A stretch of DNA of 34,512 bases. Origin: Thermodesulfobacteriaceae bacterium. Lineage in GTDB: Bacteria; Desulfobacterota; Thermodesulfobacteria; Thermodesulfobacteriales; Thermodesulfatatoraceae. The stretch is from assembly GCA_015494065.1 (NCBI GenBank), contig WGCA01000022.1, positions 1 through 34,512 of the forward strand, written 5' to 3'. Positions 1 through 34,512 of this stretch are shown here, in pieces; position 1 is the first letter of the stretch, and each line of letters opens with the position of its first letter. Made by a program: the position numbers and the translations under genes. The notes under the pieces are model-generated. The model searched no databases, was not told the origin of the DNA, and saw only the letters and a list, made by a program, of their open reading frames with translations.

Positions 1-102
1 GGAGGGGCCACACCCGTTCCCATTCCGAACACGGTCGTTAAGCCCTCCAGGGCCGATGGTACTGCCGGGTTACCCCGGTGGGAGAGTAGGTCGGTGCCCG
101 GG
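1..102 (+). rRNA. rrf: 5S ribosomal RNA, 3' part (5' end outside window)
   Basis: The sequence carries the conserved 5S loop block CCCATTCCGAACAC at 18-31 and the 3' half with the GCCGATGGTACTG and GGGAGAGTAGGTCG blocks (52-94). Roughly the first 15-25 bases, including the 5' strand of helix I, lie before the window. The 3' end near 101-102 is estimated. This is presumably the last gene of an rRNA operon, because a strong terminator follows at once. Confidence 0.95.
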
Positions 103-113
103 TTAAAAGCTTG

Positions 114-149
114 AAGGCCCGGTTGGCAACCCCAACCGGGCCTTTTTTG
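114..149 (+). terminator. Intrinsic terminator of the rRNA operon
   Basis: A perfect 13-bp stem (arms 114-126 and 132-144, AAGGCCCGGTTGG with its complement) with a 5-nt loop runs into a T tract at 143-148. It lies about 12 bp after the 5S gene and about 3 bp from the stop of the converging minus-strand gene. On the minus strand the T run after the stem is poor, so it is a good terminator only for the rRNA direction. Confidence 0.93.
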
Positions 150-151
150 TT

Positions 152-688
152 TTAGACCTTTAAATCTACCTTTTGTCCGGTATTCTCTTCGGGGGATTTT
201 TGGTAAGGGTTTGTTTTCTTGCCGGTTCCCTGGTTTTTCAATCTCTGTTTTATGATTTCCATAAGGGCCTTTTGGGCCATTTGGTCAGCCTTAGCGGCAA
301 CTCTTAAGTCTTGGGCAGAGGGGTGCAAGGGGGCTAAAGCCGCCCTCTTTATTCTCCGGGCCTTCTCTAGGGTTTTTTCCGGGTCCCGGGGTATGGGGCT
401 AGTGTCAATCTTAACCTCTCCTGCTACGGCGTATTGTCTGCCGTCTGGCCCTTTTATCGTCTTAAGGGACATTGTTCGAGCATAAGGCCCTGCCGCCAGG
501 AGATGAGCCCTTTCATGGGCCCTTACCTCACGGTCTCTGGCCTTTAGTTCCTGAAGGAGCTTCTTTGCGGCCAGTTCTTGGGGAAGATTATAAAGGTTCT
601 TTTTCGCTTGGCTTGGCTCCCCGCTTTTTGCCCTGTAAGGACCAAGGTTCCAAGAGGTGTTATTTATTAATCGTAAAAGATTTCCCAT
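152..688 (-). CDS. SprA-like putative metalloprotease (HExxH protein)
   Basis: Protein of 178 aa from the ATG at 688; a TTG at 727 is an alternative, giving 191 aa. The central part resembles the SprA-related putative metalloprotease family: a charged helix (LKARDREVRAHERAH) with an HExxH motif at residues 58-62, then GPDGR-YAVAGEV-IDTSP and a PSAQDLRVAAKADQM helix. HExxH normally binds zinc, but the family's substrate is not known. There is no obvious signal peptide, and the N-terminal ~35 residues are low in recognisable motifs. The gene converges on the 5S rRNA and diverges from prmC with less than 50 bp between starts. No good Shine-Dalgarno is seen at either start. Family assignment is by remembered motif pattern; the proteolytic role is inference. 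Confidence 0.8.
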   Translation of the reverse strand: MGNLLRLINNTSWNLGPYRAKSGEPSQAKKNLYNLPQELAAKKLLQELKARDREVRAHERAHLLAAGPYARTMSLKTIKGPDGRQYAVAGEVKIDTSPIPRDPEKTLEKARRIKRAALAPLHPSAQDLRVAAKADQMAQKALMEIIKQRLKNQGTGKKTNPYQKSPEENTGQKVDLKV

Positions 689-734
689 AATAGGGTTCCA
701 GAGGCTTTTAAATAATACAAACGCCAAGCATAGA

Positions 735-1613
735 ATGACAATTTACTTATCGGATAAAGGCTTGAAAAAGAAAAAAATTTTGCAGCAGGCAAGAAAATTT
801 CTCTTGGCCCGTGGTTTTGGTAAGGAAGAGGCAGAGAGGGAAATCCTTTTGATACTTTCCCATCTTTTAAGGTGTAGACCCCTTGAAGTCTATTTTATCC
901 CTGAGGGAAAGCTTGAAGCGGTGGAAGGGGACTTTTGGTCCCTTCTTAAAAGGCGGGCCCGAGGAATTCCCCTGGCTTACGTGCTCGGCGAGGTCGAGTT
1001 TTACGGGCGGCCCTTTAAGGTTGGTCCGGGGGTCCTTATTCCGCGTCCGGAAACAGAAATTTTGGTGGAAGTAGTCCTCCGTATCTTCAAAGAAGAGGCC
1101 AGGCTTTTAGAGCTCGGCGTAGGTTCGGGTTGTATTTCCTTAACCCTGGCGCTGGAAAATCCTCTTTTAAAAATTTTCGGGGTTGAAAAAAGCCTCAAGG
1201 CTTTACGCTACGCCCGCCTTAACCGCAAAAAGCTAGGCCTTGAAGGCCGTGTTTATTTTATTGGTGGGGACTGGTTTAGCCCCATAAAAGAAAAGCCCCT
1301 TTTCCAGGCCGTTATTAGTAACCCTCCCTATATTGCCCCGGAAGAATGGGAAGGGTTGTCCCCTGAGGTTAAATATCATGAACCACCTGAGGCCTTGCTG
1401 GCCGAAGAAGAGGGCCTTTTTTATATCGCCAATACCCTAAGGGAAGCCCCCAAATTTTTGGTACCGGGGGGCCAGGTTATTTTAGAAATAGGCTTTAATC
1501 AGAAAGATCAGGTAACTTATCTAGCTCAGAGCTTGGGTTATCAATACCGCTTCGAAAAAGATCTTTTGGGCTACGAGCGGGTCCTGGTGGCCCAAAAAGC
1601 CAACCGTAAATAA
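735..1613 (+). CDS. prmC: Peptide chain release factor N5-glutamine methyltransferase
   Basis: A 292-aa SAM-dependent methyltransferase that methylates the Gln of the GGQ motif in release factors RF1 and RF2. The N-terminal helical domain (about 1-95) is followed by the PrmC signature VGPGVLIPRPETEILVE, a SAM-binding GVGSG loop at 128-132 and the catalytic NPPY motif at 196-199, which binds the target glutamine amide. The open frame reaches further upstream to 657, but that would overlap the divergent gene and adds non-family sequence, so the ATG at 735 was chosen. The Shine-Dalgarno is weak. prfA, the usual partner, is not adjacent. The gene ends at a 320-bp non-coding gap. Confidence 0.95.
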   Translation: MTIYLSDKGLKKKKILQQARKFLLARGFGKEEAEREILLILSHLLRCRPLEVYFIPEGKLEAVEGDFWSLLKRRARGIPLAYVLGEVEFYGRPFKVGPGVLIPRPETEILVEVVLRIFKEEARLLELGVGSGCISLTLALENPLLKIFGVEKSLKALRYARLNRKKLGLEGRVYFIGGDWFSPIKEKPLFQAVISNPPYIAPEEWEGLSPEVKYHEPPEALLAEEEGLFYIANTLREAPKFLVPGGQVILEIGFNQKDQVTYLAQSLGYQYRFEKDLLGYERVLVAQKANRK

Positions 1614-1635
1614 AAATCAAAACATATCCATATTC

Positions 1636-1662
1636 AAAAATTGGGAACGGATCCCAATTTTT
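1636..1662. repeat. Palindromic element, copy 1 (perfect)
   Basis: Arms AAAAATTGGGA (1636-1646) and TCCCAATTTTT (1652-1662) are perfect 11-bp inverted repeats around the 5-bp centre ACGGA. The T run at the end of the right arm would also let it act as a weak terminator for prmC. It could equally be a dimeric protein-binding site or a REP-like element. Confidence 0.85.
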
Positions 1663-1733
1663 CGCGTAAATATCTGTAACCGTATCCAATAACGGAATTT
1701 TTTATGCTTTTTACTAGCCAGGACAGGATATCG

Positions 1734-1758
1734 AAAATTAGGAACGGATCCCAATTTT
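1734..1758. repeat. Palindromic element, copy 2
   Basis: Arms AAAATTAGGA (1734-1743) and TCCCAATTTT (1749-1758) around ACGGA. One mismatch in the left arm (A for G at 1740) compared with copy 1. The core begins 97 bp after that of copy 1. Confidence 0.85.
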
Positions 1759-1830
1759 GGGTGGTCGCAAATTCTAGGGAGAACCTTTTATTTTTGGAAA
1801 AATTGAGGTGCGATTTTTTGAGGACGTACC

Positions 1831-1856
1831 AAAAATAGGAACGGATCCCAATTTTT
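1831..1856. repeat. Palindromic element, copy 3
   Basis: Left arm AAAAATAGGA (1831-1840), centre ACGGA, right arm TCCCAATTTTT (1846-1856). The left arm is imperfect, lacking one base relative to copy 1. The core begins 97 bp after that of copy 2 and lies about 80 bp before the murA start. Confidence 0.85.
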
Positions 1857-1933
1857 GTTGGCGTATACTTGCCGTGACGGAAGGAAGATATTTGACTTAT
1901 TATGAAAGAAGCTTTTAAGTTGGGGCTCCTTTT

Positions 1934-3214
1934 ATGCTAGAAAATAGCTGTCTTTTTGTGGAAGGGGGGCATAAACTCTCAGGGGAAGTTACCATTTCCG
2001 GGGCCAAAAACGCGGCCCTTCCGGCGCTAGCAGCTACCTTGTTGGCCCCTGGAGAATATCAATTTTTCAACGTCCCCTGGCTTGTTGACGTCCAAACCAT
2101 GCTGGATCTCCTTTGCCGTTTGGGGGCCCAGTACGAAACTACCAACGAAGTCCTTTACGTGGATACCAGTAAAGCGCAGGACACCCTGGCCCCTTACGAA
2201 ATCGTTTCCCGGATGCGGGCTTCGGTATTGGTTCTGGGTCCGCTGCTGGCCCGGCACGGGCGTGCCCAGGTGGCTTTGCCCGGGGGCTGCCCCATCGGGA
2301 AACGACCGATTGACTTTCACCGCAAGGGCTTAGAACTGATGGGGGCCAAGATCCGCATCGAACACGGTTATATCATGGCGCGTGCCCCCAGGCGTGGTCT
2401 CTCTGGCGCCGAAATAATATTTGATTTTCCTTCAGTTACCGCCACGGAAAACCTGATGATGGCTGCGGTTTTGGCCCGTGGCCGCACGGTTATCCGTAAC
2501 GCCGCACGAGAGCCGGAAATTGTGGCCCTGGGGGCCATGCTAAAGCAAATGGGGGCCAAAATTGAAGGTCTGGGGACGGAAACCCTGATTATCGAAGGGG
2601 TAAAGGAGCTTTCTCCCACCAAGGTGAGCATAATCCCGGATCGTATCGAAGCCGGTACCTATCTCATGGCCCCGGGCATTACCGGGGGCGAGATTGTGGT
2701 GAAAAAGGCCGAACCAGCCCATTTGGAAACGGTGATCGCCACCCTTAGAGAAATTGGCCTCAAGATCGAAGTAGACGGAGACCAAATCTGGTCCCAACGA
2801 GGCAAGCAATTAAAACCAGTCAAAATCCGCACCGCCCCCTACCCGGGTTTCCCCACGGATTTGCAGGCCCAGGCCATGGCCTTATTAAGTACCGTAAAGG
2901 GCACTTCCGTAATCGTGGAAACCATATTTGAAAATCGTTTTCTCCACGTGGAAGAGTTATGCCGCCTGGGGGCCAATATTACGGTTGAGGAACGAGTGGC
3001 GATAATTCAAGGGGTTAAAAGACTTCAGGCCGCTCCGGTTAAAGCCACCGATTTGAGGGCCAGTGCCTCTTTGATCCTGGCGGCCCTGGGGGCAGAAGGG
3101 GTTACCGAGATTTCAAATATTTACCATCTCAAAAGAGGTTACGAGGCCATTTGCCAAAAATTCGGCAACCTGGGGGCCCGCATCTGGGAGGCGCCGTGTC
3201 GGAATTATCCTTAA
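1934..3214 (+). CDS. murA: UDP-N-acetylglucosamine 1-carboxyvinyltransferase
   Basis: A 426-aa enolpyruvyl transferase, the usual MurA length. It performs the first committed step of peptidoglycan synthesis in the cytosol, moving enolpyruvate from PEP to UDP-GlcNAc. Visible signatures are SGAKNAALP near the N-terminus (Lys25-Asn26, substrate binding) and PGGCPIGKRPID, whose Cys119 corresponds to the catalytic, fosfomycin-sensitive Cys115 of E. coli. PDRIEAGTY and the PGFPTDLQAQ block, also conserved, follow. The stop codon lies inside the start of holB, so the two genes overlap by 19 bp and are probably cotranscribed. The promoter is not certain; palindromic elements lie just upstream. Confidence 0.97.
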   Translation: MLENSCLFVEGGHKLSGEVTISGAKNAALPALAATLLAPGEYQFFNVPWLVDVQTMLDLLCRLGAQYETTNEVLYVDTSKAQDTLAPYEIVSRMRASVLVLGPLLARHGRAQVALPGGCPIGKRPIDFHRKGLELMGAKIRIEHGYIMARAPRRGLSGAEIIFDFPSVTATENLMMAAVLARGRTVIRNAAREPEIVALGAMLKQMGAKIEGLGTETLIIEGVKELSPTKVSIIPDRIEAGTYLMAPGITGGEIVVKKAEPAHLETVIATLREIGLKIEVDGDQIWSQRGKQLKPVKIRTAPYPGFPTDLQAQAMALLSTVKGTSVIVETIFENRFLHVEELCRLGANITVEERVAIIQGVKRLQAAPVKATDLRASASLILAALGAEGVTEISNIYHLKRGYEAICQKFGNLGARIWEAPCRNYP

Positions 3215-4203
3215 AGGCCCTTTCTTTTGAAGAAATCAAAGGGCAGGAAAAAGCGCTTTTCTTATTAGAAAGGGCTTTATCTTCGGGGCGTCTGGCCCAC
3301 GCTTACTTGTTTGTGGGACCTTCCGGAGTGGGGCGTGAGACCACGGCCCTTTCCTTTTTCGGACGCCTCATCTGCTTAGAAAATAATTTTTGTAAGAGCT
3401 GTCTCCCCTGTCGTAAGTTTTTGCGGGGGGTCCACCCGGATATCGAAATTTTGGCCCCTCAGGGTAAGAACATAAAAATTGAACAGATCAGGGCCCTGGA
3501 AGGAAAGCTCCATTTTCAACCCCTTGAGGGACAAAGGCGGCTGATATTGCTACCCCAGGCTGAGCTTTTGACCCGGGAGGCTGCCAACGCCCTGCTTAAG
3601 TCTTTAGAAGAACCGCCTCCTTACACCATCTTCGTTTTACTGGCTCAGAGCACGGAAGCCATCCTCCCCACCATCGTTTCCCGCTGCCAGCTAATCAGGT
3701 TCAGGCCCCTTCCTTCTTCAGTGGTTAAGGAGTTGCTTATTGAGCGTTTCGAGAAACTTCCGGAGGAGGCAGAGGGGCTGGCGTTGTTGGCTGAAGGGAG
3801 TTTGGGCCGTGCTTTGAGGCTGGCGGAAAAAGGGATGTTGGAAGAACTTTTTCGTTTCGTCCAGGCGGTCTCAGCGGGGCGTCCTTCTTATTTGGTGAAC
3901 ATGGCTGAGGCCATTGCGGCCTTGAAGGAGGAACAATCCCTCTTCTGGGAATTGGTACTTTTGTGGTTGCGGCGCGCCTGGTTATCATATCTGGGGCTTT
4001 GCGCTTACCCTGCACTCCTTCCCGCAAGGCCGCCCCGGGCGTTTATTCCCGCTGCCAGCCAAAAGATCATGAAAATTTTCCCCGGCCTTGAGGCCAATCT
4101 CAACCCGGAGCTCTTGACCCTTTCCCTTTTGACGGAGCTAGCGCGCCTTTGGGGTGAGACCAAGGGGCTGGAAGTAAGCACCCAGGGCGCAGGGGCGGCA
4201 TAA
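3196..4203 (+). CDS. holB: DNA polymerase III delta' subunit
   Basis: A 335-aa clamp-loader AAA+ ATPase relative. The fold signature is present: HAYLFVGPSGVGRETTA (P-loop region 41-50, where the usual Lys is Arg47, as expected for the non-hydrolysing delta' subunit), a zinc-binding Cys cluster (CLENNFCKSCLPC), TREAANALLKSLEEPP and the SRC motif TIVSRCQLIRF. It works in the replisome to load the sliding clamp. The start is taken as GTG 3196, with GGGAGG at 3186-3191 as ribosome binding site inside the murA end; the frame stays open upstream within murA. The 3' end overlaps the converging FmdE-like gene by 66 bp. The short length and missing Lys favour delta' over DnaX. Confidence 0.92.
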   Translation: MSELSLKALSFEEIKGQEKALFLLERALSSGRLAHAYLFVGPSGVGRETTALSFFGRLICLENNFCKSCLPCRKFLRGVHPDIEILAPQGKNIKIEQIRALEGKLHFQPLEGQRRLILLPQAELLTREAANALLKSLEEPPPYTIFVLLAQSTEAILPTIVSRCQLIRFRPLPSSVVKELLIERFEKLPEEAEGLALLAEGSLGRALRLAEKGMLEELFRFVQAVSAGRPSYLVNMAEAIAALKEEQSLFWELVLLWLRRAWLSYLGLCAYPALLPARPPRAFIPAASQKIMKIFPGLEANLNPELLTLSLLTELARLWGETKGLEVSTQGAGAA

Positions 4204-4752
4204 AAGACGTCCCTGTCTTTCTACTTCTCGTCCGTCCTGTACCCAGGCGCCACAAACCGCACACTGGACCCGTTTTTGAGGCCTTCCAGGAAGATCAAAG
4301 GGAGAGATGTTTACCCTTACTTCTTGGATTTCAAAGAGTTCTTCTTCAGGCATAACCCGGTAGGCTTCAAGCTGTCGGCGGTATTTGTCCGGGATCTCCG
4401 GGAAATATTTGCGCGCCAGCTCCCGGGCCTCCTCCCGGGCCAGGATACGGAAGGCCTTTTCGGTTTCAAGGTGGTAAAAAGTAGCGGCCATAATCCCGTA
4501 ATCAAAAAATTTTAAGGACCTCTTGCCAAGGCTGGCCCCGGTAACTGACTGGATGGCGTCGGTGGCGCAGCGGTCAATTTCCACAAAGACCAGGAATTTT
4601 TTCCGGTCATTTCCTTTAGGGTCCGTAATGCCGATCAACTTTAAGCCCAGTAAAGCTAACCGGACGCCCAGCACCTGACCTGGGCACAGGTGTCCGTGGG
4701 TTTTTACCGATTCCGCCAATATTTCTTCAAAAGGGACCTCAAAGATGTTCAT
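4138..4752 (-). CDS. FmdE family zinc-binding protein
   Basis: A 204-aa protein of the formylmethanofuran dehydrogenase subunit E-like family. The N-terminal domain has the family motif THGHLCPGQVLGVR and VEIDRCATDAIQSVTGASLGKR, and the C-terminal end is a zinc ribbon (CAVCG ... CRPC). FmdE-type proteins are common in sulfate reducers and archaea; the exact role is unknown outside methanogens, and here a metal or molybdenum-related role is only a guess. The ATG at 4752 was chosen because GGAG lies 7 bp before it, inside the end of uvrC (14-bp overlap), which implies translational coupling. The 3' end overlaps holB by 66 bp tail to tail. This is the last gene of the minus-strand operon. Confidence 0.85.
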   Translation of the reverse strand: MNIFEVPFEEILAESVKTHGHLCPGQVLGVRLALLGLKLIGITDPKGNDRKKFLVFVEIDRCATDAIQSVTGASLGKRSLKFFDYGIMAATFYHLETEKAFRILAREEARELARKYFPEIPDKYRRQLEAYRVMPEEELFEIQEVRVNISPFDLPGRPQKRVQCAVCGAWVQDGREVERQGRLLCRPCALGAYFQPLGLTPKAR

Positions 4753-6562
4753 GTCTAAACTCCGTTCGGGCAAGGTGTTTTTTGATTTGGGCCGCAAGTT
4801 TGCGGTTAAACCCGGGAAGAGAAGCGAGTTCTTCTTCGCTGGCCCGGGCGATATCTTCGATACTGCCGAAATGTTTTAAAAGAGTCTGCTTCCTTTTAGG
4901 GCCCACCCCTGGGATTTCTTCAAGCACCGATCTGAAGGTCGCCTTGGAGCGTCGTTTCCGGTGAGAGGCCAGGGCAAATCGGTGGGCCTCGTCCCTTACT
5001 CTTTGTAAGAAACGCAAAAGCTCGCTGTGCCGGGCCAGGGAAAGGGGATTTTTACGCTGGGGGAGATAGATTTTCTCTCCTTCTCCCTGTCTTTCTTTGG
5101 CCAGGGCGACGAAGTCGACCTTGTCCTTGAGGTCTAGTTCTTCAGCGGCGGCCAGAGCGGCCTGGAGTTGCCCTTTGCCTCCGTCAATGAGCATAAGGTC
5201 CGGGACCCTTTCTTCTTCAACGGCGTGTTTTAGGTGACGTTTTACGGTTTCGTAGATCATGGCGTAATCGTCAGGGCCGGTGACGGTTTTTATATGATAA
5301 CGCCGATAGTATTCCTTGTCCGGGGCCCCGTCCAGGAAAGAGACTACTACACCCACTGGCAATTCTCCCTGGATATTGGAAATATCAACACCTTCTACGC
5401 GCCGGGGGAGATGGCGAAGTCTTAAGCACGCTGCAAGCTCTTCGGCCAGTTCTTCAAAGGGTCTTTCTCCAGCCAGCCGGGCCGCCAGGGCTTCCCGGGC
5501 GTTCTTAAGGGCCATTTGGACCAGTTCTTTGCGTATGCCGCGTTTGGGGGCTTTGATGCGGACTTTTTTATCCCCCAGCTCACTTAGCCACTCTTCCAGT
5601 AATTCCCGGCCTTCTGGTTCCCGGGGTAGGAGGATTTCGTCGGGTATGTATTTCCCTTCGTCATAAAATTGCTGGATTAAGGTGGCGTAAAGTCCTTCTT
5701 CGTCTCCGTTGGTCCGGCTCAAATGAAAACTCTTTTTACCCAGGAGGGCACCGGCCCGGATAAAGAGGACCACCCCGGAGACCTTTTCCCTTTCTCTGGC
5801 CAGGGCAAAGACGTCCAGATCTATTTCTTCCGCCAGGTTGACCGCCTGGGATTCAACGGTCTTCTGAATGGCCTGGATCCGGTCCCTGATAACCGCCGCT
5901 CTTTCAAATTCGAGCTTTTCAGCGGCTTCACGCATTTCAGCCTCAAGCCTCTTGAGGACCTGCCTGGTCTGTCCCTTGAGGAAAGAGATCGCTCCTTCCA
6001 CGATCTGGCGGTATTCTTCCTCACTGATTAGCCCTACACAGGGGGCAGGACAGCGGCCGATCTGATAGTAAAGGCAGGGGCGCTGCCGGCGCCTGAATTC
6101 GGCGTTGCTGCAACGCCTGACCGGGAAAAGGCGGGTCAAAAATTTGAGCGTCTGTCGCACTGCTCCCGCCGATGGATACGGCCCAAAATAGAGGGCCTTG
6201 TCCTTTCTTTTGCGTCGTACCACCGTAAGTCCGGGAAAACTTTCCTGAACCGAAAGGCGCAGCAGGGGGTAAGCTTTATCGTCTCTTAAGATTACGTTGT
6301 AACGAGGCCGGTGTTTTTTTATCAGGTTGGCCTCAAGCACCAGGGCCTCTTTTTCGCTCCGGGTGACGATGGTCTCAAAGTGCCTGGTCTTGGCCAGTAA
6401 GACCTGAGTTTTATAGGGAAGGTCAGCCCTTAGATAGGTTTGAAGGCGACGGCGCAAATTTTTGGCCTTGCCCACGTATAAAACTTCGTTTTTGTCTCCC
6501 TTAAAGAGGTAAACCCCCGGGCTTTCCGGAACCTTTTTGACTTCCTCTTCCTTAAGCGGCAT
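4739..6562 (-). CDS. uvrC: Excinuclease ABC subunit C
   Basis: A 607-aa nucleotide-excision repair nuclease that cuts both sides of a lesion after UvrB loading. Domains in order: GIY-YIG nuclease (PGVYLF ... [14 protein letters not shown], about 15-95), a Cys cluster region (RRCSNAEF ... [13 protein letters not shown]), a UVR/UvrB-binding helix (about 200-235), an RNase H-like endonuclease domain ([16 protein letters not shown] ... [12 protein letters not shown]), and two helix-hairpin-helix motifs at the C-terminus ([20 protein letters not shown]). The start was set at ATG 6562, which begins the family N-terminus and overlaps the ispF stop by 11 bp; the open frame extends to 6619 without family sequence. 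No clear Shine-Dalgarno, suggesting coupling to ispF. Confidence 0.96.
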
Positions 6563-7028
6563 GGTCAAGCAGGACCACGGCGTAAGTAGCGATGCCTTCT
6601 TGGCGGCCGGTAAAACCAAGGCCTTCGGTCGTTTTGGCCTTGATGTTTACTTGTAAGGGAGACAAACCCAAGGCCTGGGCCAGCCGTTGGCGCATCTGGT
6701 CTTTGTACGGTTTAAGCTTTGGCCTTTCGCAAACGATAGTGAGGTCAGCGTTGAGGGGTACCAGGCCTTCTTTTTGCAGGAGCTGCATGGTCTCTTTAAG
6801 CAGCTCAAGGCTTGAGGCGTTCCGGTAACGTTCGTCGGTATCCGGAAAATGCTCGCCGATATCACCCAGGCCTGCCGCCCCGAGCAGGGCGTCAATCAGG
6901 GCGTGGGTGGCTACGTCGGCGTCTGAGTGTCCCAGGAGGCCGTATTCGTAAGGGATCTCTACCCCACCAAGGATGAGTTTGCGGCCTTGGACCAAGCGGT
7001 GCACGTCAAATCCAAAGCCTACCCTCAT
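6552..7028 (-). CDS. ispF: 2-C-methyl-D-erythritol 2,4-cyclodiphosphate synthase
   Basis: A 158-aa single-domain IspF of normal length. It forms MEcPP in the non-mevalonate (MEP) isoprenoid pathway. The N-terminus [11 protein letters not shown] holds the metal-binding Asp8 and His10; [22 protein letters not shown] and [11 protein letters not shown] are the other conserved blocks, and [19 protein letters not shown] closes the active site. Its ATG overlaps the stop of the upstream channel gene as ATGA, with GGAGAGG as ribosome binding site. It is not fused to IspD, unlike in some bacteria. Confidence 0.97.
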
Positions 7029-9289
7029 GGTCCCTCTCCTTTGACTATTTTAGCAAGCCCTTTAAGGGCTTCTGGGTAGACACTGCGTAAATGAATGTCC
7101 CGCTGCGGGAAGGGGATTTCGATGCCAGCCTCGGTCAAGGCCTTATAAAGGGCGTAGTAATAATCACTTTTAATACCCGTCATGGCCCGGTTGACCTCTG
7201 ATTGCTTGATCCAGACGGCTAGCTCAAAGTCAAGGCTGCTTTCGCCAAAACCGACAAAGCGAACTCTTATAGGGTGGTCCTGGTCCTCCCGGGTGATGGG
7301 GACGGAGCGGGCGGCTTTAGTAGCCACTTCGCGGACTTTTTCGGGGTCGGTTCCGTAAGCTACGCCGAAAGGAATCAAGATCCTACGCCAGTCATCATCG
7401 TAGGTCCAGGTGGAAATGCGCTGGGAGATGAATTCTGAATTAGGGACGATGATTTCTAGGGCGTCGAAGGTGCGAATAACCGTGCTGCGGATATTGATCT
7501 TTTTGACTACACCGATGGTGCCGTCTTCAAACTGGACCAGGTCTCCCACTTTAATACTCCGTTCAGAAAGGAGGATGATGCCGGAGACAAAATTATTGGC
7601 GATGGTCTGCAGCCCAAAACCGATTCCCACCGAAAGGGCCCCGAAGATGAGGGCGATCTGACTCATGTTGATCCCGGCGGTTGAAAGGGCCACCAGGGCG
7701 AGCAGACAGATCATAAGGTAATAGCTCAGGGTAGAAAGGGAGTTCACCACGCCGGGAGCCATGCCCAGATGTTTGACCAGAAACCGTTCGATCCTCCGGC
7801 GGATCAGCTTGAGGACAATGAGCCCCGCGGTTAGGACGAAGATGAGTTTGAAAAAGCTCAGTACGGTAAAGGTGGTTTCCCCTGATTTCCAGAGGGGGTA
7901 ATAGAGTATGGCCTTCACGGTAGTGGCACTGCGCTGGTAAATCTTTTTAAACCGGTTAAATCCCCGCTGCCAGAGGCTCATGTGTGATTTCCAGAGAAAG
8001 AGCAGCGTTTCTTCTTCAAAGATCAGGGTGCGCAAGGCCTCCTTCTTTTTTTGAAGGAGGTTTTTCAGGGTATTTAGGGTAGCAAGGAGGTCTTGGCTTT
8101 CTTTTATGAGGAGACCCAGATAGTTTTTGGGCTTTTGGGCCCGCTCTTCTTGGTAGAAGCGAAGGTTTCCCTTTATAAGGGCGGTCTTTTCTTCAAGGTA
8201 GTTGAGGCGGAAAACCAGGTTCTGTTCCTGGGCCTTTAAGGCCTCAAGTTGCGTCTCATAGTCTTCCAGCCGGTGAGGCCTTTCCTTTACGGGAAGCTTG
8301 GCCCTGACAGCGGCAAAATCGTACCAAAACCTCGCCCGCTTGAGCTTGAGGCCAAGGATATCCTCTTGTACCTCAAGGATTTTGGTCCGGGTTTCGTAAA
8401 GGTCTTTTCTTGTTTCGTAGAATTTTCTTTTGTAGGGGGTTTGAGAGGAGTGCAGTTTGGTAAGCCTTATTTCAAGCAGGGCCAGCTTTCGGGCCAGTTC
8501 TTCCCTGAGGGCCTGGTTGGTTTTTTTCAGGTTTTCTAGGTCCTTCTCCGTCTTTTCGATTTCCTTCTCAAGCTCGGCTACTTCTTTGGGGCGGATCTTG
8601 ACTTTTTCGTAAAGTATTTCGAGGTCCTTTTCCCAGTCGTCTTCCAGGCTTACAAGTTGATTTAGGCGTTCTTCGGTGCGCTCTAATTCAAGCTTGGCCA
8701 GGGCGTAACGGGCCTGAAGATTCAGGAGCTCAGCCAGTTTCAGGTAGGCTTCGGGGCTGGGCCCTCTTTGGGCCAGGAGAAGATAGTTGCGGAAGACCTC
8801 TTCCAGGGTTTTTTCCAGGCGGTCAAGCTCTTCTTTTTCAAGCTCCCTTTTCCCTTTCAGGGTCTCTATCTGGTGGTTTAATTGGAAACCGAAGTCCACG
8901 AATTCTTTAAGGCCTGAAAGCCCGGGCGCCTTCTTAGGGAGAGGGGGAAGAGTAAGGGCTGGCGGCAATTTTTGCCCTGTTTCGATTTCGATTTTTTGCC
9001 AGAGAAAGGGGAGATTTTCCAAAAGTTCTTGGGCTTCTCTAAGGGTTTTTTGGGCCTTTTTATCTTTGGGCTTAAGGCCTTGGAGTTCCTTTAAGAGGCG
9101 AGATAGGAGTTTTTCCTGCGCCTCAAAAAAGGCCTTTCGCTTGGCCGGGTCCTTCTCAAGGTAGCGCAGGTCTTTGGCCCGTTCAGGGAGAGGAAGATGG
9201 TTGGCAGACTGGGCCAAGGCTTTGGTGCCGCATAAGAGAAGAATTAGAACTTGAACAAGTAAAACGAGCTTTGCTAAATAAAAGGCCAT
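7025..9289 (-). CDS. MscS-family mechanosensitive channel with long periplasmic coiled coil
   Basis: A 754-aa protein. A signal peptide ([20 protein letters not shown], then ALAQ) is followed by about 430 residues rich in Leu, Glu and Lys, clearly coiled coil and probably periplasmic. Membrane helices are visible at about 471-494 and 515-540, followed by the pore-lining helix at 543-572 ([21 protein letters not shown]), then the MscS beta domain ([35 protein letters not shown]) and a C-terminal alpha/beta domain. It would release solutes on hypo-osmotic shock. Architecture resembles large MscK-type channels but with fewer membrane helices. ATG 9289 was chosen because it starts a signal peptide and has GAGG 9 bp upstream; the frame stays open into the divergent gene. 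First gene of the operon with ispF, uvrC and the FmdE-like gene. Confidence 0.92.
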
Positions 9290-10355
9290 GCTGATCGGCC
9301 TCGTGTTCTTTTTGGCGCTCCTGCTCGGGGGGTGCGCGAGTGTTGGGCCCAAGGCGCTCAAAGATGCTCGCTTCAACTACAACCTCGCCGTACAGATTTC
9401 CGCTAACGAACAAATGTTACTCAACTTGGTACGCCTGCGCTACCGGGACAACCCGGTCTTTCTTGAAATCACCAATATTTCCACCCAATTTTCTCTCTCA
9501 ACCGGGGCAAACGCCGGGGCCGACATCAAAGAAGTCTATCCTGATACCTATTCTTTGGGGCTTGGTCTTTCTTACGCAGAAAAACCTACCATTTCGTTCT
9601 CCCCTCTGCACGGCGAACAGTTCGTAAAGCGGCTCCTCTCTCCCATTCCTCTGGAACACTTGATTTTGCTCCTTAATTCGGGCTGGCGGGTGGACCGCGT
9701 CTTGCGTCTTTGTGTCCAGCGCATCCAAAATTTTGAAAACGCGGCTACCGCCTCGGGCCCCACCCCGGAGCTCAAACCCGAATTTGAGGACTTCTTGAAA
9801 ATAGCCAAGTTGATGCAAAGATTGTACGCCAAGAAATACATAGATTTCGTTTACCGCACCATAGACCAAAAGATCTACGCCGGTATCCAGGTCCATCCCG
9901 CCGGGGAGAAGGCCCCGGAAGTCAAACTTTGGCGCCAGCTACTTGGCCTGAAACCCCATAGTTTTTATCCCTTCACCCCGGAGCTGGTGCTTGAGAGCGA
10001 TTTTTATATCACCTTGCAAACCCGCTCTTTGATAGGAGTACTTTTTTATCTTTCGCACGGGGTCATACCCCCTGAAACTGACCTCAAGAAGGGGAAAATT
10101 ACCCTTACCCATTATCCTGACGGACGCCCTTTTGATTGGCAGGAGCTTCTAGGGGATCTTTTCGTGGTGAGGGTCAGTCAAACCTTTCCCGCAGAGGCCG
10201 CGGTAGCGGTCCGTTACCGGGGTCATTGGTTTTATATTTCAGATTATGACCTGAACACCAAATCAACCTTCGTCCTCCTGGGTCAGCTCTTTGTACTTGA
10301 GGCTGGCAAAGAAAAGGGTCTCGTCCCCCTGCTCACTATTCCCATTGGGCAATAG
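9288..10355 (+). CDS. Putative outer-membrane lipoprotein of unknown function
   Basis: A 355-aa protein beginning with a short lipoprotein signal, [17 protein letters not shown], with lipobox LGGC and lipidated Cys16. The residue after Cys is Ala, so sorting to the outer membrane is likely. The body has the pattern NYNLAVQISANEQMLLNLVRLRYRDNPVFLEI and ISFSPLHGEQFVKRLLSPIPLEHLILLLNSGW, which I recall from uncharacterised lipoproteins of Gram-negative bacteria; no function is known to me. An in-frame TAA at 9279 forces the start to 9288 or later, and a later start would destroy the signal peptide. The ATG overlaps the start codon of the divergent channel gene. The signal has no basic residue in its n-region and the Shine-Dalgarno (AAAGG, 2 bp away) is poor. 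Confidence 0.82.
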   Translation: MLIGLVFFLALLLGGCASVGPKALKDARFNYNLAVQISANEQMLLNLVRLRYRDNPVFLEITNISTQFSLSTGANAGADIKEVYPDTYSLGLGLSYAEKPTISFSPLHGEQFVKRLLSPIPLEHLILLLNSGWRVDRVLRLCVQRIQNFENAATASGPTPELKPEFEDFLKIAKLMQRLYAKKYIDFVYRTIDQKIYAGIQVHPAGEKAPEVKLWRQLLGLKPHSFYPFTPELVLESDFYITLQTRSLIGVLFYLSHGVIPPETDLKKGKITLTHYPDGRPFDWQELLGDLFVVRVSQTFPAEAAVAVRYRGHWFYISDYDLNTKSTFVLLGQLFVLEAGKEKGLVPLLTIPIGQ

Positions 10356-10406
10356 CTGGTTAAAGACAACAATTTAGGTTACATTTTTCTTTTCCGAAGG
10401 TGGTCT

Positions 10407-10709
10407 ATGGGGCGTGACCGGTGGAAAAAAATCGAAGAAGCTCGGGTCCTCTTGGGGCTGCCGGTACAGACTTCCCGGGCCGAGATAAGGGCCCGTTACC
10501 GGAAGCTGGCGGCCAAGTTACATCCGGATCACGCCGGGGACGAGGAGGCCATGAGGAGGCTTAACGAAGCTTACGCCCTGCTGATGGAATATTGCGACCA
10601 CTACCGCATTGACCTTGCCCCGAACGACCGCGGGGCAGACGCGGAAGAGTGGTGGTTTTTACACTTCGGCGAAGACCCGGTGTGGGGTGGAAAGAAGGAG
10701 GACGAATAA
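10407..10709 (+). CDS. Small J-domain protein (DnaJ-like)
   Basis: A 100-aa protein that is nearly all J domain: EEARVLLGLPVQTSRAEIRARYRKLAAKLHPDHAGDEEAMRRLNEAYALL, with the HPD motif that stimulates DnaK ATPase. It lacks the Gly/Phe, zinc and C-terminal domains of DnaJ, so it is a type III J protein with an acidic, Trp-containing tail of about 35 residues. Client unknown. It lies 3 bp before lysC, and the lysC ribosome binding site is inside its last codons, so the two are cotranscribed. Confidence 0.9.
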   Translation: MGRDRWKKIEEARVLLGLPVQTSRAEIRARYRKLAAKLHPDHAGDEEAMRRLNEAYALLMEYCDHYRIDLAPNDRGADAEEWWFLHFGEDPVWGGKKEDE

Positions 10710-10712
10710 GAG

Positions 10713-11939
10713 ATGTTGGTAGTACAGAAATACGGAGGTACTTCGGTAGGAGATCTCGAGCGGATCCGTAACGTGGCCAGAAGGATTGCCAAATACAAGG
10801 ACGAAGGCCATGACGTGGTGGTGGTAGTTTCCGCCATGGCCGGGGAGACAGACCGTCTGCTGAACCTGGCCCACGAGTTGGTAGAAGAGCCGAGCCCCCG
10901 GGAACTTGACATGCTGGTGGCCACCGGTGAGCAGGTCTCTTCTGCCCTGCTGGCCATGGCGTTAAACGCCATGGGGTATCCCGCCAAGGCCTTGGTGGCC
11001 TTCCAGATCCCGATCAAGACCGACGAGCTTTTCGGCAAGGCCCGCATCCGTGATATCGCCACCGACCGCATGCTTGAGGAATTAAAAAAGGGCTACATCC
11101 TTATCATTGCCGGGTTTCAGGGCATCACCGAAGGAGGAGACATCACCACCCTGGGCCGCGGAGGCTCTGACACCACGGCGGTGGCCATTGCGGCGGCTTT
11201 AGGGGCAGACGTGTGCGAAATCTTTACTGACGTGGACGGCGTCTACACCGCTGATCCACGCGTCGTACCCAGGGCGCGCAAGATAAAGCGTATCTCTTAC
11301 GACGAAATGCTTGAGCTGGCCAGCATGGGGGCCAAGGTCTTGGAGATCCGTTCCGTGGAATTTGCCAAAATTTATAAAGTGCCGGTTCACGTAAGGTCCA
11401 GTTTTTCTGACGAGCCGGGGACGATGGTGGTGGAGGAGGACGAAACCATGGAAAAGGTCCTTGTTTCAGGGGTTACGTACAACCGCAACGAGGCCCGTAT
11501 TTCCCTTTACGGAGTGCCGGACAGGCCAGGGGTAGCGGCCCAGATTTTTGGGCCCATTGCCGAGGCCGGTATCGTAGTTGACATGATCATCCAGACCGGC
11601 CGTCCTGACGGGCGGGCTGACATGACTTTTACCGTACCCAAAACCGATTTTAAAAAGACGCTAAGGCTGGTGGAAGGGTTGGCAGAAAAGCTGGGGCTGG
11701 AAAAGATAGAAGGTTCTGAAGAGATCGCTAAGGTCTCCATCGTGGGGGCTGGTATGCGGGCCCACCCCGGGGTCGCGGCCAAGATGTTCGAAGTGCTGGC
11801 CCAACACGGGATCAATATCCACATGATTTCTACCTCCGAGATCAAGATCTCCTGTGTCATCGACGAGAAATACACGGAGCTTGCGGTACGGGCCTTGCAC
11901 GAAGCCTTTGGTCTTGATCGTGAGCCAGAGGAAGAATAA
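10713..11939 (+). CDS. lysC: Aspartate kinase
   Basis: A 408-aa monofunctional aspartokinase that phosphorylates aspartate, opening the pathway to lysine, threonine, methionine and diaminopimelate. The N-terminal kinase domain shows [33 protein letters not shown] and [15 protein letters not shown]; two ACT domains follow (about 265-400; [17 protein letters not shown] and [19 protein letters not shown]), the usual site of lysine/threonine feedback. Internal in-frame starts are common in this family for a separate beta subunit; I did not identify a convincing one. The gene follows a J-domain protein and precedes cimA with 17 bp between. Confidence 0.97.
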
Positions 11940-11956
11940 GGCTTAAGGGGTCTTTT

Positions 11957-13555
11957 ATGCCTCAAAAGGTAGAATTTTACGACACCACTTTGCGGGACGG
12001 CACCCAGGCCGAAGAATTCAACCTTTCAGTGGAAGATAAATTAAGGGTAGCCCAGAAGCTTGACGAACTAGGAATCGACTATATCGAAGGCGGCTGGCCT
12101 GGCTCAAATCCCAAAGACGCGCGCTTTTTCCGCGAGGTCCGGGAAATCAAGTTTAAACACGCCAAAATAGCGGCCTTTGGTAGCACCCACCACCCACGCA
12201 AACGTCCGGAAGAAGACGCCAACCTGCGGGCCCTGATAGAGGCCCGGACCCCCGTCATTACCATTTTTGGAAAGAGCTGGGATATTCACGTAAAAGAGGC
12301 CCTTAAAACCACGCTGGAACGCAACCTGGAAATCATTGAGGCCTCGGTGGCCTATCTCAAGCCCCATTGCGAAAAGCTTTTTTACGACGCCGAACATTTC
12401 TTTGACGGCTTTAAGGAAAACCGGGACTACGCCGTGGCCACCCTCAAAAAGGCCAGGGAGGCCGGGGCTGACGTCCTGGTCTTGTGTGACACCAACGGGG
12501 GGACGCTGCCGCACGAAATCGTAGAAATTATGCGGGAGGTCAAAAAAAGGCTGGGCAAGGGGATGAGCCTGGGGATTCACGCCCACAACGATACCGAATG
12601 CGCCGTAGCCAACTCCCTTATAGCAGTCCTTGAAGGGGCCGTCCAGGTCCAGGGGACTATCAACGGCTTTGGGGAGCGCTGTGGCAACGCCAACCTCTGC
12701 TCCATCATCCCTAATCTACTCCTCAAGATGGGGTATGAGGCCGAGGCCAAAAAGAACCTCCATAAATTGACGGAAGTTTCCCGCTACGTCTGTGAAATCG
12801 CCAATATCCCTCACCCGCGCTATTTGCCTTACGTGGGGCGGAGTGCCTTTGCGCATAAGGGTGGGGTGCACGTCTCGGCGGTGATGCGTCAGCCGCGCAC
12901 TTACGAACATATCGCCCCAGAGCTGGTCGGGAATACCCGGCGAATCCTGGTCTCTGACCTTTCCGGGCGCAGTAATATCCTCTACAAGGCCCAGCAGTTT
13001 GGCATTCGTCTTGAGACCGACGACCCCATGGTCACCAAGATCGTGGAGGAGGTCAAAAAACGGGAGGCGGAAGGGTACCAATTTGAAGCGGCCGAGGCCT
13101 CCCTTGAACTTTTGATGTACCGCTTGATTGGCGAGCCCAAACAGTATTTTGAACTCTTGGGTTACCGGGTTTTTGACATGCAAAACCCGGAAGAGGGGCA
13201 CCCTCTGGTAGAGGCCACGGTGATGGTAAGGGTTCCTCCGGGGGTAGGAGAGGTGGAACACACCGCAGCCTCCGGAAACGGGCCGGTAAACGCCCTTGAT
13301 AACGCTATTCGGAAGGCCCTCGAAAGGTTCTATCCCCAGCTTAAGGAAATGGTCTTGGAAGATTATAAAGTCCGGGTCCTTCCAGGCAGCCCCGGCACAG
13401 GGGCCATGGTGCGGGTGCTTATCTTCTCAAGGGACCAGCAAGACCGCTGGGGTACGGTAGGGGTCTCACACGACATCTTGGAGGCCAGCTGTAAGGCCCT
13501 AGTAGATAGTTTGACTTACAAACTCTTTAAGGACCGCCACAAAAAGAAGAGTTAG
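11957..13555 (+). CDS. cimA: (R)-citramalate synthase
   Basis: A 532-aa enzyme of the DRE-TIM metallolyase family. It condenses pyruvate with acetyl-CoA to citramalate, the threonine-independent route to 2-oxobutyrate and isoleucine. The N-terminal [20 protein letters not shown] and GWPGSNPKD are typical of CimA rather than of LeuA or homocitrate synthase, as is FGKSWDIHV. Metal-binding [15 protein letters not shown] and [16 protein letters not shown] follow. The C-terminal part (about 400-525) is the LeuA-type allosteric domain, probably sensing isoleucine. AAGGGG lies 6 bp before the ATG. cooC follows after 10 bp. Confidence 0.94.
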
Positions 13556-13565
13556 GGGGGGAGAA

Positions 13566-14333
13566 GTGTCACAGACTATTGCTTTAGCCGGTAAAGGCGG
13601 GACCGGTAAGACCACCGTAGCCGCCCTTCTGGTCAAATACCTTACCGAGACAGGCCAAACTCCGGTCTTAGCGGTGGACGCAGATCCCAACGCCAATCTC
13701 AACGAACTCCTGGGGGTGGAGGTAGAGGTAACCCTTGGGGAGATTAAAAACGAGCTGCGTACCGCGGTGCCGGAGAGCATGGCCCGGGGAGATTTTATCG
13801 AGATGCGGTTAAACGAAGCTATCATCGAGGCCCAGGGCTTTGACCTCATCGTGATGGGGCAACCAGAGGGCCCGGGGTGCTACTGTGCCGCTCACGCCTT
13901 TTTGTCTCAGGCCCTTGAAAAGCTAATGCGGCATTACGCCTACGTGGTGGTGGATAACGAAGCGGGGATGGAACATCTCTCAAGGCTCAACATGCGCAAG
14001 ATTGACCACCTATTGGTGGTGTCTGACGCTTCCTCCCGAGGGGTGATGACCGCAGGCCGTATCGCCGAGCTCGTAAAACCTCTTCAACTAGAGGTGGGTA
14101 AGATCTGGCTGCTGGTGAACCGGGCTCCAGGGGAAATCCCTCCGGCCCTTGATGATTACGTCCGGCGGATTTGTACTGAAAAGAAGATGGATTTTTTGGG
14201 CTATCTTAAAGAGAGTCCGGAAATCTTTGAGGCCGAAATAGAACGCAGGCCTTTATTTACTCTTCCTAAAGAAAGTAAGGTCTACCAGGAGGCCACCGTC
14301 CTTTTTGAGAGGTTATTGAGCAAGGGGGCCTAA
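13566..14333 (+). CDS. cooC: CooC-type nickel-insertion ATPase
   Basis: A 255-aa MinD/ParA-like P-loop ATPase. The deviant Walker A GKGGTGKTT is near residue 9, VDADPNANLNELLG follows, and the pair of cysteines in GPGCYCAAH is the CXC site that binds nickel at the CooC dimer interface. CooC-family proteins (CooC, AcsF) help mature Ni-containing CO dehydrogenase and acetyl-CoA synthase. No such enzyme is encoded in this window, so the client must be elsewhere; a Wood-Ljungdahl pathway is suggested but not shown. Start is GTG 13566 with GGGGGGAG just upstream. It closes the J-protein/lysC/cimA run and has its own terminator. Confidence 0.9.
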   Translation: MSQTIALAGKGGTGKTTVAALLVKYLTETGQTPVLAVDADPNANLNELLGVEVEVTLGEIKNELRTAVPESMARGDFIEMRLNEAIIEAQGFDLIVMGQPEGPGCYCAAHAFLSQALEKLMRHYAYVVVDNEAGMEHLSRLNMRKIDHLLVVSDASSRGVMTAGRIAELVKPLQLEVGKIWLLVNRAPGEIPPALDDYVRRICTEKKMDFLGYLKESPEIFEAEIERRPLFTLPKESKVYQEATVLFERLLSKGA

Positions 14334-14348
14334 GCCCCCTTTGTTTGC
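14322..14348 (+). terminator. Intrinsic terminator of cooC
   Basis: Stem AAGGGGGC (14322-14329) with GCCCCCTT (14334-14341), loop CTAA, then TTGTTTG. The cooC stop codon TAA lies in the loop. The converging small gene ends 9 bp further on. Confidence 0.8.
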
Positions 14349-14349
14349 T

Positions 14350-14553
14350 CTAGCAACCTTCCACGGCCTTTTTCTTCATGGGCTTAATCTTGACCGTGTC
14401 ACCTACCTTGCACTTGCACTTACCCTTGAGCTCGATGACCATGGTTTTGCCTTCCATTTCCTTAACCGTCCCCTTACAGGTTTTGGCAAGCGCCGTCCCG
14501 GAAACCCCCATGAAAGATACCGCCATAAGCAGAGCCAATACCCTTTTCTTCAT
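14350..14553 (-). CDS. Small secreted Cys/Lys-rich protein, function unknown
   Basis: A 67-aa precursor with a clear signal peptide (MKKRVLALLMAVSFMGVSGT, cleavage expected after ALA), leaving a mature protein of about 44 residues. The mature part has four Cys, including a CKC, and 14 Lys. It has the rhythm of a small beta barrel (CKGTVKEMEGKTMVIEL ... GDTVKIKP). The Cys pattern could bind metal or form disulfides; I do not recognise the family. The ribosome binding site GAGGAGGTG, 5 bp before the ATG, is the strongest on this stretch and supports a real, well-translated gene. It stands alone between cooC (converging) and the L,D-transpeptidase (diverging). Confidence 0.75.
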   Translation of the reverse strand: MKKRVLALLMAVSFMGVSGTALAKTCKGTVKEMEGKTMVIELKGKCKCKVGDTVKIKPMKKKAVEGC

Positions 14554-14581
14554 AACAACACCTCCTCAGAGTTTGAAAAAA

Positions 14582-14598
14582 TAGTTTAATATAAACTA
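14582..14598. promoter_or_regulatory. Perfect palindrome in a divergent promoter region
   Basis: TAGTTTA (14582-14588), ATA, TAAACTA (14592-14598) is a perfect 7-3-7 inverted repeat. It lies in the 79-bp gap between the divergent starts of the small secreted protein and the L,D-transpeptidase, at the place where -10 elements would be expected. It may be an operator, or only AT-rich promoter sequence. Confidence 0.4.
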
Positions 14599-14632
14599 AG
14601 CAAGTTGCCAGATTTTTTGAAACTTATTTTTG

Positions 14633-15568
14633 ATGATTTTAAAGCTTAAAAAAGAGAAAATAAGGTCTATAGTACTATTAAATAGCTGTTTTGTCCTCTT
14701 TTCCTTGCTTTTTTTTCGATTTTCTTTGGCGCAGGACTTGATCATCGTAGAAAAATTTTCCCGCACCCTTTATTTCGTTCGGAACGGCCAGATCCTTAGG
14801 GCTTATCCGGTTTCTCTGGGCTGGAATCCAAATGGTCCCAAGAAAGTCCGGGGAGACGGGGCTACTCCGGAAGGAATTTATGAAATCATTGCCAAAAGGC
14901 CCTCGGCCAAATACGGTCTCTTTTTGGCCTTAGACTACCCCAATTTAAAAGACGTCAATCTGGCCTGGTGGGAGGGAAGACTCTCTTACGAAGACTACCT
15001 GGTTTGCATTGAAGCAGCTCAGAAAAAACGGCCCAACCCTTCCTGCCCTTTGGGCTTTGGTATTGGGATCCATGGAGGAGGCGTTTTTCGGGAAGAGGAA
15101 GGGAAAAAGATAAGAGATTGGACGTACGGTTGTATTGCCCTAAACGACGCCGATATCAAAGAGCTGAGCCGTCTGGTCTCTTTAGGGATCCCGGTCTTTA
15201 TTTATGATCTAAAAAGGCCCCTTTTTGAAATCTTAAAGAACGTGGTCTTTCCCGTGGAAGTTCCTGGGACCAGACTGTTGCCCTGGTGGGGGGAATGGGA
15301 GTTTAATTTAAAGGGATTGGTTTTGCGGGCTTCCCTCTGGGAGAATCATCAGGGCTTGCGGCGGTTGATATTGTTTGGTCTTGAACCAGCTTCAAAAAAG
15401 CTCCTTTTTTATTATCGGGATGACAATGCAGACGGGGTTCTTTCCAGCTGGGAGAGAAAAAATTCTCTGTTCCACCCACTTTGGGCTTACGACCGGGTGC
15501 AGCAAAAGATTTTGGAATTGTTGCCGGTCTGGGTTGAGAAAAGATTAGCCCACGGGGAAGGAGGTTAG
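14633..15568 (+). CDS. L,D-transpeptidase (YkuD family), secreted
   Basis: A 311-aa protein with an N-terminal signal or anchor helix (SIVLLNSCFVLFSLLFF, about 12-30). The YkuD catalytic domain spans about 35-195: GDGATPEGIYEI, GIHGGGVF with His147, and the catalytic motif DWTYGCIALND with Cys167. Such enzymes form 3-3 peptidoglycan cross-links or attach proteins to the wall. A C-terminal extension of about 110 residues has no family I know, but contains DDNADGVLSSWE (263-274), which fits the EF-hand calcium loop. ATG 14633 was chosen over TTG 14630; no Shine-Dalgarno is visible at either. Its stop codon lies in the panC ribosome binding region. Confidence 0.9.
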   Translation: MILKLKKEKIRSIVLLNSCFVLFSLLFFRFSLAQDLIIVEKFSRTLYFVRNGQILRAYPVSLGWNPNGPKKVRGDGATPEGIYEIIAKRPSAKYGLFLALDYPNLKDVNLAWWEGRLSYEDYLVCIEAAQKKRPNPSCPLGFGIGIHGGGVFREEEGKKIRDWTYGCIALNDADIKELSRLVSLGIPVFIYDLKRPLFEILKNVVFPVEVPGTRLLPWWGEWEFNLKGLVLRASLWENHQGLRRLILFGLEPASKKLLFYYRDDNADGVLSSWERKNSLFHPLWAYDRVQQKILELLPVWVEKRLAHGEGG

Positions 15569-15573
15569 CCATC
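15558..15573 (+). promoter_or_regulatory. Ribosome binding site and ATC start of panC
   Basis: AAGGAGGT (15558-15565) is a near-perfect Shine-Dalgarno. The codon at ideal spacing (6 bp after GGAGG) is ATC at 15571; the nearest standard start, TTG at 15580, is 15 bp away. No ATG or GTG lies between the in-frame TGA at 15535 and 15580. Confidence 0.65.
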
Positions 15574-16416
15574 AGGCTTTTGACCAACATCAAAGAGATG
15601 AAGGCCTGGAGCGAGCGGGTGCGCCGGGAAGGGGCCAGGATAGGCTTCGTCCCGACCATGGGTTATTTCCACGAGGGACACCTGGCCCTCATGCGACGGG
15701 CCAAGGAGCTGGCGGACAAGGTGGTGGTAAGCATTTTCGTGAACCCTATCCAGTTCGGGCCTAAAGAAGATTTTAAGACCTATCCCCGGGATCTGGAAAG
15801 GGATGCCCGTATGGCAGAAGAGGTAGGGGTGGACGTACTTTTTTCCCCTCCGGTCGAAGAGATGTACCCTCCCTCCTTTCAGACCTTCGTAGAGGTAACG
15901 GAACTTAGCAAACCCCTTTGTGGGGCCAAAAGGCCGGGCCATTTTCGTGGGGTGGCCACGGTGGTACTTAAACTTTTTAATATCGTCTCGCCCCAGCTTG
16001 CGGTCTTCGGCCTAAAGGATTACCAGCAGTACCTTGTCATCAAACAGATGGTAAGAGACCTTAACCTTGACGTGGAAATCGTGGGCCACCCGATCGTGCG
16101 TGAGGAAGATGGCCTGGCCATGAGTTCCAGAAACACTTATCTTTCACCGGCAGAACGCCAAAGCGCCCGCTGTCTTTACCAGGCCCTGTGTCTGGCCCAG
16201 AAAAGAATAAAAGAAGGGGTGCAGGACGTACCGGTCTTAAAAGAGGAGCTTGAGCGGTTTATCCTGGCGCATCCTTTTACTAAAATTGACTACGTTGAAT
16301 TCTGTGACCCGGAGACTTTGGCCCCGGTAGCCCGGGTCGAGCAAGAGACTCTCTTGGCCCTGGCCGTTTTTGTGGGGCGCGCTAGACTAATAGATAATAC
16401 TATTCTCAAACCTTAA
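15571..16416 (+). CDS. panC: Pantothenate synthetase
   Basis: A 281-aa enzyme if started at ATC 15571, or 278 aa from TTG 15580. It joins pantoate and beta-alanine using ATP. The nucleotidyltransferase motif GFVPTMGYFHEGHLALMRRA (HxGH-type) is near the N-terminus; VSIFVNPIQFGPKEDF, HFRGVATVVLKLFNIV, FGLKDYQQ and the KMSKS-like DGLAMSSRNTYLSP follow. From ATC the segment before VPTMG has the same length as in E. coli PanC (23 residues before the strand) and keeps the first beta strand; TTG would remove three residues of it. It is followed 4 bp later by panD, so two consecutive pantothenate steps are cotranscribed. Confidence 0.95.
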   Translation: MRLLTNIKEMKAWSERVRREGARIGFVPTMGYFHEGHLALMRRAKELADKVVVSIFVNPIQFGPKEDFKTYPRDLERDARMAEEVGVDVLFSPPVEEMYPPSFQTFVEVTELSKPLCGAKRPGHFRGVATVVLKLFNIVSPQLAVFGLKDYQQYLVIKQMVRDLNLDVEIVGHPIVREEDGLAMSSRNTYLSPAERQSARCLYQALCLAQKRIKEGVQDVPVLKEELERFILAHPFTKIDYVEFCDPETLAPVARVEQETLLALAVFVGRARLIDNTILKP

Positions 16417-16420
16417 AGTT

Positions 16421-16795
16421 ATGTGGCGGAAGTTTTTGCGTTCCAAATTGCATACCCTTAGGGTAACGGACAAAAACCTGGAATATGAGGGAAGCCTTAC
16501 CCTAGATCCCCGTTTTATGATCGCCGCTGGTCTCGAACCTTACGAAACCGTCTGGGTCTATAACCTGGAAAACGGCGAACGTTTTGAGACCTACGTCATA
16601 AAGGGGGAGTGGGGCACTAAAGAATGCTGTCTTAACGGGGCGGCGGCGCGCAAAGGGGAAGTGGGGGACCGCTTGATCGTGGTCTCATACGCCTGGCTTG
16701 CTCCGGAAGAGATCCCCCACGCCAAAGTCACCATCGTTTATCTGGACGAAAACAATAACATCCTTGACGAACGGAGTTACCCGGTAAAAGACTAA
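16421..16795 (+). CDS. panD: Aspartate 1-decarboxylase proenzyme
   Basis: A 124-aa pyruvoyl-dependent decarboxylase that makes beta-alanine from aspartate for PanC. The self-cleavage site is in LEYEGSLTLD: Gly24-Ser25, the canonical position, with Ser25 becoming the pyruvoyl group. KLHTLRVTDKNLEY before it and the conserved NGAAARKGEVGDRLIVVSYAW (with the Asn72-equivalent) after it fit the family. Start ATG 16421 is 4 bp after the panC stop, without a clear Shine-Dalgarno, so reinitiation or coupling is likely. Confidence 0.96.
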   Translation: MWRKFLRSKLHTLRVTDKNLEYEGSLTLDPRFMIAAGLEPYETVWVYNLENGERFETYVIKGEWGTKECCLNGAAARKGEVGDRLIVVSYAWLAPEEIPHAKVTIVYLDENNNILDERSYPVKD

Positions 16796-16803
16796 AGCCT
16801 TCC

Positions 16804-18123
16804 ATGAAAATCTATCCTGTCACTCTAGGGTGTCCCAAAAATCGGACTGATACCGAAAAACTGCTCGCGGTTTTGGCGGAAAAGGGCTGGGAAATAGTGC
16901 TGGACCCTACCCAAGCCGATATTCTCTTCATAAATACTTGTGCTTTTATCCAAGAGGCGGTGGAAGAGAGCCTCGAGGTCATCTTTGAGCTGGCGGAAGA
17001 AAAATTACCCCATCAGCGCTTGGTCGTAGCCGGGTGTTTGGTCAGCCGCTACCGGGAAGAGCTCCTTAAAGAACTCCCGGAAGTTGATCTCTTCCTAGGG
17101 ATTGAACCTTACCGGGAACCGGAAAAACTCCTTGCTACCGAAAGGTCTCTCTGGGTAAACCTCAAGGGTGAGGAAGTAACCAGGCGTATCCTTACGGTAA
17201 GCCCTTTCTACGCCTATCTCAAAGTGACCGAAGGCTGTTCCCGGGCCTGTTCCTTCTGCACCATCCCTCGTATTCGGGGGCCTTTGAGGAGTATCCCTGA
17301 AGACTTCCTCATCGCTGAGGCTAGGGAGCTGGTGGCGCAAGGGGTAGAAGAAATAATCCTGGTGGGACAGGACGTCTCCGCTTATGGTCTTGAGCAGGGA
17401 AGCCGAAGACTGGTCCCTTTCCTTAAGCGATTTTTAGAAGAGGTGCCGGTTTCCTGGCTACGGCTCCTTTATTTACACCCGGAAGGCGTAACCCCTGAGC
17501 TTATAGCACTCGTGGCGGAAGAAAAGCGGCTTTTGCCTTATTTTGATCTCCCTATTCAACACGTAAGCCTTAGAATTTTAAAAGCCATGCGCCGTTCGTA
17601 TGAGCCTTCAAAGCTTTTGGGGCTTGTCGAGAAGATCCGGGCCCAGATTCCCCATGCTGCGCTTCGTACCAGTGTCATGGTGGGTTTTCCCGGGGAGACG
17701 GAAAAAGAATTTGAAGAACTCCTTTTCTTTCTCAAGGAGGCGGCCTTTGACCATTTAGGGGCCTTTATTTATTCGCCCGAGGAGGGGACACTGGCGGCCA
17801 AGCTTCCCGGCCAGCTTTCAGCCCGGGAAAAGGAGGCCCGTTTTCACGAGGTCATGCGGCTTCAGCAGGAGATTTCTGCCGCCCGCCTGAAGGAGCGTAA
17901 AGGACAAAAGGTAGAGGTCCTGGTGGAAGGGCTTGATGAGGAGGGGCGGCTGGTGGGACATGCGGCCTTTCAGGCTCCTGAAATTGACGGCCTCACTGTT
18001 ATTAAAGATGATGAGGCGATAATAGGTGGTATCGTAGAGGTCGAGATAGAAGAAACAGACGTTTACGACGTTTACGCCCGGCCGTCTTCGGCTTGCCACG
18101 CCGCCCAGAGGGCCTGCCCGTAA
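16804..18123 (+). CDS. rimO: Ribosomal protein S12 methylthiotransferase
   Basis: A 439-aa radical-SAM enzyme that adds a methylthio group to an Asp of ribosomal protein S12. The N-terminal domain has LGCPKNRTDTE, INTCAF and VVAGCL, whose Cys bind one 4Fe-4S cluster; the radical-SAM motif CSRACSFC (CxxxCxxC) binds the other. LGCPKN and the length point to RimO rather than MiaB. A TRAM domain lies at the end (about 370-430). The 3' end overlaps hypF tail to tail by 52 bp. It lies 8 bp after panD. Confidence 0.95.
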   Translation: MKIYPVTLGCPKNRTDTEKLLAVLAEKGWEIVLDPTQADILFINTCAFIQEAVEESLEVIFELAEEKLPHQRLVVAGCLVSRYREELLKELPEVDLFLGIEPYREPEKLLATERSLWVNLKGEEVTRRILTVSPFYAYLKVTEGCSRACSFCTIPRIRGPLRSIPEDFLIAEARELVAQGVEEIILVGQDVSAYGLEQGSRRLVPFLKRFLEEVPVSWLRLLYLHPEGVTPELIALVAEEKRLLPYFDLPIQHVSLRILKAMRRSYEPSKLLGLVEKIRAQIPHAALRTSVMVGFPGETEKEFEELLFFLKEAAFDHLGAFIYSPEEGTLAAKLPGQLSAREKEARFHEVMRLQQEISAARLKERKGQKVEVLVEGLDEEGRLVGHAAFQAPEIDGLTVIKDDEAIIGGIVEVEIEETDVYDVYARPSSACHAAQRACP

Positions 18124-20357
18124 GAGAGGCCGCCGTCGTTAGGGGGCAAGTTCCGGGGCAAATAAACCGTTAACCCCGCTTCTTCCAGTTCTCTTTTTAA
18201 TTCCGCGGTCAAAATCAGGTTTTGAAAACAGCCTCCCCCCAAGACTACCCGGGTTAAACCGTACCTTTGCGCCGCCGTCCACACTAATTCTTTAAACCCT
18301 TTAACCAAAGTAAGGTGTACGGCGCAGGCCAGATCTTCCGTGGTTTCTTTGGTGACCAATCGCATAAGTTTGGCAAATAGGGGGCGCAGATCAAATTTAA
18401 GCCCGTTGAGGGCGGGTTCCCAGACGATTCTTTGGGAGGCTCTAAGGGCCGCGCTTTCGAGTACCATCGGGGCCTCTCCCTCGAAGGTGTTTTCGTAGCA
18501 AAGGCCAAGGGCCGCGGCGCAGGCGTCAAGAAAACGGCCCAGACTGGTGGTAAGGGGGCAGTTTAGTCCTTTCTCAAGCATCTTCCAGACAAGCTTTACT
18601 TCGGAAGCAAGCTCTTTTGGGAGGAAGGCCAGAGCCTCTTTCAAGCCCCCCAAGCCTCCGGCCCGGAAGTAAGAGAGAAACATGCGCCAAGGCTTCTTGG
18701 CGGCCGCGTCCCTTCCCGGTTGGGGCACGGGGACCAAATGCCCTATCCTTTTAAAACTGTTTCTTTTTACCAAAAGCAACTCCCCTCCCCAGAGTCCTTT
18801 TTCTGGTCCCAGGCCGAGTCCGTCGAGGATCAAACCCAGAAAAGGCGGATCTAGATGATACTCGCCGGCCACCGCCACGGCGTGGGCCAGATGGTGCTGG
18901 ACAGGAAGCAAAGGCCGGTTTCTTTCCGCAGCGTAGGCTCGGGCCATGAAGGTGCTCAAATAACTCGGGTGCAAGTCGCAGGCCGCAAGCTCCGCTTCGG
19001 TTCCCAGGAGTTTTTCAAAATGTTGGCGCACCTTGAGGGCAAAACTTACGGTTTCAAGATTTTCAAGATCTCCCAAGTGTTGGGAAACAAAGGCTTCCCC
19101 GGGGCGGGTAAGGGTAAAGGTATTTTTGAGGTGTGGACCAAAAGAGATAACGCTTTTCTCCCCGGGAAAGGGGAGAGCTTCCGGGACGTAACCCCTGGCC
19201 CTTCTGATAAGAAGGGGACTTTTTCCTATTATCCGTATCACCGAATCGTCTATCCCTACCGCGATGTCCCGGTCGTGTAAGAGAAAGAGGTCAGCAATAG
19301 GGCTTAATTTTTTAAGGGCTTCGTGGTTTTTGTAACAAATGGGTTCGCCGGAGAGATTACCGCTGGTCATCACCAGAGCCAAAAAGGCCCCTTCTTTTAA
19401 AATCAGGTGGTGAAGAGGGGTGTAAGGGAGCATGAGGCCTATGATTTCAAGGCCCGGGGCCACACTTTCTGCCAAAGGAAAGGGCCTTTTTTTGCGGGCG
19501 AGCAAGATGGGCGAACGGGCTGAGGCAAGGAGCTCTTCTTCTTCGCGGCTTAGGCAGGCCACCTCCCGGGCCCGTTCAAGATCAGGTACCATAACGGCCA
19601 GGGGTTTGGCCGGCCTTCTCTTGCGCTCTCTGAGGGTCTGGCAGGCCCTCTCGTTGGTGGCGTCACAGGCCAGATGAAATCCCCCCAGCCCTTTTAAAGC
19701 CACGATTTTCCCTTCTTTAAGGGCCTTGATGACCAGGGCCAAGGGGTCTTGAGTTTGAATCTTTCGGCCAGCCCGGTCTGTGACCCATATCCTGGGCCCG
19801 CAAACTGGACAGGCGTTCGGTTCGGCGTGAAAACGGCGGTCAAGCGGATTGGTATATTCGGCAAGACAGTCCGGGCACATGGCAAACTTGCGCATGGTGG
19901 TCTTTTCCCGGTCATAGGGGAGGCCTTCGATTACGGTAAATCTGGGACCACAGTCCGTACAATTAATAAAAGGATAACGGTAACGTCGGTCGGAAGGGTC
20001 AAAGAGTTCAGAAAGGCAGGCTTTACAGGTAGCCACGTCAGGGGGGATACGGGCGCTCTGGCATTCCCCTTTGGTGCTCTCAAGGACCGTGAAAAGGGGC
20101 GGAGGCGTTTCGGTAAGGGGTGAAGCTTCGATGGCGTCAATCCGGGCCAGGGGAGGGGCTTCTTTCCTTAAGGCCTCAGTAAAAAGTTTAACCTTTTCCA
20201 GCTCCCCGAAGATGGCGATAAAGACACCTTCTCCGGTGTTTTTTACGTAACCAGAAAGGCCCAGGCGCGTGGCCAGGCGGTAGACAAAGGGTCTGAAACC
20301 GACCCCCTGGACCACCCCTTTTACCCGGAGACCAAGTCCTTCAGGAGTTGACACCAT
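18072..20357 (-). CDS. hypF: Carbamoyltransferase HypF
   Basis: A 761-aa protein that makes the carbamoyl group used as precursor of the cyanide ligands of [NiFe] hydrogenase. Domains in order: acylphosphatase-like (about 8-95, GVVQGVGFRPFVYRLA), two zinc fingers (CKACLSELF, NCTDCGPRF, CPDCLAEY, CPVCGP), a YrdC-like adenylation domain (about 200-385, LKGLGGFHLACDA, PLAVMVPD, MTSGNLSGEPI), and a Kae1-like carbamoyltransferase domain with the metal-binding HHLAHAVAV. Length matches the family. The start ATG 20357 lies 37 bp inside hypB. It is the last gene of the maturation operon and its end overlaps rimO. Confidence 0.96.
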   Translation of the reverse strand: MVSTPEGLGLRVKGVVQGVGFRPFVYRLATRLGLSGYVKNTGEGVFIAIFGELEKVKLFTEALRKEAPPLARIDAIEASPLTETPPPLFTVLESTKGECQSARIPPDVATCKACLSELFDPSDRRYRYPFINCTDCGPRFTVIEGLPYDREKTTMRKFAMCPDCLAEYTNPLDRRFHAEPNACPVCGPRIWVTDRAGRKIQTQDPLALVIKALKEGKIVALKGLGGFHLACDATNERACQTLRERKRRPAKPLAVMVPDLERAREVACLSREEEELLASARSPILLARKKRPFPLAESVAPGLEIIGLMLPYTPLHHLILKEGAFLALVMTSGNLSGEPICYKNHEALKKLSPIADLFLLHDRDIAVGIDDSVIRIIGKSPLLIRRARGYVPEALPFPGEKSVISFGPHLKNTFTLTRPGEAFVSQHLGDLENLETVSFALKVRQHFEKLLGTEAELAACDLHPSYLSTFMARAYAAERNRPLLPVQHHLAHAVAVAGEYHLDPPFLGLILDGLGLGPEKGLWGGELLLVKRNSFKRIGHLVPVPQPGRDAAAKKPWRMFLSYFRAGGLGGLKEALAFLPKELASEVKLVWKMLEKGLNCPLTTSLGRFLDACAAALGLCYENTFEGEAPMVLESAALRASQRIVWEPALNGLKFDLRPLFAKLMRLVTKETTEDLACAVHLTLVKGFKELVWTAAQRYGLTRVVLGGGCFQNLILTAELKRELEEAGLTVYLPRNLPPNDGGLSYGQALWAAWQAEDGRA

Positions 20358-21007
20358 TCCTCCAAGCCTTGGCCGCTTTTGGCCGAAAGGGCGATAACGC
20401 GAAGCCGGGGGTTAATTTTGAGGGCAAGGCTTTTGGCCTCTTCCAGGTCAAAGTCAAAATAGGGCAAGAGATCCGTCTTGGATATCAAAAAGACGTTTGC
20501 CTTGTAGAAGGCCGCGGGGTATTTGGCCGGTTTGTCAGACCCTTCAGGCACAGAAACCAGCACCACCCGTAAGTGTTCGCCCAGATTGAAGGCCGAAGGA
20601 CAGAGGAGGTTGCCCACGTTTTCGATAAAGAGAAGCTTGAATTTTTCTCTTTCCAGCTGGTGAAAGGCCCGGTGGACTTGAGCGGCGTCCAGGTGGCAGG
20701 CCCCACCGGTGGTGACTTGGACCACAGGCACCCCCTGCCGGCGGATCCTTTCGGCGTCTCTTTCGGTCTCCGGATCTCCTTCAATCACCGCAAGCGGAAT
20801 TTCATCCCTGAGTTGTGCGATGGTGGCCTCTAAGAGGCTCGTTTTTCCTGAGCCAGGGGCACTTATCAGGTTAATGGCCACGATGCCTTTTTGGTCAAAA
20901 TGTTTCCGGTTTTTTAAAGCCAGGCGTTCGTTCTGTTCTAAAATATTTTTTTCAAGGGTAATTTCTTTTCTTTTAAGCCCCGCTTCACACCCGCAATGTT
21001 CACACAC
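20321..21007 (-). CDS. hypB: Hydrogenase nickel-insertion GTPase HypB
   Basis: A 228-aa SIMIBI GTPase that, with HypA, delivers nickel to the hydrogenase large subunit. The N-terminus MCEHCGC is the high-affinity nickel motif. P-loop SAPGSGKTSLL is followed by IEGDPETERDAERIR, TGGACHLDA (metal site) and the specificity motif SKTDL. It lacks the histidine-rich stretch found in some HypB, so it is probably a delivery rather than a storage form. The start overlaps the hypA end by 8 bp. Confidence 0.97.
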   Translation of the reverse strand: MCEHCGCEAGLKRKEITLEKNILEQNERLALKNRKHFDQKGIVAINLISAPGSGKTSLLEATIAQLRDEIPLAVIEGDPETERDAERIRRQGVPVVQVTTGGACHLDAAQVHRAFHQLEREKFKLLFIENVGNLLCPSAFNLGEHLRVVLVSVPEGSDKPAKYPAAFYKANVFLISKTDLLPYFDFDLEEAKSLALKINPRLRVIALSAKSGQGLEEWCQLLKDLVSG

Positions 21008-21356
21008 CTTGATCCTCCACTAAAAATTCTACTTTTTTGATCTCAAGTTCTCCCCCCTTTGAGGGAAGCCCCGGCAACTTACATCGAGGGCAAAGGGGCG
21101 CTTCTTTAGGGGTAAAATCTTGCTGACATAAAGGACAAAAATAGATAGCCGGTATGAGTTCTATTTCCAGTTTGGTCTCTTCAAAGAGCGGGGAGTCCTT
21201 TTTGAAGGCTTCAAAGGCAAAACAGAAGGCCTCTTTTTCTATTCCCGACCATTCGCCGAAAGAAACTACTACCCGTAATACCTTTTTGGCCCCTTGCTCT
21301 TGGGCCAACCTTGCTATTTCCTCGCCCAGGGCCATCACCAGGGAAGCCTCATGCAT
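21000..21356 (-). CDS. hypA: Hydrogenase nickel metallochaperone HypA
   Basis: A 118-aa nickel chaperone. The N-terminal MHEASL holds the nickel-binding His2, and the C-terminal half has a zinc site of two CxxC pairs (YFCPLCQQDF and PLCPRCKLPG). It partners HypB, encoded next. The start overlaps the hypC end by 8 bp, so hypC, hypA and hypB are translationally coupled. Confidence 0.97.
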   Translation of the reverse strand: MHEASLVMALGEEIARLAQEQGAKKVLRVVVSFGEWSGIEKEAFCFAFEAFKKDSPLFEETKLEIELIPAIYFCPLCQQDFTPKEAPLCPRCKLPGLPSKGGELEIKKVEFLVEDQGV

Positions 21357-21573
21357 GTTGCGCCAGCTCTTTTAGAAAATTCAGGGTTTCCTGGGCCTCT
21401 TGAGGGGAAAGTTTCTGGATGGCAAAACCTACGTGGACGATCACGTAATCTCCGCTTTTTATCTCGTCTTTTGGCAAGAGTTGAAGGTTTACTTTTCTCT
21501 TAAGCCCATCGGCTTCGCAAATGCCCATAGGGTAATTAAGTTCAACAATTTTCATGGGAATGCCCAGGCACAT
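21349..21573 (-). CDS. hypC: Hydrogenase assembly chaperone HypC
   Basis: A 74-aa HypC/HupF protein with the signature start MCLGIPMKI, whose Cys2 binds the Fe(CN)2CO precursor with HypD and hands it to the large subunit. GDYVIVHVGFAIQKLS is also typical. The start is 2 bp after the stop of the protease gene. hypD and hypE, normally next to hypC, are not in this window. Confidence 0.97.
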   Translation of the reverse strand: MCLGIPMKIVELNYPMGICEADGLKRKVNLQLLPKDEIKSGDYVIVHVGFAIQKLSPQEAQETLNFLKELAQHA

Positions 21574-21575
21574 AT

Positions 21576-22085
21576 TTACCTCCGCATTTCTGCTCTCCCG
21601 CCCAGGTTTTTTATTTCAGCAAGCACCATCTCCGCAAGAACGGGGAGGCGTTCTCTTAGCACCGGGCTTAGTTCGGTTCCTACCCCTAGTTGGGCGGGAA
21701 CAATACCGAAGGCCTTGAAATATTTAGGTTTCAAACCTGTAAGCTCGGCCAAGGACAGGGCCTCTTTTATCCCCACCTGGTGGCCGGAAGCGAGTTTGGC
21801 TGTACCGAGTTTTTTTATGTCTTCCCAGGAAAGGGTTTTTATCGTCCCGGGAGGACTTTTCGCCAGAAAGATATCTATTAGGATGAGGGCCTCTTTTTCC
21901 CGAAAGAGGTCAAGGATTCTAAGGCCCAGACAACCTCCGTCTATCAGTTCTACTAAAGGAGGAAAGGAATAATAGGTCTTTAAGTAACGTACAAAATGTA
22001 CGCCAAAGCCTTCATCTCCCAGCAGCAGATTCCCCAGGCCAACCACGGCTATTTCAAAATTTTGAAGTTTTTTGGGTTTTTGCAT
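21576..22085 (-). CDS. hyaD: Hydrogenase maturation protease (HyaD/HybD/HupD type)
   Basis: A 169-aa endopeptidase that removes the C-terminal tail of the [NiFe] hydrogenase large subunit after nickel insertion. The nickel-sensing residues of HybD are matched: Glu in GLGNLLLGDEGFG, Asp in LIDGGCLGL and His in SGHQVGIKEAL. The likely substrate is the large subunit encoded divergently at 23288. First gene of the hyp operon; no clear Shine-Dalgarno precedes the ATG. The symbol is by analogy. Confidence 0.92.
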   Translation of the reverse strand: MQKPKKLQNFEIAVVGLGNLLLGDEGFGVHFVRYLKTYYSFPPLVELIDGGCLGLRILDLFREKEALILIDIFLAKSPPGTIKTLSWEDIKKLGTAKLASGHQVGIKEALSLAELTGLKPKYFKAFGIVPAQLGVGTELSPVLRERLPVLAEMVLAEIKNLGGRAEMRR

Positions 22086-22141
22086 AAGAATTTTTAAAGA
22101 AAGTTATTACAAGTACAAGCCCATAAATGTGAAAAAAATCC

Positions 22142-22170
22142 TTTACTTTTAGTCAAGAATAACCTATAAC
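22142..22170 (+). promoter_or_regulatory. Candidate promoter of the hydrogenase operon
   Basis: TTTACT (22142-22147), a 17-bp spacer and TATAAC (22165-22170; 5 of 6 consensus) place a start near 22177, about 30 bp before the small-subunit ATG, with AGGAGGG at 22196-22202 as ribosome binding site. No convincing promoter was seen for the divergent hyp operon in the same gap. Confidence 0.55.
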
Positions 22171-22207
22171 GAGGATAAGGTCAAAAATAATTTTTAGGAG
22201 GGCCCTA

Positions 22208-23284
22208 ATGAGCCGGTTATTTGCCAATGGCCTGATGAAGCTCCGTCGCAGGGATTTTTTGAAAGCAGCCACCATAGCTACGGCGGCGATGGGATTGCCT
22301 GCAAGCATGGTGGACAAAGTGGCAGCCGCCATAAAGTCACCGGCCAGGCCGCCCGTCATCTGGCTCCATTTCATGGAATGTACGGGTTGTACGGAAAGCC
22401 TTTTGCGTACCTCGCACCCTGACGTGGCCACACTCATTCTCGATCTTATCTCTCTGGAATATCACGAGACCTTGATGGCGGCGGCAGGGCACCAGGCCGA
22501 GGAGAACCTTAAGCGGGCGGTAGAGAAATACCGAGGCAAGTTCATTTGCGTAGTGGAAGGTGGTATCTCCACCAAAGACGGAGGGGTTTACTGCAAAATT
22601 GGCGGGCGGACGGCCCTTGAAATCTTAAAACATGTCTCAGCGGATGCTTCAGCCGTGGTTGCGGTTGGGACCTGTGCCGCCTTCGGTGGCATTCAGGCCG
22701 CCGCGCCCAATCCTACCGGGGCCGTTGGAGTGAGGGATATTGTCAAAGACAAACCCATTATCAATATCCCGGGCTGTCCTCCAAACGGCTATAATATTTT
22801 GGCCACCATAGCTTATATCCTTACCTTCAATAAATTTCCTGAGCTTGATGAACTAAATCGGCCCAAGTTTGCCTACGGTCGCCGTATTCATGACCATTGT
22901 GAGCGGCGTCCCCATTTCGATGAGGGCCGCTTTGTGGAGCAATTCGGGGACGAAGGACATAAAAAAGGTTACTGTCTTTACAAGGTTGGCTGTAAAGGGC
23001 CGGTTACCTACGCCAATTGCCCTACCCAGCGTTTTTGTGACGTAGGGGTATGGCCGGTGGCCGCGGGGCACGGCTGTATCGGTTGTACTGAACCCAATTT
23101 CTGGGACAACATGATTCCCTTCTACGAGCACGTACCCGGCGTAGAAGTCCCCGCCGGACAGGGAATTGTAGGCAAGGCGGAAAGAATTGGCAAGTTTGCC
23201 ATCGGAGCCGCGGCTGCAGGAATTGCTATCCACGCCGCCGCCGGTGTTATCAAAAAAGCCACCACCAAAGAGAAGGAGGAATAA
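22208..23284 (+). CDS. hyaA: [NiFe] hydrogenase small subunit, Tat-exported and membrane-anchored
   Basis: A 358-aa electron-transfer subunit. A twin-arginine signal (RRDFLK, residues 14-19, then ATIATAAMGLPAS) exports the folded complex. The Cys that bind the proximal, medial and distal Fe-S clusters are visible: FMECTGCTES, VGTCAAFGG, IPGCPPN, HDHCERRPHF, GYCLYKVGCKGP, NCPTQRFCDVGVWPVAAGHGCIGC. A C-terminal hydrophobic helix (FAIGAAAAGIAIHAAAGVI) anchors it in the membrane. Together with the cytochrome b gene this marks a group 1 respiratory uptake hydrogenase. The symbol follows E. coli hydrogenase 1; hynB or hydA would serve as well. Confidence 0.96.
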   Translation: MSRLFANGLMKLRRRDFLKAATIATAAMGLPASMVDKVAAAIKSPARPPVIWLHFMECTGCTESLLRTSHPDVATLILDLISLEYHETLMAAAGHQAEENLKRAVEKYRGKFICVVEGGISTKDGGVYCKIGGRTALEILKHVSADASAVVAVGTCAAFGGIQAAAPNPTGAVGVRDIVKDKPIINIPGCPPNGYNILATIAYILTFNKFPELDELNRPKFAYGRRIHDHCERRPHFDEGRFVEQFGDEGHKKGYCLYKVGCKGPVTYANCPTQRFCDVGVWPVAAGHGCIGCTEPNFWDNMIPFYEHVPGVEVPAGQGIVGKAERIGKFAIGAAAAGIAIHAAAGVIKKATTKEKEE

Positions 23285-23287
23285 ACC

Positions 23288-24988
23288 ATGGCCAGGAGAG
23301 TAACGGTAGATCCGATTACCCGGATTGAAGGCCATTTGAGGATAGACGTAGAAGTGGACGGAGGCCGCGTGACCAATGCTTGGTCTTCAGCCCAAATGTG
23401 GCGGGGAATAGAAATCATTTTAAAAGGGAAGGATCCGCGGGACGCCTGGGCCTTTACCCAGCGCATTTGCGGGGTCTGCACCACGGTACATGCCCTGGCT
23501 TCCGTGCGGGCGGTAGAAAATGCCTTGGGTTTAGAAATACCTTTAAACGCCCAATACGTAAGGAACATTGTTCTGGCCGCCCACGCCCTGCACGACCACA
23601 TCGTCCATTTTTATCATCTCTCTGCCCTGGATTGGGTGGATGTAGTTTCAGCCCTTAAGGCAGATCCTAAAAAGACGGCGGCGTTGGCCCAGGCCCTTTC
23701 TCCCTGGCCCGGGAACAGTGTCACCCGGTTTAAAGAGGTTCAGGAAAGACTTAAAGCCTTTGTGGAAAGCGGCCAGCTAGGTCCCTTTGAAAACGGCTAT
23801 TGGGGGCATCCAGCGATGAAGCTTCCCCCTGAGGCCAACCTTATGGCGGTTTCCCACTATCTTGAGGCTTTGGACTATCAATATAAGGCTAATCAAATCG
23901 TGGCCCTCTTTGGTGGTAAAACCCCCCATATTCAGACCTTCGTGGTGGGAGGGGTGGCACTTGCCATTAACCCGGACAACGAGGCCACCCTCAATATGGA
24001 AAGGATCCTATGGGCCAAGAAACTTTTCGAGGAGGTCAAAAAGTTTGTCCATGAAGTCTATCTCGTGGACGTGATCGCTATAGGGGCTTTGTATGCGGAC
24101 TGGCTCAAGTATGGGGCCGGGGTGACAAACTATCTGGCTGTACCGGACATGCCCCTTGACACCAAGGGAGAAAGCTTCGACCTACCCGGTGGGACCATCT
24201 TTAACGGTGATCTTGGAAATGCCAAACCTATCACTAGTTTTAATGATCCTTATTTCCGCGACAACGTGGCCGAGTGTATTGCCCATTCGTGGTACCAAGG
24301 AGATTGGACCAAACACCCCTGGGAAGAGGAAACTGTTCCGTATTATACAGATTTTCATCCCCATGACAAATATTCTTGGGCCAAGGCGCCCCGTTTTAAA
24401 GGCGAGCCCATGCAGGTCGGCCCCCTTGCGCAGGTACTGGTGGGTTATGCGTTGGGGCATGAATTGACCAAAAAATGGGTGGACTACGCTTTAAAACGGC
24501 TCTCTCAGATTGCGGGGGCAAAGGTGCCACTCAAAGCCTTACATTCTACTCCTGGTCGTCATCTGGCCCGGGCTATCAGGGCCTCAATGTTGGCGGAGCT
24601 TGGTGCTAAACATTTAGACTTATTGGTTAGAAATATAGCCACTGGCGACTTAGAAGTATTTAATCCTCCGAAGTTTCCCAAAGGTGTAATAAAAGGTTTT
24701 GGCTTCCATGAGGCCCCGCGGGGGACCCTTTCCCACTGGGTGGTGATAGAAGACGGCCGTATCGCCAATTACCAGTGTGTGGTCCCCTCCACCTGGAACG
24801 TGAGCCCGCGGGATGATAAAGGCCAGATGGGGCCTTACGAGGCCTCTTTGATTGACAACCCTATCGCTGATCCGGAAAGGCCCCTTGAGGTCTTGCGCAC
24901 CATTCACTCCTTTGATCCTTGTATCGCCTGCGCGGTCCACGTTTTGAATCCTGAAAAGAAAGAAATTATCAAAGTAAAAGCCCTTTAG
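23288..24988 (+). CDS. hyaB: [NiFe] hydrogenase large subunit
   Basis: A 566-aa catalytic subunit that splits H2. Nickel ligands are in RICGVC (Cys61, Cys64) and in the C-terminal DPCIACAVH (Cys545, Cys548). The tail of 15 residues after His551 (VLNPEKKEIIKVKAL) is the extension removed by the maturation protease. The N-terminal DPITRIEGHLRIDVEVD is the usual start. It has no signal peptide and would travel with the Tat-signalled small subunit. The ATG is 3 bp after the small-subunit stop. Confidence 0.97.
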   Translation: MARRVTVDPITRIEGHLRIDVEVDGGRVTNAWSSAQMWRGIEIILKGKDPRDAWAFTQRICGVCTTVHALASVRAVENALGLEIPLNAQYVRNIVLAAHALHDHIVHFYHLSALDWVDVVSALKADPKKTAALAQALSPWPGNSVTRFKEVQERLKAFVESGQLGPFENGYWGHPAMKLPPEANLMAVSHYLEALDYQYKANQIVALFGGKTPHIQTFVVGGVALAINPDNEATLNMERILWAKKLFEEVKKFVHEVYLVDVIAIGALYADWLKYGAGVTNYLAVPDMPLDTKGESFDLPGGTIFNGDLGNAKPITSFNDPYFRDNVAECIAHSWYQGDWTKHPWEEETVPYYTDFHPHDKYSWAKAPRFKGEPMQVGPLAQVLVGYALGHELTKKWVDYALKRLSQIAGAKVPLKALHSTPGRHLARAIRASMLAELGAKHLDLLVRNIATGDLEVFNPPKFPKGVIKGFGFHEAPRGTLSHWVVIEDGRIANYQCVVPSTWNVSPRDDKGQMGPYEASLIDNPIADPERPLEVLRTIHSFDPCIACAVHVLNPEKKEIIKVKAL

Positions 24989-25001
24989 AGGAGGCTTAAA
25001 G

Positions 25002-25643
25002 ATGATAGTTTACCGACGGGTCAAAGTCTGGAGCGTCTTATTAAGGCTTTACCATTGGGCCTTTGCCCTCTCAATTATTACCCTTTTTCTGACCGGCTAC
25101 TATATCCATAATCCCTTTGCCCTGGGTCCTTGGGAAGGGACACCCACCAATTTTTTGATGGCTAAGATACGCTTCGTGCACTTTGTGGCGGGTTATGTCT
25201 TTATGGCCGCCTTACTTACGCGCCTATACTTACTCTTTTTCGGTAATAAATTCGAACGTTTTACCGATTTTATCATTTTCCGTCCCCGGAACCTGGTACG
25301 TCTTTTCCATACCGTTAGAGCATATCTTTACCTGGGGGAACATGAATCTCACGGGGGGCACAATCCCCTTGCCGGAACGGTCTATCTCTGCGTTTTGGTA
25401 CTAAGCATCTTTATGGCCTTAAGTGGCCTTTTTATGCTCTATCCGGAAGGTGGCCTTTGGGCCTCCTGGGGAGTAGCCCTTTTCGGGACGCAGCAAATCG
25501 CAAGACTTTTCCACTATCTTCTTTTTTGGGTCTATCTCATCTTCGTAATGATCCACGTTTATTTAGTTGTCTGGAATGATATCTTCGGCAGCGAAGGAAT
25601 TATTTCAAGCATCTTTTCCGGGAGAAAATTCCTCAAGGCCTAA
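25002..25643 (+). CDS. hyaC: Ni/Fe-hydrogenase b-type cytochrome subunit
   Basis: A 213-aa di-heme membrane cytochrome of the HyaC/HupC/HydC type that passes electrons from the small subunit to the quinone pool. Four membrane helices are visible (about 20-40, 57-78, 122-146 and 167-190). Candidate heme ligands are His in RLYHWAF, RFVHFVAGY, and in RLFHYLLFWVYLIFVMIHVYL. GGAGG lies upstream of the ATG, 13 bp after the large-subunit stop. The last bases overlap the converging mobA-like gene by 4 bp. Confidence 0.94.
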   Translation: MIVYRRVKVWSVLLRLYHWAFALSIITLFLTGYYIHNPFALGPWEGTPTNFLMAKIRFVHFVAGYVFMAALLTRLYLLFFGNKFERFTDFIIFRPRNLVRLFHTVRAYLYLGEHESHGGHNPLAGTVYLCVLVLSIFMALSGLFMLYPEGGLWASWGVALFGTQQIARLFHYLLFWVYLIFVMIHVYLVVWNDIFGSEGIISSIFSGRKFLKA

Positions 25644-26281
25644 ATTGAAAGGGGCTCATTTTTTTTGATGAGCCCCTCGGCCATCTTCAGGTCTTCCTGG
25701 TAATTAATATTAAAAAAACTCAAGCCCTGCTCGTCCCATTCTCGCCAGACTCTTTCCGGGATGATGAGGCTTTTGGTCTTTGCAACCAATTCTTTTAAAG
25801 TACCATATTCTATGGGAGTGGCCTTTGAATAAAGACCAGGGAAGGGTAGGAGCCTTTGGTCGTCTCTGAAGACGATGGTCTCCCAAAAAGGCTCATCTTG
25901 GGCCGTTTTTATCAGCTTTTTGAGAAGCTTTGGCTGAACCAGGGGCTGATCGCAGGGAAGGACCAAGAGATAGCCGTCCTTTTTCTTTTTGAGGGCTGAG
26001 TTCAAGGCCACCGCTGGTCCTGCCCCTGGTCTTTCGTCGTAGATGATCTTGGAAAAGGGAAGCTTTGGGCCTTCATACGGGGGTTTGCGCCAGGAAAGCC
26101 AGATTTCAGCACAAAAAGGAGAAATGGCCTCATAGACCCAGGTGATCAAGGGCTTTCCTTTAAGTTTGGCCTTGCATTTTCCGCCGCCAAAACGTTTGGC
26201 CAGCCCCCCCGCCAAAATCAACCCTATGATCTTTTTTCGGGGTTTTATCCCGGTCTTAATGGCGTTCTCCACGCTTTCCAT
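25640..26281 (-). CDS. mobA: Molybdenum cofactor guanylyltransferase (MobA-like)
   Basis: A 213-aa nucleotidyltransferase. The nucleotide-binding start IGLILAGGLAKRFGGGK and the metal-binding PCDQPLV are clear; ERPGAGPAVALNSAL and FFNINYQEDL fit MobA. It would attach GMP to molybdopterin for bis-MGD enzymes (for example formate dehydrogenase or polysulfide/thiosulfate reductase), none of which is encoded here. The first ~18 residues precede the conserved core, and no good Shine-Dalgarno is seen, so the true start may be slightly downstream. It lies convergent to the hydrogenase operon. A GTP/CTP transferase with a different cofactor is less likely. Confidence 0.87.
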   Translation of the reverse strand: MESVENAIKTGIKPRKKIIGLILAGGLAKRFGGGKCKAKLKGKPLITWVYEAISPFCAEIWLSWRKPPYEGPKLPFSKIIYDERPGAGPAVALNSALKKKKDGYLLVLPCDQPLVQPKLLKKLIKTAQDEPFWETIVFRDDQRLLPFPGLYSKATPIEYGTLKELVAKTKSLIIPERVWREWDEQGLSFFNINYQEDLKMAEGLIKKNEPLSI

Positions 26282-26412
26282 TTTAGCTCATGAGAGTAGG
26301 GCAGCGCTATAAAATGGTTTTGCAAGCATTTGTAATTTTTAAAAAAGAGCCAGAAATAAGATTTCTATGGGTTTTAATCCGTTTTAATTCCTGTTGGTCG
26401 ACAAATTTTACC

Positions 26413-26441
26413 TTGACACTCAAAGGGCTGACACGTATAAA
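26413..26441 (+). promoter_or_regulatory. Strong sigma-70-type promoter of aprBA
   Basis: TTGACA (26413-26418) with a 17-bp spacer and TATAAA (26436-26441): a perfect -35 and a 5-of-6 -10 at ideal spacing. The start would be near 26448, leaving a leader of about 120 nt before aprB. The strength fits the high expression expected for APS reductase. Confidence 0.85.
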
Positions 26442-26499
26442 GAGACTGGCTAAATGAGTGAGGATTCACCAAAAGCTCTTTAAAACTTGGTATTCTGCC

Positions 26500-26539
26500 T
26501 GCCCTCAAAGGTCTTCTTGAAAGGGAAATTGTGAGGGCA
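26500..26539 (+). promoter_or_regulatory. Inverted repeat in the aprB leader
   Basis: TGCCCTCA (26500-26507) and TGAGGGCA (26532-26539) are perfect complements with 24 nt between, ending 13 nt before the GGAGG of the aprB ribosome binding site (26556-26560). In the predicted leader this would form a 5' UTR stem-loop, possibly for mRNA stability. It could also be a protein-binding site. Confidence 0.5.
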
Positions 26540-26567
26540 ATTTAAAAACAAAAAAGGAGGTAGGAGT

Positions 26568-27020
26568 ATGCCGAGCTATGTAAACCCTGAAAAGTGTGAC
26601 GGATGCAAGGGCGGTGAAAAGACGGCGTGCATGTACATCTGCCCGAACGACCTGATGATTCTTGATACCGAAGCTATGAAGGCTTACAACCAGGAGCCTG
26701 ATCAGTGCTGGGAATGCTATTCCTGTGTCAAGATTTGTCCTCAGGGAGCCATCTCTGTGCGTCACTACGTGGACTTTTCCCCTTTAGGCGGTACTTGTCA
26801 GCCCATGCGGGGTACCACGGACATCATGTGGACTATTAAGTTCCGTAATGGTGTGGTAAAGCGCTTTAAGTTCCCCATCCGGACTACGCCTGAAGGTGAG
26901 GCTGATCCCACGCTTGGTAAGCCTGATCCGGACCTTTCCGCCATTGGTGACAACCGGCTCTTTACCGAGGTGGCTGACAACGTAACACCGGCGGTGCCCG
27001 AAGCCGTGGCTTGGAAGTAA
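26568..27020 (+). CDS. aprB: Adenylylsulfate reductase, beta subunit
   Basis: A 150-aa iron-sulfur subunit of dissimilatory APS reductase. Two 4Fe-4S clusters are bound by Cys10, 13, 21, 25 and by Cys47, 50, 53, 57 (CDGCKGGEKTACMYIC and CWECYSCVKIC). The longer spacing in the first set is a known AprB feature. The C-terminal part wraps around AprA. The strong ribosome binding site AAAAGGAGGT and the codon choice fit very high expression. aprA follows after 41 bp with its own GGAGG. Confidence 0.98.
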   Translation: MPSYVNPEKCDGCKGGEKTACMYICPNDLMILDTEAMKAYNQEPDQCWECYSCVKICPQGAISVRHYVDFSPLGGTCQPMRGTTDIMWTIKFRNGVVKRFKFPIRTTPEGEADPTLGKPDPDLSAIGDNRLFTEVADNVTPAVPEAVAWK

Positions 27021-27061
27021 TCATTCGAAACCAACAAATTTAGATAAAAGGAGGGAGAGCT

Positions 27062-29062
27062 ATGGGAAGGATTTGGTCTTATAATCCTGGGCTTCCTTGT
27101 GCGGAGCCTGAAATCGTAGAAAAGGAAACTGATATCCTTCTGGTTGGTGGTGGTATGGCCTGCTGCGGGGCGGCGGTAGAGGCCGTACGCTGGGCCAAGC
27201 CGGCCGGTCTGCGGGTAATCCTCTGTGACAAGGCGGCCATGGAACGTTCCGGTGCGGTGGCCATGGGGCTTTCCGCTATCAATACTTACATTGGCGAGAA
27301 CAAGCCTGATGACTACGTCCGGATGGTCCGTTGTGACCTGATGGGCATCATCCGGGAAGACCTTTCCTTTGACGTTGGCCGTCACGTTGACGACACCGTC
27401 ATGGCCTTTGAGGATTGGGGTCTCCCCATCTGGAAGACCACTGAAGACGGTAAGACCATCGACGGCGCCGAAGCCAAGGCTAAGGGGCTTACTCTTCGTT
27501 CCGGGGCCAAGCCTGTACGTTCCGGTCGCTGGCAGATCATGATCAACGGTGAGTCCTATAAGTGCATCGTGGCGGAAGCGGCCAAGAACGCCATGGAACA
27601 GCTTGGTGAAAACGGCGAAATCATTGAGCGTTGCTTCATCGTCCGCCCGCTTATGGACGCCAATGAGCCTAATCGTTGCTGCGGTGGTGTTGGTTTCTCT
27701 GTTCGTGAAAACAAGCTTTACATCATCAAGGCTAAGGCCACTTTGATTGCCACTGGTGGGGCGGTTAACATCTTCCGTCCGCGTTCCGTGGGTGAAGGTC
27801 AGGGTCGTGCCTGGTACCCCGTCTGGAACCCTGGCTCCGGTTATGCCATGGTCCTTATGAGCGGTGGTAAGCTGGTCCTGATGGAAAACCGCTTCGTACC
27901 TGCTCGTTTTAAGGACGGTTACGGGCCGGTTGGGGCCTGGTTCTTGCTTTTTAAGGCTCGGGCTACCAACGCCTTTGACGAAGACTACATCGCCAAGCAC
28001 AAGGGCGAGCTTGAGAAGTTTAAGCCGTACAGTGAGGCTTCCGTCATCGGTACCTGTCTCCGTAACCACGCCATGCTCATCGAGATGAAAGAGGGCCGTG
28101 GTCCGATCTACATCCACACCGAATGGGCCCTCCAGGAAGCCATGAAGACCATGGACAAGAAAGAGTTCAAGAAGCTTGAAGCTGAGGCCTGGGAAGACTT
28201 CCTTGACATGTGCGTCACTCAGGCTGGGCTTTGGGCCTGCTTGAACATCGAGCCTGAGAAGGTGCCCTCTGAGATTATGCCCACCGAGCCTTACTTCCTC
28301 GGCTCCCACGCCGGTTGCGCCGGTGCCTGGTGCTGCGGGCCGGATGAAGACTGGGTACCTGACCAGTACAAAGAGCCTTGGAAGGAGATCGGGCTTTATA
28401 ACCGTATGACCACGGTTAAGGGTATGTTCTGCGCGGGTGACACCGTGGGTGCCTGCGGTCACAAGTTCTCTTCCGGTTCTCACGTGGAAGGCCGGATCGC
28501 GGCCAAGGCTATGGTGAAGTTCTGCTTGGACAACAAAGACTATACTCCTACCCCGAAGGAGAACCCTGAAGAACTCAAGAAAGAAATTTACGCGCCCTGG
28601 TATCGTTTCGAACAGTACAAAGAGGCCACCACGGTTTATGAAGTCAACCCGAATTATCTCTTGCCGCGCCAGATTCAGGTCCGTCTCATGAAGCTCATGG
28701 ACGAGTACGTGGCTGGTATCGCTACTTACTATCAGACTAACAAAGTCATGCTTGAGCGTGGTCTTGAGTTGCTTACCATGCTCAAGGAAGACATGCAGAA
28801 GGCGGCGGCCCGTGACCTCCACGAGCTCATGAGGGCTTGGGAAAACATCCACCGTGTCTGGACGGCTGAAGCCCACCTCCGTCACGTGCTCTTTAGAGAG
28901 GAGACCCGTTATCCTGGTTACTACTACCGGGCTGACTTCCCCAACATCGATGACGAAAACTGGAAGTGCTTCACTCTCTCCTCCATTGATCCTGAGACCG
29001 GCGAGTGGAAGATGGAGAAGTTCCCCTACGTCCAGATCATCCCTGATCCGCTGGGCCCGTAA
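27062..29062 (+). CDS. aprA: Adenylylsulfate reductase, alpha subunit
   Basis: A 666-aa FAD flavoprotein that reduces APS to sulfite and AMP, or the reverse in sulfur-oxidising or disproportionating organisms. The N-terminal dinucleotide motif ILLVGGGMACCGAAVEAVRWAK, DKAAMERSGAVAMGLSAINTYIG and the C-terminal GMFCAGDTVGACGHKFSSGSHVEGRIAAKA identify the fumarate reductase-type FAD fold in the AprA form. Length equals that of known AprA. The sequence has a uniform, biased codon choice, which leaves a very long false frame on the other strand. sat, often upstream of aprBA, is absent from this window. Direction (reducing or oxidising) cannot be settled by eye. Confidence 0.98.
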   Translation: MGRIWSYNPGLPCAEPEIVEKETDILLVGGGMACCGAAVEAVRWAKPAGLRVILCDKAAMERSGAVAMGLSAINTYIGENKPDDYVRMVRCDLMGIIREDLSFDVGRHVDDTVMAFEDWGLPIWKTTEDGKTIDGAEAKAKGLTLRSGAKPVRSGRWQIMINGESYKCIVAEAAKNAMEQLGENGEIIERCFIVRPLMDANEPNRCCGGVGFSVRENKLYIIKAKATLIATGGAVNIFRPRSVGEGQGRAWYPVWNPGSGYAMVLMSGGKLVLMENRFVPARFKDGYGPVGAWFLLFKARATNAFDEDYIAKHKGELEKFKPYSEASVIGTCLRNHAMLIEMKEGRGPIYIHTEWALQEAMKTMDKKEFKKLEAEAWEDFLDMCVTQAGLWACLNIEPEKVPSEIMPTEPYFLGSHAGCAGAWCCGPDEDWVPDQYKEPWKEIGLYNRMTTVKGMFCAGDTVGACGHKFSSGSHVEGRIAAKAMVKFCLDNKDYTPTPKENPEELKKEIYAPWYRFEQYKEATTVYEVNPNYLLPRQIQVRLMKLMDEYVAGIATYYQTNKVMLERGLELLTMLKEDMQKAAARDLHELMRAWENIHRVWTAEAHLRHVLFREETRYPGYYYRADFPNIDDENWKCFTLSSIDPETGEWKMEKFPYVQIIPDPLGP

Positions 29063-29080
29063 GATGATGGCTTAGTTTAG

Positions 29081-29126
29081 AAAAAAACTCCAGGTGCCGC
29101 TCAAAGCGGTGCCTGGAGTTTTTTTA
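29081..29126 (+). terminator. Intrinsic terminator after aprA
   Basis: A 21-bp stem (29081-29101 with 29105-29125; two G-T wobbles) with a 3-nt loop, A run on the left and seven T on the right. It should separate most aprBA transcription from qmoABC; its A/T symmetry would let it work on both strands. Confidence 0.92.
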
Positions 29127-29200
29127 GATCCGTGTTCAGGGCTGAGGTCCTGCTAAGGGCTTGAGTTCTGTGCATGGAAATCTTTTAACAGGAGGCGGTC

Positions 29201-30454
29201 ATGGGAGAAGGCAAGATCCTCGTGGTAGGCGGGGGAATCAGTGGGGTTACTGCTGCCGTAGAGGCGGCAGAGATGGAATATGACGTTATTTTGGTGGAAA
29301 AGGAGCCCTATTTGGGGGGAAGGGTCAACCAACTGCGTTATTATTTCCCTAAGCTTTGCCCGCCTACTTGTGGTTTGGAAATCAACTACCGGCGCATAAA
29401 AGAGAATCCGCGCATCGAATTCTATACCATGGCTACGGTAAAAAATATCGAAGGTAGCCCGGGAAACTACAAGGTCACGGTGGAGATAGCACCGCGTTAC
29501 GTCAACGAAAACTGTACCTGTTGTGGGGAGTGTGAAAAGGTCTGTCAGGGCGAGCGGGAAGATACCTTCAATTTCGGCCTGGGCAAGACCAAGGCTATCT
29601 ATCTCCCGCACGAACACGCTTTTCCGGCCCGTTATGTCCTGGACAAGTCAGCGCTGGCGGAAGGCGACCTGGAAAGGATTCTTGAGGCCTGTAAGTACAA
29701 CGCCATCGAGCCTGACATGCAGCCCCAGACCTTAACTTTGGAAGTAGGGTCCATTATTTGGGCCACCGGGTGGAAACCTTATGACGCCACCAAGCTTACC
29801 AACTTAAAATATGGTCAGCCTGGTTTTGAAAACGTAATTACCAATATGCAAATGGAGCGGCTGGCCGCGCCCAACGGGCCTACCAAAGGAAAGATTCTCC
29901 GGCCTTCCGATCAAACGGTACCTCAGACCATTGCCTTTGTGCAGTGTGCGGGCTCGCGGGATGAGAATCATCTGCCTTTCTGTTCTTATATCTGCTGTCT
30001 GGCTTCTTTGAAGCACAGTCTCTATTTTGCGGAACAGAATCCGGAAGGTAAGGCCTACATCTTTTATATCGATATCAGAACCCCGGGGCGGTATGAAAAG
30101 TTCCTCAACCGGGCCAAGGAGGAAGCCAATATTGAGTTTATTAAGGGCAAGGTGGCTGATATCCAGCAGGCGGAAAATGGTGATCTAATCGTTATTGCGG
30201 AAGATACGCTATCTGGCAAAAGGGTCCAGCAGCAGGTCAACATGGTGGTATTGGCGACGGGGATGCAGCCGAGCCTCGCCGGGGAGGAAATGCCTCAGCT
30301 CTTAGAGATGGACGAAAATGGTTTTGTAATTCCCAGCGAGGCCAAGGGGATGTACGCGTGCGGTTGTGCCCGTATGCCCCTTGACGTTATGACTTCGAAC
30401 GAAACCGCTACGGCGGCGGCATTAAAAGCTATCCAAACTTTGGTAAGGGGGTAA
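29201..30454 (+). CDS. qmoA: QmoA, quinone-interacting membrane-bound oxidoreductase subunit A
   Basis: A 417-aa HdrA-like flavoprotein. FAD motif ILVVGGGISGVTAAVEAAEMEYDVILVEKEPYLGG is at the N-terminus, then PPTCGLEINYRRI and a Cys group CTCCGECEKVC near 105-115 for Fe-S binding. A second nucleotide-binding half (ATGWKPYDATKL, FVQCAGSRDENHLPFCSYICC) matches QmoA/HdrA. In the Qmo complex it passes electrons between QmoC and APS reductase in the cytoplasm. The ATG follows GGAGG by 5-6 bp. No convincing own promoter was found between the aprA terminator and this gene, so read-through may contribute. Confidence 0.96.
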   Translation: MGEGKILVVGGGISGVTAAVEAAEMEYDVILVEKEPYLGGRVNQLRYYFPKLCPPTCGLEINYRRIKENPRIEFYTMATVKNIEGSPGNYKVTVEIAPRYVNENCTCCGECEKVCQGEREDTFNFGLGKTKAIYLPHEHAFPARYVLDKSALAEGDLERILEACKYNAIEPDMQPQTLTLEVGSIIWATGWKPYDATKLTNLKYGQPGFENVITNMQMERLAAPNGPTKGKILRPSDQTVPQTIAFVQCAGSRDENHLPFCSYICCLASLKHSLYFAEQNPEGKAYIFYIDIRTPGRYEKFLNRAKEEANIEFIKGKVADIQQAENGDLIVIAEDTLSGKRVQQQVNMVVLATGMQPSLAGEEMPQLLEMDENGFVIPSEAKGMYACGCARMPLDVMTSNETATAAALKAIQTLVRG

Positions 30455-30460
30455 ACATCC

Positions 30461-32674
30461 ATGGAAAAAATAGGGGTTTTTATTTGCACCTCCTGTAATA
30501 TTGGGGACCGGTTAGAAATCGCTGATCTTGAGGCGGCGGCCAACGAGCAAGGCTGCGCTCATTGTGCTTCTATGCCTTTCCTGTGCGGGAAGGAAGGGGT
30601 AGAGGCCATTAAAAACGCCATTAAAGAAAACGAGCTTGATAGCGTAGTTATTTGTGCCTGTTCCGGGCGAGTAAATTATGACGTGTTCGATTTCGGCAAT
30701 ATTCCTGTTGAGCGGGTAAACCTGAGGGAAGGCGTGGTTTGGAGCCGCTGGCCCAAGGTAGAAGAAGGGCAAGAGGTACCGGAGGATGAAAGTCAGATAG
30801 AGGTGGCAGAAGGGGTCTCTTTTAAAGACGAGCTTATGGCCTTGGCTAAGGATTACGTCCGCATGGGCGTAGTCAAGATGCAGAAATATGCTCCGCCTGA
30901 GCCGTACAAACCAGAAGAAGAAATGTCCTGGAAGGTCCTGGTTATGGGTGGCGGAGTAACTGGTCTTACGGCGGCTTTGGAGGTGGCCAAAGCTGGCTAT
31001 GAGGCCGTGATCATAGAGAAGGAAAATGAGCTGGGTGGTTTTGTGGCCAAGATGAAAAAACAGCTGGAGGTGGGCCATCCGTACCGGAACCTCCAGGAGC
31101 CGATTACCAAAAAGCTTATCGAAGAGGTACAGGCCAACGATAAGATCCAGGTGATCACCGGGGCTACAGTAGAGAAAATCGCCGGAGCGCCGGGGTTCTT
31201 TGACGTTACTTACAAACAGGGTGGTTCCGAAGAGACCATCCGTATCGGAACCATTGTGGTGGCCACGGGCTGGAAACCTTATGACGCTTCCAAGTTGGAA
31301 GAGCCTTACGGCTACGGAAAATATCCCGACGTGGTTACCAACATCCAATTCGAAGAAATGCTGGCCAAAGGGGAGCTTAAACGGCCTTCTGATGGTTCCC
31401 CGGTCAAAAGCGTGGCCTTTATTCAGTGTGCGGGGCAGCGTGATCCGGACCATCTGCCATACTGTTCCGGAGTGTGCTGTCTGGCCTCCTTAAAGCAGGC
31501 CAAGCTTTTGCGGGAGGCTGACGACGAGGCCAAGGCCTATATCTTCTACAAAGACATGCGCACCATGGGAATTTATGAAAACTTCTATCAGGCGCTGCAA
31601 GATGATCCTGGGGTGTTCTTGACCAAAGCCGAATTCAAGTCCATTTCCCAGGGGGACGACGGAAAGCTGGTAGTGGAAGTGACCCAGACCCTGCTGGGAG
31701 AGGACCTTGCGGTTCCGGTAGACTTGGTGGTGCTTGCTACCGGTATGGTGCCCACTACGGCTGATGATCCCGTGGTGCCGCTTGAATATCGTCAAGGACC
31801 GGGCTTTCCGGAGCTTGAGCTCTTTTACGGTTACGCAGATTCCAACTATATCTGTTTCCCTTATGAGACCAGGCGTACTGGAATTTATACCGCTGGTTGT
31901 GTACACCAGCCGATGACCACCGCTCAGGCCATGGAAGACGCGGCGGGGGCGGCGCTCAAGGCGATTCAGTGTCTCAAGGCCATTGAAGCGGGGCACGCGG
32001 TCCATCCCCGAACCTGGGATTACGCCTATCCGGAATTCAACTTCAAGCGTTGTACCCAGTGTAAACGTTGTACGGAAGAGTGTCCTTTCGGGGCCCTGGA
32101 TGACGATCCCAAAGGGACACCGATGCCCAATCCCACCCGTTGTCGCCGTTGTGGTACCTGTTTTGGGGCCTGTCCGGAGCGGGTAATCGGTTTTAAGGAC
32201 TACAATATCGACATGGTAAGCTCTATGATTAAGGCCTGTGAGATGCCCGAGCCGGATTATGGCCTCTTTAGGGTGGTAGCGTTTATCTGTGAAAATGACG
32301 CCTGGCCGGCCCTTGACATGGCGGCTTATCATCGTAATAGTTTTCCGCTTTCTATCCGTTTTATTCCGGTTCGATGCCTTGGTGCGGTAAACGTGGCCTG
32401 GGTGCGGGATGCGATGAGCGGCGGCTGGGACGGAGTGATTATGCTTGGCTGTAAATACGGAGAGAATTATCAGTGTCACTTTGTCAAAGGTAGTGAGCTG
32501 GCGAACCGCCGGATGGAAAACGTGGCTGAGACCTTGCAACAGTTGGCCCTTGAATCGGAACGGGTGGTCCTTCACACGGTAGCCATTGACGAGTACGATA
32601 AAGTGCCGCAGCTCCTGCAGGAATTCCAGGAAACCTTGGAAGGAATTGGCGAAAGCCCCTTCAAAGGCTGGTAA
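30461..32674 (+). CDS. qmoB: QmoB, quinone-interacting membrane-bound oxidoreductase subunit B
   Basis: A 737-aa fusion protein. The N-terminal part (1-150) has Cys typical of HdrA (FICTSCNIGDRL, ICACSGRVNYD); the FAD domain begins at about 157 (WKVLVMGGGVTGLTAALEVAKAGYEAVIIEKENELGG). Two 4Fe-4S ferredoxin motifs start at Cys531 (CTQCKRCTEEC) and Cys561 (CRRCGTCFGAC). The end (about 603-737) is MvhD-like (RFIPVRCLGAVN, DGVIMLGCKYGENYQCHF), the domain that contacts electron donors in hydrogenase/HdrABC complexes. Cytoplasmic partner of QmoA. Starts 6 bp after qmoA. Confidence 0.96.
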   Translation: MEKIGVFICTSCNIGDRLEIADLEAAANEQGCAHCASMPFLCGKEGVEAIKNAIKENELDSVVICACSGRVNYDVFDFGNIPVERVNLREGVVWSRWPKVEEGQEVPEDESQIEVAEGVSFKDELMALAKDYVRMGVVKMQKYAPPEPYKPEEEMSWKVLVMGGGVTGLTAALEVAKAGYEAVIIEKENELGGFVAKMKKQLEVGHPYRNLQEPITKKLIEEVQANDKIQVITGATVEKIAGAPGFFDVTYKQGGSEETIRIGTIVVATGWKPYDASKLEEPYGYGKYPDVVTNIQFEEMLAKGELKRPSDGSPVKSVAFIQCAGQRDPDHLPYCSGVCCLASLKQAKLLREADDEAKAYIFYKDMRTMGIYENFYQALQDDPGVFLTKAEFKSISQGDDGKLVVEVTQTLLGEDLAVPVDLVVLATGMVPTTADDPVVPLEYRQGPGFPELELFYGYADSNYICFPYETRRTGIYTAGCVHQPMTTAQAMEDAAGAALKAIQCLKAIEAGHAVHPRTWDYAYPEFNFKRCTQCKRCTEECPFGALDDDPKGTPMPNPTRCRRCGTCFGACPERVIGFKDYNIDMVSSMIKACEMPEPDYGLFRVVAFICENDAWPALDMAAYHRNSFPLSIRFIPVRCLGAVNVAWVRDAMSGGWDGVIMLGCKYGENYQCHFVKGSELANRRMENVAETLQQLALESERVVLHTVAIDEYDKVPQLLQEFQETLEGIGESPFKGW

Positions 32675-32687
32675 GGAGGGAGAGAAT

Positions 32688-33977
32688 ATGCCTACTTATG
32701 TCGAACCGGATTTAAAATTTGTAAAGGGTGTAATTGCCTCAGGGGGTGACACCTTAAAAAGGTGTTATCAGTGTGCCACCTGTGCGGTGGTGTGTCCGCT
32801 CTCCACGGACGAGGTCCCTTTTCCGCGGAAACAGATGATCCTCGCCCAGTGGGGTATGGCGGACCGTATTGCCAAAGACCCGGCGATTTGGCTGTGTCAC
32901 CAGTGTAGTGACTGTACGGCCTATTGTCCCCGGGGCGCACGGCCGGGGGACGTGTTGGCCGCCATAAGGGCCATGGCCATCAGGGAGTATGCTGAGCCCA
33001 AATTTCTCTGGTCCCTTTATAATAATTTAGGGGGGCTGATAGTCCTTTTTGGTCTGGCTATTTCGGTTATCGTGGCGGCCATTTTGATCGCCAATAAGGG
33101 AATCCCGGAGCTTGAGAGCCCGGTACGCTTCTCCCATGGTCTCTTCCATGGGTTTTTGCCGGTAGCCTTTGTAGACGCTATTTTTCTCCCTTTGGCAGGT
33201 TTCGTGGCCCTGATCTCTATCCGCGGCATCTCCATGATGTGGCGGCAATTGAACGAAGGGTTTCACGTACCTGAGGCGTATCGTCCCACCACGGGAGAGA
33301 TGGTTTCTAACTATATCATCCCGGCGATCAAAGAAATCTTGGCCCACGAACGTTTCAAAAAATGCGGGGTCAATTTTAACCGCTTTACCGGGCACCGTTT
33401 TGTGCTGTGGGCCTTTATCATCCTTTTTATCGTCACCAATATCGTGTTCATCGGGGCGGATTTCCTAGGGTATCATACCCCTTGGCCCCTCTGGAATCCG
33501 GTCAAGATTTTTGCCAACCTTGGGGCCATCATTCTGATTTACGGCTCCATCCTTTTGATCCAGAACCGCAAGGCCCGGGAAGCAGAAGGGGCCATGAAGG
33601 GTGCCTATGCGGACTGGTTCCTCCTTTATCTCATCCTTTTTGTGGGGCTTACCGGGTTGGGTGCGGAGATCTTGCGGCTCCTTAACCTCAAGATCGCTTA
33701 CCCCATGTATATTGCGCACCTAGCCTGTGTGTTTGTCCTCTTCTTGGGCTTGCCTTTTTCTAAGTTTGCCCATTTGCTCTACCGGACCACGGTCATGGTA
33801 TATGACCGTTATATCACCGACGTAAGGGCGAAGATGGAGGCTACCGGGGCCCTTGCGGCTGAAAAAGCTGAAGAAAGCGAAGAAGCGGCGGAAGAAGCCC
33901 AGGAGGTAGCGGAAGGGGAATCTCAGGAAGAGGCGGCAGAGGCTACAGAAGAGAAGGAAGAGAAGAAGGAAGCTTAG
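32688..33977 (+). CDS. qmoC: QmoC, quinone-interacting membrane-bound oxidoreductase subunit C
   Basis: A 429-aa membrane subunit, a fusion of HdrC-like ferredoxin and HdrE-like cytochrome b parts. The N-terminal Cys sets CYQCATCAVVC and CHQCSDCTAYC bind two 4Fe-4S clusters. About six membrane helices follow between residues 110 and 370, with His for heme b (for example RFSHGLFHGF, GHRFVLWAF, IAHLACVFVLFLG). It takes electrons from menaquinol. Residues 383-429 form an unusual acidic tail with 19 Glu and 13 Ala. The start is ATG 32688, with GGAGG in the 13-bp gap after qmoB; the frame is open upstream inside qmoB. Confidence 0.95.
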   Translation: MPTYVEPDLKFVKGVIASGGDTLKRCYQCATCAVVCPLSTDEVPFPRKQMILAQWGMADRIAKDPAIWLCHQCSDCTAYCPRGARPGDVLAAIRAMAIREYAEPKFLWSLYNNLGGLIVLFGLAISVIVAAILIANKGIPELESPVRFSHGLFHGFLPVAFVDAIFLPLAGFVALISIRGISMMWRQLNEGFHVPEAYRPTTGEMVSNYIIPAIKEILAHERFKKCGVNFNRFTGHRFVLWAFIILFIVTNIVFIGADFLGYHTPWPLWNPVKIFANLGAIILIYGSILLIQNRKAREAEGAMKGAYADWFLLYLILFVGLTGLGAEILRLLNLKIAYPMYIAHLACVFVLFLGLPFSKFAHLLYRTTVMVYDRYITDVRAKMEATGALAAEKAEESEEAAEEAQEVAEGESQEEAAEATEEKEEKKEA

Positions 33978-33985
33978 CCTTTTAC

Positions 33986-34013
33986 TTGACAGTAACAACA
34001 GGCTTGTTATATT
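33986..34013 (+). promoter_or_regulatory. Promoter of the tRNA-tuf operon
   Basis: TTGACA (33986-33991), a 16-bp spacer and TATATT (34008-34013; 5 of 6). It begins 9 bp after the qmoC stop and points at the tRNA genes. The start would fall near 34020, at the foot of the hairpin at 34019-34050. Confidence 0.7.
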
Positions 34014-34018
34014 TCCAG

Positions 34019-34054
34019 ACGGCAGGTCGGGTTGATACTTGACCTGCCGTTTTT
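34019..34054 (+). terminator. Intrinsic terminator after qmoC
   Basis: Stem ACGGCAGGTC (34019-34028) with GACCTGCCGT (34041-34050), 12-nt loop with further partial pairing, then TTTTT (34050-34054). It ends 2 bp before tRNA-Tyr and lies directly downstream of the tRNA promoter, so it must also be transcribed at the 5' end of the tRNA transcript. Confidence 0.8.
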
Positions 34055-34056
34055 GT

Positions 34057-34141
34057 GGAGAGGTTCCCGAGTGGTCAAAGGGGTCGGGCTGTAAACCCGA
34101 TGGCTCAGCCTTCGGAGGTTCGAATCCTCCCCTCTCCACCA
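34057..34141 (+). tRNA. tRNA-Tyr (anticodon GTA)
   Basis: 85 nt including an encoded CCA. Acceptor GGAGAGG (34057-34063) pairs with CCTCTCC (34131-34137). The anticodon loop CTGTAAA gives GTA. A long variable arm (class II) and the T-arm sequence GGTTCGAATCC are present. Confidence 0.97.
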
Positions 34142-34165
34142 AATTTTTTAGAGATCAGCTTGGGA

Positions 34166-34241
34166 GCGGGAATAGCTCAATTGGTAGAGCATCAGCCTTC
34201 CAAGCTGAGGGTTGCGGGTTCGAGTCCCGTTTCCCGCTCCA
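34166..34241 (+). tRNA. tRNA-Gly (anticodon TCC)
   Basis: 76 nt including an encoded CCA. Acceptor GCGGGAA (34166-34172) pairs with TTCCCGC (34231-34237). The anticodon loop CTTCCAA gives TCC. T-arm GGTTCGAGTCC. Confidence 0.97.
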
Positions 34242-34258
34242 AAGACTGAATATTAGGG

Positions 34259-34334
<76 letters not shown>

Positions 34335-34375
34335 TTTTTCGATTATATTTCAGGTCGTGAGAGGAGGTTTTGGAG

Positions 34376-34512
34376 ATGAGTAAGCCGAAGTTTGAGAGGA
34401 AGAAGCCGCACTTAAACATTGGGACGATTGGTCATATTGACCACGGGAAGTCCACGCTGACGAGTGCGATCACGAAGGTATTGTCGACGAAGGGGCTGGC
34501 GGAGTACGTGCC
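34376..34512 (+). CDS. tuf: Elongation factor Tu, N-terminal part (runs off the window)
   Basis: The first 45 codons of EF-Tu: [24 protein letters not shown] carries the G1 P-loop GHIDHGKS of translational GTPases. EF-Tu delivers aminoacyl-tRNA to the ribosome. GAGGAGG lies 8 bp or so before the ATG. It follows tRNA-Tyr, -Gly and -Thr, the same order as in the E. coli tufB operon. The gene is cut by the window end, not broken. Confidence 0.97.

Follow-up and report, generated by a model that had tools for sequence, protein, structure and literature searches.

In the 34,512-nt stretch of DNA analysed here (the window), three palindromes of 25 bp, centred at 1649, 1746 and 1843, lie between prmC (657 to 1613, plus strand; PrmC_N and methyltransferase domains) and murA (1934 to 3214, plus strand; EPSP_synthase family), and they raise the question of what kind of element is repeated at so even a pitch of 97 bp and whether it has anything to do with murA. 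Both genes are host genes that stand outside the element, and the array occupies most of the 320-bp gap between them. Read on the plus strand, copy 1 (1636 to 1662) is a perfect 11-5-11 palindrome, while copy 2 (1734 to 1758) and copy 3 (1831 to 1855) have imperfect arms around the same centre, ACGGA; the core GGAACGGATCCCAATTTT begins at 1644, 1741 and 1838, at two intervals of 97 bp each, all as the original prediction had described. A search of the window for GGAACGGATCCCAATTTT with up to three mismatches returned four matches against 0.04 expected in shuffles, the fourth being the minus-strand reading of copy 1. The view that this is no ordinary terminator also held: the terminator scan called none between 1500 and 2100, and on these zero calls an intrinsic terminator was rejected. 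An Rfam RNA was likewise rejected, as the search at E up to 1 gave zero matches over the array and only 5S rRNA and weak matches around 69 to 159.

The site had been tied to murA, and the comparison with relatives did not sustain this. In seven of them (G001, G003, G004, G005, G007, G008, and G010) the interval from prmC to murA measures −20 to 43 nt and is free of such palindromes (REPs), and a regulatory element of murA was rejected on this ground. Among the relatives compared, only the sister species G006, whose murA is 98% identical to that of the window, has an array at this place besides the window genome (G000). Its gap of 417 nt holds four REPs at distances of 97, 96, and 96 bp, exactly one REP-plus-spacer unit more than in G000, and the exact loss of one unit by REP-REP recombination fits this difference. 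The array is a lineage-specific insertion and not a conserved control element of murA; the link of the palindromes with this gene is incidental, which corrects the idea of a murA control site. Two outcomes had been named in advance as telling against the original prediction, and only half of this came about: conservation of the array ahead of murA was lacking, yet the spacing of the many genomic copies is not random. Absence of REPs at orthologous positions was also seen between other genomes. At the REP loci of G023 that were examined, the orthologous positions of G018 are REP-free, and the locus of the transposase described below is syntenic between the two and has retained its REPs. As judged from these alignments, this is the behavior of a mobile repeat. 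No clean empty site for a doublet of G023 was found in G018, where the intergenic DNA is too diverged.

The three palindromes belong to a family of REPs dispersed through the genome. In exact form, the core GGAACGGATCC is present 28 times in the window genome (2.03 Mb) and 220, 73, 48, 23, and 21 times in G005, G008, G002, G003, and G006, respectively, so that the earlier suggestion of a REP-like element proved right. In G018 (a complete chromosome of 1,763,258 bp and 58.9% GC, over the whole of which REPs were counted), G023, and G001, the core takes a second form, GGATCNGATCC, which makes the whole element an almost perfect palindrome. The contexts are mostly intergenic or at gene ends, giving a short palindrome in many dispersed, mainly intergenic copies, as in REP/RAYT systems. 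Most core matches outside Thermodesulfobacteriales were set aside as probably due to chance or coding sequence.

Several features of the surroundings were recorded alongside. Many genes stop inside a REP arm, with TAG or TAA within (T)AAAAATAG (L221, L226, L227, L228, L222, L224, and L238), and where both of two convergent genes end within REP arms, the REP doublet spans the entire intergenic region. A distance of 54 to 58 nt from REP to start codon recurs; it was rejected as a property of the element and probably reflects insertion just outside promoters (as in G023_388). The REP arrays at C5 and C27 directly adjoin CRISPR leaders (L028:10596-11050, L032:1-600, and L204), and the flank common to these two loci was dismissed as part of the element because it is the CRISPR leader. 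The REPs of G005, G008, G002, and G003 mostly come as compact, REPIN-like pairs, inverted and about 32 bp apart; this distance, frequent in G005 and G008 (L142 and L146-L152), is close to three helical turns.

A search for a RAYT-type transposase, as had been proposed, found one with the same palindrome at its own start. The window genome has two Y1 (IS200-like, HUH) transposase genes, at C54 and C33 (Y1_Tnp), for which the best NCBIfam model is the REP-associated tyrosine transposase NF047646 (REP_Tyr_transpos), with 69.4 and 67.1 bits, below the cut-off of 80; among solved structures, TnpA-REP is the nearest in sequence (4ER8; PDB match, E 0.002). The gene at C54 (L029:9434-10075, plus strand) has one REP directly before its start codon, another at its stop, and another inside the coding sequence, where it encodes the residues SKNGIRSQFLD. 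Related RAYT genes in G002, G005, G001, G018, and G023 likewise carry REPs near their ends and one within the coding sequence, so that the internal REP is conserved in six genomes (also L140, L142, L143, L144, and L145), and this type of RAYT is found together with REPs in six out of six. The REPs of the RAYT leader are separated by 97 bp in G018 and by 98 bp in G000. A TTGACA motif lies 17 nt before the TAAAAT arm of the REP at the RAYT start of G018 (L144:7745-7860), and the REP may thus supply the −10 box of the RAYT promoter. G003 and G006, which have REPs, gave no detected RAYT, and G008 gave only a Y1 gene of another type, these drafts being incomplete. A different, longer Y1 transposase with open frames of about 290 to 350 aa is present in G004 (C1, 22 matches) and G007 (6 matches), genomes with few or no REPs of this kind. 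A structure prediction for the RAYT (pLDDT 44) was left unused. With a cognate Y1/HUH gene that bears the same palindrome at its ends, the assignment of the palindromes to the REP/RAYT kind is well supported, and the RAYT-like IS200-type (HUH, Y1) transposase elsewhere in the genome is the likely driver of the family. An enzyme of this kind would be predicted to bind and cleave the REPs.

The even spacing of about nine helical turns proved to be real and to recur in other loci and genomes. In G000, many copies again lie 96 to 98 bp apart at C5, C16, C27, C54, C60, and C63. Across ten genomes, 22 pairs of cores in the same orientation are 82 to 112 bp apart, 15 of them at 96 to 98 bp, and the same genomes have none at 113 to 143 bp. 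The whole-chromosome census of G018 gave six doublets, four at exactly 97 bp; the distances are 97, 97, 97, 98, 109, 77, and 55 bp in G023 and 97, 97, 97, 86, 74, 63, and 63 bp in G001, where one of the 97-bp intervals involves a weak third REP. When orthologous and paralogous intervals were counted once, in a list curated by hand, about 23 of the 36 independent distances from REP to REP in the range of 50 to 150 bp fell at 96 to 98 bp. This preference extends over three genera, two families, and the two variants of the core. The 13 other intervals (55, 55, 63, 63, 74, 77, 86, 106, 107, 108, 109, 130, and 139 bp) differ from 97 bp by close to a whole number of steps of about 10.8 bp (p about 1e-4 once periods from 9.5 to 12 had been scanned), a small set assembled after the idea had arisen from the data. 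The closeness of these other distances to whole numbers of helical turns suggests that spacing is measured along double-stranded DNA while the two REPs face the same side of it, and this phasing is compatible with the protein binding or looping that had been put forward.

The DNA between the copies had been called unrelated, and for the two spacers of the window this is so, as spacer 1 (1663 to 1733, plus strand) and spacer 2 (1759 to 1830, plus strand) are unlike each other. Spacer 2, however, has a diverged family in other 97-bp units of its own genome, of G006, and of another genus. It is similar to spacers of C27 and C16, more distantly to those of C63 and of C54, beside the RAYT gene, and also to a 97-bp unit in G008; membership of this type, called type A, was assigned with p of at most 0.004 by a profile that left one locus out at a time. 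Spacer 1, which aligns with its ortholog in G006 over 59 matches, 11 mismatches, and 3 gap positions, does not fit the type A profile, nor do the C5 spacer and the first C16 spacer. Type A spacers common to several loci indicate that some units were copied together with their spacer. Among the ten doublets of G018, G023, and G001 (nine of 97 bp and one of 98 bp), no convincing similarity between spacers was found, and most of their REPs have only 0 to 2 mismatches. The G018 spacers have no second copy elsewhere in that genome, and capture of spacers from elsewhere in the genome was rejected because no donor was found there. Ten sampled spacers had no match in phage or plasmid collections, in which the viruses of these hosts are poorly sampled. 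A hairpin in mid-spacer was suspected and rejected, as the mean folding z-score of about −0.3 speaks for no conserved structure. Between orthologs of G000 and G006, divergence is 6% in REPs and 16% in spacers, so that REPs evolve about 2.7 times more slowly, and interval lengths have drifted by 0 to 3 bp at this spacer divergence. The outer flanks of doublets are C-rich at both ends (50% C), and CCTC, CTCC, or CCCT occurs in 21 of 30 outer flanks but in 7 of 30 inner ones. Around single REPs, the DNA is C-rich on either side. A doublet therefore resembles one REP divided in two by its spacer, or, conversely, a single REP resembles a collapsed doublet.

The observation to be explained is that REP doublets and short arrays in this order keep to one preferred pitch, 97 bp from centre to centre, across two families and two core variants and with mostly unrelated spacers. 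Had the doublets of G018 and G023 been decayed copies of one unit, the REPs would be tens of per cent apart once the spacers had become unrecognizable, and the lengths would have drifted. REPs that mostly have 0 to 2 mismatches, at distances nearly all of exactly 97 bp, instead point to doublets that arose independently at a measured distance, barring gene conversion that homogenizes the REPs. We lean towards the explanation that these are RAYT-type REPs and that a doublet arises or survives only when its two members stand at a distance measured along double-stranded DNA, most often nine turns. A protein complex, whether the RAYT itself or a partner, would bridge a resident REP and a second REP on the same helix face, and the pitch would be fixed while both lie in double-stranded DNA; the bridged distance would usually be nine turns and sometimes another whole number. 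What is made or mobilized would then be the REP doublet, two REPs with about 72 bp of variable DNA between them; recombination of one REP with another would later remove units singly, and murA expression, if affected at all, would be so as a by-product. We infer this ruler of conserved pitch, which is the interesting and unproven part of the account. It has to face the recurrence of type A spacers between loci, the score of the RAYT under the NCBIfam cut-off, the lack of a GTAG, GGAG, or CGTC tag, and the REPs of G003, G006, and G008, in whose incomplete drafts no RAYT of this type was detected. Known RAYTs work on single-stranded DNA, from which helical phasing would not be predicted. A more far-reaching version for Thermodesulfobacteriales, which we consider doubtful, is that a RAYT-type enzyme, with or without partners, puts a second REP nine turns away or places a fixed length of DNA within a REP while duplicating it, in which case constant-length unrelated spacers would keep arising, much as in CRISPR adaptation, by way of a palindrome-binding HUH transposase.

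Other explanations would do without such a measurement. The pitch may have been inherited from one ancestral REP-spacer-REP unit, perhaps that of the RAYT leader, which was copied around and in which the REPs were conserved and the spacers decayed while the length survived. We think this somewhat unlikely, though homologous type A spacers recur at several loci and reach into another genus, the RAYT leader itself contains such units, and orthologous REPs diverge less than spacers. The spacers of G018, G023, and G001 are unrelated despite nearly identical REPs at exactly 97 bp in 9 of 10 cases, and orthologous intervals already drift at 16% spacer divergence; the explanation would need strong gene conversion of REPs together with strict selection on length. 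The slower change of the REPs, the near-perfect palindromes, and the whole-turn distances would suit sites selected by the host, at which a dimeric DNA-binding protein (a regulator, a nucleoid protein, or a gyrase-like wrapper) uses palindromes nine turns apart so that only well-spaced pairs are kept. The positions, however, vary from species to species, doublets are found between convergent genes and not just upstream of genes, and no regulator bearing this site was identified, and we regard such paired host sites as improbable. Least probable of all, in our estimate very much so, is a CRISPR-like growth in which a REP takes up a piece of DNA of set length and is duplicated in the process, building direct-repeat arrays with unrelated spacers of constant size. 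Repeats mostly in the same orientation, constant spacer length, and unrelated spacers are what it would produce, and the C-rich tags, far commoner on the outer than the inner side of doublets and present on both sides of single REPs, look as if a spacer had split one REP. Against it stand very short and dispersed arrays, recurring type A spacers, the lack of any spacer match in phage and plasmid collections or of a second site in G018, and the genome's true CRISPR repeat, GTTTGCAGCCTAACTAAAAGGAATGGAAAC, which differs from the REP.

Compared with known systems, the family is closest to the REPs and RAYTs of Nunvar et al. (2010), which are short dispersed palindromes, intergenic and clustered, with a cognate Y1 transposase gene flanked by the palindrome (PMC2817692). 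Dispersal, clustering, and a Y1 gene with the palindrome at both ends are shared. In contrast, no GTAG, GGAG, or CGTC tag was found beside the palindrome in the flanks of doublets and single REPs, where a C-rich outer flank stands instead; a REP also lies inside the transposase coding sequence, and arrays keep one orientation and one exact pitch in place of BIMEs of alternating REPs. REPINs in Pseudomonas fluorescens SBW25 are doublets that favor spacings of 71 and 110 bp (Bertels and Rainey 2011; PMC3116915). A preferred distance between paired REPs is common to both, and the inverted pairs about 32 bp apart in G005, G008, G002, and G003 look like that kind, whereas the 97-bp doublets have the same orientation where the core is asymmetric and keep their pitch across genera. 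With mostly unrelated spacers and this orientation, a replicated unit is not obvious; inverted REPs replicated as a unit with conserved inner sequence were not seen, or only in part for type A units.

Head-tail REP dimers of the GTAG and CGTC families are tandem, with spacers of 20 to 100 bp, some of them differing in sequence yet similar in length (PMC3733652). The tandem order and spacers of similar length but different sequence agree, while here the flank tag is another, the length is nearly one exact value, and two to four repeats occur in two families with two core variants. RepRanger gives REP candidate counts for Thermodesulfatator and Thermosulfurimonas, and the part of that paper available does not describe this pattern (PMC12306157). 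Our doublets share same-orientation hairpins and an HUH Y1 transposase with IS200/IS605 elements but are 97-bp units without an internal transposase. In the latter elements, for which IS608 is the model, the hairpin ends have the same orientation on one strand. In CRISPR arrays, too, palindromic repeats in direct orientation alternate with spacers of uniform length and unrelated sequence; such arrays differ from the present ones, which have spacers of about 72 bp, two to four repeats at many dispersed loci, and no spacer match found. The near-exact pitch over two families, with unrelated spacers and phasing, provides a sharp quantitative handle on REPs, hints at a mechanism that sets the distance and may include a length-measuring step, and bears on how RAYTs make and move REPs and why many genomes keep them. 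In the literature searched, neither helical phasing nor so exact a REP pitch in several genera was found to be reported; the known part is that these are elements of the REP/RAYT kind, and the conserved nine-turn pitch is what appears to be new.
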